Source: Hymenobacter metallicola
GTDB lineage: Bacteria > Bacteroidota > Bacteroidia > Cytophagales > Hymenobacteraceae
Direction: 5' to 3'
DNA: 64,000 nucleotides
NCBI RefSeq assembly: GCF_004745645.1
Contig: NZ_SRMB01000008.1
Location: forward strand, 1 to 64,000
The notes under the pieces were generated by a model. The model worked only from the letters and a program-made list of their open reading frames with translations, did not search any database and had not been told where the DNA came from. A program made the translations under genes and the position numbers. This document shows positions 1 to 64,000 of this stretch, piece after piece. The stretch's first letter is position 1, and each line of letters opens with the position of its first letter.

Positions 1-1
1 C

Positions 2-94
2 GATTTTAGCTTGCCCGAACACATTGCTGCCGGCGAAATGCACCCCTTGCGCAACCCCGCCAGCTGGGAAGAACGGCTGGCCGAATTTCCTTAG
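2..94 (+). CDS. C-terminal end of a truncated unknown protein
   Basis: An open frame enters from the left edge and ends at TAG (92-94), giving about 30 residues ending EERLAEFP. The acidic, Leu/Glu/Ala-rich composition and GC-rich codons resemble a real C-terminus, but too little is present to name a family. It converges with the minus-strand rep gene across about 500 bp without a gene. Confidence 0.4.
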   Translation, partial: DFSLPEHIAAGEMHPLRNPASWEERLAEFP

Positions 95-601
95 CGTTGT
101 TTTCCGTTCCTACTCTAGTGGAACCCCGAGTACGAGTCACCAGCTGCTGCGCAGGACGCCGTATGCCAAACAGGATGAAGTACAAGTAGCTGGAACGTAT
201 ACCAAAAGAAGAGAACAAAGAGGTAAAAGAGCACAGAATCGGAGCAGCTTAAATAAGCACAAATTGGTATAAAAAGGCCCCTTCCAGATATGGTTTTGTA
301 CTAATTTATACTTTTTAGAACAGCCCATTATAACTTCTTCCTCTATATACCAATCACCTTTCCTGAGCCTACCCGTCAGGGGGCGGTGAGAGGGGCTTGG
401 GAAAGGCCTTTTTAGTCGCTCCAAGCCATTTTCCGGTAGGTGCTGAAACCCCAAAAGCATTTGAATGCCGGGTCTGGCAGAGGCCTGCTTTGGGCCTGTA
501 GCGGGGCCTGCGGCGTCAGATGCCGTCACCGGATAATACAAGTCCCGCCGCGACCTGCGGTATACTCCCCTCCCCTGCCCTACGGCCCGGTGGCTGCCGG
601 C
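95..601. other. Intergenic stretch, no gene seen
   Basis: Between the truncated plus-strand gene and the stop of rep. Open frames here have low-complexity or unlikely translations. No hairpin, repeat or promoter could be supported. It is locally AT-richer at 230-330. Confidence 0.5.
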
Positions 602-1648
602 TTACTTAAGAACCGGATACAGGCCCGGAAACTCCGTTTTGAGCAGGTTCACGGTGGCTCCACCCAGGTTATCGAAGACCTTGTTGCCGGCCTCAAAGTC
701 GCGCAGCAGCGGGTGGGTGGCTTTCATCAGGCGGGCAATTTTGACTTCGTCATCGCCCACAAAATCGAGCACGTGCTGAATCTGGGCGGCCGTGATGCGC
801 AGCTTCTGCAGCCGGGTGACGATGCGCTGCTGCAGCGTGGGCAGCTCGGCCTGCAGGGGCAGGGCCATCTGCTGCTCCGCGCCCGCGCGGGCGGCCCGGG
901 GGGCTTTGCGCGCGGCGGCCACGGGCGCATCCTGCTCCCCATCCAGCTGGGCCAGGGGCTTGGGAATCACGAAGCGGACGCTCTTGACCTTTTTGCCCTC
1001 CTTGATGGGCTCGTAGGACACGACCCAGCCCAGGGAGTGCAGCTCGCGCAGGGCCGGTTCGAGCACGTAGCGCTTAAAGTCGTAAAACAGGGTGTAGGTC
1101 ACGTCGTTGTCGTCGCCGAGCACCTGCTTGCGCAGCATGTCGAAGTCGACTTCCCACAGGCCTACGTCGTCCCAGGACTTGAGCAGCCAGTAAAGCCGGT
1201 GGGCATGGGCGGACTTGAGCGTGAGCAGGGTCTCAATCTCGACGTGGGTGTACTGCTCGGCCAGCTGCAGCAGAAACGGCTTGATCTCGGGGGCAAAGTT
1301 GCCGGTCAGGTACCCCGTGCCCTCGTTCAGGTCGATGTAGCTGATGATGGAGTAGGCCGTGAAGCGCTTCTTGTTGCCGTTCTGCGACTCGATGCTGACG
1401 ACCTTGGACATAAGGCTCTTGCAGGCATCCCGAATGGTCTCGTAGACGCTGCCGCCCTTCTTCTGGGTCATGACCCGGCTCAGGGGAATGGAAATGCCGG
1501 GCAGCTCGGTCTGGTCCTGGTGAATGCAGCCCAGGGCCAGGGCGAAGATGCGGGCCTCCACATGGGTGAGCTTCAGCGGGGCCCGCACCAGGGCATTGGC
1601 CTGGTAGGCCCGGGGGTAGAGCGCGGGAACGACAGCAGCAGGCAGCAT
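602..1648 (-). CDS. rep: Plasmid replication initiator protein (Rep_3/RepB type)
   Basis: A 348-residue protein with the layout of iteron-binding Rep_3 initiators. The first winged-helix half (about 20-150) contains KLTHVEARIFALAL, a helix before SIPLSRVM, and the ETIRDACKSLMSKVV helix. The second half (about 150-250) contains HAHRLYWLLKSW and FKRYVLEPALREL, and is followed by a basic Ala/Arg linker and a C-terminal tail. Such proteins bind direct repeats at the origin as monomers, and dimers often repress their own gene. An array of 18-bp direct repeats and an inverted half-site pair lie just upstream of the ATG, which fits that system. The start at 1648 precedes the conserved region with no better downstream Met. 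Confidence 0.93.
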   Translation of the reverse strand: MLPAAVVPALYPRAYQANALVRAPLKLTHVEARIFALALGCIHQDQTELPGISIPLSRVMTQKKGGSVYETIRDACKSLMSKVVSIESQNGNKKRFTAYSIISYIDLNEGTGYLTGNFAPEIKPFLLQLAEQYTHVEIETLLTLKSAHAHRLYWLLKSWDDVGLWEVDFDMLRKQVLGDDNDVTYTLFYDFKRYVLEPALRELHSLGWVVSYEPIKEGKKVKSVRFVIPKPLAQLDGEQDAPVAAARKAPRAARAGAEQQMALPLQAELPTLQQRIVTRLQKLRITAAQIQHVLDFVGDDEVKIARLMKATHPLLRDFEAGNKVFDNLGGATVNLLKTEFPGLYPVLK

Positions 1649-1681
1649 AGGCTACGGGGTCAGGCAAAGGGGACAAGGAAC

Positions 1682-1689
1682 GAATATAG
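1682..1689 (-). promoter_or_regulatory. Possible -7 box of rep
   Basis: On the minus strand this reads TATATTCG, one mismatch from the Bacteroidota -7 consensus TAnnTTTG, about 33 bp before the rep ATG. No clear -33 TTG is seen. The dyad at 1698-1722 would cover the upstream promoter half. Confidence 0.35.
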
Positions 1690-1697
1690 CCGCATCA

Positions 1698-1722
1698 GCG
1701 TGAAAACCTACGGCCTTCACGC
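1698..1722. promoter_or_regulatory. Inverted repeat operator upstream of rep
   Basis: GCGTGAA (1698-1704) and TTCACGC (1716-1722) form a perfect 7-bp dyad with an 11-bp spacer. Each arm equals the TTCACGC half of the iterons. In characterised Rep_3 plasmids such a dyad near the rep promoter binds Rep dimers and represses rep. The same role is inferred here. Confidence 0.65.
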
Positions 1723-1737
1723 AAAAGAATTCTCAGG

Positions 1738-2034
1738 GTGCCATTTTTCACGCAGATCGCCCGGGCAGAACCCGGTGCCGTTTTTCACGCAGGTACGGGC
1801 CCGCGGCGGGTGCTGCTTTTCACGCAGATAAGGCCCGGAGCCCACCCGGGCAGTGCCATTTTTCACGCAGATGTCCGCGGGCCTGTCCGTGCCTTCTTTC
1901 ACGCAGATGGTGCCATTTTTCACGCAGGGGTGCCGTTTTTCACGCTGCAGAGTGCCATTTTTCACGCAGATGGTGCCGTTTTTCACGCTGCAGAGTGCCA
2001 TTTTTCACGCAGCAGAGTGCCGTTTTTCACGCAG
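1738..2034 (+). repeat. Iteron array: eleven direct 18-bp repeats
   Basis: Copies of GTGCCATTTTTCACGCAG (variants GTGCCG, CACGCTG) start at 1738, 1775, 1810, 1853, 1889, 1910, 1930, 1952, 1973, 1995 and 2017. The last seven are spaced 20-22 bp, about two helical turns; the first four are 35-43 bp apart. The copies at 1810 and 1889 are the most divergent. This is a typical Rep-binding iteron array adjoining the rep gene and an AT-rich tract, so it marks the replication origin. Confidence 0.9.
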
Positions 2035-2049
2035 AAAACCCGTGCAAAT

Positions 2050-2145
2050 AATTGACTTTCATAGCCTTACGCCTCCCTGAATATAGAATAGTAAAGAATA
2101 GCTTTAGAAGACAGAAGAAGTTCGGGCTTTTTTTGAAAAAAGAAG
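2050..2145. other. AT-rich tract beside the iterons (probable unwinding region)
   Basis: Directly beyond the last iteron the GC-rich DNA gives way to an AT-rich stretch with TATAGAATAGTAAAGAATAG, then runs of T and A near 2130-2145. Its position next to an iteron array matches the duplex unwinding element of theta-replicating plasmids. The assignment rests on composition and position only. Confidence 0.45.
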
Positions 2146-2277
2146 GTGCCCTGGTCTAGAGCTGCCCACCGGCAGCGGGCTTGGAAAAAGGCTTTTAAAG
2201 GGTTGTGCCATCAGCATTTACGGCGCGGACGAAGCGAAAGAAATATGCGGCGCGGACGATATAATCTCTCCGGGCAT

Positions 2278-2295
2278 CTGCGTGAAAAATGGCAC
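2278..2295 (-). repeat. Inverted iteron copy
   Basis: Reads CTGCGTGAAAAATGGCAC on the plus strand, the exact reverse complement of the main iteron. It lies about 240 bp past the array and is probably an additional Rep binding site. Confidence 0.7.
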
Positions 2296-2334
2296 CGCCC
2301 GGGCAGGTCTCACCCCGGACCCTCTGCTTTTCAT

Positions 2335-2352
2335 CTACGTGAAAAATGGCAC
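2335..2352 (-). repeat. Second inverted iteron copy
   Basis: Reads CTACGTGAAAAATGGCAC on the plus strand, one base from the iteron complement. With the copy at 2278 it forms a small inverted group 57 bp apart. Confidence 0.65.
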
Positions 2353-4258
2353 TGTATGCTGCAGGTCATACAGCGCATACGCAGCTTTCGGCACCGGGAG
2401 GGTAGCAGCTTCGTAAGTCGCTTTCCCGACAGCTTGAAAGACTCATGCCTGCACTTCTTCCCGGCACGGTCTATCTTCCCTTGCTTTCAAGAGTCCACTC
2501 GTCCTAGCTCGCTGCATCCGCATTGAGAAGTGGGAAGTTCAGCCCTAGGCCTTCTCCGTGATCGTTTGCTACCGCAGCCATCCGAATGTACAGCAGCTGA
2601 CAGGAAGTGCCGATACCGGGGAGTAGCTCACTGCCGGAGCCGCTGAGCTTCTGCCTTTACCTGGTACTACCTGGAGCACAATGGGCACCACACCCGTCAA
2701 GTCTTAGCCTTCCGTAGGCGTATCGGCCTACCGGTATGCGCTGAGCTTTGCCCTTTTACCCGGGGTGCTCACGGCCCTACTCGATTCAGCAAGTGCTGGT
2801 CTTCAATGCAGATCCGTTCCAGGCCACGGGCAAGCCGATGAACGCTACGAGGAACCTATACGCTATAGCTAGCCAGGACAAGGGCCCACCCGCCGGGTTG
2901 CGTCACGACACTTATACCTGTGTAGTTGCGCGATTCCGGGTGCTTATCTTGCCACCTTCTACTCCTACCAGATTATCTATCAGGTCCCTCTCCAAGATTC
3001 GGTTAGCCATCTACCGAATGGGGGCTTTTTGAGAGACTATATTTCCCGGGCCATGCACTTTCCCCGCTCCGGGGGATCTGCTGGCCTACCTACCCGGGGA
3101 CGATTTGCGTGTTCTTGCCTGCCCGTAGAGCGGCCCTGCTACCCCCATTCGTGTATTACCGGGCTTAGCCTGGAAACGAGGCGGGCTGATGGCGGAGCTG
3201 CCCCTACGGGTGGGACCAGCCGCGGCCAAGCTGACGAAAGCGAAACGGCGGGAATTCGCTCCGTAACCGAATTTTCCCGGAGAGTGACACACTGGCGGGC
3301 GTAAACCCGTACCTGACGAGCCACCCCTTGCGGTGCTGTAGGAATCAAAATCGGGGAACATGGGAGGGGGCATTGCGCAGGATGCAGACGTCTTCCCAGC
3401 TCAATTCTCCCTCTACATAGCGCGCGTACAGTTGCCGGGCATAGCGGCTCCCGTGGCGATACAAACTGGGGTTGGCCACTTGCATCTGCTGCAAAATATA
3501 GGCCCGCTGTTGCGGCGTTTGCGCACTCGGCCCCGAGGGTTGTAGGAGTATACCATGAATACCAGGGATACAATACCGAAATAAGCCCTAGCCAAGGTCC
3601 GCATTCGGCCGCTATGCACGTAAACACGGCTGCGTAGTTGAACCACACTCGAGAAGCCTACAGCTGTATCGCCTCCCCTGTACGGGGACGTGCATCCAAG
3701 GGGCAGCAGGCCTAACAATTTCGGACGAAGGACGTCTTTGCTTCGAAATAGTATATATGGCCGGGACAAGTTAAGTGTGACCGAAGCCACGCAATGGGGT
3801 TGAAAGCCTGCCCAGGCGGCAAGAAGTGATTTTCCGATACTGATTTCGCCCTCATAGTGGCGGCTACGTCACTGGTCCCATTGCAACTAACAGAAGCAAC
3901 GCTCGTCCACCCAGCGGATAGGCAGGGACTGAAAGACGCCTCTGTCAGTGAGCCCGGGCGCGATTTCCAGCCGTCAGCCGCACTCTTTTGGGGGCCGGTC
4001 CGCTGAGACATTCAAATGTCCTCGTAGGAGTAATTTGTAGGGCCCTTAGCACGCGTAGCAACAGATGAAGTGCATTGCTTTCAGGGCGCAGCGCTTGGGT
4101 CTGAAATCCATCGTGGTAGCTTACGCCGTTTGTTGTGCGATGCCCCGCTGGTTTGGGCGGCCCTGCCAGAAGGAGTAGATGTCCTTCTTCTGTCCGTCAT
4201 TCCCAGCCACCCCAGTCAGCTACAGGCCACACTTGCTTTTCTCTAATACCACCCATAC
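2353..4258. other. About 1.9 kb with no intact gene
   Basis: No open frame here gives a convincing protein. Frames are short, start and stop erratically and lack recognisable motifs. One minus-strand fragment (3345-3587) looks like decayed coding DNA. The stretch probably holds remnants of genes lost between the origin and the first susC operon. Confidence 0.5.
3345..3587 (-). pseudogene. Fragment of an unidentified gene (no start codon)
   Basis: The minus-strand frame ending at TGA (3345-3347) is open for about 80 codons back to a TAG at 3588-3590, and has no good start. The C-terminal part (SLYRHGSRYARQLYARYVEG, then ELSWEDVCILRN) has normal amino-acid balance and helical character, unlike surrounding frames. 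It looks like the 3' end of a gene whose 5' part is gone. Family unknown. Confidence 0.3.
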
Positions 4259-7200
4259 ATGAGATTATCGCTACTCATTGCCTCTCTTTCTTTGTTATCC
4301 TCATCTGCCCTAGCTCAGAAACTCATCGGACAGGTTGTAGATAGTGCCTCGTCACAACCAATTCCGGGTGCCACCGTGCAGGTAAAACGCACGCAGGCGG
4401 GCACGCTCACGAATGCTGCGGGCACGTTCACGCTAACCAATCTGCAGCCAGGCGACACCCTGGTTTTTGCGAGCCTGGGCTACCAAGCGCAGAAAATCCA
4501 GTACACGGATCAACCCGGCCTGGCGGTGAAATTGGTGGCGGGCCTTGCCCTTAACGAGGTCGTCGTGACGGCCCTGGGCCTGGAGCGCAACGCCCAGAGC
4601 CTGGGCTACGCGGTGCAGAAGGTGGAGGGCCGCCTGGTCAGCGAGGTAAAGGCGCCCAACTTTCTCGACAATCTGGCGGGCAAAGTCGCGGGCGTTATGG
4701 TAACGGCCGGTTCAACGGGGGTGGGGGCGTCGTCGCGCATTACCATCCGGGGCGAATCGTCTTTTACCAACAACAACCCTCTGTTTGTGGTCGACGGCAT
4801 TGTGATAAACAACGCCACGGTGGTCAACCGGGTCAACGACGACGCCAACGGGTTTCAGGAAATCGACTTCGGCAACGGGGCGATGGAAATCAACCCCGAC
4901 GACGTGGCGTCGGTGTCGGTGCTGAAAGGGCCCAGCGCGGCGGCGCTCTACGGAACCCGGGCCTCCAATGGGGTCATCCTGATTACGACCAAAGACGGTT
5001 CGTCGGCGGGCAAGGGCATTGGCGTGAGCTTCAACAGCACCTTCTACGCCGAGCGGCCGTTTCAGCTGCCCCGCTTTCAGAACAGCTACGGGCAGGGCAA
5101 CAGCGGAGCGTTCAAGTACGGCAACGGCCTGGGCGGGGGCATCAACGACAACATCTCGTACAGCTACGGCCCGAGGCTGGACGCAGGCCTGCTGATTCCG
5201 CAGTACGACAGCCCGGTGACCCTGCCCGACGGCCGGGTGGTGCGCGGCGCCGATACGGGGCTCTACAGCGGCCTGCCCATCACCCCGACGCCGTTTGTGG
5301 CGCACCCCGATAACCTGAAGGATTTTTACCGGACAGGGCGTACGGCCATCAACAACCTGGCGGTGGCGGGCGACTACGCGAAAGGCAGCTACCGCCTCTC
5401 GTTCACCGACCTCAACAGCCAGTCGATTATCCCGGGGGTGGACCTGCAGCGCAAAACGCTGGCCGCCCGGCTGCAGTTTGACCCGATCCGGCGGCTGAAG
5501 TTCAGCTCCTCGCTCAACTACATCAACAGCGGCAGCGCCAACCGCCCCGCGACCAAGTACGGTTCGGAAAACACCAACTACGCCCTGAGTGCCTGGCTGG
5601 GCCGGCAAACCGACATCAACCCCATGAAGCAGTACTGGCAGCCGGGGCTGGAGGGCATCCAGCAGTTTTCCTACAACTACACCTTCTTCGACAACCCGTA
5701 TTTCACCCTCTACGAGAACCGCAATTCGTTTACCCGCGACCGGCTTATCGGCAACCTGGCCCTGACGGCCGAGCTGGCCAATAGCCTAACGCTGCTGGTG
5801 CGCAGCAGCATGGATTATTCCAACGAGAACCGCCAGTTTCGGCGGGCCTTCAGCAGCAACCGCTTCAAGAACGGCGCCTACGCCGAGAACGGCGTTTTTT
5901 TCCGGGAAATCAACACCGACTTCCTGCTGAACTACGCCCGCAGCCTGGGCCCGGTGTCGCTCGACGTGTCGGCCGGGGGCAACCGCATGGACCAGCTAGC
6001 CTCGTTCGACCAGTACCAGGCCCTGACGCTGGCGCAGCCGGGCGTGTTCAAGCTCACCAACGCCGCCTCCCCGGTAGAAGTCTACCAGCAGAGCGGCCGC
6101 AAGCGCATTAACAGCCTGTACGCCCTGGCCAAGCTGGGGTATAAAGACCTCGTGTTTGTCGACATCACCGGGCGCAACGACTGGTCGAGCGCCCTGGCGA
6201 CGCCCACGTCGACGGCCAATACGTCCTTTTTCTACCCGTCGGTATCGGCCAGCTGGGTGCTGTCGAACCAGTTCCGGCTGCCCACGGTCGTGTCCTTTGC
6301 CAAAGTGCGGGCCAGCGCCGCCAACGTCGGCAACGACACCGGGCCGTACCAGACGGCGGGGGTATTTACCGCCCGCAACCCGGTGTTTTCGCAGCCGGCG
6401 TTCAGCGAGCAGAGCACCATTGCCAACACCAACCTGAAACCGGAGTCGAGCACCTCGCTGGAAGCCGGCGCGGACGTGCGCTTCCTCAACGACCGACTGG
6501 GTTTCGACCTGACCTACTACGACGCGCGCACCCGCAACCAGATTCTGTCGCTGCCCATTGCCGTTTCGACGGGCTACAGCGAGCGGGTCATCAACGGCGG
6601 GGAAGTACGCTCGCGGGGCATCGAGGCGGTGGTCAACGCCACGCCCGTGCTGACGAACCGCTTCCGCTGGAACGTGAGCCTGAACTTCAGCCGCAACCGG
6701 ACCACCGTGGTGTCCTTGCCCGAAGAGGCCGGCACCCTGACGCTGGGCTACAACCGCATCTACGACAACGTGAACCAGACCGTGTGGTACCAGGTGCGGC
6801 AGGGCGACCGGATGGGCGACATGTGGGGCACAGGCTACCTGCGCAACGCGCAGGGTGAGTTCATCGTGGGCAGCAACGGGCAGTACATTGCCGACAACGC
6901 CCTCAAGAAGCTGGGCAACTACAACCCCGACTTCATGGTGGGGCTGTCCAACCAGTTCAGCTACCGGAACTGGAACGCGGGCTTCTTGCTCGACTGGCGG
7001 CAGGGCGGCATCCTGGTATCGCGCACGCTGGCCCTGGCCGGCGTGGCGGGGCAGCTGATTGAAACGGCCGATCGGCCCGACGCGGGCATCGTGGCCCCGG
7101 GCGTAGTGAATACCGGCACGGCCGATAACCCGAACTACCAGCCCAATACCCGCGCCATTCCGGCCGAAACCTACTACCGGATGTACTACGACCGCAACCA

Positions 7201-7474
7201 CGAGGAGAATAACACCTACGATGCCTCGTACGTCAAGCTGCGGGAATTCACCATCGGCTACTCGGTGCCCGAAACGGCCTGGCTGGCCAAAAAGCTGCGG
7301 GCGCAGCGCCTGACCGTAGCCCTGATAGGCCGGAACCTGCTGGCCGTGTCGCACATCCCGCACTTCGACCCGGAACAGACCTCGTTCCAGCAAAATCAGC
7401 TGCAGACCGGCGTCGAGGACATGAGCTACCCCACCACCCGCAACGTGGGCGTGAAGCTCAGTGCGAACTTCTAA
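4259..7474 (+). CDS. susC: SusC/RagA-type TonB-linked outer membrane transporter
   Basis: A 1071-residue protein: signal peptide to about residue 19 (SSALAQ), carboxypeptidase-regulatory-like domain (about 20-95, PIPGATVQVKRTQAGTLTN), TonB plug (about 105-230, with LFVVDGIVINN and ALYGTRASNGVILITT), then a long beta-barrel ending in NVGVKLSANF. These proteins import large ligands across the outer membrane with a SusD lid lipoprotein, which follows 18 bp downstream. A symporter and a phosphoesterase complete the operon. The ligand is not evident: no glycoside hydrolase or protease accompanies this pair. Confidence 0.95.
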   Translation: MRLSLLIASLSLLSSSALAQKLIGQVVDSASSQPIPGATVQVKRTQAGTLTNAAGTFTLTNLQPGDTLVFASLGYQAQKIQYTDQPGLAVKLVAGLALNEVVVTALGLERNAQSLGYAVQKVEGRLVSEVKAPNFLDNLAGKVAGVMVTAGSTGVGASSRITIRGESSFTNNNPLFVVDGIVINNATVVNRVNDDANGFQEIDFGNGAMEINPDDVASVSVLKGPSAAALYGTRASNGVILITTKDGSSAGKGIGVSFNSTFYAERPFQLPRFQNSYGQGNSGAFKYGNGLGGGINDNISYSYGPRLDAGLLIPQYDSPVTLPDGRVVRGADTGLYSGLPITPTPFVAHPDNLKDFYRTGRTAINNLAVAGDYAKGSYRLSFTDLNSQSIIPGVDLQRKTLAARLQFDPIRRLKFSSSLNYINSGSANRPATKYGSENTNYALSAWLGRQTDINPMKQYWQPGLEGIQQFSYNYTFFDNPYFTLYENRNSFTRDRLIGNLALTAELANSLTLLVRSSMDYSNENRQFRRAFSSNRFKNGAYAENGVFFREINTDFLLNYARSLGPVSLDVSAGGNRMDQLASFDQYQALTLAQPGVFKLTNAASPVEVYQQSGRKRINSLYALAKLGYKDLVFVDITGRNDWSSALATPTSTANTSFFYPSVSASWVLSNQFRLPTVVSFAKVRASAANVGNDTGPYQTAGVFTARNPVFSQPAFSEQSTIANTNLKPESSTSLEAGADVRFLNDRLGFDLTYYDARTRNQILSLPIAVSTGYSERVINGGEVRSRGIEAVVNATPVLTNRFRWNVSLNFSRNRTTVVSLPEEAGTLTLGYNRIYDNVNQTVWYQVRQGDRMGDMWGTGYLRNAQGEFIVGSNGQYIADNALKKLGNYNPDFMVGLSNQFSYRNWNAGFLLDWRQGGILVSRTLALAGVAGQLIETADRPDAGIVAPGVVNTGTADNPNYQPNTRAIPAETYYRMYYDRNHEENNTYDASYVKLREFTIGYSVPETAWLAKKLRAQRLTVALIGRNLLAVSHIPHFDPEQTSFQQNQLQTGVEDMSYPTTRNVGVKLSANF

Positions 7475-7492
7475 GCCCTACCACACCCGTAC

Positions 7493-8941
7493 ATGAAACG
7501 CAAATTATACAGCCTGCTGCTGCTGACCGCCCTGGCCGCCTTCCTGCCCGGCTGCACGGACAACTTCGAGGAACTCAACACGAACCCCAACGCGCCGGTC
7601 GACGTGCAACCCTCGCTGCTGCTGCGCAAAATCATCTTCGACTACGGCGAGCAGATGTCCTACGAAGGTTTCGTGGCCGGCAACCTGCTAGGGCAGTACT
7701 TCACGGCTGTCGACTTCAACCTCTTCGACCGGCACAGCCTAAGCGAGCCGCAGTACGGCGGCAACCCCTGGCCCTTCCTCTACAGCAACCTGCGCGACAA
7801 CGAGATTCTGCTGCAAAAAGCCCGCTCGAATCCCGCTTTCGGGGTGTACGAAGGCCCGGCCCTGGTCCTGAAAGCTTACCTAGCCGCCGCGCTGACGGAC
7901 CTGTACGGCGACGTGCCCTACAGCCAGGCGCTGCAAGGTAAAACGGGGGTAATTACGCCGGCCTACGACAGCCAGGAATCCATTTACACGGCGCCCGGCG
8001 GCATCCTCGACAACCTCGACAAGGGCATTGCCTCCATCAACAGCTACACCGGCACGACGGTACTCGACGGGGACGTGCTGTACGGGGGCAATCGTAGCAA
8101 GTGGGTGTTGTTTGCCAACTCGCTGAAAATAAAGTGCCTGATGCGCATTTCGCGCAAGGTAGACGTGCAAGCAGCCCTGCAACGCGTCGTCACCGAAGGC
8201 AACTACATTCGGGCGAATGCGGATAATGCTGCCTTCCGGTTCTCGCTGACGCAGCCCAATAACTTCCGGATGGCCACCGCCCGCGTCGGGGATTACAACC
8301 TGTTCATCATGTCCAAAACCAGCGAGGAGCTGCTCGTGGGCCTGAGCGACCCGCGGATGGCGACGTATTTCCGCCCGACGGCGGCCAATCCGGCTATCTA
8401 CCGCGGCCTGCTGAACGGCCCGGATGCCTCCCGGCTCTCGATTTCGGTAGCCGATTACTCGCTGACGGGCACCATCTTCCGGGAAAACGCGGACCGGCTG
8501 TCCGCCAACTACATGACCGCGGCCGAAACCAGCTTCTGGCTGGCCGAAGCCGCCGAGCGGAACCTGCTATCCGCCTCGGCGCGCACCCTGTACGAGCAGG
8601 GCATCACCCAGTCGTTTGCCTACTGGGGCACGGCGTTGCCCGCCGGTTACCTCACCAGCAGCCGGGTGGCGTATGGGCAGAACGGCCAGAACCCCCTCGA
8701 GCAGATCCTGACGCAGAAATGGCTGCACAACCTCAACAACGGCTACGAAGGATGGACCGAGTACCGCCGGACGGGCTTCCCGCGCCTGAAACCGGTGTCG
8801 GCCAGCCTCAACAACGGGCTGATTCCCGTGCGCATGCCCTACCCCGCCACGGAAAGCGCGCTGAACGCGGTGCAATACCAGATAGCGGCCACTACCACCC
8901 AGAACAACAGCATCAACGCGCCCGTATGGTGGGCCCGCTGA
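7493..8941 (+). CDS. susD: SusD/RagB-like outer membrane lipoprotein (SusD-like_2 type)
   Basis: A 482-residue lipoprotein: signal with lipobox LPGC near residue 21, then the FEELNTNPNAP opening typical of the SusD-like_2 branch. A helical SusD core includes YLAAALTDLYGDVPYSQAL and a C-terminal stretch with ILTQKWLHNLNNGYEGWTEY. It forms the lid of the SusC channel encoded just upstream. This branch differs from the classical SusD of the mannan locus in the same window (19835-21307), so the two pairs probably take different ligands. Confidence 0.93.
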   Translation: MKRKLYSLLLLTALAAFLPGCTDNFEELNTNPNAPVDVQPSLLLRKIIFDYGEQMSYEGFVAGNLLGQYFTAVDFNLFDRHSLSEPQYGGNPWPFLYSNLRDNEILLQKARSNPAFGVYEGPALVLKAYLAAALTDLYGDVPYSQALQGKTGVITPAYDSQESIYTAPGGILDNLDKGIASINSYTGTTVLDGDVLYGGNRSKWVLFANSLKIKCLMRISRKVDVQAALQRVVTEGNYIRANADNAAFRFSLTQPNNFRMATARVGDYNLFIMSKTSEELLVGLSDPRMATYFRPTAANPAIYRGLLNGPDASRLSISVADYSLTGTIFRENADRLSANYMTAAETSFWLAEAAERNLLSASARTLYEQGITQSFAYWGTALPAGYLTSSRVAYGQNGQNPLEQILTQKWLHNLNNGYEGWTEYRRTGFPRLKPVSASLNNGLIPVRMPYPATESALNAVQYQIAATTTQNNSINAPVWWAR

Positions 8942-8951
8942 TACCCTCCCT

Positions 8952-10307
8952 ATGAACACAACTCTGTTGCAGTGGGCGTTGGTGCTGGCCTCCAGCGTCA
9001 CGCTGTTTTTCGTCTCGCCGCTGTCCCGCACTGCGTCCGAGTTTTTCCGAGGAGCCCGCAAAGAGCGTACGCCTAACACGGTTTTTCTGACGAGCAGCCT
9101 GGTCATCTCCTGGCTGTTTGCCAAGTCCATCACCAACGCCGCCAACCTGGGCCACAGCTTCGGGCTGGTGGGGGGCGTGGCCTACGCGGGGTACTACCTG
9201 TCGTTTCTGGTAGCCGGTTTCGTCATCGTCGCCATGCGCAACAAAGGCGGCTACCGCAGCATCCACCATTTCCTCGAATCGAAGTACGGCGCGGGGGCAG
9301 TGGTTGTGTTCACCCTGCTGATTATCATTCGGCTCTACAACGAAATCTGGTCCAATACCATCGTCATCGGCTCTTATTTTGGCGAGCAGGGCACCAGCCC
9401 TTACTACGTGGCCATTGTGGTGTTCAGCCTGCTGACGCTGGCTTACACGCTCAAGGGCGGCATGAGCAGCTCGATTATGACCGACGTGATGCAACTCTCG
9501 CTCTTTGTGGGCCTGCTTACGGTGATTCTGGGCTTCATTCTGCCGCAGTACGGGGGTAGCCTGCAGCCTTTTCTGCGCAGCGGGACATGGACCTTGGGCC
9601 AAGGCGTCGATTTGCTGCTGGTGGCCTTGGTGCAGTGTTTCAGCTACCCCTTTCACGACCCGGTGCTTACTGACCGGGGCTTCATCACCGATACGCGTAC
9701 CACGCTCCGCTCCTACCTCTGGGCGGGGGCTATCGGCTCGGGCTGCATCATCTTTTTCAGCTTCGTGGGCATCTTCGCCAAGCTCAACGCCCTGGGCGGC
9801 GAAGCCCCGGTGGCCGTGGCGCGCTACTTCGGGGTGCCCATGCTGCTGCTGCTGAACCTGATCATGGTTACCTCCGCCTCGTCGACCCTGGATTCGGCCA
9901 TGGCCTCGTTCTCCAAGCTCATCAGCATCGACCTGAGCAAAGCAGCCGAGCCCAGCGTATCGAGGGGCCGGTGGGCCATGGTGGTGTTGACGGTACTGGG
10001 TACCATCCCGGTATTTTTCAACCCGGCCATTCTCTCGGCCACCACCATCAGCGGCACGTTGGTGTTGGGGCTGGCCCCCGTATTTTTGTTCTGGAACGTA
10101 CCCGTACCGCGCCGTGCCTTTCACCTGTCGGTAGTGGGCGGGTTGGGGCTGGGGGGCTTGCTGACGCTGTTTCCCCTGCCCGATACCCTGCACCTGGGTG
10201 ATGGTAAATACGGGGCGCTGCTTAGCACGAACCTGATTACGTCGGCTTACTGTTTCGGCGTATTCGGACTCTGTACGCTTCGCCGCAAAAACCCTTCTAA
10301 TGGATAA
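8952..10307 (+). CDS. Sodium:solute symporter family (SSS) permease
   Basis: A 451-residue protein with about 12-13 hydrophobic segments and SSS-like features: LYNEIWSNTIVIGSYFGE in an early membrane region, LAYTLKGGMSSSIMTDVMQL in mid-protein, and VTSASSTLDSAMASFSKL near 300, where the family carries its Na+-site Ser/Thr residues. It starts 11 bp after susD and overlaps the next gene by 8 bp, so it is cotranscribed with susCD. It would carry the SusCD ligand, or a product of it, across the inner membrane. The substrate cannot be read from sequence. Confidence 0.85.
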   Translation: MNTTLLQWALVLASSVTLFFVSPLSRTASEFFRGARKERTPNTVFLTSSLVISWLFAKSITNAANLGHSFGLVGGVAYAGYYLSFLVAGFVIVAMRNKGGYRSIHHFLESKYGAGAVVVFTLLIIIRLYNEIWSNTIVIGSYFGEQGTSPYYVAIVVFSLLTLAYTLKGGMSSSIMTDVMQLSLFVGLLTVILGFILPQYGGSLQPFLRSGTWTLGQGVDLLLVALVQCFSYPFHDPVLTDRGFITDTRTTLRSYLWAGAIGSGCIIFFSFVGIFAKLNALGGEAPVAVARYFGVPMLLLLNLIMVTSASSTLDSAMASFSKLISIDLSKAAEPSVSRGRWAMVVLTVLGTIPVFFNPAILSATTISGTLVLGLAPVFLFWNVPVPRRAFHLSVVGGLGLGGLLTLFPLPDTLHLGDGKYGALLSTNLITSAYCFGVFGLCTLRRKNPSNG

Positions 10308-11178
10308 CGTACTCTCCCAAGACCTCGGCACTCTGAGCGGCCGACTGCTCGTTTTTGGAGGACCCTACTCCAACCTGCAGGCCCTGGAGGCGTTCAAAAG
10401 CATTGCCGAGCAGCTGCAGATTCCCAGTGGCAACATCCTCTGCACCGGCGACATTGTGGGTTACTGCGCCCAACCCGAGGAGTCAGTGCAGCTGGTGAAA
10501 GATTGGGGAGTGCACGTCATTCAGGGCAATGTGGAGCAGAATATTATCCGGGGCGAAGACGACTGCGGCTGCAACTTTGCCGAGGGCAGCCGGTGTGACC
10601 TGTTCTCCCGCACCTGGTTTCCCTACGCGGTGCGCAACGTCTCGGCGGGCTCGGTCGCCTGGCTGCGTACTCTGCCGCTTCGGCTGTCTTTCCGCTACGC
10701 AGGCAAGGCGGTAGCCGTGTTGCACGGTGCGGCCACGGGCATTGCCGATTTTGTCTTCGCCTCTACCCCCTGGCCCGTGAAAGAAACCAGCTTTGCTGCT
10801 ACCGGGGCCGAGGTGATCCTGGCCGGCCACGCCGGACTACCCTTCGCCGATGAGCGGGCCGGACTCTATTGGCTCAACGCGGGCGTAGTAGGGATGCCGG
10901 CCAATGACGGCACCCCACGGGTATGGTATCTGCTGCTCGATGACTCCGATGGCCGGTTTAGCTACACTTTTCACACCTTTACCTATGATAATGGTCAAGC
11001 GCATCAGTTGATGCGGGCTAACGGACTCCCTGAATCCTATGCCCGCACGCTCCTGACGGGCAGCTGGGATAACTGCGAAATTTTGCCAGCGGCCGAGAAG
11101 GCGTTGCAGGGCCAGCCCATCACGCTGCATGACGAAGCTAGGGAGCCAAACAGGCTCCCTACTTTACCCCCTGGCTGA
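10300..11178 (+). CDS. Metallophosphoesterase-like protein with altered metal motifs
   Basis: A 292-residue protein following the calcineurin-like layout: an N-terminal strand-loop (LLVFGGPYSNLQALEAF), CTGDIVGYCAQPEESVQLV, VIQGNVEQ, AVLHGAA and AGHAGLPF. In the usual family these positions read GDIHGN, GD, GNHD, H and GHTH, so several metal-ligand His/Asp are replaced here. As I recall, a subfamily keeps this FGGPYSN version, so it may be a lineage trait rather than decay. Cys residues cluster near 88-100 (DDCGCNFAEGSRC). Last gene of the susCD-symporter operon. Its location facing an arsS remnant suggests a link to arsenosugar-type metabolism, which is inference only. Confidence 0.7.
   Translation: MDNVLSQDLGTLSGRLLVFGGPYSNLQALEAFKSIAEQLQIPSGNILCTGDIVGYCAQPEESVQLVKDWGVHVIQGNVEQNIIRGEDDCGCNFAEGSRCDLFSRTWFPYAVRNVSAGSVAWLRTLPLRLSFRYAGKAVAVLHGAATGIADFVFASTPWPVKETSFAATGAEVILAGHAGLPFADERAGLYWLNAGVVGMPANDGTPRVWYLLLDDSDGRFSYTFHTFTYDNGQAHQLMRANGLPESYARTLLTGSWDNCEILPAAEKALQGQPITLHDEAREPNRLPTLPPG
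11139..11161 (+). terminator. Hairpin at the end of the first susCD operon
   Basis: TAGGGAGCC, loop AAACA, GGCTCCCTA: a perfect 9-bp stem lying within the last codons of the phosphoesterase gene. No clean U-tract follows (ACTTTACCCC), so it may protect the 3' end rather than terminate by itself. It separates this operon from the convergent radical SAM remnant. Confidence 0.5.
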
Positions 11179-11221
11179 GCTTTGTTATGTTCAACTAGTG
11201 TGAAGCGTTGCCGTCCCCGGT

Positions 11222-12076
11222 TCAGGCCGTGGTGCCGCCGCAGCTGGAGCCGCTGCCGGCCGTGCAGCCGTAGCAGTGCTGGTTGACGACAATAGCCCGC
11301 TGGCTGAGCGTGGCCGCGTCAAAGTCGCGGATGTGGCGCACGGGGCTGGCCACGTGCAGGTCCAGCATCTGGTTGAAGTCGCAGTCGTAAAGCCCCCCGT
11401 CCCAGCCCACCGAAATGGTGTTGCGGCACATCACGCCGGCCGCCGCCGTGGGGTTGAAGGCGTTAACCAGCTTTTCCATGTAGCCCGCGTAGTTGCCCGA
11501 CTCGATGAGGTAGTCGAGGTAGCGGCTGACAGGAATATTGGTAATGGCAAACAGCTCGTTGAAGACAATGCCGTGGTCTTTGAGCAGCACGCGCTTAAAC
11601 TGCTCCTGCAGGCCCTTTTGGCCCCCGGGCAAAAAGGCGCCGGCCGGGTTATACACCAGGTTGAGCACCAGCCCCGAGCCTTGCTGTCCGTAACCGACGG
11701 CGTTGAGCATCTTCAGGGCCCGGATGGAATCGGCGAATACCCCGTCGCCCCGCTGCCGGTCGGTTTTGTCGGCGCTGTAGAAGGGCAGGGAACTAACCAC
11801 CTCCACGCCGTGGCGCTTGAAGAACTCGGGTAGGTCGTGGTACTTCTTGTTGGCCACGATGATGGTCAGGTTGCAGCGCACCAGCACCTTGCGGCCCAGC
11901 TTGCTGACTTCCTCCACAAACCAGCGGAAATCCGGGTTCATCTCGGGGGCGCCGCCGGTCAGGTCTACCGTCGAAATGTCAGTTTGGGCCAGGGCATCGA
12001 GGCAGTACTGCATGGTTTCCCGCGTCATGATTTCCTTGCGGTAACGAGGATAGAGATAACTGCTTTGGCCACTCAT
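11222..12076 (-). pseudogene. arsS: ArsS-like radical SAM protein lacking its N-terminal Fe-S motif
   Basis: The 284-residue frame matches the body and C-terminus of arsenosugar-type radical SAM proteins (ArsS, C-terminal DUF3641): VDLTGGAPEMNPDFRWFVEE, LNLVYNPAGAFLPGGQ, the TISVGWDGGLYDCDFNQMLD segment and the terminal CYGCTAGSGSSCGG. Intact members have about 50-60 more N-terminal residues holding CxxxCxxC, which binds the catalytic 4Fe-4S cluster. Here the homologous part begins at RKEIMTRETMQ after the unrelated peptide MSGQSSYLYPRY, so that motif is absent. The ATG overlaps the stop of the next gene (ATGA), so it may be translated, but radical SAM chemistry should be impossible. A junction near 12040-12076 is inferred. 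Confidence 0.75.
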
Positions 12077-12492
12077 TCTGTTTTGTGGGGGCGGTTATAC
12101 TGTGGGGCATCTACCACATAATCGACGAGGAGGCTATCGCCAACTCGCAGGGCCGGGTCTTGGGAATTGCCTTCAAACCACTTCCCCTGAAGCTGGAACC
12201 GATAGGAATAGGAGAACTGCCGCGAGACGGGGCTGTTGCCGGAGAAGTTTTTCTTATCAATTCCCACTGCTTTGATGGTGGCCGTTTTCCCGTCGAAAGC
12301 CTGGGTTATCTGGTGACCTTGCACACAGGTGCGAAGGACAGAGCCAAGCGTCAGCACGATAACGACCAAGCCAAACCAGCCCGAAAAGCCGATAGAGGTC
12401 TTGCGGGAATTCTTGTTGATTTTCGCCAAAGTCGTTTGATGTTGGGTTCGTTCAGCAAAACGGTCGTAGCTGTTGCAGAACTCGATGTGCAC
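12073..12492 (-). CDS. Small membrane protein resembling DUF3592
   Basis: An open frame of up to 139 codons. One strong membrane segment (GWFGLVVIVLTLGSVL) is followed by a soluble part with ATIKAVGIDKKNF, YSYRFQLQGKWFEGNS and VGDSLLVDYVVDAPQYNR, the pattern of DUF3592-like proteins. The only ATG (12492) would make the first 14 codons read through a copy of the dispersed repeat (12450-12483). A later start, perhaps TTG near 12430 giving AKINKNSRK, is more likely. It ends in ATGA overlapping the arsS remnant. Confidence 0.55.
   Translation of the reverse strand: MHIEFCNSYDRFAERTQHQTTLAKINKNSRKTSIGFSGWFGLVVIVLTLGSVLRTCVQGHQITQAFDGKTATIKAVGIDKKNFSGNSPVSRQFSYSYRFQLQGKWFEGNSQDPALRVGDSLLVDYVVDAPQYNRPHKTE
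12450..12483 (+). repeat. Dispersed cassette-type repeat, isolated left copy
   Basis: GTTCAGCAAAACGGTCG matches the core exactly. The right half AGCTGTTGCAGAAC is shared almost base for base with the copy at 42695 and differs from the usual TAGNRAAAGGAG. It is the only copy left of 37 kb and lies 19 bp before the stop of the next minus-strand frame, as in the main array. Confidence 0.8.
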
Positions 12493-12502
12493 GGGTTAAA
12501 TA

Positions 12503-12742
12503 TTATTCCAGTAGCCAACACACGTAGAAAAGACCTATCAGCAACTGTCTGAAGTGCCAGCGGCTTGCCCGGCGACAGGCACAAATCGGTATTGGCAGCC
12601 GTGGTGTGAACAGCGGCTTGCTTGCTTGCTTGCCCGTTACGCTATAGACGGCTTTAGCAAGCACCGGTCGTGCTGGTTGGGCCTTGATAGCATGGCTAAC
12701 GACGAACAGGACCACCAAAATAAACAGCTTGATTATCATCAA
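12503..12742 (-). CDS. Short secreted protein or remnant, unknown
   Basis: A 79-codon frame. The first 25 residues form a clean signal peptide (MMIIKLFILVVLFVVSHAIKA). The rest is basic and Cys-rich with an odd hydrophobic end (LLIGLFYVCWLLE) that does not look like a natural C-terminus. It may be a genuine short exported protein or the 5' end of a gene that has lost its frame. Its stop lies next to a repeat copy. Confidence 0.35.
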   Translation of the reverse strand: MMIIKLFILVVLFVVSHAIKAQPARPVLAKAVYSVTGKQASKPLFTPRLPIPICACRRASRWHFRQLLIGLFYVCWLLE

Positions 12743-12778
12743 TCCAAAGGAATTGGCACCTATGCTACGTTTGGGGTT

Positions 12779-13285
12779 TCACCGGCCAAAATCATCTTGC
12801 ACGCGCACGATGTCGTTCTCATCGGAAGGCTGAAGGGCATTAGTGTGTTGCCAGATTTCGGCCACTACGCCCCAATCGTCAAGACCAATAAGGCGGTGCC
12901 GCTCGCCCTGCTGAAGCACGATTCGCTCACCCGGCGCGTAGGTTGTGCCAGGTGCTTCCGCGTCGGAAGCACTGGTAGCAACAGCTACAGGGCCTTTTAC
13001 TACCTGCCAGATTTCGGCGCGCCGGTGGTGGTATTGCCAGGAAAGGCGCTGGTGCGGGGCCACCAGCAGAATCTTGGGGCTTAGCTTGCCAGCAATACGC
13101 AGTTCGTCTACAGAAAGCCCCCCAAAGTAGGTATCGGCAAACTGTTGGGCCTGATCTTCATCAATCACAAAAAATCCGCCCCATGGACGCGAATCGTCCC
13201 GCTGGCTGATGCGAAAGCCTTGAGCATGCAGCTGGTCGGCAATTTGCTGAAAGAGGCTTTCCGTTGGAGTAGTGAGAGTTTGCAT
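12779..13285 (-). CDS. Phosphomannose isomerase-type cupin protein
   Basis: A 168-residue single-cupin protein. RPWGGFFVIDE resembles the opening of type II mannose-6-phosphate isomerase domains. SPKILLVAPHQRLSWQYHHR and AEIWQVVKGPVAV give the first cupin motif with its metal His residues, and APGERIVLQQGERHRLI the second. The family's larger members interconvert mannose-6-phosphate and fructose-6-phosphate. Its place at the end of a mannan locus supports a role in using released mannose, but single-domain cupins of this type can have other sugar-phosphate roles. It is the last gene of the minus-strand run. Confidence 0.75.
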   Translation of the reverse strand: MQTLTTPTESLFQQIADQLHAQGFRISQRDDSRPWGGFFVIDEDQAQQFADTYFGGLSVDELRIAGKLSPKILLVAPHQRLSWQYHHRRAEIWQVVKGPVAVATSASDAEAPGTTYAPGERIVLQQGERHRLIGLDDWGVVAEIWQHTNALQPSDENDIVRVQDDFGR

Positions 13286-13290
13286 AAAGG

Positions 13291-14946
13291 TTACTGCGTG
13301 TTTAAGTGGTTTAAAAATTCGTACCGCTCCCGGTGGGGCTCGGGCTCGGCTTGGGTAGGCAGGTCGAGGCGCAGGATTTGTCCGGTGGGTGAACCATTGA
13401 CCGCAGGCCAGGCAGGCAAGCCCACGCCGTTGGGGCTGCCGGTTTTGATGAAATTGACGAAGTAGTCCTGCATGATTTTCGAGAGTTGATAGTCCGCCGC
13501 CGTCCAGGCGTACACCTTGTTGGTAGCCAAGTTGCCCAGCGCGTACTCAATCTCAGCAGAGTGCACCGCACCCGTGGCCAGCGGCGTCTTGGGAGCCGTG
13601 GCCGGCTGCTGAACAACCCCGCCTGCCAGACCCGCAGTAGCATTCCCCATCGCAGGCACCATTTGGGGGCGCGGGTGCGCGTAGAGGTAACGGTACACGG
13701 GCTGACCACTGGTCTGGCCGTGCAGGTCGGCCCATTTCCAGGTAGCGTAAGCCGTAAATCGGTCAGTGGCCAAATCGGTGGCGGCTTGTTCAGCATCGGC
13801 ATCGGTCGTGGCAGGATACCGACGTAGGACTTCGTCAGCGTGGGGGCCGTAAAGCTTTTGCACGGCAGCGCGGAAATTTTCTCGCGTTGGTGTAGCAGAG
13901 CCCAGCAGCGAATGATAGTCTACTTCCTGAGAGTTCCAGCCCACTAATAGGGGCACGTGCGCCTGTTCACCGGCTTGGTAGGCTAACAGCGGCGCTTTCG
14001 TGAAGAAATAGCCGTCGACGGTGGGCCGGAAGCGCGGTGCCCCTGGCCTACCAGCTGCACCAAGTAGCTGCTGGGCTGGCAAGGCACGCAGCGCCTCGAG
14101 GGAAGCGGTGCCCAGCAGCGCAGCGAAAGCTACCCCAGCCTGTTCCGCCTCAACCAGCGGAATGGGGGCTCGGTCGGCGCTTAGCAGCGAACCACTTTCC
14201 CCAATAGCCTGCTGGAAGGTGTTACGGGATTTAGGCGCAGCTACTTGTGCGCTTACCGAAACCGACCCGGCCAACTCGCCGGCAATAGTAACGTGGTGCG
14301 GGTCACCGCCGAAGGCGGCAATGTTTTGTTGCACCCAGCGCAGCGCTGCCTGCTGATCGAGCAGGCCGTAATTGCCGGCAGCGTGATGCACTGATTCCTG
14401 CGTCAGGGCCGGTAGGGCCAGGAAGCCAAACGCACCCAGCCGGTAATTCACCGTGACGGTCACGATGCCTTGACGGGCCATGCTCTCGCCATCGTAGCGC
14501 GGCTCCGAGGCGTCGCCGGCGTTGAAGCCGCCACCGTAGAAGTATACCAACACGGGCCGCCGCTCCCGAGCCGATTTCGCCGGCGTCCAGACATTCAAAT
14601 AGAGGCAGTCTTCGCTCATGCCTGCCGAGCGAAAATTCATATCCCCATACAACGGCAACTGCATAGCGCGGGGGCCGAAGGCTTTGGCCGAACGCACGCC
14701 GCCCCACTTCACCACCGGCTGCGGCGGCTGCCACCGCAGTTTACCCACCGGAGGGGCGGCAAAGGGCACGCCTTTGAACACGCGAATGCCGCTGGCCGCC
14801 GTGGTTCCTTCCAGTAGTCCGGCGGCCACTTGTACCTGATTGACGGGCAGCGCATTAACCACCGTCCTGGATTGAGCAGCGGCCACCCTTATTTGTAGCG
14901 CCAGCAGGAGCAAAAGCTGACAGGCTTTCATAGAAAACGAGTACAT
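13291..14946 (-). CDS. Secreted carboxylesterase type B with Ser nucleophile replaced by Leu
   Basis: A signal peptide (LLLLLALQIRVAAAQ) is followed by a complete type B esterase fold: GIRVFKGVPFAAPPVGKLRW, SEDCLYLNVWTP, the oxyanion loop YFYGGGFNAGD and VTVNYRLGAFGFL. The nucleophile elbow normally reads GESAG but here reads GELAG; the codon is TTG where TCG would give Ser. The other triad members appear present: Glu in GWNSQEVDYHS and His in GAVHSAEIEYALGN. The enzyme should be inactive, or this is a recent point mutation or a base error. Start chosen at MYSFSMKAC; frame upstream of it overlaps GH2 remnants. In this locus it would have removed ester groups from mannan or mannooligosaccharides. 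Confidence 0.85.
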   Translation of the reverse strand: MYSFSMKACQLLLLLALQIRVAAAQSRTVVNALPVNQVQVAAGLLEGTTAASGIRVFKGVPFAAPPVGKLRWQPPQPVVKWGGVRSAKAFGPRAMQLPLYGDMNFRSAGMSEDCLYLNVWTPAKSARERRPVLVYFYGGGFNAGDASEPRYDGESMARQGIVTVTVNYRLGAFGFLALPALTQESVHHAAGNYGLLDQQAALRWVQQNIAAFGGDPHHVTIAGELAGSVSVSAQVAAPKSRNTFQQAIGESGSLLSADRAPIPLVEAEQAGVAFAALLGTASLEALRALPAQQLLGAAGRPGAPRFRPTVDGYFFTKAPLLAYQAGEQAHVPLLVGWNSQEVDYHSLLGSATPTRENFRAAVQKLYGPHADEVLRRYPATTDADAEQAATDLATDRFTAYATWKWADLHGQTSGQPVYRYLYAHPRPQMVPAMGNATAGLAGGVVQQPATAPKTPLATGAVHSAEIEYALGNLATNKVYAWTAADYQLSKIMQDYFVNFIKTGSPNGVGLPAWPAVNGSPTGQILRLDLPTQAEPEPHRERYEFLNHLNTQ

Positions 14947-14949
14947 GGC

Positions 14950-15960
14950 ATGAGGGTCGGAATGAGTAGTGGCCGTTGTAAGCTTCGGCCAGCAACCGCA
15001 AAGCGGCGGGCGAGGCCGTAGCCGGGTATTGCCCATTGATAATTCGATATTCACCCGGTAGCAGCGTGAAATAGCCATTTGAGAAATACGCTGGCAAAAC
15101 CGGCTGCTGCTGGTCGTTAAGCAAGGTGAGGCGCACGGCTACGGCGGGCGTTGCACTGGCATTCACCAGCTCATAGGTGAGCGAATGTGTGGCCGCATCC
15201 TGCCGAACAAGGCGCGGTGCCAGCTGCACCGGCAACAGCATGTTGAAAGCCTGAACCCCCCCGTTGGCACAGATTTCTGCCAGTAATCAGTGGTAGAAAC
15301 CACGCTGCCGGCCGCATCCGTCAGGACCAGGCGAAGCAGATACACAGCAGGTAGCGGCGTGGGCAACTGTGGGGCAAACACCGGAGTAGCCTGATTGGCC
15401 GGAGCCTGCACGGTGCGGGTTTCAGTGGCAATTTGCCGGCCGGCCACATCGTACAGCGTGTAGACTACTTTGCCATCCGTGAGCGGCCGAAGCGTGGTAT
15501 TCACTACCACAGCGTGGTGGTCATCCAGGTTCCATTGCACGTGCAGGGGCTCACAGGCTTTTTGCGCGCCGAAGTAGGCTGCGTGGGTAGCGTAGTTCCA
15601 GGAATACAGCTGCCAAATCATGCTAGGCCAAGCCGGGTGACTCATCCAGAGCAGCACTCCACTGGTGTTATGCCAAAGGCGGCTGTTCCACGCCTCAAAC
15701 ATGGCCCGGTGGTGGTCGTAGTTCAGAAACTGCACCTTGCGGGCGAAGTCGTCCAGTTCCGTCGGGGCACCGTACAGGCGCTAGTGTCCGGGGAAGCGTG
15801 GCCTGGTCCTGCGGCCGGGCCAGGCCATAGTTAAGCTTGGGCTGCTGCCCGTGGGCGGCGGGTTGTTGCAGCAACAGGCCCGCCCCAATCCCCGCGAGCA
15901 GCCAACCCAAGCGAAGCCGGCGGCTCTCCAACGCCAGCTTACTATCGTAGAAAGAAATCG
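14950..15960 (-). pseudogene. Decayed GH2 glycosidase (beta-mannosidase/exo-glucosaminidase-like)
   Basis: Three pieces of one gene. The 5' piece (to about 15955) encodes a signal-like segment RLGWLLAGIGAGLLLQQ ending in GQQPKLNYG. A jump of frame at about 15780 leads to RLYGAPTELDDFARKVQFLN, then HHRAMFEAWNSRLWHNTSG and PSMIWQLYSWNYATHAAYFG, the C-terminal part of the GH2 barrel. The frame breaks again near 15250 beside a run of seven C, then resumes as LTYELVNASATPAVAVRLTL. Intact relatives are about 850-900 residues, so several hundred are missing, including both catalytic Glu. It cannot be functional. Confidence 0.75.
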
Positions 15961-15981
15961 TCCATCTGTTCATGCCATTAC

Positions 15982-17685
15982 TCACAAAGGCTGCGCTTTG
16001 CCTCCGGCCGTGATGATGAGCACCCGCTCCTGCTGCGGCCCCAGGGTGAGGGCGGGCAGGGTAACTCGTTGGTCGTTTCGCCCCAGGCCAGTCAGCTTCT
16101 GGTACTGCCGGGTGGCGGGGTCGAAGGACTGGGCAGCCAGCTTTTTGGTCCCGGCGGCAGGGAAAACGGCAGCCGTGGAAACCGGTGCGGCGGTGTTGTT
16201 AAGCAGGTACACGAAGTAGGTGTTGCCGCAGCGCAGGCCGAAGCTCTGCACCACGTCGCTGCTCACGTCGAACGGTTCAAATTCACCGTGGCCGGCGGCC
16301 AGCATCCGGGCGCTGATTTCGCGCACGCTCCGGAAGTAGGGCGTCATCTGCTGGTCGTCGAAGAGCTCCCACCACCACGTCATCGGCAGCACGGGCGTGG
16401 GGCTGAACAAGCCGTACCAGAGCCCGCGCCGGTAGTCGTAATTAAAGCCGTCCTTGTAGGCCGGGTTAGCATCTTCCCAGCGGTAGCCGAACTCGCCCAC
16501 CACGTAGGGCTTGCCGAAAGTCTGGATGTAGTCTGGGTAGATGGCCGGGATTTTCTCGGTGTGCTTGTAGATGTGCTTCTGGTTAAAATCGAAGTAGGGC
16601 ACCGAGTTCATGCCCACGATGTCGCGGTGCGAAATGCTGGTGGTGACGAGGTGCTGGTAGGGGTCAATGTCCTTGAGGTAGCGGCTCATCTCGGCGTGCC
16701 AGTGCGTCACGGCCGCGTGCGGAATCAGCAGGCTGTCCTGCTGGGTGTACACGGCATTATCGACCTCGTTGAAGAATTCCCAGGCGGCGATGTTGGGGCT
16801 GTAGCCCCAGCGGGCCACGATGTAGCGCAGCTTGTTCTTATACTTCTGCTGCGCGGCGGGCAGCGTAAAAAACTCGGTAGGCGTGCGGGCCGGGCCGCCG
16901 TTGGCCTGGTTGTAGGGGCTGTTGCGCCAGCCGCCTTTTTCCATCAGGTGGCCGTGCCAATCGAGGGTGAGCATGAAGTACAGGCCCAGCGAATCGGTGA
17001 GCTGCACCAACTCGTCCATGCGCTTAATGGCCCCTGGGTGGAAATAGTCGTTGGAATTGACGTAGCGCTTGGTGGAGCTGACCTTTTGCCATTCGAGCGG
17101 CAGGTTCCAGTAGCACATCCAGGTGCGGAAGAAGTTGGCTCCGTTCCTGGCCAGCGTGGGCAGCAGGTAGTCGTAGGTGAACTTCTGGTCCTCGAACGAG
17201 CGGGATTCCCAGGCCACGTTCTCCCCGATTCCGCGGAACAATTCGCCGTTGTCAAATCGAAAGGTGTACAGGTCGTTCTTGTGCAGAAAGCCCGGCTTCT
17301 TGCCCGCCACTACTGTGAAAGGGCTGGCCGCCGATTCCTCGGTGCCCGCCTTGCTGGTCAGCCGGAAAAAGCCGGTGTACGTCCCCAGCATCTGCGGGGC
17401 AAACCGCACCTTCCAGCGCGAGAGCGGCGCGGTGTTCTGCTCGCAGTAGCCGGGCACCACCACCGGCAGCCCGTTCGGCGCGGTCAGTACCAAGTCCAGG
17501 CTCACCTCTTCCTGTTTGTACGGGTTTTTGAATACCGAATTGAGCGTAATGTCCCACTCGGCCTTCTCGTACTCGCGCACCGGCGCGGTGGTCAACTTTG
17601 CCGAACTGATGATTTTTTGCGCGTAGCTCGCCGGGGCTGCCAGCCATGCCAGCATCCCAAGGAGGAGCCCTTTCCAGTTGTTCAT
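15982..17685 (-). CDS. Secreted GH5-like glycoside hydrolase with N-terminal DUF5060
   Basis: A 567-residue protein: signal peptide to about 22 (APASYAQ), an N-terminal beta domain (about 30-125, DUF5060-like, with YEKAEWDITLNSVFKNPYKQ), then a (beta/alpha)8 barrel. Barrel landmarks are NGANFFRTWMCYWNLPLEW, YFMLTLDWHGHL, the acid/base motif AAWEFFNEVDN and the nucleophile strand PYVVGEFGYRWED. The C-terminal 90 residues look like a beta-sandwich (LLNNTAAPVSTAAVFPAAG). No T9SS domain, so probably periplasmic or lipid-surface. GH5 covers mannanases and glucanases; a mannooligosaccharide substrate is inferred from the neighbours. Confidence 0.85.
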   Translation of the reverse strand: MNNWKGLLLGMLAWLAAPASYAQKIISSAKLTTAPVREYEKAEWDITLNSVFKNPYKQEEVSLDLVLTAPNGLPVVVPGYCEQNTAPLSRWKVRFAPQMLGTYTGFFRLTSKAGTEESAASPFTVVAGKKPGFLHKNDLYTFRFDNGELFRGIGENVAWESRSFEDQKFTYDYLLPTLARNGANFFRTWMCYWNLPLEWQKVSSTKRYVNSNDYFHPGAIKRMDELVQLTDSLGLYFMLTLDWHGHLMEKGGWRNSPYNQANGGPARTPTEFFTLPAAQQKYKNKLRYIVARWGYSPNIAAWEFFNEVDNAVYTQQDSLLIPHAAVTHWHAEMSRYLKDIDPYQHLVTTSISHRDIVGMNSVPYFDFNQKHIYKHTEKIPAIYPDYIQTFGKPYVVGEFGYRWEDANPAYKDGFNYDYRRGLWYGLFSPTPVLPMTWWWELFDDQQMTPYFRSVREISARMLAAGHGEFEPFDVSSDVVQSFGLRCGNTYFVYLLNNTAAPVSTAAVFPAAGTKKLAAQSFDPATRQYQKLTGLGRNDQRVTLPALTLGPQQERVLIITAGGKAQPL

Positions 17686-17739
17686 AGCTATTGTGTAGCG
17701 GGTTAGGTATTCGTGCGCCGCTGGGTTACCTCACCCTGG

Positions 17740-18702
17740 CTACCACTTCGGCAGCTCATCCCGCGTCAGCACCTGCGGCGCGTTGTAAATGCGCTTGATT
17801 GCCTCAACGGAATTCTTTTCCTGCACCAGCTCGGCCCAGCTCATGAAAAACGTCCAGCGGGGCTGCGCGGCCAGGATTTCCGGCGTGGGCAGGGTGGCGC
17901 ACTCGCCGATGGCCATGGGCTTCGAGCCCACGATGGGCCGGATGTAGTCGTACCACGATTTGTCGTAGCCCTGGTCGTACACGTCGAAGGCAAAAACGTC
18001 CCAGTAAGCTTCGCCGGGGTTGTACTGGGCGAAGTCGCGGCTCATGTCCTGCATGTCCCACACCCAGATGAGGTTGGTCAGGCCCTTGGTTTTCTGCAGG
18101 TAGTCGTGGGTGATTTGGTAGAGGCGGGCGGTGCCGTTCGGGCCGGGCCGGCCGCCCCACCAGAACTTGCCCTGGTTCATCTCGTGCAGGGGCCGGAACA
18201 TCACCTCCACGTGCTTGTCTTTCAGATACTGCAGGTACACGGCGATGCCGTCCATGCGAGCTTTCCAAGCCTTGTTCAGCGGGGTGCCATCGGTGATGAG
18301 CTCCTGCCACTGCGCATCGGTGAGCAGCTGGTTGAGCAGGCCGGGGTCCCAGCCGCAGGGCTCGCCGGGGCCGGGCGGGCAGGCGTGCCACATGATGTTC
18401 ACCACGGCGCCCTTGCGGTACTGCTTGCGCGCCTGCTTTATCATCTTCCAGCGGTTATCAATATTTTCCTGCTGAAACAGGAAGTCGCCGCTCCACAGCG
18501 CCGGGTACTTGCCGGTGGTTTTATAAATGAAATCTGTCCACTTCGTCGGCTCAGCGTTGGGCTCTTTGTTATGCTGACCGGCCAGGGTTTTGGTGCCCGA
18601 AATGCTGTTCAGAAAAGGCAGCACCTTGGTAGACTGGGCGGCGGCGCTGGTCGAGAAAAGTACCGCAGCCCCTAGGAAGTACGTAAGAAAGGAAGAAGCC
18701 AT
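17740..18702 (-). CDS. GH26 beta-mannanase, single-domain
   Basis: About 320 residues: signal peptide (GAAVLFSTSAAAQ), then a GH26 catalytic domain. Landmarks are TLAGQHNKEPNAEPTKW, NIMWHACPP, the acid/base Glu in VMFRPLHEMNQGKFWWGG and the nucleophile Glu in MAIGECATLPTPE, ending WAELVQEKN. There is no binding module or T9SS domain, unlike the other two GH26 genes here, so it is likely a periplasmic enzyme shortening imported oligosaccharides. ATG chosen at 18702 because it opens the signal peptide; the frame extends further without one. 54 bp before the GH5 gene. Confidence 0.9.
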   Translation of the reverse strand: MASSFLTYFLGAAVLFSTSAAAQSTKVLPFLNSISGTKTLAGQHNKEPNAEPTKWTDFIYKTTGKYPALWSGDFLFQQENIDNRWKMIKQARKQYRKGAVVNIMWHACPPGPGEPCGWDPGLLNQLLTDAQWQELITDGTPLNKAWKARMDGIAVYLQYLKDKHVEVMFRPLHEMNQGKFWWGGRPGPNGTARLYQITHDYLQKTKGLTNLIWVWDMQDMSRDFAQYNPGEAYWDVFAFDVYDQGYDKSWYDYIRPIVGSKPMAIGECATLPTPEILAAQPRWTFFMSWAELVQEKNSVEAIKRIYNAPQVLTRDELPKW

Positions 18703-18776
18703 GCCAGTAAGAAAACAGGAGCGGCTCCCGAGATGCACCGGAGCCGCTCCTGGAAGATGAGGTAAGGAAAAAGCAC

Positions 18777-19649
18777 CTATTTGCGCAGGGTATACCAGTA
18801 GGTTTTGGCACCGCCGAGCTCCTTTTTACCGCCGTCGCCATTCCAGTCGATGTCGTAAGGCTGCACGTTAAACGGCATTTTCAGCGAGCGTTTGTCGGCG
18901 CTGAATTCCAGCGCTACGGTTTTAGTCTGAGTCGTGCCAGGGTTGAAGGTGATGGTATTGTCGGCGAAGTTGCGCAGCCAAGTTCCCTGGTTGCGGGGGA
19001 GCCGGCGAAACTTATAGTTGTAGTCGGTCGTGTTGTACATGAAGTTGGCAAACTGTCCATCGGGGCCTGCCTGATGGTTATAGGTGCCGGTGAGCATTCC
19101 ATCGGCTGTGACGCCAGTTACAGCGAAGGTCAAGGTATTATCCAGTTCCTTACTGGCATCGGGAATGTTGCTAGCCAACGCCTTGGTGCCATTCCAGCCC
19201 CAGCTTTCGCCTTCCCCGATGAAGTATTGAAATTGCAGATTGGTCACCGACCAGGTACCATCCAAATCCGACACGTAGTCCTTGATTTCCACCGTCCACT
19301 GCCGGGTTTCGCCCGATTGGGAGGTGACGTTGTAGGTGCGAGTCCGGTTGGTGCCCGAAAAATCGGTGGGTACGCCCGAGGCAGGGCTAACTTCAGCGTG
19401 GTATGAGGTTTCGATGCGGGGCGTTACCTTGGTCAGATCCGTATTGGGCACCACGTACACCACCACTTTACCCGTTTCAGCAGTGCGGGTAATTTCGGCT
19501 ACGCCAATTTGACCCTGAGCTAGCGCGAAGCCGGTGATGGCGCGCTCATGGCTGACTATGTCCTCGAAAGGATCTTGTTGGCAGCTATTAAGGGAGCTGA
19601 GGCTGGTTAGTGCGCCCACGCTCAGGAGAAAGATTTTCTGAAATTTCAT
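18777..19649 (-). CDS. Surface glycan-binding lipoprotein candidate
   Basis: About 290 residues with a lipoprotein signal (VGALTSLSSLNSC, Cys near 23), a beta-rich DUF5018-like middle (VVYVVPNTDLTKVTPRIETS, SGETRQWTVEIKDY) and a C-terminal domain ending GGAKTYWYTLRK. It occupies the SusE/SusF position directly downstream of SusD. Genes there normally encode cell-surface glycan-binding proteins. Start chosen at MKFQKIF, where the signal begins. The ligand is inferred to be mannan from context, not read from the sequence. Confidence 0.75.
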   Translation of the reverse strand: MKFQKIFLLSVGALTSLSSLNSCQQDPFEDIVSHERAITGFALAQGQIGVAEITRTAETGKVVVYVVPNTDLTKVTPRIETSYHAEVSPASGVPTDFSGTNRTRTYNVTSQSGETRQWTVEIKDYVSDLDGTWSVTNLQFQYFIGEGESWGWNGTKALASNIPDASKELDNTLTFAVTGVTADGMLTGTYNHQAGPDGQFANFMYNTTDYNYKFRRLPRNQGTWLRNFADNTITFNPGTTQTKTVALEFSADKRSLKMPFNVQPYDIDWNGDGGKKELGGAKTYWYTLRK

Positions 19650-19720
19650 GAGAATTGGTGGGTTTTTAGGAGGGAGAAAGGCCATGCGGATCACTACCCG
19701 CGCGGCCGTCCTACAGAGGC

Positions 19721-19792
19721 AGGCGAAGCCACTTCTCCCCTGCCTCGTTGCAGCGATTGAATTTCTTCTGCGGAGGAAGAGCGGCTTCGCCT
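19721..19792. repeat. Inverted repeat between susD and the surface lipoprotein gene
   Basis: AGGCGAAGCC (19721-19730) and GGCTTCGCCT (19783-19792) form a perfect 10-bp dyad with a 52-bp spacer, in the 185-bp gap between susD and the lipoprotein gene. It could fold in mRNA and set the ratio of susCD to downstream transcripts. Confidence 0.4.
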
Positions 19793-19834
19793 GTACTCAG
19801 CTGGACATTCCTGCCAAGTCATTTTCGTCCCGTT

Positions 19835-21307
19835 TTAGAGTAACGCATTCAGGTCAACCTCACGGGTCGGGATGGGGAAGTAGTAGGCGTCGCCGGTGAT
19901 GGTTTTGCCGTACTGACGCACCAGAATTTCCTCCATCTTGTGGGTGCGGCGCAGGTCAAATAGCCGGTTGGCTTCAAAGCACAGCTCCCAGGACCGCTCT
20001 TGGATAACGGCGTCACGGAAGGCTGTAGCGCTCAGGCCCGGCGTGAGCGGTGCAATGCCCGCCCGCGAGCGGATGCGGTTGATTGCCGTGTAGCCATCGG
20101 CCGTAGGGCCACAGGCTTCGGCGTAGAGCAGCAACACGTCGGAGTAGCGCAGTACGGGCGTGTTAGCGCTGGTTTGCTCGCCTACTTGCTGGGGGTCGAG
20201 GTACTTGCGGGTGAAGGGGCGGCTGTAGTCAGTGATGCCCAATGTGCGCGTGGCGGTGCCCACTTTCACGGTGTTGGGAATAAGGTCGATTTTGCGCTTG
20301 TCGGCTGGGTCGAAGCTGTTGTAGAGCGCCCCTTCGGTGAGGAAGTGGTTGTAGCCCGATTTCACGCTGGTGCCGTCGCTGAGCGTGAATGTGGCCCCGT
20401 CGATGTAAGGTATAAACATCAGCGGCAGCTTCGAGTAGTTGCCCTCGGAGAGGCCGGTGCGGTCCACGGTCACGTCGAAGATGTGCTCGGGACCAGCCTT
20501 TTTGGTCACGTCGAAAATGTCCTTCAGGTTGGCGTCAAGACCGTAGCCGGTGGCGGTGAGGGCACTATTGGCCATGGTTTTGGCTTCGGCGTAGAGGCTG
20601 GCGGCGTCGGTCACGAAGTCGTAGCCGGGCGTGCCGGTCAGCTTGGCCGAGGCTAGGGTAGCATCTACCTTGGCCAGCAGGCCCCAGGCAGCTACGCGGT
20701 TGGCGCGGCCGTCGCGGCGGGTCAGGTCGGTGAGGGCGATGCTTTGCTTAAGGTCGCTGGTAATCAGGTTGTAGATGTCCTGAATGGACGCCTTGGCCGC
20801 GTCGGTCTGACCAAGCGAAGTGACGGGCGCGGTGCGCAGTGGTGCCGAGCCAAATAGCCGTACAATGTTGAAGTAGTGCAGCGCCCGCAGGAAATAAGCT
20901 TCGCCCACCAGCTGGTTGCGGTTGGTTTCGCTCATGTTACTGATACCGGGAACGTTGGCAATCACAGCATTGGCGCGGTTCACGCCGATGTAGGCGTAGC
21001 GCCACGTAGTAGTCAGGTCCACGTTATCGGCGCGCACAGCTAGCTTGTCGAACTCGAAGTTACCGGCCCCGGCGTCGGGCTTGAGAGTGATGTTCTCGGT
21101 GGGCAGCTCGGTGACGGTGATGAAGCCACGCGAGTAGTACTCAATCTCGGGCAGGATGGCGTAAGCGTAGATGAGCGCCGCGTTGGCATCGGCTTCGGTT
21201 TTGTAGAAGTTGCCCTGCGATACGAAGCCGTAGGGGTCTTCCTGGAGCGAGCAGCCGGCCGACAGTAACAGCGCCCCGGCCAGACCTAATTGTTGGAGAA
21301 GTTTCAT
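19835..21307 (-). CDS. susD: SusD-like outer membrane lipoprotein of the mannan locus
   Basis: A 490-residue classical SusD: lipobox LLLSAGC near residue 19, QGNFYKTEADANAALIYAY, the TPR-rich core (LVGEAYFLRALHYFNIVRLF), PVLRYSDVLLLYAEAC and IQERSWELCFEANRLFDLRR near the C-terminus. It is the lid partner of the SusC encoded 23 bp upstream. Followed by the surface lipoprotein and two glycoside hydrolases on the same strand. Confidence 0.95.
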   Translation of the reverse strand: MKLLQQLGLAGALLLSAGCSLQEDPYGFVSQGNFYKTEADANAALIYAYAILPEIEYYSRGFITVTELPTENITLKPDAGAGNFEFDKLAVRADNVDLTTTWRYAYIGVNRANAVIANVPGISNMSETNRNQLVGEAYFLRALHYFNIVRLFGSAPLRTAPVTSLGQTDAAKASIQDIYNLITSDLKQSIALTDLTRRDGRANRVAAWGLLAKVDATLASAKLTGTPGYDFVTDAASLYAEAKTMANSALTATGYGLDANLKDIFDVTKKAGPEHIFDVTVDRTGLSEGNYSKLPLMFIPYIDGATFTLSDGTSVKSGYNHFLTEGALYNSFDPADKRKIDLIPNTVKVGTATRTLGITDYSRPFTRKYLDPQQVGEQTSANTPVLRYSDVLLLYAEACGPTADGYTAINRIRSRAGIAPLTPGLSATAFRDAVIQERSWELCFEANRLFDLRRTHKMEEILVRQYGKTITGDAYYFPIPTREVDLNALL

Positions 21308-21330
21308 GGTGGGAATGAGAATGCCGGTGA

Positions 21331-24300
21331 TTAGATGCCAATGTTCAAGCCCAGCGAGAAGGCGCGGGGACGCGGGTACGAGCCGTACTGCTGGCCGTTG
21401 GCCGGCACCTCGGGGTCGAAGCCCTTGTGGAATTTGGTGAAGGTGTAGAGGTTGTTGCCGGAGAAGTAAATCCGCAGCGTCTCCACGTGCTTGATGAGGT
21501 TGGACTTGAAGTTGTAGCCCAGCGTCAGGTTCTGCACGCGCAGGAAAGAGCCATCGGTCACGAACCAGTCGGAGCCGTAGTAGGCGCGGTTTGAGTTCAC
21601 GCTGGGAAAGTCGTTGGTGGGGTTGTCGGGCGTCCAGCGCTGGAGCTGGCGGCTGGGCGAGAACTTGCGGAAGTCAAACACGTCGTTGCCCTGCACCCCG
21701 TAGAGCTGGGCCGAGAGGTCGAAGCCCTTGGCGCGCAGCGTGGTGTTGAAGCTGTAGAGGAACTTGGGGTTGGGGTTGCCGATGATGGTGCGGTCGTTGT
21801 CGTCCACCTTGCCGTCGCCGTTCAGGTCCACGTACTTCAGCTCGCCGGGCTTGGCCATGTCGCCGGTCAGGCCGGTGGCCGCTCCCTCGGCGGTGCTCTG
21901 AATCACGCCGTTGGTTTTGTAGCCGTAGAACACGTTGATGGGCTGGCCCACGATGTAGGCGTTGAGCGGGGCGCGTAGCATTTCGATGTTGGCGCCGTTC
22001 CACACAAACTGGTCGGTACCCATGCTGATGAGCTTGTTGCGATTCACGGTCAGGTTGCCGCCCACCGTCCACTGCACCACCGGCGTGCGCAGCACTTCGG
22101 CGCTCATCCCCAGCTCGATGCCCTTGTTTTCAATCACGCCGTCGTTCACCCACACCCGGTCGTAGCCCGACGACGGCGTGATGTAGGTCTGGCGCAGCAA
22201 GTCGCGGGTGCGCTTGTAGTACACGTCCACGCTGGCCGTGAAGCGCTGGTCGAGGAAGCCCAAATCCAGGCCGGCGTCGAGCTGCGAGGTGGTTTCCCAC
22301 TTCAAATCGGGGTTCGGCACGCCTTCCCAGATTTTGTTGTAGCCGTCGTAGCCGAAGGTGCCCGGCCCGAAGCCGGTCTGGAAGTCGCCGCCGGTGTAGT
22401 AGCGGGCCGAGCCCAGGCGGTCGAGTGTCTGGTAGGGGCTGATGCCTTGGTTGCCGGTCAGGCCGTAGCTCAGGCGCACTTTGGCTTCCGAGATGGTCGG
22501 AATATCTTTCATGAAGGCTTCTTCCTGCAGCTTCCAGGCCACGGCGGCCGAGGGGAAGAAGGCCCACTTGTTGTTCGCGCCGAACTTCGACGAGCCATCG
22601 GCCCGGCCGGTGAAGGTGAACAGGTAGCGTTCGAGCAGCGAGTAGTTCAGGCGGCCGATGTAGGAGTTGAGCAGCGACTTGCTTAGGCCGTTGGTAGTGT
22701 ACTGCGTCTTGGCGGTGCCCAGGTTCTGATTGGCCAGCACGTCGTTGATGAAGCCGCGGCCTTCCAGGTAGGAAGTGCGCGAGTTGAACGTCTGGGTGGT
22801 GTAGCCAGCCACTGCGTTGAAGCTGTGAATACCCACCGACTTGTTGAACGTGAAGTAGTTCTCGTTCAGAATCTCGTTGCCGTTGTAGTTGTTGATGGTG
22901 CCGAAGCCGTTGTACAGGTAGCCGGTGTTGGTGATGTTACGCGGCTGGTAGTTGTCGTCCACCGCGTTGCCGAACTTGTCGCTGATTTGGGTGCGGAAAT
23001 TCAGCCACTTCGTGAGGTCCCAGCTCACGTAGAGCGTGCCCAGCACGTCGAAGCCCTTGCTGGTATTGGTCACCTCCTTCTGGTAGGCAATGGGGTTGCC
23101 GAAGTCGCGTGGGCCAATCTGGAAGTAGGTCCCGTCGGGGTTGTACACCGGGAACACCGGGTTGCGGTCGGCCGAGAGGCCGCCGCCCACGCGCTGGGTG
23201 TGGGTCATAATCAGGTTCACGCCCGCGCTCAGATTATCGAACAGCTTCTGGTCGAGGTTCAGGCGGCCATTGTAGCGGTTGTACACGTTGCCGATGTTCA
23301 GCCCTTCTTCGCGGTAGTAGTTGCCCGACACCGAGAACTTGGTGCGCTCGTTGCCGCCGTTGGCCGTGAGCGTGTGGGTTTGGGAAAATGCGTTGCGGTA
23401 CACCAAATCGGGCCAATAGGTGCGGTAGGGCCACTTCGGCTTGCTGGGGTCAGTGCCCTTCAGCTCGGCCACCGAGGGGTAGTAGGTGCCCAGGTAGGTC
23501 TGGCCGGTGTAGAGCAGCGGCAGGCCAGCGTTGCCGCGCGCCTCGTTGTCGATGATGGCCACGTCTACCGGGTCCGACCACACGTCGAGCTTACTGGGCA
23601 GGGTCGAAATCGTGTTCAGCGTGCTCAGCGTGATGCTGGTTTTGCCCGCTTTGCCCTTCTTGGTCGTCACCAGAATCACGCCGTTGGCCCCGCGCGAGCC
23701 GTAGATGGCCGCCGAAGAAGCATCCTTCAGCACCTCAATGCTGGCAATATCGTCGGGGTTAATCTGCTTAAGGTTGCCGGCGTCGCCCCACGGAAAGCCG
23801 TCCACCACCAGCAACGGGCTGTTCGAGCCGTTGATGGAGCTGGAGCCACGAATGCGGATAGTAGCGCCCGCGCCCGGCTCGCCGGAGGGCACAATCACCT
23901 GCACGCCGGCCACCTTGCCTTGCAGCAGCTGGTCGACCGACGAGGCGGGCGTCTTGTTCAGCTCGCTGCCTTTCAGCGTGCCCACCGAGCCGGTGAGGTC
24001 GCTCTTGGCCACCGAGCCGTAGCCCACCACCACCACTTCTTCCAGGCTCTTGCTGTCTACCTTGAGGTTGCCGTCGATGGTGGTTTTGCCGTTCACCGGC
24101 GTTTCCCAGCTCTGGTAGCCTATAAAGGAAAAAGTGAGCATCGCGTCGGGCGAGGGCACCGTGATGGAGTAGGAGCCATCGGCCTGTGAGGAAGTACCCG
24201 TGGTAGTACCCTTTACCAGCACCGTCACGCCCGGCAGACCATCGCCGGAGGCGCCGTCGCGCACCACACCGCGCACCGTCAGGGCCTGGGCCCAGCTCAG

Positions 24301-24351
24301 CGTCGGGGCAAGCACCGCACAGAGCCATAGCAGGAGTATTTTTTGTCTCAT
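21331..24351 (-). CDS. susC: SusC-type TonB-linked transporter of the mannan locus
   Basis: About 1006 residues from the chosen start: signal peptide (LCAVLAPTLSWAQ), carboxypeptidase-regulatory-like domain (SGDGLPGVTVLVKGTTTGTS), EEVVVVGYGSVAKSDLTGSV as TonB box/plug entry, plug (SPLLVVDGFPWG, AIYGSRGANGVILVTTKKGK), barrel and terminal RPRAFSLGLNIGI. The open frame runs 58 codons further upstream, but those codons have no signal character, so the ATG at 24351 is used. It lies about 205 bp downstream of a good promoter. It should import mannooligosaccharides with the SusD that follows. Confidence 0.94.
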   Translation of the reverse strand: MRQKILLLWLCAVLAPTLSWAQALTVRGVVRDGASGDGLPGVTVLVKGTTTGTSSQADGSYSITVPSPDAMLTFSFIGYQSWETPVNGKTTIDGNLKVDSKSLEEVVVVGYGSVAKSDLTGSVGTLKGSELNKTPASSVDQLLQGKVAGVQVIVPSGEPGAGATIRIRGSSSINGSNSPLLVVDGFPWGDAGNLKQINPDDIASIEVLKDASSAAIYGSRGANGVILVTTKKGKAGKTSITLSTLNTISTLPSKLDVWSDPVDVAIIDNEARGNAGLPLLYTGQTYLGTYYPSVAELKGTDPSKPKWPYRTYWPDLVYRNAFSQTHTLTANGGNERTKFSVSGNYYREEGLNIGNVYNRYNGRLNLDQKLFDNLSAGVNLIMTHTQRVGGGLSADRNPVFPVYNPDGTYFQIGPRDFGNPIAYQKEVTNTSKGFDVLGTLYVSWDLTKWLNFRTQISDKFGNAVDDNYQPRNITNTGYLYNGFGTINNYNGNEILNENYFTFNKSVGIHSFNAVAGYTTQTFNSRTSYLEGRGFINDVLANQNLGTAKTQYTTNGLSKSLLNSYIGRLNYSLLERYLFTFTGRADGSSKFGANNKWAFFPSAAVAWKLQEEAFMKDIPTISEAKVRLSYGLTGNQGISPYQTLDRLGSARYYTGGDFQTGFGPGTFGYDGYNKIWEGVPNPDLKWETTSQLDAGLDLGFLDQRFTASVDVYYKRTRDLLRQTYITPSSGYDRVWVNDGVIENKGIELGMSAEVLRTPVVQWTVGGNLTVNRNKLISMGTDQFVWNGANIEMLRAPLNAYIVGQPINVFYGYKTNGVIQSTAEGAATGLTGDMAKPGELKYVDLNGDGKVDDNDRTIIGNPNPKFLYSFNTTLRAKGFDLSAQLYGVQGNDVFDFRKFSPSRQLQRWTPDNPTNDFPSVNSNRAYYGSDWFVTDGSFLRVQNLTLGYNFKSNLIKHVETLRIYFSGNNLYTFTKFHKGFDPEVPANGQQYGSYPRPRAFSLGLNIGI

Positions 24352-24909
24352 AAACGTGTGTTCAAAGAGTGGGTAAAAAGGTGGGAGTTTGAGCGAAGCA
24401 CTCTGGCGGGCAGACGAAAAGCACGTCCCGAAAGAATGGTAGTAACACACTTGGTATAGCGCACATCCAGTGGCAGAACAGCAATCGTTTGCAGGAGCAA
24501 AAGGCCAGATTTTACGCAGTACCACTGCCCTAGCTGCTATTCTATTTGCGTACTACAAACTTAATCTACACAGCCCGTTAGCAATGATACTTTTTTAGCA
24601 AAGCATTATCCTATTCAGCACTTTATCAGGCGCACCAGGGCTTTTAGGCGATGGGTTGTCCGTTTCGGACTGCTACTTGAAACGAAATCAGCTAAGGGAA
24701 ATGCACGAGCCAAATGGCCTTTTGTTTACCAGCAGACATATGTTCGTTAACCAAGCAGAGCATTTGAACTATTGAACAAGATGGTATCAGCCAACATTTT
24801 ACCTATGTTGCTGCCCACTTTTACCAGTCTTACAGACGCAGCCTGGACGATATGCACGCCCTTACTGCTACCTCACGCCAGCAGCACTCTCCTACCTGAA
24901 GCTGACGGG
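24352..24909. other. Intergenic leader region of the mannan susC
   Basis: AT-rich relative to its surroundings. It contains the promoter at 24556-24584 and a leader of about 200 bp before the susC ATG. No open frame is convincing. The rest, up to the end of the epimerase gene, shows nothing recognisable. Confidence 0.5.
24556..24584 (-). promoter_or_regulatory. Promoter of the mannan susC operon
   Basis: On the minus strand it reads TTG (24584-24582), an 18-bp gap, then TAAGTTTG (24563-24556), matching the Bacteroidota TTG/TAnnTTTG promoter with correct spacing. Transcription would start near 24549, leaving a long 5' leader to susC. The AraC regulator at 31420 is a candidate activator. Confidence 0.65.
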
Positions 24910-26163
24910 TTAGAAGACCGGCTTTGACGGCGTAACGGAGAGTAATTGATTTTTACACCGACGGCTCACTTCCAGACAGGCGCGAGCATTGTGGTAGGGG
25001 CATTTCCAAAAGCCGACTTTGTCCTGGTCATGCATTGGCTGGTAGTCGTCATAGACGCCCCAGCGCCACTCGCCGGCTTCGAAATCCAGTAAGTGCTGTT
25101 GGGCAAATTGCCAAGCCTGGTAGGAGCGGTGTAGCATAGCGGTGTCATGCGTCTGCTCGTAGGCGTGCAGGAAGCCAACCATCGCCTCGGCGCTTACCCA
25201 CCATTCGCGGTGAGTATCAATATGGGCGGTGGCTCGATTCAACTCGTGGGGCAGACTGCCATCGGGTAGCACGGCGGTAGCCGCCGCCTGGGCCAAGCGC
25301 TGGGCCGTGGCGTTTACCTGGGCCAGCAGCGCGGCATCATCTAGGGCAGCAGCGGCTTCGGGTAGCAGCCAGGCTGCCTCGATGTCATGGCCGTAGGAAA
25401 CCAAGTCTGCCACCGGCGTCCAGTCGCGGGCAAAGAATAAGTGCAGGTGGCCCGTTTTTGCATCCACTATACGGGTTTCAAACACGAACAGCAGGTGGCG
25501 CAGCCGCTCGGCCAACCGTGCGTCGGGCCATCCGTGGTAGAGGTTGGCGTAAGCTTCCAGAATATGCAGGTGCGTATTCATGGTTTTGGGGGCATTCTGG
25601 TCCTTGTTGCTCAGGCGTAAGTCGTCGAGCAGCTCGCCCGTTTGCGTGAAAGCTTCGAAATAGCCGCCCAGCTCCACATCGTAGCTGTGCGCTTCGATCC
25701 ACTCGAAAAGCTGCTGGCTAGCCTGCAGCGCCCGTGGCTCGCGCGTGGCATGGTAGTACTCGCTCAGCCCGTACATGGCAAAGGCCAAGGCGTACACCTG
25801 CTGGCGAGTATCACGGGGGCGCCCGTGCGCGTCCAGGAGCCAATACAGTCCACCATGCTCGGTATTCATAAAATGCGTGAGCAGATAGTCGTAGGCCCGG
25901 GTGGCGGCAGCCAGGTAATCGGGGCGCCCGGTGTGGCGATACAGGGCCGAGAACGTCCATAGGATGCGGGCATTCAGGATGCTCCCTTTGTCGGCGTTGC
26001 CATCCGGTTGACCCTGGCTGTTTATGCGGCCGATAAAGCCGCCCCGGCCTTCGTCTATGGCTTTGGTCAGCCAGAAGTTGGCAATGCGGGCCAGCTCGGT
26101 CTCCATATCCTGCTGGTAGGCTGCCAGCAGGTCCGTCAGGGGTGCAGTAGCGGGGGCACTCAT
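24910..26163 (-). CDS. Cellobiose/mannobiose 2-epimerase (AGE family)
   Basis: A 417-residue (alpha/alpha)6-barrel protein without signal peptide. Family landmarks: [80 protein letters not shown] and [14 protein letters not shown], the last two with the His residues proposed as general acid/base. It interconverts the reducing-end glucose and mannose of beta-1,4 disaccharides, here inferred as mannobiose to mannosyl-glucose. The start overlaps the stop of the GH130 gene (ATGA), implying translational coupling and a shared pathway. Confidence 0.92.
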
Positions 26164-27383
26164 GCGCCCACGCCGTTGTACGACAGCGCCTTATCAGATT
26201 GCATCTCCTGGGCAAAAGCCTGGTTGGCGTCAATCAGCGCGTTGATTTGCCGCACCGAGGCCGCGGAGGAATACTCGTCGGCGGGCGTGTGCAACACGTA
26301 ATCCATCAGCTGGTCGACCGTGGATGTGGCTACGTGCATGCGCGTGTCCGACGAGGCGTAGTAGATGAAGACCGTGCCATCCTCGTCCAGGATCCAGCCG
26401 TTGCTGAAGGCCACGTTCGATACGTCGCCAACCCGCTCCTCCCCTTCTGGCGCGATGAAATAGCCCCCGGGCTTGTGCAGCAGCTTGTCTGGTTGGGTTA
26501 AGTCGGTCAGGAACAGATACAGCACGTAGCGCAGGCCGGCAGCGGTGTTGCGTACGCCGTGGGCCAGGTGCAGCCAGCCGTGGGCGGTTTTGATGGGCGC
26601 GGGCCCCTGCCCGTTTTTGGCCTCGTACACGGTGTGGTACTGCTTGCCATCGACAATCCACTCGCGGCTCACCACGGCATTTTCCATCGAATCCGTCAGG
26701 CCGAAACCGATGCCGCCGCCCGCGCCGGCTTCGATGAAGCTGTCCTGGGGCCGGGTGTAGAGGGCATATTTGCCCTGCACGAACTCGGGGTGCAACACCA
26801 CGTTGCGCTGCTGGGCCGAGGGCGTTTTCAGATCCGGCAGCCGCTCCCAGGTAATCAGGTCGTGGGTGCGGGCGATGCCGCACTGCGCCACGGCCGACGA
26901 CTCATCGCCGGGCCGGGCCGCAGGGTCCTTGCGCTCGGTGCAGAACAGGCCATAAATCCAGCCATCCTCATGCCGGGTCACGCGCATATCGTACACGTTC
27001 GTGTCGGGCTCCGCCGTTTCCGGCATCGTGATGGGCCGTTCCCAAAACACAAAGTTATCGACCCCGTTGGGGCTCTCGGCCACGGCGAAAAACGACTTGC
27101 GGTCAAGGCCTTCCACGCGGGCAACCAGTAGGTAGCGCCCATCGAGCTTAATAGCCCCGGCATTGAATACGGCGTTGATACCCAGGCGCTCCATCAGGTA
27201 CGGATTGGTTGCCGGGTTCAGGTCGTAGCGCCAGGCGAGCGGGGCGTGCTGGGCCGTTAGGGCGGGGTATTGGTACCGGTCGTAGATACCATTGCCGAGT
27301 GCCTGTTTGGTATTAGATCGGGTAAGCAGCGCAGCATGTTGCGCCTGGAGGTCGTGCTGGCGGTGGCGAAAGTTGTTTCCCAT
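26160..27383 (-). CDS. GH130 beta-1,4-mannosylglucose phosphorylase
   Basis: A 407-residue cytoplasmic protein with GH130 five-bladed propeller motifs: [78 protein letters not shown] and [20 protein letters not shown]. Length and motifs fit the GH130_1 type that converts mannosyl-glucose and phosphate to mannose-1-phosphate and glucose. Coupled to the 2-epimerase, it forms the known two-step route for mannobiose, which saves one ATP over hydrolysis. Confidence 0.92.
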
Positions 27384-27425
27384 CAGATAAGGTCAGACTA
27401 AGTAGTAGTGGCGAAAAGGTGGAAA

Positions 27426-27448
27426 GCGGCGCTTGGGCTACGCGCCGC
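27426..27448 (-). terminator. Hairpin between GH26 and GH130 genes
   Basis: GCGGCGC and GCGCCGC form a perfect 7-bp GC stem with a 9-base loop. No U-tract follows on the minus strand, so an intercistronic stabilising or attenuating hairpin is more likely than a full terminator. Confidence 0.35.
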
Positions 27449-27478
27449 CTGGGTGGCCTGCTTACAGCCCACGCTGCA

Positions 27479-29161
27479 TTATTGCTTGATGAATTTGATG
27501 GTATGGGCCATGCCCCGGTATTGCGCCCGCAGTAGATACAAGCCGGCCGGTAAATCAGCCGTGGGCAGGGTTTGGGTAGCGCTGCGCACGGTGTAAGTAC
27601 CAAGTTGCTGCCCCTGGCTGCTGAGTACCATGAGATGCGTGCCCACTGGCCAGTTGGGGCCCAGCGCTACGGTGAGGGTGCCGGCCGCCGGGTTGGGGTA
27701 GGCGTGCAGGCTGTGGGCAGCAGTGGCAGCAGTTGTAGACGTTACTAAACTACCGTAGGCTTCCAGCTCGCGGATGGAATAGCCGTAGCTGGTGCCCCGG
27801 GCCGTGCCCAGCACTTTCACGTAGCGTCCCGCCACGTTCAGATTGGGGTGGTCGTTGTGCAGGGCGGAGTTGGCGCTGACGGTCACGGCCGTGGTCCAGT
27901 TCACATTATCCGGCGACACCTGAATCTGATAATCGCGCCCGTAGGCATTTTCCCACACCACGTTGAAGCGGTTTAGGTTGTAGTTCGCTCCCAGGTCCAC
28001 TACGAGCTGTTGCGGGTCGGCGTAGGCAGATGACCAGCGCGTGGTCCGGTCACCATCCACGGCCAGGCTGGCTACGTTGCCTTGCCCCTGCTCCGTGGAT
28101 GATACCGTTACCGGCCGGTTCAACGCCAGGTTGCCGGCCGACGGATTGGGTAGGCCCCAGCCCGGCATCTCGTCGCGGGTTAGCACATTCGGCGCCGTGT
28201 AAAGCGCGAGCAGCTGGGCGGACGTGTTTTGCGAAAACACCAGTTCTGACCATCCCATGAAGTAGGTCCAGAGGGGCTGAGCCCGCAGAGCAGCGGGGGT
28301 AGGCAGCACGCCGGTTTCGCCGATGGCAATGGGCTTACCGGCCGCCACGCTCAACATAGCATTATACTTGGCTGGGGTCAGGCCGTCACCGTTGTAGAAG
28401 TCCAGCGAGGCCACATCGAAATAGCCGGCACCGGGACTATAGGAGTTCACGTCGCTGGGCAGCGTGGGAAAGTCCTGAATATTCCAGACCCAAATAATAT
28501 TGGTCAGGCCACGCGTGCCTTGGAGGTAGTCGTGGGTAATCTGGTAGAGCTTGGCCGAGCCATTTGGCCCCGGCCGGCCGCCCCACCAGAAAACCGGTTG
28601 GTTGGTTTCGTGCAGGGGCCGAAACGCTACTTCCACGCCCCGGCTTTGCAAGTACTGGAAGTAGGGCACCAGCTCATCAAGCCAGGCTTTCCAGCGGTTG
28701 TTGAGCACGGTACCGTTGGTGGTTAAGCTGGTCCAGTCGGCGTCCGACATCGTGCTCTTGACGCCCGTGTCAAACGAGCATGGCGACACATTCTGGGCTG
28801 GGTTGCAGGCGTGCCAGGTCAGGGTGACGAACGCCCCGCGCTGCCACTGCTTTTCCGCCTCGTAAATCATCTGCCAGCGGTCGGGGTAGCTGTTGAACAG
28901 AAAGTCGCCGCCCCACAGCCCCGCGACCTTGCCCGTCACAAACTCCAGCTCGTCGGTATAGTACGTGGGCGAATTCAGCGGCTCCTTATTGTGCATACCG
29001 CCGATGGTCGAGGTACCCCGGATGGTGTAGAGGTAGTTGAGCGACCTAAAGGGCGTTTGGGCCGCGGCTGCGCCGGGCAGCAGCAAGGCTAGGCCCAATA
29101 CGGGCTGCCGCAGGTGCTGCCCGCAAGCGGTCAGCAGGTTTCGGAACGAGAAGGACATCAT
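27479..29161 (-). CDS. Secreted GH26 beta-mannanase with F5/8-type binding module and T9SS domain
   Basis: A 560-residue protein. After the signal peptide (LLLPGAAAAQ), the GH26 domain has TIGGMHNKEPLNSPTYY, VTLTWHACNP, the acid/base motif VAFRPLHETNQPVFWWGG and the nucleophile motif IAIGETGVLPTPA. Then comes an F5/8 type C-like carbohydrate-binding domain (about 345-480: NLALNRPVTVSSTEQGQGN, TTRWSSAYADPQQLVVDLG, SYGYSIRELEAYG), then a T9SS sorting domain (YPNPAAGTLTV, LPAGLYLLRAQYRG). It is therefore exported and attached at the cell surface to cut polymeric mannan. Encoded between the symporter and GH130. Confidence 0.92.
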   Translation of the reverse strand: MMSFSFRNLLTACGQHLRQPVLGLALLLPGAAAAQTPFRSLNYLYTIRGTSTIGGMHNKEPLNSPTYYTDELEFVTGKVAGLWGGDFLFNSYPDRWQMIYEAEKQWQRGAFVTLTWHACNPAQNVSPCSFDTGVKSTMSDADWTSLTTNGTVLNNRWKAWLDELVPYFQYLQSRGVEVAFRPLHETNQPVFWWGGRPGPNGSAKLYQITHDYLQGTRGLTNIIWVWNIQDFPTLPSDVNSYSPGAGYFDVASLDFYNGDGLTPAKYNAMLSVAAGKPIAIGETGVLPTPAALRAQPLWTYFMGWSELVFSQNTSAQLLALYTAPNVLTRDEMPGWGLPNPSAGNLALNRPVTVSSTEQGQGNVASLAVDGDRTTRWSSAYADPQQLVVDLGANYNLNRFNVVWENAYGRDYQIQVSPDNVNWTTAVTVSANSALHNDHPNLNVAGRYVKVLGTARGTSYGYSIRELEAYGSLVTSTTAATAAHSLHAYPNPAAGTLTVALGPNWPVGTHLMVLSSQGQQLGTYTVRSATQTLPTADLPAGLYLLRAQYRGMAHTIKFIKQ

Positions 29162-29318
29162 GGGTGGGATTGGAAGAGGTGCGGCAAGCGGTAATCAAAT
29201 TTCGCCGGTAGCGGATGGGGGCGGTAATGATTTTTTACCGTTGTGTGGTACTGATGTGGCACCGAAAGGCGGTCTGAAGGAGCCTACCAGCTACCGTCAG
29301 AGACGACTGTCTCCGGGC

Positions 29319-31151
29319 TTAATCATCCCCCAACCGCTCCCACCACGTCTTTTTCAGCACGGCTCCTACAGCCACCAGAATCACGACCGTCACAAGGAGC
29401 GGCACGTGCTGAGAGAGCAGCAAATACATCGGCAGAATCGTGAGGCAGAGCTGCGCGATGATACCCAGCACAATATTGAACATGTTGCGCCCGAAGTTGC
29501 GATTGGGCTGAAAGGCCGGGTCTTCGGCCTGCACGGCTGTCAGCACCGGGCCCCAGAAACCCCACGGCCGCACGGTTTTGTAGAAGGTGTGGAGCACTTT
29601 CGCTTCTGTAGGCGGGGCCAGGTACGTGCCCAGGACCGAGCCCGCCAACGAGATGCCGAACAGCAGCGGGAACCAGTACAGCAGGTTGCCAGCCGGAATC
29701 AGGACCCCAAAAATCATGGCGGCCACGATGCCGGTGAGCATGCCTACAGCGAAGCCTGTAGCATTGAAACGCCACCAGTGCCATTTCAGTACGTTGGAGG
29801 CCACGTAGCCCCCGTAGAGTGCCGACACGATGAACTGCAGTACCGTGTTTACGTCCTTGGCAATAAAGCCCAGGGCGACGCCCACCGCTACTACTACCAC
29901 GCCCACCAGGTAGTTCATCGAGATGATGCGGCTGGTGCTGGCCTGCGGGTTAATGTACTTGAGGTAGATGTCGTTAACGACGTAGGCCTGCGCCGCATTC
30001 ACCGTGCCGCTGAACGTGCCCATAAAGGCGCCGAGCAACCCGGTTAGTACTAGTCCCATCAGCCCGACCGGCAGGAAGTTATTGATGGTCAGTGGCAGAA
30101 TACGCTCGAAGTCGATGGTGCCATCGGGCGCTTTTAAGTTCATCTGCTGGTAGTAGAGCAGGCCCAGCACGGTAAGGCCAATGATGAGCGAGTAGCGGAT
30201 AGGCAGCAGGATGATGGATACGAAGCCGCTCATTTTGCTGGCATCCTCGGGCGAGCGGGTCGAGAGAATTTTCTGCATGTCGTAGTTCGGCGCGGGGCCC
30301 GCCAGCGAAGCAAACACGCCCTTAAAGGCCATCATCATAAAGAACACCCCGAACAGCGAGTAGCCGTCGCTGGAAATCTTGCTGTTCACTTCCGGGATGA
30401 TGCGCTGCCAGTCGAGCCCCAGCCGCCAGCCGAAAAAGGGATTGAACCACCCCTCGGGCACGGCCAATTGCTTGCCCTGCAGGTTGAGGTAGGCAATGGT
30501 GGCAATGGCAAAGCAGGCCACCGTCATGATGGCGTATTTAATTAAGTCGCCGAGCACGATGCTGTGCATACCGCCCACGATGGAATAAAACATGGCAAAG
30601 AGCGTGAACACAACACCATACACGTGCGGCACATACTGCGGGGCCACGTCGAAGGGCACGTAGCCCTTCACCAATTCCCAGGGGATGAAAATCTCCATGA
30701 ACTTGCCCAGCCCCACGAAACCGTAGGCCAGGAAGCCCAGGCAGCTGAGCAGCGCGAAGGCAATGACCACCTGGTGGGAGGCTCCTACGCCGGGCCCCTT
30801 CTGCCCGAAGCGGGTGGCCAGCCACTCAGCCCCGGTACTGGCGCCCGAACGGCGTAGCCAGCGCGAGAGGTACATCATCAGAAATACCTGGTTGAACACC
30901 GGCCACAGCCACGGAATCCAGATGCTTTTCATCCCATACACGAAGCACAGGCTCACCATCCACATTGTCCCGCTGATGTCGAACATATCGGAGGCGTCGC
31001 TCAGGCCTAGCTTGTACCAGGGCAGCGTGCGGCCGCCCAGCATGTAGCTATCCTTGTCGAGACTAGCCTTTTTGCGGTAATAGAGGCCGATGAACACCGT
31101 AGCCAGCAGGTAGGCCGCAATAATGAGAAGGTCGAGTAGATGAAGACGCAT
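29319..31151 (-). CDS. Sodium:solute symporter, probable mannobiose/mannooligosaccharide carrier
   Basis: A 610-residue protein with about 14 membrane segments and SSS landmarks: SYMLGGRTLPWYKLGLSDAS near the start, LAYGFVGLGKFMEIFIPWEL, FYSIVGGMHSIVLGDLIKY, and GLLGAFMGTFSGTVNAAQAY at the Na+ site. Members of this length occur in many mannan loci beside the 2-epimerase and GH130, where a disaccharide substrate has been proposed. First gene of the minus-strand run symporter-GH26-GH130-epimerase, divergent from the AraC gene. Confidence 0.88.
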   Translation of the reverse strand: MRLHLLDLLIIAAYLLATVFIGLYYRKKASLDKDSYMLGGRTLPWYKLGLSDASDMFDISGTMWMVSLCFVYGMKSIWIPWLWPVFNQVFLMMYLSRWLRRSGASTGAEWLATRFGQKGPGVGASHQVVIAFALLSCLGFLAYGFVGLGKFMEIFIPWELVKGYVPFDVAPQYVPHVYGVVFTLFAMFYSIVGGMHSIVLGDLIKYAIMTVACFAIATIAYLNLQGKQLAVPEGWFNPFFGWRLGLDWQRIIPEVNSKISSDGYSLFGVFFMMMAFKGVFASLAGPAPNYDMQKILSTRSPEDASKMSGFVSIILLPIRYSLIIGLTVLGLLYYQQMNLKAPDGTIDFERILPLTINNFLPVGLMGLVLTGLLGAFMGTFSGTVNAAQAYVVNDIYLKYINPQASTSRIISMNYLVGVVVVAVGVALGFIAKDVNTVLQFIVSALYGGYVASNVLKWHWWRFNATGFAVGMLTGIVAAMIFGVLIPAGNLLYWFPLLFGISLAGSVLGTYLAPPTEAKVLHTFYKTVRPWGFWGPVLTAVQAEDPAFQPNRNFGRNMFNIVLGIIAQLCLTILPMYLLLSQHVPLLVTVVILVAVGAVLKKTWWERLGDD

Positions 31152-31229
31152 AAGCGCTGGATGGGAATGGCTACGGCAGCCCTAAGGCAAGGCCAAAGGC
31201 AGATAGCTGGCGGGAGAGATAAGTGCTAG

Positions 31230-31237
31230 CAAAAGTA
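31230..31237 (-). promoter_or_regulatory. Candidate -7 box of the symporter operon
   Basis: Minus strand reads TACTTTTG, an exact TAnnTTTG match, 79 bp before the symporter ATG. No TTG lies at the expected -33 distance, as is usual for promoters that need an activator. Confidence 0.5.
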
Positions 31238-31346
31238 TTCTCGTCTTCGTTGCTTTTAGTAATGATATTTTATCGTTCTCTTGACAAAATGAAACAATAG
31301 GTTATTTCCTCTGTATCATTTTACTTCCTTTTATAGCCCTGTTGCA

Positions 31347-31354
31347 TACTTTCG
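31347..31354 (+). promoter_or_regulatory. Candidate -7 box of the AraC regulator gene
   Basis: TACTTTCG, one mismatch from TAnnTTTG, about 66 bp before the first ATG of the regulator. The gap of about 110 bp between this box and the opposing one at 31230 is AT-rich and would hold the regulator's binding sites. Confidence 0.4.
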
Positions 31355-31419
31355 TTTTATCAAAGACTCCTAGGGCATAGATACTATCTTGTCACAAAGC
31401 TTACCTCTGCCGTCCACTC

Positions 31420-32295
31420 ATGCAGCACACTATCATGCGGGAAATTACCCCGCTCACCCAAAACGATTGTTTTATGCTCTTCTCGCGGGTGAAGAAGGAA
31501 TTCTCCTTTCCGCTGCATTGCCACGAAGAGTTTGAGTTGAACCTGATTTTGAATGCGCCTGGTGCCAAACGCATCGTGGGCGACCATGTCGAGGTAATTG
31601 AGGACCAGGAACTGGTACTTATCGGCTCAAACCTGAACCATGCTTGGTTTACGCATCAGTGCGTGAGCGAGGAAATTCAGGAGCTGACCATCCAGTTTCA
31701 CAAAGACCTGCTCGACGAAAAGTTTCTGCGCCGTAATCAGCTTAGCTTTATTCAGAAGATGCTGGAAAATGCCCAGCGCGGCATCCTGTTTTCCCGCGAA
31801 GTCACCAGCCAGATTCGGGAGCGGATTCTGGGTCTGGAACACAAGGTCGGCTTCGATTCGGTGCTGGAGCTGCTTTCCATTTTGCATGACTTATCTACCT
31901 CGCGCAACATGCGCGTGCTATCTGATTCGTCCTTTACCGCCGAGCGTCCGCAGGCCAACAGCCGCCGTATCGAGAAGGTCTTCGAGTACCTGAACACCTA
32001 TTACAGCCGCCCCATCACGCTGGCGGAAGTGGCTAAAATCGCCAACATGCCGGAGGTGTCGTTCAGCCGCTTTATCAAGAAGCGCACCGGCACTACCTTC
32101 ATCGACAGCCTCAACGAAATTCGCCTCGGCCACGCCTCCCGCATGCTGATCGACACCACCCACAGCGTGGCCGAAATAGCCTATAAATGCGGCTTTAACA
32201 ACATCTCTAACTTTAACCGCATTTTCAAAAAGCGGAAAAAGTGCACGCCCAAGGAATTTCGCCAGAGCTTCTCGGGTACGCGGCTGTTTATTTAA
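31420..32295 (+). CDS. AraC-family transcriptional regulator of the mannan locus
   Basis: A 291-residue protein. The N-terminal cupin sensing domain (about 20-110) has EFSFPLHCHEEFELNLIL and LVLIGSNLNHAWF. A C-terminal double helix-turn-helix domain (about 190-290) has RPITLAEVAKIANMPEVSFS, FIDSLNEIRLGHASRMLIDT and SVAEIAYKCGFNNISNFNRI. AraC proteins with such cupins bind sugars and activate catabolic operons. It diverges from the symporter operon and precedes the plus-strand GH26 gene, so it probably controls the whole locus. Start may be the first or sixth Met. Confidence 0.9.
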   Translation: MQHTIMREITPLTQNDCFMLFSRVKKEFSFPLHCHEEFELNLILNAPGAKRIVGDHVEVIEDQELVLIGSNLNHAWFTHQCVSEEIQELTIQFHKDLLDEKFLRRNQLSFIQKMLENAQRGILFSREVTSQIRERILGLEHKVGFDSVLELLSILHDLSTSRNMRVLSDSSFTAERPQANSRRIEKVFEYLNTYYSRPITLAEVAKIANMPEVSFSRFIKKRTGTTFIDSLNEIRLGHASRMLIDTTHSVAEIAYKCGFNNISNFNRIFKKRKKCTPKEFRQSFSGTRLFI

Positions 32296-32716
32296 AGTCC
32301 GACCAGATTATACCTGGTGGGGAAACAACTATAAGGACTTGAATGGCAAGCCCGGAGGCCTAAAACCCGCGCTGTTGTTTTCCGATTTTATCCTTCTTTG
32401 ATTCTATTTTATCCATCTGCTTGCCCGGCAGATTTTTCTGTTTTTCTTACCAGCACCACTTCCCGCTACCCTCCCGCTGCAACAGCTGTCAGCGAGTCAG
32501 CAACGGGGTAGTCGCTGAAATTCGGTAGCGGTTACGCTCCACTCGCAGGGCGCTGGCCCGCCGCTGCTTCGTGGCTTTTCGACAAGCCGCCGCTTTGCTT
32601 CTGAATGCTTTTCGCCCCACCCTCACCGGGGCCGAAACTCTCTGCTTTTCGCCGCCGGCTTCGCCTGGCTGAATGCTTCCGCACGTCCCCTATCCACTAA
32701 ACCCCACCACCTCACC
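32296..32716. other. Intergenic region before the plus-strand GH26 gene
   Basis: 420 bp without a gene. It has a T-rich part (32370-32450) and then a C-rich stretch with loosely repeated GCTTTTCG/GCTTCTGAATGC words (32570-32670). No promoter with good spacing was identified, although expression of the GH26-esterase pair must start here. Confidence 0.5.
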
Positions 32717-34372
32717 ATGAAAATGACTACGCGTATTCTAGCCCTTTGCACGGGGCTGCTCTGCTCGTCGGCGGCTACGGCTCAAACCAGCTACAAGAGC
32801 CTCAACTACCTCTACGGTATCTCGGGCACCAAAACGGCCTCCGGCATGCACAACCGGGAGCCCAACTCGGCCCCAGCCACCTGGACCAATCAGATAAACG
32901 CCACGACCGGCAAATATCCCGCGCTCTGGAGCGGCGACTTTCTGTTTGCCAGCGCCGACGTAGCCAACCGCCAGACGATGATCAATGAAGCCAAAGCCCA
33001 ATGGGCCTCGGGTGCGCTGATCAATATCATGTTCCATGCCTGCCCGCCCACCCAGGCCGAGCCCTGCGCCTGGGAAGGCGGGGTAAAAAGCACCCTGACC
33101 AACGCGCAGTGGACCGAACTGATCACCAATGGCACGACGCTCAACAACAACTGGAAAGCCCGCCTCGACGTCATTGCCGGCTACTTGCAGGACTTGAAAA
33201 ACAACGGGGTGGAAGTCTATTTCCGGCCCCTGCACGAAATGAACCAGGGCATTTTCTGGTGGGCCGGGCGGCCCGGCCCCAATGGTACCGCCCGGCTCTT
33301 TCAGATTACGCGCGACTACCTGCGCAATACCAAGGGCCTGACGAACCTGATCTGGGTGTGGGACCTGCAGGATTTCAGCAGCCTCTCGTCGGACTTGGCC
33401 AACTACAATCCCGGCAGCAGCTACTGGGACGTACTGGCCATGGATATGTACTACAGCGACGGCCAGGGTTACACCACGGCCAAGTACAATGCCATGGTGA
33501 ATGCGGCGGGCGGCAAGCCGATTGCCATTGGTGAATGCGAGGTGCTCCCGTCGCCGGCGTTGCTGACCGCTCAGCCGAAGTGGGGCTTCTTTATGGGCTG
33601 GTCAGAGCTGGTGTACAATTCCAATTCGACGGCCACTATTCAAAACACCTTCTGGGCCAGCAACGTGGTAGTCCGCGACGAGATGCCGGGCTGGAACGCG
33701 CCCAACATCGCCTACCAGCGTCCGGTCTCGGTCACGTCGGCCTACAACGGCACCAACACCGGCGCTATGGCCGTGGATGCCAATGGCACCACCCGCTGGG
33801 AAAGTGCCTACGCCAACAACCAATCCATTACCGTCGACCTGGGCGCTACTTACACTATTAACCGGGTGCGCCTGGCCTGGGAAGCGGCCTACGCCAAAGA
33901 CTATCAGGTGCAGGTATCCACGAACGGCACCACCTGGACTACTATTAAGGACGTGTGGGGCAAAACTTCCGCCGCGGCCGACAACTATACCGGCCTGAAT
34001 GCCAGTGCCCGCTACGTGAAGGTGTACTGCATCAACCGTGCTACCGCCTACGGCTTCTCACTGTATGAATTTGAGGTATACGGCACCGCCGCCGGGGCCC
34101 GCACTGCCCTGGCAGCTCAGCCGGATGCCCAAGCTGGCGAAGTAGCGGTGTTCCCCAATCCGGCCAACGACAACGTGACCGTGCGGCTGGCACAATACGG
34201 CGCGGGTGGCAGCCAGCTCACGCTCCGCAACGGGCAAGGAAAAGTTCTATTCAGCGTACCAGTACAGGGGGCTGAGCACACGCTGGAGTTAGCCCTCTAT
34301 CCGGCCGGCATGTACCTGCTTACGCTTTCCAATGCGTCGGGCCAGGTAACGCGCAAAATCACGAAAGAGTAG
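32717..34372 (+). CDS. Secreted GH26 beta-mannanase with binding module and T9SS domain
   Basis: A 551-residue paralogue of the 27479 gene with the same architecture. Signal peptide (LLCSSAATAQ); GH26 domain with TASGMHNREPNSAPATW, NIMFHACPP, acid/base motif VYFRPLHEMNQGIFWWAG and nucleophile motif IAIGECEVLPSPA; F5/8-like binding domain (about 335-460: TTRWESAYANNQSITVDLG, AYGFSLYEFEVYG); T9SS domain (FPNPANDNVTVRL, LYPAGMYLLTLS). A second surface mannanase, separately placed beside the regulator and esterase, suggests complementary mannan structures. Cotranscribed with the esterase 28 bp downstream. Confidence 0.93.
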   Translation: MKMTTRILALCTGLLCSSAATAQTSYKSLNYLYGISGTKTASGMHNREPNSAPATWTNQINATTGKYPALWSGDFLFASADVANRQTMINEAKAQWASGALINIMFHACPPTQAEPCAWEGGVKSTLTNAQWTELITNGTTLNNNWKARLDVIAGYLQDLKNNGVEVYFRPLHEMNQGIFWWAGRPGPNGTARLFQITRDYLRNTKGLTNLIWVWDLQDFSSLSSDLANYNPGSSYWDVLAMDMYYSDGQGYTTAKYNAMVNAAGGKPIAIGECEVLPSPALLTAQPKWGFFMGWSELVYNSNSTATIQNTFWASNVVVRDEMPGWNAPNIAYQRPVSVTSAYNGTNTGAMAVDANGTTRWESAYANNQSITVDLGATYTINRVRLAWEAAYAKDYQVQVSTNGTTWTTIKDVWGKTSAAADNYTGLNASARYVKVYCINRATAYGFSLYEFEVYGTAAGARTALAAQPDAQAGEVAVFPNPANDNVTVRLAQYGAGGSQLTLRNGQGKVLFSVPVQGAEHTLELALYPAGMYLLTLSNASGQVTRKITKE

Positions 34373-34400
34373 CCGGCGCTGACATTCTGAGTATACACGC

Positions 34401-37022
34401 ATGAAAAAACTTCTATTTCTCGCTCTGGGCTTGCTGCTGCTCGATAAGACGCAGGCCCAGACGGTGCGCTCCGTTCTGGCTGATTTTGGCCCGAATGACG
34501 GTACCAACGGCGCTATCACGCCCAGCCCTGACATCAATGGCAACTATTGGAATAACATCCTGAACCTGACGGGTGTGGTCGATACCTTCCGGCTGGTAGA
34601 CAAGGCCAACCAGCCCACTGGCGTCAAGCTGAAGGTGGGGGCCAACTTCCAGACCAATGGCATTCTCAACGGGGGCTTGCTGGCTCCCAGCCCCGCGCTG
34701 TTGGGCGAATATGCCATTGCCACGGCCACGCAGGACTATTTCTTTCTGCAAAACGCCGCCACACTCCGCTTCAGCGGCCTCGACCGTAACAAGCGCTACG
34801 TGTTTCACCTTTTTGGCAGCCGCGAACTAGCCACCGAAGTGCGCACCACACAATACCGGTTCACGGCCAGCAATGTATCGAGCGTACGTCTGACCACCAG
34901 CGGCCCCAACGTGGGCGCCAACGGCTACGCGGGCAACAACAACACCCTGGCCCACTCCGATACTCTCACGGCCGACGCCAATGGCGTTATCAGCCTGGAA
35001 GTGAGTCGCACGGCCGGGACCTACGCTTTCCTTAACCTGCTGCGGCTCGACATCGTCACTGGCCGGAGCACGCCCACCGTCAACTACGTCTTTCAGAATC
35101 CCGGCTTCGAGCTGGGCAATCTAAATTTCTGGACGCCCATGGCCCAGGGCACCGGTGCTGCAGCCACTGTTACTACCATTACTCGGCACGCCGGCAGCTA
35201 CGCAGCCCAGCTCACGGGCGGCAGCTTAGGGCTGGAGCAGCAAATCAGCTACCGCAATACAACGGGTGCTAACGCCTATAAGCTGAGCGGCTACTTCTAC
35301 AACCCGAGCACCAGCGCGCTACGGGGCAGCCAGACCGCGCATCTGGAACTGCTCTACTACAACAGCGGCGGGGCACTGCTCGGCCGGTTCAATTCTGACT
35401 CCCTGGTGGCCACGTCGACTACCAACGTCTGGACGAAGTTGGAAGCCGCGGGCTCTATTCCGGCGGGCACTGCCTTCGTCAAGGGCAAGGCGGTCTGGCG
35501 CAACGCTACCGGGGCAGCGGGCAGCGTGTATTTCGACGACTTGCTGCTCGAAAACTACGTGCCGCAAAATCCGCTCAAGCTGGTGTATATGGGCTCGTCG
35601 GTGCCCTTCGGTCAGGGTGCCACCAGCAACTATGGCTACACCGCCATGTATTCGGCTCTGCTGGCGCAGCGGGCTGCGGCTGGCACCGGCCAGCCCTGGG
35701 TTACGGCCAACATCAGTGTCCCCGGCAACAACACAGTGGACGTGCTGAACCGCTTCGATGCCGATCTGCTGCCGCAGGGAAGCAAATACGTGGTATTTGC
35801 CCTTGCCTTGGGCAACGAAGGTATACTTACTGGTGGTCAACCCATTTTCAACCAGTTCCGCACCAACCTGCTCCAACTCATTCAGCGGGCGCGGGCCAAC
35901 GGCTTGGTGCCGATTATCACCAACGGCTATACCCGCAACGACTATGGCCCCACCGAATATACCTTCACCCGCCAGATGAATGCCCTGATTCACGGCTGGA
36001 ACGTGCCCAGCGTGAACCTGCTCGGGGCCGTGGACGACGGCGCCGGCCGTTGGGCTTCCGGGTACTGGACTGATGCGCTGCACCCCAACGACCGGGGCCA
36101 TGCAGAAATGTCCCGTACCCTGGTGCCTTCGCTCTTTGATGCCCTGCATGCCAGCAAGCCCCAGCCTACCCGCCGCGTCAGCAGCGGCATTACCCTTACC
36201 ACTACCGCCGTCGCGTCCGCTCAGCTTGTCCGATTGGTGCCCGAAGAAGTGGTGCATCCCTTTACTACGGCCATTCGGTTCAAGACCAGTACGACGGGCC
36301 AACTGGTTGCAATCCGCGACAGCGCGGGCTTAGCGGCTGGTACTTTGCGCGTGGGCACTGGTGGCATAGTCGTGTACCAATCAGCCAAAGGCCGCACCAT
36401 CACGGGAACCGTGCCGGTAACCAATAACCGCTGGCACAAGCTGGTGCTCACGCACTATTACGCCCGTGGGGCCACCATGCTCTACGTGGATAGCGTACGT
36501 GAAGGCAGCGTGGCTGAACGCCTGCGTCCCACCCGGCTCGAAATCGGCGGCAACGCAGCCCCGGCCCGCGTGCAGTACCGCGACTGGCTGTTCTACCGCT
36601 CAGGTATGAACCAGGACGAAGTGCTGGCCTTGGCGGCCGATTCATTGCTGAAGTCAAGCCTTGAAATCTACGCGCCGCTCGACAGCCGCCGCATAGCCGC
36701 GCCCGACTCGCTTGCCAATCTGGCCCAGAGCCTAAACACGCTGGCACGAGTAGGCAGCCCGTTAGCCATTCGTGTGAGTAGCCTCACTAAGCAAGTGAAC
36801 ATCTACCCAACGGTTACCGCTGACAATGTGTACATCGACGCTCCCCTAGAGTTGGATAGGTCGGCTGTAATCGTGTATGATGTAACCGGTCGAGTGGTGT
36901 TGACTACACGCTTGAATCAGGGGCATTTCAGTGTGGCATCGTTGCCCGCCGGCCTGTACTTAGCAGCTTTCTCGCTTCAGGGCCAAGTCGTTTACAAACG
37001 CTTGATAAAGGCGGATTTATAA
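34401..37022 (+). CDS. Multidomain SGNH/GDSL esterase with T9SS domain
   Basis: An 873-residue secreted protein. Signal peptide; an N-terminal beta domain (SVLADFGPNDGTNGAITPSP); a carbohydrate-binding-like domain (about 230-390: NPGFELGNLNFWTPMAQG, YFDDLLLEN); an SGNH hydrolase (about 395-590) with VYMGSSVPFGQG as block I Ser, VPGNNT, ALALGNEG and DALHPNDRGHAEM as block V Asp/His; a LamG-like domain (about 620-780); and a C-terminal T9SS domain (LPAGLYLAAFSLQGQ). SGNH enzymes in such loci remove acetyl groups; deacetylation of mannan at the cell surface is inferred. Confidence 0.88.
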   Translation: MKKLLFLALGLLLLDKTQAQTVRSVLADFGPNDGTNGAITPSPDINGNYWNNILNLTGVVDTFRLVDKANQPTGVKLKVGANFQTNGILNGGLLAPSPALLGEYAIATATQDYFFLQNAATLRFSGLDRNKRYVFHLFGSRELATEVRTTQYRFTASNVSSVRLTTSGPNVGANGYAGNNNTLAHSDTLTADANGVISLEVSRTAGTYAFLNLLRLDIVTGRSTPTVNYVFQNPGFELGNLNFWTPMAQGTGAAATVTTITRHAGSYAAQLTGGSLGLEQQISYRNTTGANAYKLSGYFYNPSTSALRGSQTAHLELLYYNSGGALLGRFNSDSLVATSTTNVWTKLEAAGSIPAGTAFVKGKAVWRNATGAAGSVYFDDLLLENYVPQNPLKLVYMGSSVPFGQGATSNYGYTAMYSALLAQRAAAGTGQPWVTANISVPGNNTVDVLNRFDADLLPQGSKYVVFALALGNEGILTGGQPIFNQFRTNLLQLIQRARANGLVPIITNGYTRNDYGPTEYTFTRQMNALIHGWNVPSVNLLGAVDDGAGRWASGYWTDALHPNDRGHAEMSRTLVPSLFDALHASKPQPTRRVSSGITLTTTAVASAQLVRLVPEEVVHPFTTAIRFKTSTTGQLVAIRDSAGLAAGTLRVGTGGIVVYQSAKGRTITGTVPVTNNRWHKLVLTHYYARGATMLYVDSVREGSVAERLRPTRLEIGGNAAPARVQYRDWLFYRSGMNQDEVLALAADSLLKSSLEIYAPLDSRRIAAPDSLANLAQSLNTLARVGSPLAIRVSSLTKQVNIYPTVTADNVYIDAPLELDRSAVIVYDVTGRVVLTTRLNQGHFSVASLPAGLYLAAFSLQGQVVYKRLIKADL

Positions 37023-37051
37023 AGTAGTACTTCTAATAGTGTTGGTGATGT

Positions 37052-37075
37052 GCTGAAATTAAAAACGGTTTCAGC
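37052..37075 (+). terminator. Dyad downstream of the esterase gene
   Basis: GCTGAAA and TTTCAGC form a perfect 7-bp stem with a 10-base AT-rich loop, 29 bp after the esterase stop. No strong U-run follows. It may close the mannan locus. Confidence 0.4.
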
Positions 37076-37087
37076 AGCCAATTGTGT

Positions 37088-37121
37088 GTTTATAAAAATG
37101 GTCGTTTAAGCAGGCCCTTGT
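37088..37121 (+). repeat. Dispersed repeat, first copy of the main series
   Basis: GTTTATAAAAATGGTCG, two or three changes from the core; the right half is degenerate. It marks the junction between the mannan locus and the array of unrelated genes. Confidence 0.6.
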
Positions 37122-37228
37122 GTTGCGCCGCAACTGCTCTTCCATGTCCAGTGCCGCCTTAACGCACCAGGCCTGCATCGTTTGGCCTTCGTTTTTTGCC
37201 CCGAGCCTTCCCAGCACGTATACCGGCT

Positions 37229-38248
37229 ATGCTTCGCCGTTTTCTTCTCGACCCCGACCGCAGTGGCCTGTTCTATCTGCTGCTCTTTATCGCCCTGATC
37301 GCCGCAGCTCTCTTTGTCGATCATGCCTTTGACGCGCACTACTCCGTCATCGGCAGTGTGGCCTCCTTCCTGGGCCTGTTCACGGCCTTTCAGAGCTGGA
37401 AAGCGGCGCACGAGGCCTCACGCAATGCTGACCAGGCCCTGGCTCAGATGCAGCAGGTCACCCGCGACACCCAGGCCCTGGCCCAGTCCAACCATCTGAT
37501 TGATCAACAAATCCGGCTGGCTGTCACCACCATCAGCGACGCGACCCGCGAGCTGCACAAGGGCTACCAGCCGGTGCTGGCTGAGGTGGCCGAGTTTCTG
37601 GAAAAGGCGGCCGGCAGTGAGTACTTGGCCATTATGACGGATACAGCCGCCATCGGCAAGTTTTTCCTCGGCTGCCAGCCCCACCAGCCTCACCGCGACC
37701 TGCATGCCCTCACTGACCGTATCCACGAGCTGCTGCTGGAGCGGGTGCGCGACGCTCGGGAGTTCTACTTGGCCTCCCTGGTGGCTGAAGCCCAGCCCAG
37801 CTGTTTTCCCCCGACTGGGGAGGCCAATAGTCTGTACACCCATTTTGCCTCCCCCATGTGGCAGCACCTCCGACCCGGCGAGCCCCTACCCGAGCAGGAC
37901 TGGGACCGGCACCGGCGCGTGCACGGTGCCACGTTGCGCCAGGTGGAGGAAACCTTTGAGCTGTTTTCCGAGCATGCGGCGCAAAAAGCCGCCGGGCTCG
38001 GGCCGCACCTGCCCCTGTCGGTACTGCCGCTGCAGCTCTTTATCCGCGTGGATGTGGAAGCGCCCGAGCCGTTCCGCGCCCTGGTCATCTTTGTGGGACA
38101 GTATAACCTCAACCGCCTCTCGGAGGCCCGGGCCATGCACACGGCCGATCCGGAGCTGGTCCGTACCTTTCTGAGCATGTTTGAGTCAATCACCAGGCTT
38201 GATGGCCACGCCGGCTACCAGCAGCTGCGCCAACAGTGGCCCCTGTAA
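37229..38248 (+). CDS. Unknown membrane protein with coiled coil
   Basis: About 339 residues from MLRRFLLDPD. Two membrane segments at the start (LFYLLLFIALIAAALFV, YSVIGSVASFLGLFTAF) are followed by an Ala/Gln-rich helical stretch (about 65-115) likely to form a coiled coil, then a soluble helical domain of about 220 residues ending QQLRQQWPL. No family recognised. The topology, two helices plus a coiled coil then a cytoplasmic domain, is common in phage-defence and signalling proteins, but nothing here proves that. Confidence 0.75.
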   Translation: MLRRFLLDPDRSGLFYLLLFIALIAAALFVDHAFDAHYSVIGSVASFLGLFTAFQSWKAAHEASRNADQALAQMQQVTRDTQALAQSNHLIDQQIRLAVTTISDATRELHKGYQPVLAEVAEFLEKAAGSEYLAIMTDTAAIGKFFLGCQPHQPHRDLHALTDRIHELLLERVRDAREFYLASLVAEAQPSCFPPTGEANSLYTHFASPMWQHLRPGEPLPEQDWDRHRRVHGATLRQVEETFELFSEHAAQKAAGLGPHLPLSVLPLQLFIRVDVEAPEPFRALVIFVGQYNLNRLSEARAMHTADPELVRTFLSMFESITRLDGHAGYQQLRQQWPL

Positions 38249-38274
38249 AAAAGGTGGCTAGTTCTTGGCAGGGG
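38241..38274 (+). repeat. Degenerate dispersed repeat (weak)
   Basis: TAAAAAAGGTGG followed by CTAGTTCTTGGCAGGGG resembles the AACGGTGGTTCTAGCAAAAGGAG variant. It overlaps the stop of the preceding gene. The left half is lost. Confidence 0.35.
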
Positions 38275-38365
38275 CCCTCTCCGCTGGTCTTGCGCGGCTT
38301 GCTGCTACCTAGGATCTGCGCTTGCCCGGCACTAGAGGCATCGTCGAAAACCACTTCCTCATTGA

Positions 38366-38491
38366 ATGTTACCTTTCGTGCGGCCTTCCAGAAGCCTAGC
38401 CAACTATGTAGCTCCACTCTTATTCCACTTCCTCGGCGCCGTCGACAAGGTCCTGGGTGCGTTGGACCCGACCGTAGCGCCTGCGGGATAA
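38366..38491 (+). CDS. Possible 41-residue protein, unknown
   Basis: ATG at 38366, stop at 38489-38491. It translates to a peptide with NYVAPLLFHFLGAVDKVLGA, an amphipathic to hydrophobic helix. GC-rich codons resemble neighbouring genes and a repeat copy follows 26 bp downstream, as with true genes here. Too short to judge further. Confidence 0.25.
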   Translation: MLPFVRPSRSLANYVAPLLFHFLGAVDKVLGALDPTVAPAG

Positions 38492-38517
38492 AGGTAGACC
38501 CCTCCTCTAACCTAGTG

Positions 38518-38551
38518 GTTCAGCGAAAGGGTCAAAAAGGCAACTGAAGGT
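38518..38551 (+). repeat. Dispersed repeat copy
   Basis: GTTCAGCGAAAGGGTC then AAAAAGGCAACTGAAGG. One change in the core, right half divergent. About 120 bp before the stop of the minus-strand GNAT gene. Confidence 0.65.
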
Positions 38552-38671
38552 AGACGGGCAGACTAAGAGTTGCACTAGGTTAAACAGGGCATCTACAACC
38601 GATCCAAAACAGTCCCGGCACTGCATCATCCGGACCGTTCGGCTGCTCTCCTTTCAACCATGCCACCCTGG

Positions 38672-39271
38672 CTAGCCAACCTCGTCGGGTGGACTATTCA
38701 GGCTTGGTACGCCGCGCTGGAATCCTAGGAAGCGGCGGTACTCGTCTTTAGTCGGGTACACGAGCTGCACCATCGGCCCGACGCTGGCGTCGAGCAGCAT
38801 GGTCTGAATCAGGTATCCAAAGGCTTGTAGCACGAAGCCGGCTTTTAGCTTGGGCACCAGCACGGCATTGTTGTCGGAATGGTGGATGCTGGTCAGATAC
38901 TGAAATCCCAGGTCAGCAGCATGCTGGACAATAAATTTCAGAAAAGCTGAGTAGAGACCTCGGTTCTGATATTCAGGCAACACACCGGTGTTGGCCATAA
39001 AGTACTCCAGTTCACTGCGTTGAAAGCCATAGTGCCAGCCTACGGGCTCGTCTCCATCTAGCAGCAGGAAATATAGGTGCCGGGCTCCGTTCAGGTTCTG
39101 GCGCAGTTGGTCGAGGCGGGTGCTTTCCGGGACGCTGAGCAAATATGCCAGCGAGCTTCCTTCATGCTCGTGGGGAAACACGCGGGCCTGGTGAAGGGTG
39201 AATACGGCCTGCCACTGGTCGGCATCTACCTCTGCCACTGTATAGGAATCAAACAAAGAGGTTTTTAGCAT
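38672..39271 (-). CDS. GNAT-family N-acetyltransferase
   Basis: About 199 residues with the GNAT order: N-terminal strands, ARHLYFLLLDGDEPVGWHYG, the acetyl-CoA loop region GVLPEYQNRGLYSAFLKFI (an R/Q-x-x-G-x variant), and a C-terminal part around YLTSIHHSDNNAVLVPKLKA. Substrate unknown. Start set at MLKTSLFDSY, because the longer frame runs into the repeat at 39332. Confidence 0.75.
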   Translation of the reverse strand: MLKTSLFDSYTVAEVDADQWQAVFTLHQARVFPHEHEGSSLAYLLSVPESTRLDQLRQNLNGARHLYFLLLDGDEPVGWHYGFQRSELEYFMANTGVLPEYQNRGLYSAFLKFIVQHAADLGFQYLTSIHHSDNNAVLVPKLKAGFVLQAFGYLIQTMLLDASVGPMVQLVYPTKDEYRRFLGFQRGVPSLNSPPDEVG

Positions 39272-39331
39272 GGGCGGCACCGGCGCAGGTGAGGTAAAGA
39301 GCTGAGAAGAAGCAGCAAGATAGGGGGCATC

Positions 39332-39365
39332 CTTCACCTAAACGGTCCGAAATTCTGACTACAGA
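39332..39365 (+). repeat. Dispersed repeat copy
   Basis: CTTCACCTAAACGGTCCGAAA, a good core; the right half is unlike the consensus. It lies between two minus-strand genes, 60 bp from one start and 14 bp from the next stop. Confidence 0.65.
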
Positions 39366-39378
39366 ACTTCTGCTAGAT

Positions 39379-39951
39379 TCACTTATCTCGGTTGAGATAC
39401 AGGAGTTGATCGGCGGGATACACGCGCAGCAGGGCAGTCATCCGGTCAAATACTACTTGGGCAAGCGAGTTGGAAATACCGCCGTTCTTCCCGACTATGC
39501 TCAGGTAACGGATCTTGTGCCCATGCCCGTTTGGGTGGGCACGGCTCACGCCGCTGAGTCGGTTGAGGCGGCGCAGGTTGGGCGTGCCTGTGCTGCGCAC
39601 GAGCAGGATGGCCGGGAATGTTTGCATCGTGGTGGCGAGCAGGGCTATGTCGGCGCCGCCGTGGAAGCGCAGCGAATCCGGCAGCCGACACCCCTGGGTC
39701 TGCAAGTGGGTCGCCGTGACCTCTTGCAGGACGAACCCCTGTTTCGTCAAGTGAGCGGCTAAAGCCAACAGTGCCGTGCGGGCACTGTCGGCTCGGTACA
39801 GCAGCACACGGTCACTACCGGGTTGAGGGGTAGTGGTCGGGGCGGGCCAGGGTTCCGGCAACCACGCCTCCCGGCTTTGGCTCCATGCCTGGGAAGCAGA
39901 CAGCATGCCAAGCACAAGCATCAGCAGACCAGTTTTTAAGCGATGCATCAT
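39379..39951 (-). CDS. Unknown secreted protein
   Basis: 190 residues with a signal peptide (GLLMLVLGMLSASQAWSQ). The mature part has RVLLYRADSARTALLALAAH, GADIALLATTMQTFPAILLV and a basic C-terminal third. No family recognised. The stop lies 14 bp after a repeat copy. Confidence 0.6.
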   Translation of the reverse strand: MMHRLKTGLLMLVLGMLSASQAWSQSREAWLPEPWPAPTTTPQPGSDRVLLYRADSARTALLALAAHLTKQGFVLQEVTATHLQTQGCRLPDSLRFHGGADIALLATTMQTFPAILLVRSTGTPNLRRLNRLSGVSRAHPNGHGHKIRYLSIVGKNGGISNSLAQVVFDRMTALLRVYPADQLLYLNRDK

Positions 39952-40074
39952 CAGGGAAGCTGCGTTAGGGCGGCATCTGCGCTGTACCAGTACTCAGGGA
40001 GTACTCGCTCGAAGGAAGTTCCAGCAGAGGAAGAGCTGGCAGGTGCACGTGCACGAAGCTAACTGTTGGCAGTG

Positions 40075-40108
40075 GTTCACGAAAACGGTCGATCTAGCGA
40101 AACGAGGG
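40075..40108 (+). repeat. Dispersed repeat copy, near-consensus
   Basis: GTTCACGAAAACGGTCG then ATCTAGCGAAACGAGGG: exact core and a good right half. It precedes the plus-strand TfoX-N gene by about 140 bp, with a promoter-like box between. Confidence 0.85.
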
Positions 40109-40178
40109 AGTGAACTGATACGAGGCTACTATAGCCTCTCTACAACAAGACGTGTCCCGTTACAAGAACTGCTTTTTC

Positions 40179-40186
40179 TACCTTTG
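40179..40186 (+). promoter_or_regulatory. Candidate -7 box of the TfoX-N gene
   Basis: TACCTTTG, an exact TAnnTTTG match, 63 bp before the ATG and 71 bp after the repeat. Supports the idea that this unit carries its own promoter. Confidence 0.5.
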
Positions 40187-40248
40187 CGGCAGGGCAACGA
40201 AGATCTACCCAAAGGATCCGCTTGGTTGCTTAACCACTCCCGTGTACG

Positions 40249-40587
40249 ATGGCCTCTACCCCGCAATTTGTCGAATTCGTTGTCGAGCAGCTCAACGCCG
40301 CCGGGCAGGTGAGCACAAAGAAAATGTTCGGGGAGTACGGTCTGTACTGGGGCGACAAGCTCTTTGCCCTGGTCTGCGACAATCGCTTATACGTGAAGCC
40401 CACCGCGGCCGGCCGCGCCTTCTGGCCCGCAGCAGTCGAGGCGGCGCCGTACCCGGGCGCCAAACCCAGCTTTCTGATCGAAGAGCAGCTAGAAGATCGG
40501 CAGTGGTTGGCCACCTTGGTTCGCCGCACGGTCGAGGACTTGCCGGAACCCAAGCCAAAGTCTCCCAAACGGCGTACCAGCCCCTAA
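40249..40587 (+). CDS. TfoX N-terminal domain protein
   Basis: 112 residues covering only the TfoX/Sxy N-terminal domain: STKKMFGEYGLYWGDKLFAL, CDNRLYVKPTAAGRAFW and PSFLIEEQLEDRQWLATLV, then a Lys/Pro-rich basic tail. Stand-alone TfoX-N proteins are common in Bacteroidota and have no settled function; the competence role of full TfoX should not be assumed. Possibly cotranscribed with the AraC and oxidoreductase genes downstream. Confidence 0.85.
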   Translation: MASTPQFVEFVVEQLNAAGQVSTKKMFGEYGLYWGDKLFALVCDNRLYVKPTAAGRAFWPAAVEAAPYPGAKPSFLIEEQLEDRQWLATLVRRTVEDLPEPKPKSPKRRTSP

Positions 40588-40702
40588 GCAGGCGCTTGAT
40601 TGACGAGAGGGGCCGACCACGCAGTAGCGTGCAAAGCCAGTGAAAAATTTGACATTCTGCCCATACGTTTGCTGTAGGCTTGTACTCATCGCTGATTCAC
40701 GC

Positions 40703-41461
40703 ATGCCTTTTGTCGATCTTGAGTACCGGGCCGTTAAACCGGCGCTGATGCTGGCCCCCTTCGTGGAAAGTTTCTGGATGCTGGTCAACCCAACGGACGT
40801 AGCAGTACCCGTTGTGCTCGTGCCCGATGGCCGCGTGGATGTGTTGTTTTGCTTTTCCGCTGAGGCCCCTTACCGCGTTCTGCTGTTGGGGCTACAGAAC
40901 CGACCCGAGGACCAGGTGATTTCACCCTACTCCACGATGTTTGCCATCAGCTGCACCCTGCTGGCCGTCGAATACCTATTGCCTGCGCAAGGAGGCTCCC
41001 TGCTGCACGACGGCCGGGAATTGCCCGACGACTACTTGGGGATGAGCGCGGAGGACCTACGGAATTTTGATAGGTTCTGCGCAAACGCCTCGGCGCGCCT
41101 GACGCATGCCCTGCCGAACGCCATCGACCCGCGTAAACGCACGCTCTTTGCCCTGCTGTATGCCTCTGGGGGCAGCCGGTCAGTTCAGGCGTTGGCCGAG
41201 GCCGCCGGGTGGAGCCCCCGGGAAATTAACCGGTATTTCACCCGGCTTTTTGGCCTGTCGCTGAAAGCGTATAGTTCCATCCTGCGATTCCGAGCTACGT
41301 GGCCCCAGCTCAAAGCCGGACACCTGTACGCCGACGGGGACTTTGCCGACCAGGCGCATTTCATCCGCGAGGTGCGGAAATACACGGGCGCCGCGCCCAA
41401 GCAGGTGGCGCGGAATTATGATGACCGATTTATTCAATTTTCCACCTTGCCGGAAAAATAA
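40703..41461 (+). CDS. AraC-type regulator with N-terminal DUF6597-like domain
   Basis: About 252 residues. The N-terminal domain has KPALMLAPFVESFWMLVNP and VPVVLVPDGRVDVLFCFS, as in DUF6597. A C-terminal HTH has VQALAEAAGWSPREINRYFT and FGLSLKAYSSILRF, ending ADQAHFIREVRKYTGAAPKQ. Start at ATG 40703, just before the conserved domain. It lies 32 bp before a Tet(X)-like monooxygenase gene, whose expression it probably controls. Confidence 0.85.
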   Translation: MPFVDLEYRAVKPALMLAPFVESFWMLVNPTDVAVPVVLVPDGRVDVLFCFSAEAPYRVLLLGLQNRPEDQVISPYSTMFAISCTLLAVEYLLPAQGGSLLHDGRELPDDYLGMSAEDLRNFDRFCANASARLTHALPNAIDPRKRTLFALLYASGGSRSVQALAEAAGWSPREINRYFTRLFGLSLKAYSSILRFRATWPQLKAGHLYADGDFADQAHFIREVRKYTGAAPKQVARNYDDRFIQFSTLPEK

Positions 41462-41493
41462 GTTTGCATCGAATCAACTCATTCGATGCATTC

Positions 41494-42675
41494 ATGGTAC
41501 TTCAAAACCAACACATTGCCATTGTGGGCGGCGGCCCCGGCGGCCTGACCCTCGCCCGCTTATTACAAGTACAGGGCGCTACCGTCCACGTCTACGAACG
41601 CGACCAAAGCCGCGACGTCCGGGTCCAAGGCGCCACATTGGACCTGCACGAGGACTCGGGCTTGGCGGCACTGCGCCAGGCACAACTGCTGGACGAATTC
41701 AAGGCCCACTACCGCCCGGGCGCGGATCGGTTGCGGTTGCTGGACCAGCACGCCTCCATCGTCTACGACCAGCATGCGGAAGCCCAATCTACCACCTTCG
41801 GGGACACCCATTTCCGGCCGGAGATTGACCGGGGACCCTTGCGCACGCTCTTGCTGGACTCGCTGCGGCCCGGCACCGTGGTGTGGGACCACCGGCTGGC
41901 GGGCATCACGGCCCACGGCACCGGGTGGCGCCTCGCGTTCGAGAACGGCACCACGGCCACGGCCGACCTTGTGATTGGCGCCGACGGGGCAAACTCGATC
42001 CTGCGGCCCCTGCTTACGCCCATCCGGCCGTTCTATTCCGGCGTGACGGTCGTGGAAGGCACCGTCTATGACGCGGCCCGGAATGCGCCGCGCCTGCACG
42101 CGCTGACGCAGGGAGGCAAGCTGTTTGCCCTGGGCGCCTCCCGTTCGCTCATCACCAGCGCCAAAGGCGACGGCAGCCTCTGCTTTTACACGGGGTGCCA
42201 CGCTCCCGAGGGCTGGGTGCGCGCGAGCGGCATCGACTTTTCGGACGAGCGGCAGGTGCTGGCCTGGTTCCGGCAGGAGTTTGCGGGGTGGGATGAGGTC
42301 TGGGAAGAATTGTTCACCACCGGTGCTACCCAGTTTGTGCCCCGGCCGCAGTACTGCATGCCCCTGGACCAGACCTGGGCGGCCCAGCCGAACCTGACGC
42401 TGCTCGGCGACGCGGCGCACCTGATGCCGCCCTACGCGGGCGAGGGCGTCAACATGGCCATGCTCGATGCGCTGGAATTGAGTTACTGCCTGACCGGTGG
42501 GCAGTTCAGCGAGCTGCGCGCCGCCATCGAGCATTACGAAGTCCACATGCGCCAGCGCGCTTCGCAGGCGGCCCAGGAAACGCTGGTCCAGACGGAAGCG
42601 TTGCACTCCCCCCACGCGCTGGCGCACCTGCTGAACCTGTTTGATGTGAGGCAGGAACAGGACAGATCTTGCTAG
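41494..42675 (+). CDS. FAD-dependent monooxygenase, Tet(X)-like
   Basis: About 393 residues with the flavin hydroxylase layout: the dinucleotide-binding motif IVGGGPGGLTLARLL at the N-terminus, RVQGATLDLHEDSGLAALRQ typical of the Tet(X) branch, DLVIGADGANSILR in the middle, and LLGDAAHLMPPYAGEGVNMA as the FAD/NADPH motif. Tet(X) enzymes hydroxylate tetracyclines, but many relatives act on other aromatic compounds, so resistance is only a possibility. Start at ATG 41494; an upstream TTG would add ten residues. Confidence 0.88.
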   Translation: MVLQNQHIAIVGGGPGGLTLARLLQVQGATVHVYERDQSRDVRVQGATLDLHEDSGLAALRQAQLLDEFKAHYRPGADRLRLLDQHASIVYDQHAEAQSTTFGDTHFRPEIDRGPLRTLLLDSLRPGTVVWDHRLAGITAHGTGWRLAFENGTTATADLVIGADGANSILRPLLTPIRPFYSGVTVVEGTVYDAARNAPRLHALTQGGKLFALGASRSLITSAKGDGSLCFYTGCHAPEGWVRASGIDFSDERQVLAWFRQEFAGWDEVWEELFTTGATQFVPRPQYCMPLDQTWAAQPNLTLLGDAAHLMPPYAGEGVNMAMLDALELSYCLTGGQFSELRAAIEHYEVHMRQRASQAAQETLVQTEALHSPHALAHLLNLFDVRQEQDRSC

Positions 42676-42694
42676 CCTCCCAAGACCGATGGCA

Positions 42695-42728
42695 GTTGAC
42701 AAAAACGGTCATGGCTGTTGTAGAACCC
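42695..42728 (+). repeat. Dispersed repeat copy, variant right half
   Basis: GTTGACAAAAACGGTCATGGCTGTTGTAGAAC. The right half shares GCTGTTGnAGAAC with the isolated copy at 12450 and defines a second subtype. 19 bp after the monooxygenase stop. Confidence 0.75.
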
Positions 42729-42824
42729 TGCCCAGGGTCTGAACTGACTAGAAAGCGCGTGTTTTGAGGCACTTCTGCGCCGCAGCTGTGGCCAACGGAT
42801 GTTTTTATCTCTTAAATCGGCAAC

Positions 42825-43244
42825 ATGAAAAAGCCCCTATGTATCGGCGCCCTGGCGCTGCCCGTAATCACCACCTTCCTGGCGGCTGCTCCGGTCCAGG
42901 CCCAAACCCAGCCGCTGCCAACCGGCATTCAGCGCACTGCGCTTCAGCGCCACGACCTGACCGCGCCCGGCCGGGAGACTGTGCAAACCCGCATTGACTT
43001 TGAGCCCGGCGCGGCGTTTGGGCGGCACCAGCACCCCGGCGAAGAACTCATCTACGTCCTGGAAGGCGCGCTGCAGTACCAGGTCGATGGCCAACCGCCG
43101 GTGACCCTGCACGCCGGAGAGGTGCTATTCATTCCGGCCGGTACGATGCACGCGGCCAAAAACATCGGCAAGACCAAGGCCTCGGAACTGGCCACCTACA
43201 TCGTGGAGAAGGGCAAGCCCATTCTGACGCTGGCCCAAGAATAA
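42825..43244 (+). CDS. Secreted cupin-domain protein
   Basis: 139 residues: signal peptide (TTFLAAAPVQAQ), then one cupin barrel with FGRHQHPGEELIYVLEGALQ (metal-binding His/Glu) and GEVLFIPAGTMHAAKNIGKT. Periplasmic cupins of this kind are widespread; function unknown. It shares a repeat-bounded unit with the alpha/beta hydrolase downstream, 163 bp away. Confidence 0.85.
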   Translation: MKKPLCIGALALPVITTFLAAAPVQAQTQPLPTGIQRTALQRHDLTAPGRETVQTRIDFEPGAAFGRHQHPGEELIYVLEGALQYQVDGQPPVTLHAGEVLFIPAGTMHAAKNIGKTKASELATYIVEKGKPILTLAQE

Positions 43245-43407
43245 GGCCCCTGCCGCAGCCCGGCCGAATGCCGGATCATTGCTCAGATGAGGCCCTGGCC
43301 CACGCGGCAGCCTTTCGCGTCCCGCGTGAAGCGGCTACGCGAAGCAAGCGTAGGCAAGAGATTTTAACTGCTATACCATTCCATTTTTTCCTTACAGCCT
43401 TCCTCTC

Positions 43408-44307
43408 ATGAACCAGACCCTTCGCGAGACCCCGCAATCTGTTTGTTCTGCTACCGCTACCCAACGCCCCGCCGCCAGCTTGGGGCGGGCCGAATACATC
43501 GAAGTGGAGCCCCACGTGCGGCTGCACGTCACCGACCTGGGCGAAGGCCGTCCGGTGGTGCTTATCCACGGCTGGCCCCTGAGCGCCGCCATGTACGAGT
43601 ACCAGTACGCCCACTTACTAGAGAACGGCTTCCGGGTGATTGGCATCACCCTGCGCGGCTTTGGCCACTCCGATAAACCCGGCGGCCGGTATACCTACGA
43701 CGTCTTTGCCGACGACATCAAGGTGGTGCTTGAGAAGCTCCGGGTGGAAGGCGCCACTATCGGCGGCTTCTCCATGGGCGGGGCCACCGTAATACGTTAC
43801 GTGGCCAAGTACGAGGGTGCCCACGTGAGCCGTATGGCCCTGTTCGGGGCCGCGGCGCCGGTGTGGACCCAACGGCCGGACTTTGGCTACGGGGTCTGGA
43901 CCAAAGCCGATGTTGACGGGCTTCTAACGCTGAACTACACCGATCGTCCGCAGCTGTTTGAAAACTTCGCCCAGCTATTTCCGGCTTCGCCCACCAGCGT
44001 TTCGCCCGGGCACGGCGCCTGGCTGGGCACTATTCAGGCGCAGGCCTCCCCCTACGCCATGGGGGAATGCTTGAAAACCTTACGTGACTCCGACTTGCGC
44101 GCCGACCTCCGGCAGATCAGCTTGCCCACACTGATTTTGCACGGCAGGCTCGACAAAATCTGCTCCTATGACCTAGCGGAGCAGATGCAGGCCCTGCTAC
44201 CTACGTCGCAGTTGGTGGTATTCGAGAAGAGCGGTCACGCCCTCTTCCTTGAAGAAATGGATCAATTCAACAGTGAACTAGTGACCTTCGCGACTAAGGC
44301 ATCCTAG
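43408..44307 (+). CDS. Alpha/beta hydrolase (haloperoxidase/esterase-like)
   Basis: 299 residues: PVVLIHGWPLSAAMYEYQY (oxyanion HG), GITLRGFGHSDKP, the nucleophile elbow IGGFSMGGATVIRYV, an Asp near ILHGRLDKICSYD and a terminal His in FEKSGHALFLEEM, so the triad is complete. Similar to non-haem chloroperoxidase-type esterases. The N-terminal 25 residues are polar and not a signal peptide. A good terminator follows at 44345. Confidence 0.88.
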   Translation: MNQTLRETPQSVCSATATQRPAASLGRAEYIEVEPHVRLHVTDLGEGRPVVLIHGWPLSAAMYEYQYAHLLENGFRVIGITLRGFGHSDKPGGRYTYDVFADDIKVVLEKLRVEGATIGGFSMGGATVIRYVAKYEGAHVSRMALFGAAAPVWTQRPDFGYGVWTKADVDGLLTLNYTDRPQLFENFAQLFPASPTSVSPGHGAWLGTIQAQASPYAMGECLKTLRDSDLRADLRQISLPTLILHGRLDKICSYDLAEQMQALLPTSQLVVFEKSGHALFLEEMDQFNSELVTFATKAS

Positions 44308-44344
44308 CCGTAATCTCAAGTAGCCATAAACGTTGTTATCTCAG

Positions 44345-44381
44345 AGAGGAGGTCATCTCCAAGAGGTGACTTCTTCTTTTT
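44345..44381 (+). terminator. Rho-independent-type terminator after the hydrolase
   Basis: AGAGGAGGTCA (44345-44355) pairs with TGACTTCTTCT (44367-44377), with two G-T pairs, followed by a T-run. Lies 38 bp after the stop and just before the next repeat copy. Confidence 0.7.
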
Positions 44382-44387
44382 AATCCG

Positions 44388-44421
44388 GTTCAGTGAAACG
44401 GTCATTATGAATTAATACATA
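44388..44421 (+). repeat. Dispersed repeat copy
   Basis: GTTCAGTGAAACGGTC, exact core to this point; the right half (ATTATGAATTAATAC) is divergent. 16 bp before the stop of the next minus-strand gene. Confidence 0.8.
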
Positions 44422-44436
44422 CTGAAGTGCAGGTCG

Positions 44437-44706
44437 TTACTTCGGTGGAACGTATGCGTTTAGTGCGACAAGGAAGTCTTGCAGCGTCATCGTATACGGC
44501 TCCTGTTTTTCGTCATAGTATATGGCATCCCAGAGTTCGACTTGCCCCTCCTCAAAGCGGATAATCAACTGATACACGTTGTATTCAGTATCAAACAGGT
44601 GTTGTTTTTCTTCTTGGGCTACGGCAATCGCCCGAAGCACATGCTCTTTCATCCAGGCACTACTCACTTCTAGGTCACAGAAAGAGGGAAAAGAGGCGTA
44701 GATCAT
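44437..44706 (-). CDS. Unknown 89-residue acidic protein
   Basis: Soluble, acidic, alpha/beta-like: EEKQHLFDTEYNVYQLIIRF, ELWDAIYYDEKQEPYTMTLQ and FLVALNAY. The size and acidity resemble small immunity-type proteins but no family is recognised. Bounded tightly by repeat copies at 44388 and 44723, forming a 335-bp unit, the shortest here. Confidence 0.65.
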   Translation of the reverse strand: MIYASFPSFCDLEVSSAWMKEHVLRAIAVAQEEKQHLFDTEYNVYQLIIRFEEGQVELWDAIYYDEKQEPYTMTLQDFLVALNAYVPPK

Positions 44707-44722
44707 GGCTAAGGGAAATGCT

Positions 44723-44756
44723 GTTCACACAAACGGTCCGAATAGCGAAAGGCAGG
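44723..44756 (+). repeat. Dispersed repeat copy, near-consensus
   Basis: GTTCACACAAACGGTCC then GAATAGCGAAAGGCAGG. 16 bp upstream of the start of the minus-strand gene to its left. Confidence 0.85.
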
Positions 44757-44853
44757 ACAACCGAGTTCAGCAAGGGGATGCCCTAAGCAGTTGAGGCAAG
44801 TGATGGCCCACATGGTCCCCCAACACCTTATGGGAAGGTAGGTGTTTATACCT

Positions 44854-45378
44854 TCAGCCAGCAGGTGTCAGGCTGAACAGCGTGATGCTTTCGTCGACAG
44901 TGCGTTCTTTCTGAAAATGCAATTTCTCTAAAACGCTTGTAGAACGGTGGTTTTCGGAATGGGTATAGGCCTCTATTGCTTGGAGGCCGACCTGTTGAAA
45001 CCCAAAGTGGATCACAGTTGAAATCGCTTCGTGCATGAACCCTTTTCCCTGAAAGTCCGGGAGTAGCTCATACCCAATTTCTGCCTTCGAAGCGTCTTCC
45101 GACCAGTTATACAAGCAGACCGTTCCGATCACGTGGTCTGCCTCACGCAACGTAATGGCCCAATAAATGGACTCCTCGCGTTGAACGCTTTCGGTTATGG
45201 CGTGGATGAAGTTCCGGGCGTCATCAAGTGAGGTGCTGGGTCGCCTGTCCAGATACTGGTTCACGTGCTCGTTCGACCGCAGCGCCCATATTTCCTGGTC
45301 ATCGCTGCCTCTGAGCTGCCTCAAGGTCAGCCGTTGGGTTTGCAAAACCGGAAACGGTGTAAACTTTGTAGTTGTCAT
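44854..45378 (-). CDS. RimJ/RimL-type GNAT acetyltransferase
   Basis: About 174 residues: PVLQTQRLTLRQLRGSDDQE opening, then SIYWAITLREADHVIGTVCL, GYELLPDFQGKGFMHEAIST (acetyl-CoA loop Q-G-K-G) and IEAYTHSENHRSTSVLEKLH. This is the complete Acetyltransf_3 arrangement. Start at ATG 45378, preceded by an AGGAAG ribosome site; a longer frame exists but lacks similarity. Substrate unknown; relatives modify protein N-termini or small amines. Confidence 0.88.
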   Translation of the reverse strand: MTTTKFTPFPVLQTQRLTLRQLRGSDDQEIWALRSNEHVNQYLDRRPSTSLDDARNFIHAITESVQREESIYWAITLREADHVIGTVCLYNWSEDASKAEIGYELLPDFQGKGFMHEAISTVIHFGFQQVGLQAIEAYTHSENHRSTSVLEKLHFQKERTVDESITLFSLTPAG

Positions 45379-45555
45379 TTTTTCTTCCTGCGAATGTGTT
45401 GGGGAGGCCGCTTTGCTGACACCCCGCGCCCACGAACGTTCCCGCACCCAAAAGCAACTAGCAGGCGAGTGGTCGGATCAGTAGCATGAGGCGGGGCTTG
45501 TGAACGGAAGGTACACCCGTTAACGCGCAATGAGGCCACAGTGACAGGACTGGAA

Positions 45556-45589
45556 GTTCAGGAAAAGGGTCTGAATAGCGAAAGGAGGG
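45556..45589 (+). repeat. Dispersed repeat copy, near-consensus
   Basis: GTTCAGGAAAAGGGTCT then GAATAGCGAAAGGAGGG; the right half is nearly identical to the copy at 44723. 54 bp before the next plus-strand ATG. Confidence 0.85.
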
Positions 45590-45642
45590 ATAAATTAATA
45601 GTTGTTGCAACGTAAGTTTACTTGTTATCTCCCTCCCCTCTT

Positions 45643-46389
45643 ATGTCTAAGCTTGCCCCCGCCCCCCTTCACGTACTACAAAACGCGGTGGAGGACTTGT
45701 ATCGGGCGTTCGGTGGGTATCCGCTCTCCTCACTCGAGGGGTGCCCCTGCTGCGTGTCGGCGGCCGATAAGGGAAAGGTCACGCACCGCGCCCTGCGGGA
45801 GTTAACCGAGGACGACTTGGGCCGGTATGCGGGCAAGGCCATGACCACGTGGGGTACCGTCGAGGATTTCAAGCACTTTTTACCCCGGCTCTTTGAACTG
45901 ACGGCGGAGTTTCGGGCCCCGTACGACGAATACCTCATCTTCGGCAAGCTGGAGTACGGCCGCTGGCGCACGTGGCCGACGGCAGAAATCGAGGCCGTCG
46001 AGCGGTACTTCCTCGCGTTGTGGGATGTTGTATTGGTCAGCGAGAGCGAAGCGTGGCAGTTCCAGGACTACTTCGTGGCCCTGGCCGGCAGCTACCCGCA
46101 CTTTGACGAGTTGCTGCAGCGGTGGGAAGCCAGCACGGACCCCACGGCGTGGGTGCTGTTGGGCGATGAAGTCTGCGAACACCGTCACGCCATTTTTCAG
46201 AACAAGTACTTCAACGGCCCCTTCCTGGCATCTGTCCCGCTGAGTCAACGCTTTCGGGCGTGGGTAACGTCCCAAGCAGTCCGGGACAAACTACTTGCTG
46301 CCTTTAGCCAGTGCTCTGATGAAACCACCGCCGAGAAATTGGGCGTAGCCTATGACCTGATTGAGTACGAGCTTAAGTACCCTGGCTAA
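45643..46389 (+). CDS. Unknown 248-residue soluble protein
   Basis: Start at MSKLAPAPLH. Notable parts are a Cys pair in SSLEGCPCCVSAADKG, ELTEDDLGRYAGKAMTTWGT, FKHFLPRLFELTAEF and DALW-like LALWDVVLVSESEAWQFQ. Helical, without signal peptide or membrane segment. I do not recognise the family. The stop codon abuts the next repeat directly (46390). Confidence 0.75.
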   Translation: MSKLAPAPLHVLQNAVEDLYRAFGGYPLSSLEGCPCCVSAADKGKVTHRALRELTEDDLGRYAGKAMTTWGTVEDFKHFLPRLFELTAEFRAPYDEYLIFGKLEYGRWRTWPTAEIEAVERYFLALWDVVLVSESEAWQFQDYFVALAGSYPHFDELLQRWEASTDPTAWVLLGDEVCEHRHAIFQNKYFNGPFLASVPLSQRFRAWVTSQAVRDKLLAAFSQCSDETTAEKLGVAYDLIEYELKYPG

Positions 46390-46423
46390 CTTCAGTGAAA
46401 GGGTGATTCTAGCAAAAGCAGGG
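46390..46423 (+). repeat. Dispersed repeat copy
   Basis: CTTCAGTGAAAGGGTGATTCTAGCAAAAGCAGGG. It begins on the base after the TAA of the preceding gene, with no gap. Confidence 0.85.
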
Positions 46424-46479
46424 ATTGTTTTTTATAGACCTTTGCCGGCCTGCTCCGCTTCACTATAGTAGATCATCTT

Positions 46480-47163
46480 ATGCCTACTCGTTTCTGCTTA
46501 CGCATACTTCTGCACCTCATTCTGATTGTCATGTGCACGAATTGTGGTCCAACCAGCAGCGAAGAACAACGGCAAGCTGCTGAGCAGTTGCATGACGATA
46601 CCGTTGAAGTCACGTCATTTGACATCAAGTACGAAAATAGCCCAGCGTTGGCAAAATGGGAAGTATGGGAAGCTGGGCGGGAAATTATATGTACCCCACC
46701 TGGTTGGAAGTCTCACTTGGAAGATGATGGTGCAACGCTCGTCCTCCTTCTTGCTGATAACACTGATAGTCCGGAGCGGATCACTTTCACTCGCTTAGAG
46801 AAAGATACTTCCTCCTTGGATTACCCAGCCCTGGCTCAGCAACTGATTAATGCACCCTTTCCCGGCTTTCAACTGGCAGAAGGGGACACCGTCAAGAAGC
46901 TTATGTTTCAGCATGATTTCGCCGTTGAACGAGATGTAAACTTACGTGCGACGGGCAGGGCCTTTCACGCTTATGGCTTAGTGTATGTGAATGATCGTAA
47001 CCTGTACCACTTCCGCATCATCTTAGATAAGAGACGACTAAAAGCGTATCAAGGCGACCTCATCGACGACATTGTCGGAAATCTACAGATTGATAGAAAA
47101 TATCTGATGAGGAATGACAACCCCTTACAACAGGTCATCTATCTTACCGCTCACCTTAACTAA
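46480..47163 (+). CDS. Unknown exported protein, AT-richer
   Basis: 227 residues. The N-terminus has a hydrophobic signal (ILLHLILIVMCTNCGP) with Cys residues that could serve as a lipobox. The mature part has REIICTPPGWKSHLEDDGAT, ERITFTRLEKDTSSLDYPAL and YVNDRNLYHFRIILDKRRL, suggesting a beta-rich stress-type domain. Base composition is clearly lower in GC than the genes around it, which fits recent acquisition. No family recognised. Confidence 0.7.
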   Translation: MPTRFCLRILLHLILIVMCTNCGPTSSEEQRQAAEQLHDDTVEVTSFDIKYENSPALAKWEVWEAGREIICTPPGWKSHLEDDGATLVLLLADNTDSPERITFTRLEKDTSSLDYPALAQQLINAPFPGFQLAEGDTVKKLMFQHDFAVERDVNLRATGRAFHAYGLVYVNDRNLYHFRIILDKRRLKAYQGDLIDDIVGNLQIDRKYLMRNDNPLQQVIYLTAHLN

Positions 47164-47240
47164 GTCAAAAACACATTGATGGCGTATTGACTGCTTGGCC
47201 ATACGGCTCTTAGCGGCAATGCTTGTAGAGGATAAGACTT

Positions 47241-47274
47241 GTTCAGCCAAATGGTCGAATTAGTAGAAGGAGCC
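47241..47274 (+). repeat. Dispersed repeat copy, near-consensus
   Basis: GTTCAGCCAAATGGTCG then AATTAGTAGAAGGAGCC. 16 bp before the end of the broken minus-strand gene. Confidence 0.85.
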
Positions 47275-47290
47275 AGCTTTTGGCTAGAGA

Positions 47291-47728
47291 CTAGGGCGCT
47301 GTCAGTTCGTCTCCTTCACCTACGTCAATTTCCTCTACTTGCTGAAAGACCCCGTTGAACAAGGGTAGTCCCACGAGTTGGAGGATCTGCTGTCGAATGG
47401 TGGTTGGCATGATACCTTTCGGCTGTTTCATTTTTCGATATGGTCCCGCATGGGGCAGCCAATCGTAGACCTATAGCCCCTGTTTGGCAAAGTCCTTCCA
47501 CACGTCGGGTGACCCCAAATGGGGCAAAGCGATGCTGCGCGCGATATCATCATGGCGCTGAAAATGCCCCTGGGCATCAATGGGGACTGGCCCGAGGCCA
47601 CTGGTTGAAAACAGAGCGATGTTGCCTTCAGCATCCCGCGCAAACCAATCAGATTCGTCGCCGGGAAAACGTTCACTGAAAGTTTGAAGGGTAGCCGGCA
47701 AGGACACTACACATTGGTTTAGCCCCAA
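47291..47728 (-). pseudogene. Unknown small protein interrupted by an in-frame TAG
   Basis: Reading from ATG at 47728: FSERFPGDESDWFARDAEGN, then IALPHLGSPDVWKDFAKQGL, then TAG at 47473-47471. The same frame stays open past that stop as VYDWLPHAGPYRKMKQP, then PTTIRQQILQLVGLPLFNGV, to a natural TAG at 47293-47291. Composition and apparent continuity on both sides suggest one protein of about 145 residues with a nonsense mutation. Resembles the small immunity-type proteins common in bacteria; family not certain. It fills a repeat-bounded unit. Confidence 0.6.
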
Positions 47729-47759
47729 CGAATATACTACTGAGCAAACTCACTTGGCT

Positions 47760-47793
47760 GTTGGGCCAAACGGTGGTTCTGGTAAGAGGAGGG
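47760..47793 (+). repeat. Dispersed repeat copy
   Basis: GTTGGGCCAAACGGTGGTTCTGGTAAGAGGAGGG; TSG variant with a good right half. 31 bp upstream of the start of the broken gene to its left. Confidence 0.8.
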
Positions 47794-47836
47794 TAATCAA
47801 CCCTTTCTACGTCAACCATAGTGCCTTTCTAACGAC

Positions 47837-48094
47837 TTAACTCATATCCGAGAGCTGGATAAAGGCGGCATACTCCGCTAGCAGCCGACCGCTGGTAAAG
47901 GCGCGTAGCCGTACAATCGCCTTGGCCTGCGTATCGTAGAACAGCTCGACAAACACGCCCTTCTGCTGGCCGGCCAGGTAGTAGAGGTTCACCGCCTCCT
48001 GGTTTTGCCAGCGGGTGGCCAGGAAGGTAGCCGAAGCAAAGACGAGACTTACCTGGCGCTCGTAAGAAAGAAGATTAAACGTGTCAAGGGTCAT
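47837..48094 (-). CDS. Unknown 85-residue protein
   Basis: MTLDTFNLLSYERQVSLVFA opening, then QEAVNLYYLAGQQKGVFVEL and AIVRLRAFTSGRLLAEYAAF. Soluble, alpha/beta-like, with no signal. Looks genuine by composition and by its place 43 bp after a repeat. No family recognised. A 220-bp stretch with no gene separates it from the response regulator. Confidence 0.65.
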   Translation of the reverse strand: MTLDTFNLLSYERQVSLVFASATFLATRWQNQEAVNLYYLAGQQKGVFVELFYDTQAKAIVRLRAFTSGRLLAEYAAFIQLSDMS

Positions 48095-48315
48095 AGACTA
48101 CCTAACACCGAATAAACTGGTTAAATCCCAATATGTACCAGAGCAGCGCCTTTTCGTCAGCGTAGCGGGCGATGCGCTAGGCTGCCCAAGCGGCTGCATT
48201 CGCTGCATAGGCAGCGGCATGCGGCGCGTGGGTATCCCTATGCACCACGGCCGCCGCCTGACCGGCAGCGGCTTTTGCTCCTGCACGTTCACCGCTTCGG
48301 CTTCTACACCCTTGC

Positions 48316-49014
48316 TCACCGCAGCACTTCCTCCACCCGCGGCCGAAACAGCCGCCCGATAGGTAGCTCCTCATGGGCAATTTCGATGTGGCGGGCACTG
48401 AACGTCTGCACCTTGTCCAGGGCCACGATAAAGGAGCGGTGAATGCGCAGAAAATTGCTTTCCGATAGTTTTTCCTCCATACCGTTTACGGTTTGCTTCA
48501 CCACCAGTGGCGGCCCGACTACCGTGTGGATCTTGACGTAATCTTTCAGCCCTTCAATGTAGAGGATGTCGCGCAGCATTACTTTCACCATCTTGCGGTC
48601 AATGCGGAAGTAAAGAAAGGCATCGGGGTTGGCCGCCGGAGCCGGCTCCGCGGGCGCGGCCTCGGCCAGGCTGGCTTTGGCCACGGCCTTAAGAAACCGG
48701 TCTAGGGCAATGGGCTTCAGCAGATAGTCCACCGCATCCAGCTCAAAGCCCTCGTAGGCATACTCCCGGTACGCGGTGGTGAAGATAACCTGGGGCGGGT
48801 GGCACAGGCTACGCAGAAAATCGGTGCCGAGCATTTTGGGCATTTTAATGTCGAGAAACAGCAGGTCGACGGGCCGCTGCTGCAGCACGCCGAAGGCTTG
48901 CAGGGCGTTGCCGCAGGTGGCTACCAGCTCCAGGTGATCCACCTCGCGCACGTAGGACTCAAGCACTTCCAGGGCCGGGGGCTCATCGTCGACCAATAAG
49001 CATTGTAGTTTCAT
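48316..49014 (-). CDS. LytTR-family response regulator
   Basis: 232 residues. Receiver domain with the acidic pair in CLLVDDEPPALEVL, the phospho-acceptor Asp in DLLFLDIKMPKMLGTDFL, and Thr/Lys in FTTAYREYAYEGFELDAVDY and LLKPIAL. A C-terminal LytTR DNA-binding domain has YFRIDRKMVKVMLRDILYIE, FLRIHRSFIVALDKV and LPIGRLFRPRVEEVL. It is the output partner of the two histidine kinases encoded just upstream, 9 bp away. Confidence 0.93.
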   Translation of the reverse strand: MKLQCLLVDDEPPALEVLESYVREVDHLELVATCGNALQAFGVLQQRPVDLLFLDIKMPKMLGTDFLRSLCHPPQVIFTTAYREYAYEGFELDAVDYLLKPIALDRFLKAVAKASLAEAAPAEPAPAANPDAFLYFRIDRKMVKVMLRDILYIEGLKDYVKIHTVVGPPLVVKQTVNGMEEKLSESNFLRIHRSFIVALDKVQTFSARHIEIAHEELPIGRLFRPRVEEVLR

Positions 49015-49023
49015 GGCAGAATT

Positions 49024-50133
49024 CTAAAAAGTAACGGCAGCACGCTCGGACAGCAAGACGGGGGCAGGCGGCGTAGTAACGGCCTCCGCGGGCGCGCGCC
49101 GCAGGTGCACTACCACCAAGAAGGTGTCGGGCTCGGTCACCATTTTCAGTTCGTGTTGGCCGGGATAGAGGCGGGCCAGCCGCTCCCGCACGTTGCGCAG
49201 CTCGGGTTCGGCCGCGGGGTCAGGCCCGGCTTCGGGGCGGCTATGGATGACTTTGCAGGTAAGGGAATGTTTTTTGGCTACCAAGTCTATGCTTATCCAG
49301 GGGCAGTCCTGCGAGGCCGCCGTACCGTGGCGAATGGCGTTTTCCACGAACGGCAACAGGAGCAGCGGCGCAATGGTGTGGGCCGCCAGGTTACCGCTGA
49401 AGCTAAGTGAGACCTCCACCCGGGGGCCCAGCCGGAGCTGCTCCAGGGCCAGGTAGTGCTGGAGCAGCTCGGCTTCGTCGACCAGGGGCACGGCCGGCAG
49501 CTGACTTTCGTAGAGCAGGTAGCGCAGCAGCGCCGAGAAGTGCAGCACTGCTGCCGGCGAGGCCGGCGCGCGCGCCGTGGTCAGCGCGTGCAGCGTGGCC
49601 AGCGTGTTAAACAGAAAAGCGGGCTGGAGCTGGGCCTTAAGCAGCTCGAGTTCCGTGTGCAGCTTGCGCTGGAGCAGCTGCTGGCGCACGATGCGCTGCT
49701 GGTGCCAATGCCGCAGTACCTTATGGGCCACCAACATGCCGGCCACGCCCAGCAGTACCATGTAGCTCACCCGCACGTGCAGCAGGGCCTGAGGCCATTC
49801 AAGGGGCTTGAGCGGGGTACCCGGCCAGGCCAGCCCCAGCACGTAGTCCTGTACGAGATGCAGCCCGGTGACCACCAGATGGCTACCCACCAGCCACAGC
49901 AGCAACCACCCCCACGCCCGCGGCTGGCGCTGCAGCAAGCGCGGCAGCAGCCCGTACACCAGGGGGTATATACACAGCAGGCATGCCGGCAGCTGCACCA
50001 GCACCAGCCCCCACAGGTACAGGGGCATGCCGTGCACGAAGTGAGCGGGCAGCTGCACAAGGATATCGACCACTTCCACCGTTAGCCAAAACAGCACGTG
50101 CCGGGTTGTCCGGTGCTTAAGCAGCGCTTTCAT
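49024..50133 (-). CDS. LytS-type sensor kinase lacking its phospho-acceptor histidine
   Basis: About 369 residues from MKALLKHRTT. Four membrane segments (LFWLTVEVVDILVQLPAHFV onward) are followed by the His_kinase domain. The conserved motif normally PHFLFNTL reads LKAQLQPAFLFNTLATLHAL; the codon is GCT where His would be CAT or CAC. The rest of the kinase, including LLLPFVENAIRHG (N box) and ELRNVRERLARLYPG, is kept. It probably cannot autophosphorylate and may act as a partner of the intact kinase, overlapping it by 17 bp. The longer frame upstream is a shadow of that kinase. Confidence 0.88.
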   Translation of the reverse strand: MKALLKHRTTRHVLFWLTVEVVDILVQLPAHFVHGMPLYLWGLVLVQLPACLLCIYPLVYGLLPRLLQRQPRAWGWLLLWLVGSHLVVTGLHLVQDYVLGLAWPGTPLKPLEWPQALLHVRVSYMVLLGVAGMLVAHKVLRHWHQQRIVRQQLLQRKLHTELELLKAQLQPAFLFNTLATLHALTTARAPASPAAVLHFSALLRYLLYESQLPAVPLVDEAELLQHYLALEQLRLGPRVEVSLSFSGNLAAHTIAPLLLLPFVENAIRHGTAASQDCPWISIDLVAKKHSLTCKVIHSRPEAGPDPAAEPELRNVRERLARLYPGQHELKMVTEPDTFLVVVHLRRAPAEAVTTPPAPVLLSERAAVTF

Positions 50134-51310
50134 GGACGGGCTGAAGCTGGGGGGACAGAGCGGGCAGCAAGGCCGGGCGCGCCTGCGCTTCCGGTAGTGG
50201 CGGGGCCGTCGCAGCGGCCTGGGGTGCCTCGGCCAGGGGCAGCAGCAGGCGGACGGTGAACGTGTCGGGGCGCGCTTCGACTTGCAGACGGTGGCGCTGC
50301 GGGTAGAGCAGCTGCAGGCGCTCGCGCACGTTGCGCAGACCGATACCCGTTGAACTGGTGGCCGTTGGGGCGTCCTCGATGTTCTTACTGTTGGTGATGC
50401 AGCAGAAAAGCGTCGTTGCCTGCCTGGCCAGCACCACGTGAACGTGCGCCTGCCCGAGCTGCTCGGCTGCCCCGTGCTTAAAGGCGTTTTCCACCAGGGG
50501 CAGCAGCAGCAGGGGAGCGACGTAGCCCGTGGGCGGCACGGCCCCAGTTTCGAAGGCGATGGTGAGCCGGTTTCCATAGCGCAGCCGCTCCAGGGCGATG
50601 AAATTGCGTAACAGCGTTATTTCGTCGGCCAGGGGCACCAGCGGGGCCCGGCTCTGGGTAAGCACGGCGTGCAGCAGGCTGGTGAGGCGCTCCACCACGG
50701 CCGGCGCCTGGTCGGACTGCTTGAGCGTGAGGGCGTAGAGGCTGTTGAGGGTATTGAAGAGAAAGTGCGGGTGAATCTGGGCCTTGAGCAGTTGCAGCTC
50801 GGCCCGGTAATTTTCCTGCGTGAGACGCAGGTTGGTCAGCTCCTCTTTCCACCAGTGGCGGTACATGCGCAGGCTCACAGCTACTCCCACCACGGCCAGC
50901 TGGCAAAAAAAGTTACCGGGGGAAAAGACCAGCTGGTACTCGCGAGGGGTATTGGGCTCGCCGGCGTGCAGGGGCACCACCATCAGGTACCGGAAGACGA
51001 AGGTAAGGCCCAGGCTTAGCCAAAACCAGCCCACCAGCCACCACCCGATGTGCAGCCGCGGCTGCTGGCGCTGCCACAGCCGGGGCAGCACTCCGTAAAG
51101 CAGCAGGTACACGTTCAGCATATGCACGGGCGTCACCAGCAGCGCATCGCGCAGTGCCAGGCGCAGCGTAGGCACCATGTGCACGCAGTAGCGCAGCATA
51201 ATGGTGCACAGCATTAGATACACCACCCAGAAAAGGCCGTGCCGCAGCCAGCGCCGTGCGTCGATTACCCGGAGGAGCCGGGACAGCCCCCGATGTTCTG
51301 CCTGTGCCAT
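50117..51310 (-). CDS. LytS-type sensor histidine kinase
   Basis: 397 residues. Four membrane segments (HGLFWVVYLMLCTIMLRY, LLVTPVHMLNVYLLLYGVL, WWLVGWFWLSLGLTFVF, FFCQLAVVGVAVSLRMY), then a His_kinase domain with intact LLKAQIHPHFLFNTLNSLYA, the N box LLLLPLVENAFKHG and GIGLRNVRERLQLLYPQRHR. First gene of the kinase-kinase-regulator operon. The signal sensed is unknown; there is no large extracellular domain. Confidence 0.92.
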   Translation of the reverse strand: MAQAEHRGLSRLLRVIDARRWLRHGLFWVVYLMLCTIMLRYCVHMVPTLRLALRDALLVTPVHMLNVYLLLYGVLPRLWQRQQPRLHIGWWLVGWFWLSLGLTFVFRYLMVVPLHAGEPNTPREYQLVFSPGNFFCQLAVVGVAVSLRMYRHWWKEELTNLRLTQENYRAELQLLKAQIHPHFLFNTLNSLYALTLKQSDQAPAVVERLTSLLHAVLTQSRAPLVPLADEITLLRNFIALERLRYGNRLTIAFETGAVPPTGYVAPLLLLPLVENAFKHGAAEQLGQAHVHVVLARQATTLFCCITNSKNIEDAPTATSSTGIGLRNVRERLQLLYPQRHRLQVEARPDTFTVRLLLPLAEAPQAAATAPPLPEAQARPALLPALSPQLQPVHESAA

Positions 51311-51506
51311 GCCGCTGTGCTGGTGTAAGCCTTGGTAAATATATCAACAAATGAATGGGGTAACTCACTGAAAATACGCTTTATAGACCAATTGCCAGTC
51401 AGTGTCGACCAACAACCAGTCCGGCGGTTGGTCGACGCTCCGGCGCCGTATTGCCCGCCGCGCACGCCGCCGGGCGAATAGCCTGGCAAGGCCTCTGGGA
51501 GCAAGC

Positions 51507-51514
51507 AATCTTTG
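51507..51514 (+). promoter_or_regulatory. Candidate -7 box of a small secreted protein gene
   Basis: AATCTTTG, one mismatch from TAnnTTTG, 44 bp before the ATG at 51558. Confidence 0.35.
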
Positions 51515-51557
51515 CGTAGTTCTTTCTTGTACCATCTCCCTTACCTGCCCTCCTGCT

Positions 51558-51923
51558 ATGAAAACTTCCCCCCTGCTGCCCCTTGGTACCCTGTTGGTAT
51601 TTCTCACTCTGGCTCCGCTAGCCCAGGCGCAAACTCAGCCCACCGGCCTCGGGTATTGGAACGTGGAAACTAATCTTACCACCCGCGACTATACGATCGT
51701 ACGCTTTTACAACGACCAGGATCAACTCGTCTACGAAGAAACGCTGCTCAACGTGTACCTGGACCTGGGCCGGCGCCCTGGCCGGTGCCGCCGTATCCAA
51801 AGCCGGCTTGATCTGGCTCTCCAACAGGTGCTGCAGAATCCCGCAGCGGGCCAAAACCCCACACTGCTGGCCCAGCAGTTCAGCCCGAACAGTCGCCCAC
51901 CCCGGCCGTACGCGGCCCGCTGA
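51558..51923 (+). CDS. Unknown small secreted protein
   Basis: 121 residues: signal peptide (LVFLTLAPLAQAQ), then GYWNVETNLTTRDYTIVRFY, LVYEETLLNVYLDLGRRPGR and RRIQSRLDLALQQVL. Soluble and exported. Divergent from the kinase operon, so possibly its target, which is inference. Ends 24 bp before a degenerate repeat. Confidence 0.75.
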   Translation: MKTSPLLPLGTLLVFLTLAPLAQAQTQPTGLGYWNVETNLTTRDYTIVRFYNDQDQLVYEETLLNVYLDLGRRPGRCRRIQSRLDLALQQVLQNPAAGQNPTLLAQQFSPNSRPPRPYAAR

Positions 51924-51946
51924 AACGGGAGATTGTCACCTGCTAC

Positions 51947-51980
51947 CCTTGAAAAAAAGGTGGTTCTGGCAAAACGAGCG
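51947..51980 (+). repeat. Dispersed repeat copy, left end degenerate
   Basis: GAAAAAAAGGTGGTTCTGGCAAAACGAGCG. The right two thirds match the TGG variant; GTTCA is lost. Confidence 0.6.
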
Positions 51981-51994
51981 TCTGCTGACTGCTT

Positions 51995-52453
51995 TCAGGA
52001 GCTGGATCTGCTTTTGGGGGTCGGCCGACTTTTCCTGGGCAACCCTACCCAGAAGCTGATCCGGCCTAACTCTACTTCTCGACCATTCATCATGGGCGCT
52101 CGGCGTTCCGGCATGCTATCTTCCTCGTCCGCATCCATCACAGTCGTTGGCAAGACGTTCCGCACGCTCGTCATGGTGAGGCCCACGAGCCCGGGTTTGC
52201 GCGACAGACGACAGACAACGGGCAACCACGGTACCCCTCCCAATTGCTCTGGCCGGCACATAAAGACCCCGATAGAATCCTTATAGCGCGCTGAATAGTA
52301 GCGGTGGTCCCGGCAAATTCTGGCCAGGGACATCTCCTCCGGCAGCCGAAACAGCCAGGAACCGGGACGGGTAACCTCGAATAACACCTGTCCTTCCTTT
52401 TCTAACAGGGTGGGCGTCCTGGCAACCAAGGCGCTACTTTCTACCGAATGCAA
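51995..52453 (-). CDS. Possible unknown protein
   Basis: A 152-codon frame with GQVLFEVTRPGSWLFRLPEE, DHRYYSARYKDSIGVFMCRP and VGLTMTSVRNVLPTTVMDAD. The ends are basic and Ser-rich. No family recognised. In favour: its stop lies 14 bp after a repeat copy, the same geometry as other minus-strand genes here. Against: no clear ribosome site and an ordinary composition. Confidence 0.4.
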   Translation of the reverse strand: MHSVESSALVARTPTLLEKEGQVLFEVTRPGSWLFRLPEEMSLARICRDHRYYSARYKDSIGVFMCRPEQLGGVPWLPVVCRLSRKPGLVGLTMTSVRNVLPTTVMDADEEDSMPERRAPMMNGREVELGRISFWVGLPRKSRPTPKSRSSS

Positions 52454-52466
52454 CCAAAGAGGCTTA

Positions 52467-52497
52467 GCAAATGTACATACATTGTACGTACATTTGC
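52467..52497. promoter_or_regulatory. Palindromic operator-promoter of the toxin-antitoxin pair
   Basis: GCAAATGTAC (52467-52476) and GTACATTTGC (52488-52497) form a perfect 10-bp inverted repeat with an 11-bp spacer. The right arm contains TACATTTG, an exact TAnnTTTG -7 box, so a bound repressor would cover the promoter. This is typical of antitoxin autoregulation. It lies 4 bp before the antitoxin ATG, so the leader is very short. Confidence 0.7.
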
Positions 52498-52501
52498 TTC
52501 T

Positions 52502-52762
52502 ATGAACACGCGCCTGATCCGGGTCGGCAATTCCCAGGGGATTGTGTTACCCAAGAAGTTACTGCAGCAGTATCACCTCGCCGGTGAAGTGGACCTGCAG
52601 CCTACGCCCGAGGGCCTGCTCATCAAACCAGTCAGTAAAACCCGCCGCCAAGGCTGGGATGAGCAGTTTCAGCGCGCCCTGGCCCAGGGGCAGGCCCCGG
52701 AGGGCGAGTTGCTGGAGGGCTTCTCGGATGAAGCCTTTGAGGAAACGGAATGGCAGTGGTAG
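52502..52762 (+). CDS. mazE: AbrB/MazE-type antitoxin
   Basis: 86 residues from MNTRLIRVGNSQGIVLPKKL, the SpoVT/AbrB swapped-hairpin DNA-binding motif. EGLLIKPVSKTRR follows, then an acidic C-terminal tail (LLEGFSDEAFEETEWQW) of the kind that wraps a MazF toxin. It overlaps the toxin gene by 13 bp and should repress its own promoter through the palindrome at 52467. Confidence 0.9.
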   Translation: MNTRLIRVGNSQGIVLPKKLLQQYHLAGEVDLQPTPEGLLIKPVSKTRRQGWDEQFQRALAQGQAPEGELLEGFSDEAFEETEWQW

Positions 52763-53082
52763 CCGTGCAGCGCTTCGAGGTGTGGCTTGTTAACCTCGAC
52801 CCGACCCAGGGCAGTGAAATCAACAAGACCCGGCCTTGCGTGGTGCTCTCCCCCGACGAGATGAACCGCTACCTGCGTACGGTGACCATTGCCGCGCTGA
52901 CCAGCACCCAGCGCGAGTATCCTTCCCGGGTGGACTGCTCCTTCCAGGGTAAGCAGGGGCAAGTAGCGCTCGACCATATCCGCTCCGTGGACAAAACCCG
53001 CTTGGTGCGCCGCTTAGGGATATTGCCCCAAGCCACTGCTGAGCAGGTTTGCGACCGGTTGCTGGAGATTTTCCAGTACTGA
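52750..53082 (+). CDS. mazF: MazF/PemK-type endoribonuclease toxin
   Basis: 110 residues: VQRFEVWLVNLDPTQGSEIN, KTRPCVVLSPDEMN, the core TIAALTSTQREYPSRVDCSF and GQVALDHIRSVDKTRLVRRL. All usual MazF strands are present, so it looks active. MazF toxins cut mRNA at short sequences; the antitoxin gene overlaps it upstream. Such modules stabilise plasmids and gene arrays. Confidence 0.93.
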   Translation: MAVVAVQRFEVWLVNLDPTQGSEINKTRPCVVLSPDEMNRYLRTVTIAALTSTQREYPSRVDCSFQGKQGQVALDHIRSVDKTRLVRRLGILPQATAEQVCDRLLEIFQY

Positions 53083-53628
53083 TACCGGCTGTACTTCTTA
53101 TGGCTGGCCTGATGCTTACCATGCCGTAGTGAGACGGGTTACGGTTTGTATCCTGAGCTCGGCATATTCCTGCAAATGCTCCGGAAGATAGGCAAAGCTA
53201 TACTGCCTGTCTTCCTAAGCAGTAGCAAATGTGCCAGGACGCTCTAGGCCAGGCCCTGCTGCACCAGGCTGGTTACGGAAGCGGAGAGGGTCGGCACGCG
53301 CAGGGTATCGACCATAAACAGGTCACTGCTCGAGAAGTAGGGCTTGGGGGAGCGGGCTGGCAGGGCTTGCATGTTGCAAGCCGTAAATACGGTGGCGAAA
53401 ACCCCTCCTCGTGGTCAAAGGTGGTGTTGAGGTCTGCATTGTAGTCGAATACATCCTCGACCTAGTAGCCGGTAGGGTAACGGACTTTAACTAGTGGGGC
53501 ATACGAGCGAGCCCTACAGCCGAATCTCACAAAGCTAACTGGACAATATAGGGCAGGCCCGTACTCACATAGTTCAGCAACAGGAGGGTTATTTTCACCG
53601 CTTATCTAATAAGTAGAACGCCACACTT
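53083..53628. other. Gene-poor stretch with decayed coding DNA
   Basis: No intact gene. On the minus strand, 53244-53510 reads as VEDVFDYNADLNTTFDHEEG, then in another frame KPYFSSSDLFMVDTLRVPTL before a stop, suggesting a frame-shifted remnant of an unknown gene. Confidence 0.4.
53244..53510 (-). pseudogene. Possible frame-shifted gene remnant
   Basis: Two minus-strand frames with natural-looking composition meet between about 53370 and 53400. A TAG also interrupts the upstream part before VEDVF. The 3' frame ends SVTSLVQQGLA. Identity unknown; this is judged by composition only. Confidence 0.25.
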
Positions 53629-54327
53629 ATGCAGAGCCTCTTTTCTTGTGTAAGTAAGTACCCCAGCATCCGGCGGGAGGCGTGCGGGTGGATGTGCCTA
53701 CTATTGGTTAGCGGTTCCAACGCGTGGAGCCAGCGGTACCCCACAGCGCAAGTGCGGGCCACTGCTGACAGTGTGCTGCGGCAGCGATTGGGCGCGACGC
53801 TATATGCTCAAACCCGCTACGCGACAAATACATATTACCACTACCGCAATTGGTTGGGCCGGGAAAAGTCTCGGGTACTCACAGCACACCGCAATACGAA
53901 AGGGCACTTTCTGGCGGTAGATGTACGCTACACGGCGCACCTCTATGCCTTGGGTTGTCCGGCGATGGACTCAATACGGGGCACAGCTTTTGTCACGCTA
54001 GATGGGCAACTCCGCTTACGAGAAGCTCCCTATGTGGCCTTTATTCCCGATTTCATCTGGCGGCAGGAGCCCTGCGCACTGCTCACGCGGGAGCAGGCGC
54101 TGGCCATTAGCCGTAGTGCCCCCCTCAAGCCAGGGCTTGAGGACCCAACGACGTCGCTCTCCTACGACACGGCCACGAAGACATTTACTTGGTCAATACA
54201 CAATTATCTCACCCGTGAATTAGATTATGCCAGGACGCCTACCGGCAAGGTTGAAGTGGTGGAAGTGGATGCCGCTACGGGCCGCATACTTCAACACGAG
54301 ACTAGGTGGTATGGAACCGTGCGATAG
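53629..54327 (+). CDS. Unknown secreted protein
   Basis: 232 residues. A signal peptide probably lies in CGWMCLLLVSGSNAWSQ. The mature part has ADSVLRQRLGATLYAQTRYA, FLAVDVRYTAHLYALGCPAM, LRLREAPYVAFIPDFIWRQE and a C-terminal VEVVEVDAATGRILQHETRW, which resembles PepSY-like strands. No family assigned. 31 bp before a repeat copy. Confidence 0.7.
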   Translation: MQSLFSCVSKYPSIRREACGWMCLLLVSGSNAWSQRYPTAQVRATADSVLRQRLGATLYAQTRYATNTYYHYRNWLGREKSRVLTAHRNTKGHFLAVDVRYTAHLYALGCPAMDSIRGTAFVTLDGQLRLREAPYVAFIPDFIWRQEPCALLTREQALAISRSAPLKPGLEDPTTSLSYDTATKTFTWSIHNYLTRELDYARTPTGKVEVVEVDAATGRILQHETRWYGTVR

Positions 54328-54358
54328 GCGACAGGCAAGCCTTCAAGGAAAGCTTATC

Positions 54359-54392
54359 GTTCAGCCAAACGGTCGAAATTGTAAAAGATTTA
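54359..54392 (+). repeat. Dispersed repeat copy
   Basis: GTTCAGCCAAACGGTCGAAATTGTAAAAGATTT; exact core. Its right end overlaps the stop codon of the large minus-strand gene by three bases. Confidence 0.85.
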
Positions 54393-57300
54393 CTGGATAA
54401 TGACCTGCTTGGCAATGCTGTATGTCCCAATCTGCACACGTAGCAGGTATACTCCCCCCGGCAGGCTCTGCACGTCCACACTTGTTTGGGCGCCGGGCGT
54501 AACGGTCATCTGCCGAACCGGCTGGCCCAGCACGTTATAGAGCACCGCCTGCACTTGCTTGACGCCTGCTATTGGGGGCAGCAGCAGCATAAACTGCTGA
54601 CGAGTCGGGTTGGGGTACACGCTGATCTGAGCAGCCGTCAGACCACTGGCCGTAGCCGTGGGACGAGCGGGCGTGAAGCTGAGGGAGAAGCGCGAGGCCA
54701 GTGGTACGCTGCTGGTGCTATTGAACGAGTAGCTGGGCTGTAGCCTTAAGTTGATCTGCTGACCCGTCGCCGCGTCAAGTAGGTACACGTCCATCGTTGT
54801 CATGCTGCTGAGGGCCGGAGCGTTCAGCGTGTAGATGCCCGCCGTCGGGACGGCTACCACGAGGGGAACCACCATGGGTACCGTAACCGGGGGCATGCCA
54901 TTGATGGCTAGGTGGGTATTTGTGGCCAGGGACGACAGGTTCAGGCCGTTGGAGTTGGGCAGCTTAACTGCGTCGTACTCGGGGTCTACGCCTTCGGTGG
55001 CGCCTTGTTCGAAGTACACATAGGTCAGATCCGGGCGGGCCGTGGTGCCGTCGCTGAGCTGCAGTTGCAACTGGGGGCGTGTGTCGGTCGTGCCCCGGCG
55101 AAACGTAGTCCCGTCCGCAATTTTCAGGCGCTGACCGTTGCGCAGCAGAAGCGAGCCAGTGGTCTGGTCCTCGGTGACGCGCACGAAGAAGCCCTGGCCT
55201 ACGGCGGCTACCGAATCGGCGCCGATACCGTTGAGGTAGGCTCGGTAGGAGCCGCCATACGTGTCCGAGCTTTCAAACACGTACATAGCCCGGTCCACGT
55301 TCACCCGGTCTGAATTTTTAATACGGGCGAAAGAGAGGCCCGATGGGTAAGGGTTGCCGACCAACTGCCAGCCGGCACTGGCGGCTGTAGGGCCGCTGTT
55401 GCGGCCGAAGCTGAGCGCAATGTCACCGTTGTTAAGCGTACCGTTGAAGTCTACGAGCTGGCTGGCGCCGATGTTCACGGTGTAGCCGCGGCCCACTTCC
55501 AGAGGAGCGGTTAACGTGGTGGGCGAGAACCAGCCCTTATCGAAGTCCGATAAGTTGTTGGTTAGCGTCAGGCGACTCTGATCGTAGCCAAATACGGTGG
55601 GAAAGGGCGACTCGCTTGTGGGCGTGGCCGAGGTGTTATAGTTTGGGTTCACTACGGCCGTGAAGCCGGTAGTGGTCAGGTCGGCCACGGTGGTATTGCT
55701 CACCGGGCTGCTGAAGTGGCGGTAACCCAGGCCCGGGTTCGGGCCAGCCGTGATGGCGCGCTGCACAATAGCCGGGCCGGTTACCACCCCCGGGCTGTTT
55801 ACCACGATAGCCGTACCAACGGGGCTCGAGAGCATCGTTAGCGGGTGGCCATTGGTGGCCAGGTTGCCGTTCAGGGTCAGCACCTGCTCCAACTCTACCG
55901 GGCCAGCCAGCCGGGCTCCGGCGGCGCCTATCGTTAGGTTGAAGAAGTGCGTCGTGCTGGCTCCGCCTACTGGTCCCGTCAACGTGACCAAGCTGTTGCT
56001 TCCCACAAACTGGCCGTCGTTGAGAAAGCTGCCGTTTGCGCTTAGCGTGCCCCCACTTTGCGTGACGCGGGCACCGTTGCTGATGCTCAGGCTGCGGACC
56101 ATAGCCGCGCCGGTGGTGATGACGGGATAGGTACCGCTGCCTACCACGGAAACGACGGCATCAACCGATGCGCTCGGCACGCCATTGGTCCAGTTTGCTG
56201 CTGTAAACCAGTTCGTGGAGCTGGCCCCGGTCCATACCGTAGTCGTTGTGGGCTGGCGCACTAACACCTGTACCTCCGCCTGGGTAGTGCAGCTACCAAA
56301 CACGGCCGTCATTACGTAGCGGGCCGAGGAGCTGGTGCCGGGAGGAGTAGCCGTTACGGTTGACCCGGTAGTGGGTTGCAGGCCGGGCCCGGTCCACGTG
56401 TAGGTCGCTCCGGCAAGGGGACTGGGTACGCTCAGCGTAACACTTTGACCGGCATCGACAATGGAGGGCGAAGCCACTGGCGCGTTGGGCGCCGGGTTGG
56501 GCGACACGGTTATGACTACTTGGCTGGTAGGCATACACTGGCTGTTGCCGTTGATGGCGGCTGTCAGGGAGAACGTGTATGCCGTGGTGCTTGTCACAAC
56601 CGGCAGTACAACGTTCGGATTGCCACTCGTGCTGCTGAAGCCGGGAATAGCCGGACTCACCGTCCAGTTGTAGGTGAAGCCGGCGCCGGGATTAGTACTG
56701 TTGCCCAGGCGCACGGTAGCGCCGCTGCAACTACCTCTGTTCGGACCCGCGTCAATCTGGGTACAGGTTGGGTTGGGCATGAAGCGCTCCAACAGAAAAC
56801 CCTCGGAGTTGCCCCCGGCCGCCACCATTTTGCCGTCGGGTTGCAGCAGCAGGTCACCGGCCGAAGTCGAGTACAGATCTACCCGGCCGTTAATTCCAAA
56901 AGCGAGGTCCTGCTGCCCGTTGGCCAGCAGGCGGAGCAGCTTGCCGCCGCTCAGCAGCAGCAGCTTCTCGTCGGGTTGCAGCACCATCCGGGTAGGATAG
57001 TAGCCACCCAGGTTCAGTTGACTGACGATGCCACTCGTGCCAAAGTCTGGGTCCAGGGTGCCATCGGCCAGCAGTTGGGCAACGAAGCCACCCGAAGCGC
57101 CGCCATTGGAGCCGGCAATCAGCAGCTTCCCCGTGGGCAGCGGCACCAGCACTGAGCCCATCGTGTAGTTGCTGCCAAAGCTAAAGCTTACTTCCCCGTT
57201 GGTGCCAAAGGTCGGATCGGGCTGTCCGTTCGCCAGGAAGCGGTGCAGGAGCGTGGTATAGCCAGCTACTACCCGCACCGACGAGTTGCAGAACTCCCGA

Positions 57301-58055
57301 TGCCCGATCGTGGTAATCCGATCCAGGGCATCGACGTAGGCATCTTTGATCTGCAGGCGGGATGTGCCACCGATTATGCTGCTGGTGAAGGTCGCATCCT
57401 GGGTGCCATTCGTTTGTAGCCGCAGGATCCGCGGGGTCTGGGCAGAGCCGCCTTCGCAGCCGCCGACCCCCGAGTTATAGCCGATAACAACCAGCTTGCC
57501 CGTGCTTTGGCGCAGCACTTTCACGGTCGAGCCGCCGATGGTGCCCCCACAACTGGCAAAGGGCGTGAAGCTGGTGTCGAAAGTGCCGTCGGCCAGGTAG
57601 CGGCAGACGTACCAGTTGAACCGGCCACCGGGAAAGGAGGGGTTATTCGAGCCGATGTCCCCGGCCACCACAATCCTGCCATCAGGCTGCAGCAGGGCGG
57701 TTCGACTATAGACTTTGGTCGTGGAGCTCCAACCATTTGAGCAGCCGCTACTGGCCGGGAGTGTGTAGGTGGAAACCTTACCGCCGGTGCCGAAGCCGGG
57801 GTCGAGGGCGCCGTTGCTGCTGTAGCGGGCCAGTTCCAGCCCGTTGCTACCATTGCCGACGGCTACCAGCTTCCCGTCGGGCTGCAACAGCACCGCTTCG
57901 GCGTTGTCGTTAGGGGGGGCGCTGAAGGCAGTGGTTACGCGCCCGTTGGTGCCGAAGCCTGGGTCGTGCAGCACCGACTGCGCTTGGCTATTATAGCAGT
58001 TCCAGCAAGTGAGCAGCAAGCCGGCCAACCAATGCAAGGGTAAGGTTTTTTGCAT
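54390..58055 (-). CDS. Large secreted delta-60 repeat protein with T9SS domain
   Basis: 1221 residues. Signal peptide; then about seven delta-60 (WD-like propeller) repeats to about residue 430, recognisable by LLQPDGKLVAVG, DPGFGTGGKVST, LLQPDGRIVVAG and DPTFGTNGEVSF. Then Ig/PKD-like domains (about 440-620: YNWTVSPAIPGFSSTSGNPN, TYTWTGPGLQPTTGS), a beta-rich region (WTGASSTNWFTAANWTNGVP and following) and a C-terminal T9SS domain (YPNPTRQQFMLLLPP, LPGGVYLLRVQIG). Probably a cell-surface or released structural protein. By far the longest gene in the repeat-bounded region. Confidence 0.9.
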   Translation of the reverse strand: MQKTLPLHWLAGLLLTCWNCYNSQAQSVLHDPGFGTNGRVTTAFSAPPNDNAEAVLLQPDGKLVAVGNGSNGLELARYSSNGALDPGFGTGGKVSTYTLPASSGCSNGWSSTTKVYSRTALLQPDGRIVVAGDIGSNNPSFPGGRFNWYVCRYLADGTFDTSFTPFASCGGTIGGSTVKVLRQSTGKLVVIGYNSGVGGCEGGSAQTPRILRLQTNGTQDATFTSSIIGGTSRLQIKDAYVDALDRITTIGHREFCNSSVRVVAGYTTLLHRFLANGQPDPTFGTNGEVSFSFGSNYTMGSVLVPLPTGKLLIAGSNGGASGGFVAQLLADGTLDPDFGTSGIVSQLNLGGYYPTRMVLQPDEKLLLLSGGKLLRLLANGQQDLAFGINGRVDLYSTSAGDLLLQPDGKMVAAGGNSEGFLLERFMPNPTCTQIDAGPNRGSCSGATVRLGNSTNPGAGFTYNWTVSPAIPGFSSTSGNPNVVLPVVTSTTAYTFSLTAAINGNSQCMPTSQVVITVSPNPAPNAPVASPSIVDAGQSVTLSVPSPLAGATYTWTGPGLQPTTGSTVTATPPGTSSSARYVMTAVFGSCTTQAEVQVLVRQPTTTTVWTGASSTNWFTAANWTNGVPSASVDAVVSVVGSGTYPVITTGAAMVRSLSISNGARVTQSGGTLSANGSFLNDGQFVGSNSLVTLTGPVGGASTTHFFNLTIGAAGARLAGPVELEQVLTLNGNLATNGHPLTMLSSPVGTAIVVNSPGVVTGPAIVQRAITAGPNPGLGYRHFSSPVSNTTVADLTTTGFTAVVNPNYNTSATPTSESPFPTVFGYDQSRLTLTNNLSDFDKGWFSPTTLTAPLEVGRGYTVNIGASQLVDFNGTLNNGDIALSFGRNSGPTAASAGWQLVGNPYPSGLSFARIKNSDRVNVDRAMYVFESSDTYGGSYRAYLNGIGADSVAAVGQGFFVRVTEDQTTGSLLLRNGQRLKIADGTTFRRGTTDTRPQLQLQLSDGTTARPDLTYVYFEQGATEGVDPEYDAVKLPNSNGLNLSSLATNTHLAINGMPPVTVPMVVPLVVAVPTAGIYTLNAPALSSMTTMDVYLLDAATGQQINLRLQPSYSFNSTSSVPLASRFSLSFTPARPTATASGLTAAQISVYPNPTRQQFMLLLPPIAGVKQVQAVLYNVLGQPVRQMTVTPGAQTSVDVQSLPGGVYLLRVQIGTYSIAKQVIIQ

Positions 58056-58071
58056 ACTAGGATTAATGCAG

Positions 58072-58473
58072 TTAAAGTGTCTGGCGTAAGAGCCATTTCA
58101 CACTACTGCTGCTAATATAGCAATATACTTGTACTGAGTAGAACGGTAGACAGCCGGCTCGTAGCTGCACAGATCCTAGGCTATCAGTAATCCAATCAGT
58201 AGCTCTTATCGCAACCTGATGGCCAGCTAGGCGACGGGCTACTTCCACATGTACGATGTCACCCGAGGCGTAGTACTCAACGACTCGATGGTCCGGACCA
58301 AGAGGGTACGCTCCTCGTATGTCTTGCCCAACACCCACTAGGTATCGTACACGGATTCCATCTCCCTCCTGTACCGCATCAACCACCGCGCTTCCCGCTT
58401 CGGTGCTACTTAGGCTGCTACAGCGTCCGCACCTACCTGCCAGGTGAATACTGGCCCGAATAGCATCTCGCAC
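58072..58473 (-). CDS. Doubtful unknown frame
   Basis: A 133-codon frame with GDGIRVRYLVGVGQDIRGAY and EYYASGDIVHVEVARRLAGH, which look protein-like, but third-position GC is lower than in neighbours and the ends are implausible (Cys/Ser-rich). No repeat separates it from the large gene. May be a degraded gene. Confidence 0.25.
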   Translation of the reverse strand: MRDAIRASIHLAGRCGRCSSLSSTEAGSAVVDAVQEGDGIRVRYLVGVGQDIRGAYPLGPDHRVVEYYASGDIVHVEVARRLAGHQVAIRATDWITDSLGSVQLRAGCLPFYSVQVYCYISSSSVKWLLRQTL

Positions 58474-58512
58474 CTCACATTTCTTCGATACGCGGGAGAA
58501 GACACGAAAGCA

Positions 58513-58546
58513 GTTCAGGAAAACAGTCCAAAATCTACACGAGCGT
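58513..58546 (+). repeat. Dispersed repeat copy
   Basis: GTTCAGGAAAACAGTCCAAAATCTACACGAGCG. One change in CGGT; right half partly kept. Confidence 0.75.
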
Positions 58547-58557
58547 TACAATTCGTC

Positions 58558-58565
58558 TACCTTTC
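58558..58565 (+). promoter_or_regulatory. Candidate -7 box
   Basis: TACCTTTC, one mismatch from TAnnTTTG, 11 bp after the repeat and about 18 bp before the ATG at 58584. Confidence 0.4.
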
Positions 58566-58583
58566 GGCTGAACTACTATTTGA

Positions 58584-58961
58584 ATGTCTTTTATGCAGTG
58601 GGAAGCCATCACACTCGAAGCCCTCTACGATAAGATTCTGGCGGCAGAAGAACAGATGCAGGGCGAGCTATGGCGGTTCTGGCAACTGATTCAAATCTTT
58701 CCCGAAAAGTGGCAGCAAACGCCGTATGGCAAGCACGGAGGGGGCTTCTGGGTTGTGGCCGTGGTAGGCAAGAACATTATCTGGTACAACGACATCGAAG
58801 AAGGATTCAATCTTTCCTCCTACGAGCAGTACGGCTCCTTCCGCGACTATTGGTGCAACCAAGACGAGTTGGCCGAGCCGGTGCAAGCCCTGCTCACCGA
58901 AATCAAAATGGGGGGAGGTGGCTTTGGGCAAGCGGGTCCACCGCAAAACATGTACGCGTAA
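58584..58961 (+). CDS. Unknown 125-residue protein, immunity-like
   Basis: Soluble and Trp/Gly-rich: ITLEALYDKILAAEEQMQGE, LWRFWQLIQIFPEKWQQTPY, GFWVVAVVGKNIIWYNDIEE and SYEQYGSFRDYWCNQDELAE. The layout recalls small cytoplasmic immunity proteins of polymorphic toxin systems, but no named family is certain and no toxin lies nearby. Bounded by repeats at 58513 and 58991. Confidence 0.7.
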   Translation: MSFMQWEAITLEALYDKILAAEEQMQGELWRFWQLIQIFPEKWQQTPYGKHGGGFWVVAVVGKNIIWYNDIEEGFNLSSYEQYGSFRDYWCNQDELAEPVQALLTEIKMGGGGFGQAGPPQNMYA

Positions 58962-58990
58962 ATCCAGTGGGATAAAAAACCTGCCGAGGA

Positions 58991-59024
58991 GTTCACTTGA
59001 ACGGTGGTTTAGGAAAAGGAGCCT
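58991..59024 (+). repeat. Dispersed repeat copy, near-consensus
   Basis: GTTCACTTGAACGGTGGTTTAGGAAAAGGAGCC; TGG variant. 29 bp after one stop and 27 bp before the next ATG. Confidence 0.85.
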
Positions 59025-59050
59025 ATTTTGTGGCCACTCACATCCCTTAC

Positions 59051-59638
59051 ATGAACGACCTGCGCCCTTTACTCTTACCGTTACCGCTACCACATCAAGC
59101 GGTATTTGCTGCGTTAATCTGCGTGCGCCTGCTTCCATCGGTGGAGCGCTTCGACCAGACCGAAACGAAACAAGGAGCGCTGCTCTTTCGCACGGCCATC
59201 GCCGCCCTCTGCGGGTTTGGGGCGCAGCAACCTGTCACTCCACACCAGTGGGGTGTCTTGCAGGAGAAGTTAGAACACTTCTGGCCAGATTTAGACGAAA
59301 GCGCCAACCCCTTTGCCTCTTATGCTTTTGACGCCTGTGTGGCCTTGAGTGAAGCCCTGGCGCTGGTGCAGGATGGGCAAGCAGAACATGCCCTGCAGTG
59401 TGCTATGGCGGCCCGGGACACGGTCGATATGTACGTGCAAGAGGTGACGGGTGTGGAACTGCCTCTGCAAGAAGTGGATGCCTTCGTTGCCGCCAGGCCA
59501 GAGATGCAACGCGAAGTCGCGTGGCAGCACGCCCTAGTCCAAGCGCTGGCCGCAGAACACCAGCTCACAGCCGCTGCGGTTGAGCAACTGCGTGACCACA
59601 GCGGAAATGAGCCGCTTGTAGACTTGACTGTACTATAG
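59051..59638 (+). CDS. DUF416 family protein
   Basis: About 195 residues: HQAVFAALICVRLLPSVERF and the following acidic helices, HQWGVLQEKLEHFWPDLDES, SYAFDACVALSEALALVQDG and DTVDMYVQEVTGVE. This matches the all-helical DUF416 (YjaG-like) layout. Function unknown in all members. Start at ATG 59051; an upstream Met would place the repeat inside the coding region. The stop lies 6 bp before the next repeat. Confidence 0.8.
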   Translation: MNDLRPLLLPLPLPHQAVFAALICVRLLPSVERFDQTETKQGALLFRTAIAALCGFGAQQPVTPHQWGVLQEKLEHFWPDLDESANPFASYAFDACVALSEALALVQDGQAEHALQCAMAARDTVDMYVQEVTGVELPLQEVDAFVAARPEMQREVAWQHALVQALAAEHQLTAAAVEQLRDHSGNEPLVDLTVL

Positions 59639-59644
59639 CCTAAT

Positions 59645-59678
59645 TGTTCAAATAATCAGTCTAATTCGCGAAAGGGGG
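59645..59678 (+). repeat. Dispersed repeat copy, diverged
   Basis: GTTCAAATAATCAGTCTAATTCGCGAAAGGGGGG. Several core changes, but both ends are kept. Confidence 0.65.
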
Positions 59679-59703
59679 GCTTCTTATACAAATGCGTAGC
59701 TGG

Positions 59704-60246
59704 CTACATCACCCCCTTTGTGATAATGTATTGCCCCCGATAATCGTCGAAGCCAACATCATAGTTTCCAAGAAACAGGTAATACAAAGCGGTCTCCACA
59801 TCCGGCGTACTAGCAACTTCTGGTTTGAGAGTCCACCGTTGTGAGCTCATCGGTCGGTATAAAGTGGCCACCCGTGCTTCCGGCGTAAGACGCGCATAGT
59901 GCAGGGCCGCCACCGTGTCAAGCGGAAACAAGTGGGCATTGGGCAGATGCAGTAGCCGGCTGCTGGCAACGGCAAGGCGCTGATTGAGCGCGTCTGCTAA
60001 AAAAGCGGGAAAGGTAGCGTACTGATAGGTATATCCGGCTTGATAAACGCGATACAGTGAGCCGACAGTCGTCCGGCAGATGCCCCTCATGTCCGTGCGC
60101 ACATACAAGGGGGTAACATTGTCAACATGAACATGTACTGCCCCCGCGTTGTGGGCGAGTTTTTCAATCAGTTGCGGCGCAAAGTAGGTCGGCTCTGCAG
60201 AGCAGCAAGAGAGCGTGACCAGGAGCAGAAATAGAAGAAGCCGCAT
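59704..60246 (-). CDS. Unknown lipoprotein
   Basis: About 180 residues from MRLLLFLLLVTLSCCSAEPT, a lipoprotein signal with Cys at 14-15. The mature part has AGAVHVHVDNVTPLYVRTDM, GYTYQYATFPAFLADALNQR and DVETALYYLFLGNYDVGFDD. No family recognised. Start set at the signal peptide. It diverges from the SUFU gene without a clear intact repeat between them. Confidence 0.65.
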   Translation of the reverse strand: MRLLLFLLLVTLSCCSAEPTYFAPQLIEKLAHNAGAVHVHVDNVTPLYVRTDMRGICRTTVGSLYRVYQAGYTYQYATFPAFLADALNQRLAVASSRLLHLPNAHLFPLDTVAALHYARLTPEARVATLYRPMSSQRWTLKPEVASTPDVETALYYLFLGNYDVGFDDYRGQYIITKGVM

Positions 60247-60365
60247 ACAAAGCCAAGATAGAGGTTTGTTCCTATCTCCTTTACCTTGGCTGCCACTATC
60301 GCGAAACGTTGTTGAAAATTGCCGCAATTGACGTGCAAGGCAAGGGGCCTAAAGTTAAACGAGGG

Positions 60366-60373
60366 TATGTTTG
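60366..60373 (+). promoter_or_regulatory. Candidate -7 box of the SUFU gene
   Basis: TATGTTTG, an exact TAnnTTTG match, 22 bp before the ATG at 60396. The degenerate sequence GCGAAACGTTGTTG at 60301 may be the remains of a repeat. Confidence 0.45.
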
Positions 60374-60395
60374 TCGAGAAACTGCTTTCTTATTC

Positions 60396-60950
60396 ATGAA
60401 CGCCTATCAGCAGGCCCTGCTGGCCCACTACGCTCACCAGTGGGGAATCCAGCCGACGGCGCTGGCCACCCAGCGGCCCTCTGCTCACCCCGTGCCGGCC
60501 ACGTTTCAGGTGCTGGAATTCGCGCCCACGCCTGCGCGGACGATGTGGACCTACGCCACGTGCGGCATGTCCTTGCCGAACATGCCCCAGCAGCTCGAAC
60601 TGCACCTCTTTTCGTCGCAGCAAAGCCCGGAACTGGTGGACTTGCTGACGGCCGTGGCCCATTACCATCAAACAGCGCACGCCCTGGGCGTAGACCATAC
60701 GGTGAATTTTGGCGTGCCTTGGCTGCCGGACTCGGCCTGTTCCTGCGGCCTAGTGTCGCTCCCCTACCTAGACGGCCCCTCGCTGGAGCAGATGCCTTAC
60801 CAAGCGCAGCAAGTGCAGTGTTTGTGGCTTATTCCCATTACCCCAACCGAGCGGGACTTCAAGGTAGCCCACGGCGTAGAAGCCCTCGAAGAGCTGTTTG
60901 AGCAAACAGGCATTGATTACGTGAACCCAACCCGGCCAAGCGTGGTGTAG
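60396..60950 (+). CDS. Suppressor-of-fused (SUFU) domain protein
   Basis: 184 residues: FQVLEFAPTPARTMWTYATC, LELHLFSSQQSPELVDLLTA, HTVNFGVPWLPDSACSCGLV, SLPYLDGPSLEQM, and QCLWLIPITPTERDFKVAHG with terminal NPTRPSVV. These are the standard bacterial SUFU (PF05076) signatures. In bacteria such proteins often serve as immunity proteins against polymorphic toxins. No toxin gene is adjacent. 21 bp before the next repeat. Confidence 0.88.
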   Translation: MNAYQQALLAHYAHQWGIQPTALATQRPSAHPVPATFQVLEFAPTPARTMWTYATCGMSLPNMPQQLELHLFSSQQSPELVDLLTAVAHYHQTAHALGVDHTVNFGVPWLPDSACSCGLVSLPYLDGPSLEQMPYQAQQVQCLWLIPITPTERDFKVAHGVEALEELFEQTGIDYVNPTRPSVV

Positions 60951-60971
60951 CTCCCATCCCTGACAGCAAGT

Positions 60972-61005
60972 GTTCAAAAAAACGGTCCGAACCCTTAATG
61001 TAGGG
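60972..61005 (+). repeat. Dispersed repeat copy
   Basis: GTTCAAAAAAACGGTCCGAACCCTTAATGTAGGG; exact core. The right half is replaced by a small dyad AACCCT-TAATGT-AGGGTT. Confidence 0.8.
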
Positions 61006-61045
61006 TTTAAGAGACGAAGCGTACCTTGCGTTCATTCGAAGAACG

Positions 61046-61480
61046 ATGATTACCCATATGGATGCTACTCTGAGGAACCAGCATCGGCGGGACGACCTGC
61101 TAAGAAGAGCTATCTTTCTCCTTGGCGCTGTGTTTTTTGCCTTTTGGTTTAAAGGCGAGTACCTGCTGTTTGCGCAGCCGGTCCACGCGCCTGCTCGTAT
61201 CTTGAAGGTATCTGAATACGCCGTGGACTATGCGTTCTATGATGCGTTGGCCGACCAAACGCTCACGTTTCGGCACGAGCTATCCCCGGAACAGGCGCGC
61301 CGCTTGCGCGCCCACCCCGCGCTGGACGTGGTATACGCTGCTTCTGATTCCGACATTGTGGCCGTTCCATCTCTGAAACGGCCCTTGCCGGTATGGGTGT
61401 TTGCTTCCATCCATCTCGCGTGCATTGCGGCCTTGCTTCTGAGCATCCGGGATTGGTGGCGGCTACGCAGTACCCAGTAA
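61046..61480 (+). CDS. Small membrane protein, DUF3592-like topology
   Basis: 144 residues with two membrane segments (AIFLLGAVFFAFWF and VFASIHLACIAALLLSI) flanking a short exposed domain (ILKVSEYAVDYAFYDALADQ, TLTFRHELSPEQARRLRA, ALDVVYAASDSDIVAV). The sequence V-x-Y-x-F followed by a P-rich turn is reminiscent of DUF3592. Start could be ATG 61046 or 61058. Function unknown. Confidence 0.7.
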   Translation: MITHMDATLRNQHRRDDLLRRAIFLLGAVFFAFWFKGEYLLFAQPVHAPARILKVSEYAVDYAFYDALADQTLTFRHELSPEQARRLRAHPALDVVYAASDSDIVAVPSLKRPLPVWVFASIHLACIAALLLSIRDWWRLRSTQ

Positions 61481-61489
61481 TCAGAGACA

Positions 61490-61523
61490 GTTCAGCGAAA
61501 CGGTGGTCTTAGTCGCCTCCAAC
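61490..61523 (+). repeat. Dispersed repeat copy
   Basis: GTTCAGCGAAACGGTGGTCTTAGTCGCCTCC; exact core, partial right half. 9 bp after the preceding stop. Confidence 0.85.
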
Positions 61524-61579
61524 CTCAACTTGTGGTACTTTTAAACGGTTTCTGACAGTTCCTGTTATATCATTTATAC

Positions 61580-62245
61580 ATGGGCCAATCTAAGAGGGCC
61601 GTATTGAAAAACGCGCTTTATCAAGAGCTAGAGAGCGCACTGGCTCCCTTAGGGTTTCAGTTGAATAAAGCCCTCGGTTTGCTCCGTAAGTCACCTACTG
61701 GTTTCCAAAGTGTCCGCGTCTTCGTGGAAGATTGCGGGATTGACTCCCCCTGCTTTGCAATCACCCTGCACTTTAGTATCCGAATCCACGCCGTGCAGGC
61801 CTTAACGCAACAGTACTTTCCTATTCATCCGCGATATGCGCACCAGGCTCCTACGCATACCGCGTCCTTAGGCCAAGTAGTAGGCGATCCACAGTTTCGA
61901 GTGACGATAGCCCGACAGGAAGAGATTGACCAGGTGTTTGACCAAGTTAGCCAGTATGTGAGCACCCTGGGTGTGCCCTACCTAGAGCACTACCAGCCAG
62001 TAGCTATGCTGGATCAACTTTACAACGACTCGTGGCAAGAACTAGCCGTGCAGATGAAGGCGCTACCTGTTCGAGCCATTGTGAGCATGGTACTAGCAAA
62101 ACTAACGAGCAGGCCCGATTGGCAAGCGATTGCACACCGTCTCAGCCAAGAGTTCGACCACTTCGAGGCCAGTTCACGGGATGTAGGCAAACAACCATTT
62201 CAGCGCTTACTGGATGAATTATTCGACTATAGAATCCCGTCGTAA
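61580..62245 (+). CDS. DUF4304-like protein
   Basis: 221 residues: KNALYQELESALAPLGFQLN, then a strand-rich part (TGFQSVRVFVEDCGID, FAITLHFSIRIHAVQALTQQ), FRVTIARQEEIDQVFDQVSQ and a helical C-terminus. The opening is the usual DUF4304 start (long helix, then GF) and the later layout is compatible. No function known; common among toxin-immunity and cassette genes. Lower GC than the plasmid average. Confidence 0.65.
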   Translation: MGQSKRAVLKNALYQELESALAPLGFQLNKALGLLRKSPTGFQSVRVFVEDCGIDSPCFAITLHFSIRIHAVQALTQQYFPIHPRYAHQAPTHTASLGQVVGDPQFRVTIARQEEIDQVFDQVSQYVSTLGVPYLEHYQPVAMLDQLYNDSWQELAVQMKALPVRAIVSMVLAKLTSRPDWQAIAHRLSQEFDHFEASSRDVGKQPFQRLLDELFDYRIPS

Positions 62246-62351
62246 AGCCACGACTGGTCTATTGGCCGACTGGGCGTTGTGTTGCTGGGCCACCTGGTGC
62301 TACACTTTCTGAGCCAGCTGCGGGCTGGGTATGTTGAGGTGTTGGTGGGGC

Positions 62352-62385
62352 GTTCAGCGGAACGGTGGTTCTAGCAAAAGGAGGA
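62352..62385 (+). repeat. Dispersed repeat copy, consensus-like
   Basis: GTTCAGCGGAACGGTGGTTCTAGCAAAAGGAGGAGG; full-length, the best model of the TGG subtype. 5 bp before the stop of the next minus-strand gene. Confidence 0.9.
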
Positions 62386-62390
62386 GGATA

Positions 62391-62936
62391 TCAAAGAGGT
62401 ACCATACCATTTCGGGGATACCCCTTCCTGTCATACCGTTTTTGCCCCCAGGAGCGTGGCTTGCCTTGTGTGTAGTGGACTCGCGCACGGGGCAACCCAT
62501 TCGCCCAAAAACGCAGCACACTTTGCAGCTCTCCTGCCTGGTATTCCTCGACTTTGGTGATGGTGCCGAAAACGTTCTGATGAAACCAGAGGCCTTCTCG
62601 TACCCCGTTGCGGTAGCCATTGAACAAGCCGTCTGGCAAGAGGGTGGCGCACTGCACAGTGAAGGCCTCCCCGTTGGAATGCTCGTTACCAAACCCAATG
62701 AAGACCACGTCGTTTCCAAGTGAGCACACCCGGCTGATAATCACCCGCCCTCGATACAGCACCGCATCTGGGCCGAGTGTCCGCCCGCCCTTTCCCCAAA
62801 ACTGATTCAGCGTCAGCTGCCGGCATCCTAGTGAGTCGGCAACGCCACTGCTGCAGTGCGCCAACCGTTGCCCGGAGCAGTGGCCCGTAATTAACGTGAG
62901 TGCGAGAAAAGTTACCCCAAGTGCTGCTCTAATCAT
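62391..62936 (-). CDS. Secreted MORN-repeat protein (YwqK-like)
   Basis: 181 residues: signal peptide (FLALTLITGHCSG), then a C-terminal half of MORN-type repeats: LLPDGLFNGYRNGVREGLWF, VEEYQAGELQSVLRFWANGL and PRARVHYTQGKPRSWGQKRY. Often annotated as YwqK-family antitoxin, though exported members are not proven antitoxins. Unit bounded by repeats at 62352 and 62959; next to a second MORN gene. Confidence 0.75.
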   Translation of the reverse strand: MIRAALGVTFLALTLITGHCSGQRLAHCSSGVADSLGCRQLTLNQFWGKGGRTLGPDAVLYRGRVIISRVCSLGNDVVFIGFGNEHSNGEAFTVQCATLLPDGLFNGYRNGVREGLWFHQNVFGTITKVEEYQAGELQSVLRFWANGLPRARVHYTQGKPRSWGQKRYDRKGYPRNGMVPL

Positions 62937-62958
62937 GTGGCTCAGCTAAGTAAGGTTC

Positions 62959-62992
62959 GTTCACAAAAATGGTCGTCCTAGTAAAAGGAGCG
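62959..62992 (+). repeat. Dispersed repeat copy, near-consensus
   Basis: GTTCACAAAAATGGTCGTCCTAGTAAAAGGAGCG. 22 bp upstream of one minus-strand start and 5 bp from the next stop. Confidence 0.88.
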
Positions 62993-62997
62993 TTTTT

Positions 62998-63843
62998 TCA
63001 GTTGCGAGGCTTCTTCACCAAGAAGGAATGCGTAACTGTTTGTTGGTCGACAGTTAAGGAGTCACGGATTGTCGCATTCCACGGACTCTGGGGCTGTATA
63101 AACTTGTACTGAAATGAATTGGGTCCTGGCTGCTTCGGGTAGTAGGAGAAGTAAAAGCGTCCATCCTGACTTTGCGCTACTACTTGAAAGGTGTCTACTA
63201 CCGACCAGCGGTCAACTGCCTTTCGGTCTTCTCGCAGGACGCCTACGATCATTGTCACGTTGCCCTTCAGCGGATAGCCAAAACGAACAGAGCCAGCATA
63301 TTTTTCTCCCCACCAGATTGTATCCTTAGCTTCTGTGATAGGAACCGGGCTGCCAAGCGGAGATTCCCCAGGTGGACTATAGAAAATGTCGTAAATCCCG
63401 TTTCCATCCCGGTCATAGGTGGACTGCTGTTTCCTTTTCCCCAGAGAATCAAACGTTACGGCTGTGCCTGTCCGAACCCCATGGGTATACCGTTCTACCT
63501 GTTGCAGCACCCCATTTCGGTAGTAGCTCAAGGAAAGTCCATGCAGCGTATCATTCAAGAACGCAAGACTGTCTTTCAAGGCACCGCTAGGGTAATAGTA
63601 CGATGTTACGCCTGTTCGCTTTCCCTCTACCCAGTGGGACGTATTATCGATAGTGCCAGTAGGGCTATACTCGATTGCCCGGCCGTGCAGACGTTTCCCT
63701 CGTAGGGTAGCTAGCACATGCAGACGCCCATCCGGATAAGTCACCTGTACACGGCGTTCCTGTTGTTTATCACGGCAACTAATACTGCCTACACCTAAGC
63801 TGAGTAGGAACACACTGGCAATACATCCTCTCCCTATTCTCAT
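62998..63843 (-). CDS. MORN-repeat lipoprotein (YwqK-like)
   Basis: 281 residues with lipobox VGSISC near 23. Tandem MORN-type repeats follow: VTYPDGRLHVLATLRGKRLH, YSPTGTIDNTSHWVEGKRTG, YYPSGALKDSLAFLNDTLHG and YYRNGVLQQVERYTHGVRTG. A C-terminal beta domain of about 130 residues ends HSFLVKKPRN. Probably an outer-membrane or periplasmic lipoprotein. Different from its neighbour outside the repeats, so not a simple duplication. Confidence 0.8.
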   Translation of the reverse strand: MRIGRGCIASVFLLSLGVGSISCRDKQQERRVQVTYPDGRLHVLATLRGKRLHGRAIEYSPTGTIDNTSHWVEGKRTGVTSYYYPSGALKDSLAFLNDTLHGLSLSYYRNGVLQQVERYTHGVRTGTAVTFDSLGKRKQQSTYDRDGNGIYDIFYSPPGESPLGSPVPITEAKDTIWWGEKYAGSVRFGYPLKGNVTMIVGVLREDRKAVDRWSVVDTFQVVAQSQDGRFYFSYYPKQPGPNSFQYKFIQPQSPWNATIRDSLTVDQQTVTHSFLVKKPRN

Positions 63844-63958
63844 TGGATTCTTAGTATGGAGGCAACAGCTCCATCAGGGCAATACCTCTAACTCTTGCCA
63901 GAGGCAAAATAAGTCGTAAGCACTGCTCTAGTCAGTTGACTTGGCCAATATAAGGCCC

Positions 63959-63992
63959 GTTCATCCAAACGGTCGGAAAGCTAAAGGAGAGA
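63959..63992 (+). repeat. Dispersed repeat copy at the right edge
   Basis: GTTCATCCAAACGGTCGGAAAGCTAAAGGAGAG; exact core. The series continues to the end of the window and presumably beyond. Confidence 0.85.
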
Positions 63993-64000
63993 ATAAACTA

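Follow-up and report, generated by a model that had tools for sequence, protein, structure and literature searches.

Copies of a short repeat lie beside the ends of genes in the genome of Hymenobacter metallicola, always on the same strand and whatever the direction of those genes. What do these copies mark, and what has set them there? The first-pass annotation of contig NZ_SRMB01000008.1 (positions 1 to 64,000; this whole stretch of 64,000 nt is called the window) had interpreted the repeat as the boundary of a unit. Our analysis supports that interpretation, and we regard it as very likely that the repeats join the units of an integron-like array of gene cassettes, and that this array is run not by an integron integrase but by a small serine recombinase from the resolvase/invertase family. 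Recombination itself and the role of the enzyme are what we infer from comparing sequences. The annotation had named neither the unit (a mobile gene cassette) nor the crossover point, the likely enzyme or the attI-like entry sites.

One-way repeats between genes

The repeat is composed of GTTCAnnnAAACG-GT and a variable right part, and its copies are intergenic. An HMM from the 13 listed copies gave 16 matches in the window (E<0.01), namely those 13 and three extra ones, all on the plus strand. When 1.58 Mb of DNA was searched for GTTCANNNAAACGGT with at most one mismatch, 354 copies were found, as compared with five for the reversed pattern; GT, which itself belongs to the search core, occupied repeat positions 14-15 in 344 of 350 sites. 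The idea that the right part is a single conserved arm was dropped; the right parts fall into several register classes, and AA[ACG][CG]GAG is clear after GT in just 106 of the 350 sites, with three in a control window. Also, a class with CGTGGCTGTTGCAGAAC after GT, 16 of the 354 sites, resembles IS ends and was left out of one flank count described below.

The copies delimit 254 array units with a median length of 745 bp, and in the complete genomes seen the arrays sit on plasmids. In the window, the array begins at 38518 and extends to contig position 71359, of which 44388-47793 is only one part. Judged by its sites, it is a headless stretch of putative cassettes and is probably on a plasmid; at its left end, the model of the entry site (attI, described below) found no attI, the best match being 8.4 bits. 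The sites and the cassette genes are as follows.

12450..12486, +, isolated copy, distant from the array; sequence after GT IS-type-like by eye
38518..38554, +, cassette junction, left half GTTCAGCGAAAGG + GT + right part; 15.8 bits; first clear site of the array
39332..39368, +, cassette junction (weak); 9.6 bits; one core mismatch
40075..40111, +, cassette junction; site scan
42695..42731, +, cassette junction (weak); site scan
44388..44424, +, cassette junction; HMM and site scan
44723..44759, +, cassette junction, right part CCGAATAGCGAAAGG; HMM and site scan
44854..45447, -, cassette gene, GNAT acetyltransferase; Pfam PF13302, 1.2e-30
45556..45592, +, cassette junction; HMM and site scan
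45622..46389, +, cassette gene without Pfam match; stop abuts the next junction
46390..46426, +, cassette junction; 23.4 bits
47241..47277, +, cassette junction; 23.6 bits
47760..47796, +, cassette junction; 17.1 bits
54359..54395, +, cassette junction; 21.7 bits
58513..58549, +, cassette junction (weak); site scan
58991..59027, +, cassette junction, middle GGTTTAGGAAAAGGAG resembling the attI left half; 8.4 bits to the attI model
59646..59682, +, cassette junction (degenerate); 18.2 bits (13-copy HMM), 7.7 bits (second scan)
60972..61008, +, cassette junction; HMM and site scan
61490..61526, +, cassette junction; HMM and site scan
62352..62388, +, cassette junction; 25.1 bits
62959..62995, +, cassette junction; 27.1 bits
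63959..63995, +, cassette junction; array continues past the window to contig 71359

Most of the distances to gene ends given in the annotation hold. The copy at 46390 does begin on the base directly after the stop of ORF 45622-46389. Among the copies placed within about 6 bp of a stop, those at 62352, 62959 and 54359 end about 2-6 bases short of the stop codons that ORFs on the minus strand have at 62391, 62998 and 54390, distances that depend on where the degenerate right end of the repeat is placed, and 7 bases separate the copy at 59646 from the stop of ORF 58997-59638. As for the range of 9-31 bp from a stop or start, the copies at 61490, 60972 and 58991 lie 9, 21 and 29 bases past the preceding stop, those at 44723 and 47760 lie 16 and 31 bases from minus-strand starts, and the one at 44388, if its length is set at 37 nt, leaves 12 bases before a stop; for the copy at 47241, however, no ORF of at least 60 aa was found within 31 bp, and that entry was not confirmed.

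The suggested comparison with random placement also favors the annotation: in the fetched Hymenobacter loci, 69 of 318 array sites are inside called ORFs of at least 80 aa; of points placed at random in these arrays, 82% are. Gene direction proved as irrelevant as had been claimed. At the 297 sites with genes on both sides, the gene before the site runs along the site direction in 140 cases and against it in 157, and the gene after it in 129 and 168, respectively. The neighboring genes have no consistent direction, and an operator or promoter is therefore not supported; we rejected it. A known RNA element was also rejected, with no Rfam match at the gathering cut-off.

Homology switches at the repeat

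Site pairs with related flanks share either the left flank (36 pairs) or the right flank (51 pairs) and never both, so that related units have different neighbors; without the 16 IS-type sites, the numbers are 32, 39 and 0. The flanks thus switch at the repeat, as expected of the unit boundary, rather than operator, that the annotation had proposed. A dispersed repeat such as a REP or MITE would equally be short, intergenic and multi-copy, as would a terminator or a promoter element. Nonetheless, this reading is at odds with the single orientation in each array, the homology switch, the lack of pairs sharing both flanks and the existence of attI entry sites, as well as with the lack of a strong hairpin in 12 sites and of a directional link to genes, and we give it next to no credence.

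A junction reads C1 (GTTCAnnnAAACG), GT and then M, a segment some 15 nt long of which CCGAATAGCRAAACG and SGTTCTAGCGAAAGG are examples, and in many junctions M is followed by AG and C2, the latter often CGTTT. C1 and GT together correspond to one half and the central dinucleotide of res site I of the recombinase family, GTTCAnnnAAACG-NN-CGTTTnnnTGAAC, and M often resembles the left half-site in attI. Left-shared alignments (n=29) end at positions 15-17 in 19 cases, at 19-22 in five and at 28-36 in five. In the 12 left-shared pairs with a likeness of at least 90%, identity drops from 1.00 at positions 14-15 to 0.38 at 17-24; in 10 right-shared pairs, it is 0.20 at 6-8 and 0.80 at 17-24, and only three of the 51 right-shared alignments begin as late as 34-36. 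Within arrays, homology breaks beside the invariant GT. Positions 6-8 of C1, furthermore, differ in 31% of cells as compared with 7% in the flanks (left-shared pairs at least 90% alike), an excess for which a single crossover at GT would not account. By eye, M travels with C2 in most right-shared pairs; capture at AG in attI therefore cannot explain most of the differences among arrays, and exchange at GT is needed too.

The units carry diverse cargo, with 189 protein clusters among 219 cassette proteins. For 145 of 187 cluster representatives, Pfam gave 67 families, GNAT, Fic, barstar and hydrolases being among the 25 listed, and PADLOC gave 13 models, with SoFic and PDC-S04 in two members each. 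With their 254 units and the 36, 51 and 0 flank pairs, the arrays show what is expected of an integron, namely a tandem array of small, diverse and mobile gene cassettes.

A serine recombinase clade beside the arrays

The gene of a small serine recombinase lies on the same contig as the window array, 30 kb past the window. We consider this recombinase the likely enzyme, an assignment made by position, clade and site likeness only. The protein matches PF00239 (2.3e-43), while its C-terminal HTH_7 match is below the cut-off (19.7 of 23.8 bits); the Resolvase domain, the catalytic Ser and Arg and the C-terminal HTH place it in the resolvase/invertase family. Residues R7, S9, Q13, R43, D65, R66 and R69 are conserved in 17 of 17 full rows, the catalytic Ser and Arg being among them. 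Palindromes of res site I, read by eye, are present in relatives of the recombinase.

Arrays point outward from one recombinase clade (111 of 114 sites at 17 loci other than C13). At the C13 locus, sites within 12 kb are also outward (6/6 and 2/2), and the 27 plus-strand sites of the window array break the outward rule for the C13 recombinase. Rows with arrays number 15 in the 18-row clade (96/91) and one in its 16-row sister clade, a comparison in which several clade loci had been fetched after array sites were already seen beside them.

The closest solved relative of the recombinase is a DNA-invertase (4m6f, 1.3e-44), which we take to be Gin of phage Mu. The enzyme could then flip segments to switch expression, as in phase variation by a shufflon or an Mpi-type system, and outward-facing sites flanking the recombinase on both sides would permit inversion. 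Sites within an array are, nonetheless, direct repeats, which favor excision and insertion, and the units are unrelated genes, as the 189 clusters among 219 proteins indicate. Membership in the Mpi-type invertases was rejected, since the score on the NCBIfam Mpi model, 64.6 bits, is below the cut-off of 272. We consider inversion very unlikely as the explanation of the arrays, although inversion of the recombinase unit may occur as a side reaction.

Entry sites upstream of the recombinase gene

A res-like attI lies upstream of the recombinase gene and consists of site I, a spacer of 51-53 or 62-63 nt and sites II and III. This layout of subsites upstream of a resolvase gene is that of Tn3-type res, with the dyads read by eye in 25 aligned attIs; these were chosen by a pattern requiring C then T/A, and their invariant CT is therefore partly built in. 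As in an integron, an attachment site is found beside the recombinase at the head of an array. For 22 attIs at 20 loci, picked from the attI listing (for at least one locus, G012:C1, a nearby site was already known), the nearest cassette-side site is outward in 16 and inward in none, with none within 4 kb in six; seven of the 22 also have a site on the other side.

The first cassette at attI joins after AG, a dinucleotide differing from the GT of arrays. We compared attI-first cassettes with array-internal ones in 18 pairs from 15 attIs (four pairs from attI L280), namely those with an array-like junction, in alignments covering at least 80 nt of the cassette with at most 150 nt upstream included. 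None shares more than 18 nt to the left of the AG join: homology starts at -18 to -3 in 14 pairs, 11 of them at -8 to -3, and in the remaining four within the cassette itself, at 11, 13, 34 and 63 nt. These counts leave aside attI-versus-attI rows, rows in which the same DNA occurred at two loci, the L170 IS rows and eight rows starting 36-253 nt inside the cassette without a recognizable junction. An earlier version of the test, in which 70 of 88 attIs gave a usable query, dropped rows with homology starting after nt 12; the repeated test had no such filter.

Further arrays, and single cassettes too, are headed by copies of attI beside which no recombinase gene was recognized. Such orphans amount to 66 of 88 attIs, an orphan being an attI at which no ATGAARATHGGC start was seen, so that a recombinase with a different start would escape. 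The cassette starting at 40107 in the window is also the first cassette at one recombinase-less attI (L292) in another species (88%, 293 nt).

Tyrosine recombinases as alternative movers

A true integron, in which the repeats would be attC sites moved as folded single strands by an IntI tyrosine recombinase, has the architecture in its favor: tandem cassettes of one to two genes, one-way sites, attI at the head and headless arrays. Weak TIGR02249 matches are also present in all 120 genomes, in some frames as two separate pieces that each score about 97 bits. None of the 120 genomes, however, exceeds the 265-bit cut-off; the best single match is 98.3 bits, and that in the window's own genome is 78.7 bits. 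When 10 of the 11 PF00589 proteins of this genome were scanned, the 11th being a 95-aa piece, the best TIGR02249 score was 140 bits, from a XerD protein. An attC-like fold was not found in 12 sites (44 nt each, bottom strand; z -1.93 to 0.95). The attC consensus is GTTRRRY, cut at G/TT, whereas the breakpoints here are at GT and AG. A true integron is thus extremely doubtful.

Alternatively, the cassettes might be real and moved otherwise, by XerCD, by some unlinked tyrosine recombinase or through the action of RecA at the repeats, with the serine recombinase a mere nearby plasmid resolvase. Plasmids often carry resolvases, and it is on plasmids that the arrays of the complete genomes seen are located; PF00589 has 11 matches in the window's genome, and a dif-like sequence (at most three mismatches) lies 67-122 nt beyond site III in 14 of 87 attIs, against none of 87 when shuffled. 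These observations are to be weighed against the half-site of the family's res site I in the array sites, the tie of arrays to one recombinase clade with near absence around its sister clade, and the clustering of breakpoints at GT and AG. An identity of 15 nt is, moreover, short for RecA. We think another mover unlikely. Another candidate mover was the tyrosine recombinase encoded at C11:173584, which lies 13 kb away from a small array; it scores as XerC/D-like.

Proposed mechanism

In the proposed serine-recombinase system, the enzyme would cut with a 2-nt stagger, as breakpoints and site symmetry suggest. GT x GT exchange between junctions would excise and reshuffle cassettes, and AG x AG exchange would capture an excised circle at attI, leaving the composite junction C1-GT-M-AG-C2; at orphan attIs, capture would occur in trans. 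This cassette model leaves the spread of orphan attIs unexplained.

We also lean toward a wider proposal, in which a plasmid-type resolvase has turned into an independent gene-capture system: res would have become attI and half of res site I the cassette tag, with AG capture and GT shuffling incompatible and one enzyme acting in trans on many orphan attIs, on plasmids and chromosomes, genus-wide. In the portion of the open-access literature consulted, no cassette array of a serine recombinase was found. If true, the system would be a serine-recombinase counterpart, and hence a separate origin, of the integron strategy; it would show a route from plasmid resolution to a gene-collecting platform, bring to light a great many cassette genes, most of them nameless, in an environmental genus that is widespread, and provide a cassette tool in which the two dinucleotides do not cross. 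Tools seeking IntI and attC are not expected to detect such arrays.

Comparison with known systems

Small plasmid modules between short recombination sites are known as pdif modules, which are moved by XerCD. The Hymenobacter units are likewise small and lie between short recombination sites on plasmids, but to the eye their array sites do not look dif-like and seem to lack XerC/XerD arms, and a dif-like sequence lies beside 14 of 87 attIs. With the DNA invertases Gin, Hin and Mpi, the recombinase shares the protein family (4m6f, 1.3e-44), whereas its sites form direct-repeat arrays of unrelated genes, not one inverted pair.

As in res of the Tn3-family resolvase (TnpR), attI is arranged as site I, a spacer and sites II/III beside the recombinase gene, a layout compared with that in PMC7157771, which also proposes exchange of neighboring genes between transposons at the site I dinucleotide. 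Unlike res, the Hymenobacter system has serial junctions resembling site I, two dinucleotides and no known part in cointegrate resolution.

In PMC8618304 and PMC9668308, gene-cassette capture is tied to a single enzyme family, the IntI tyrosine recombinases, whose substrates are single strands in folded form. The Hymenobacter system resembles integrons and CALINs in its recombinase platform with an upstream attachment site and capture at the head, and also in its tandem, small, mobile cassettes, diverse cargo and headless arrays. It differs from integrons in its serine, not tyrosine, recombinase, with no attC-like fold found, in having different breakpoints for capture (AG) and for exchange within arrays (GT), and in its arrays on both sides of the platform, its many orphan attIs and its genes in both directions.

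A directional repeat at cassette junctions

An HMM made from 13 listed copies of the repeat matched the window 16 times at E<0.01, always on the + strand. The core, GTTCAnnnAAACGGT, has no conserved sequence to its left; on its right come about 22 nt that vary between copies. Most adjacent copies are 300–1300 bp apart, the largest gaps being 6.6 kb, and the array extends beyond the window to position 71359 of its contig (C13). The first-pass annotation had placed the copies next to gene ends whatever the gene direction, as unit boundaries rather than operators or promoters; its distances proved correct within 1–2 bases for the listed copies, except that at 47241 there is no ORF of at least 60 aa that near. 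Indeed, among 318 array sites in fetched Hymenobacter loci, flanking genes run with and against the site about equally, and only 69 sites fall inside called ORFs of at least 80 aa versus 82% of random points, in agreement with that placement.

Exact GTTCANNNAAACGGTC is present in 73 of 120 Hymenobacter genomes, often in just 1–2 copies and at most in 60. In 84 genomes of sister genera it was found 9 times (in 8 genomes), and the reversed control 29 times. The fetched loci, picked for the presence of sites or recombinases and totalling 1.58 Mb, hold 354 copies (at most one mismatch) versus 5 with the reversed pattern. In Hymenobacter canadensis, arrays are carried by a plasmid with a complete sequence (NZ_CP114768.1), and chromosome-size contigs bear single copies. 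Past the window, C13 has between two arrays (71.4–82.7 kb) ORFs that by eye, from their motifs, resemble ParA and a conjugation coupling protein; these ORFs suggest that C13, in a genome of 5.94 Mb, is a plasmid.

Cassette units (n = 254) have a median length of 745 bp, with 139 ORFs in the site direction and 177 against it, and clustering of 219 cassette proteins gave 189 groups, of which 163 have a single member. Some cassettes encode a barstar-like protein or matches to candidate defence proteins, namely SoFic, PDC-S04 and, weakly, the models for LmuA and ZorB.

Arrays around a clade of serine recombinases

Of six serine recombinases (PF00239) encoded in the genome, one lies between divergent sites:

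C13:93904-94521, serine recombinase of the array clade; − site 533 bp left of the ORF, + site 641 bp right

All eight sites within 12 kb on C13 point outward, namely − on the left and + on the right. In up to 20 kb around 18 clade members, which came from a match listing and for several of which nearby sites had already been seen, the same rule holds for 111 of 114 sites at the 17 loci besides C13; two of these loci, both ending early at contig ends, have no site. The window array (27 + sites, further left on C13) breaks the rule. The remaining 26 recombinases checked had 13 sites altogether, four of them at a locus also with a clade member. In the tree, 15 array-labelled rows fall in the 18-row clade (96/91) and one in its 16-row sister clade. 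The protein matches a solved DNA-invertase structure (1.3e-44), and its catalytic residues are kept in all 17 full-length rows.

A res-like attI and its relation to the junction

Relatives outside the clade have, by eye, a palindromic res site I, GTTCAnnnAAACG-NN-CGTTTnnnTGAAC, directly upstream of the gene, with centres such as AC, TT, AA and AG. In the array clade, the site I centre is AG (reading toward the cassette), followed by a spacer of 62–63 or 51–53 nt (one of 33 reads 79), classes about one helical turn apart, and by the dyads GAGTTTAAGAAACTC, AAAGTTTACGAAAC and GAGTTTCGTAAACTC before the start codon. This upstream site, where the first cassette joins, is called attI. The array junction corresponds to the left half of res site I with a GT centre, in the order C1-GT-M (left core, GT, right part), with AG-C2 next in many copies. 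M sometimes resembles the attI left half, as at 58991 in the window, and a clear AA[ACG][CG]GAG occurs in 106 of 350 junctions versus 3 in a control stretch.

An attI sequence model matched 97 of 120 genomes, with at least 24 matches in one; recombinase-less attI-like res sites are scattered genus-wide (e.g., genomes G033, G009 and G071). The fetched loci contain 88 different full attIs, and next to 66 of these no recombinase start was recognised. For 22 attIs, from 20 loci chosen from the attI listing, the nearest cassette-side site was outward in 16, inward in none and absent within 4 kb in six; seven had a site on the other side. The model found no attI head for the window array.

We also noticed a dif-like sequence, TATAACnnnnnTTATGTTAA (at most 3 mismatches), beyond site III in 14 of 87 attIs versus 0 of 87 shuffled, 13 of them 67–86 nt from the site III end; attI may ride on Xer-dependent modules. 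Examples are:

L282:9336-9814, attIs with dif-like sequence
L280:3572, attI with dif-like sequence
L260:7886, attI with dif-like sequence
L284:9189, attI with dif-like sequence

At L282:9336/9814 and L283:7564/8034, two attIs lie back to back, separated by about 200 bp with no recombinase in between; their cassette sides face outward, possibly making each pair a two-way platform. An IS-like end, CGTGGCTGTTGCAGAAC, stands directly behind the crossover dinucleotide at one attI and in 16 of the 354 sites, as though the recombination site were the target of an insertion sequence:

L170:9850, IS-like end
L151:2907, IS-like end
L154:8722, IS-like end
window:12450, perhaps a further case

Breakpoints within arrays and at attI

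In pairwise comparison of 250-nt flanks, 36 site pairs had a common left flank, 51 a common right flank and none both (32, 39 and none without the 16 IS-type sites). Left-shared alignments ending within the site (n = 29) stop at positions 15–17 in 19 cases, 19–22 in five and 28–36 in five; right-shared alignments start at or before position 10 in 48 of 51 and at 34–36 in three. Left-shared pairs at least 90% alike (n = 12) have an identity of 0.95 at positions 9–13, 1.00 at 14–15 (GT) and 0.38 at 17–24, and right-shared pairs (n = 10) 0.20 at 6–8 and 0.80 at 17–24. These profiles and alignment ends place the usual switch of homology at or adjoining GT; left-shared pairs nonetheless differ at positions 6–8 in 31% of cells, counter to a fully clean switch.

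At attI the limit is different. In this genome, the first cassettes at the attIs of C13 and another contig, C7, are 99% identical, and their alignment continues leftward past the AG join for just 18 nt, a stretch with most of the mismatches. With first cassettes plus up to 150 nt upstream as queries, 18 pairs (15 attIs) matched a cassette behind an array-like junction, and in none did homology go further than 18 nt beyond the AG join on its left side: it starts at −8 to −3 in 11, about the AAAnG-AG consensus itself, at −18 to −14 in three and inside the cassette in four. Within arrays, the same cassettes follow C1-GT-M-AG type sequence. Among them is the window cassette at 40107, which is the first cassette at a recombinase-less attI in another species (L292), homology starting 11 nt inside. 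From the homology limits at attI joins and array junctions, capture appears to join after AG, and array exchange mostly after GT.

Proposed mechanism and comparison with known systems

The DNA itself shows that junctions are conserved, that breakpoints lie at GT and AG, that arrays point outward and go with one recombinase clade, and that attI is res-like; the steps behind these features would be as follows. The serine recombinase would cut with a 2-nt stagger, GT × GT exchange would excise circles and reshuffle arrays, and AG × AG exchange would insert a circle at attI, leaving C1-GT-M-AG-C2 behind. Orphan attIs, with no recognised recombinase start beside them, would be supplied by recombinase in trans.

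In a search of open-access papers, we found no cassette array with a serine recombinase described. For Tn3-family transposons, one account (PMC7157771) proposes that neighbouring genes are exchanged at the dinucleotide of res site I, which is a precedent. Integrons are described, in passages of two papers (PMC8618304, PMC9668308), with the tyrosine recombinase IntI and folded attC sites. We looked for both hallmarks in the Hymenobacter system, attC-like folding in 12 sites of 44 nt, and found neither; TIGR02249 (integron integrase) had no match above cut-off in 120 genomes and weak matches in all. The Hymenobacter system is not a member of the integrons, but it works like one.
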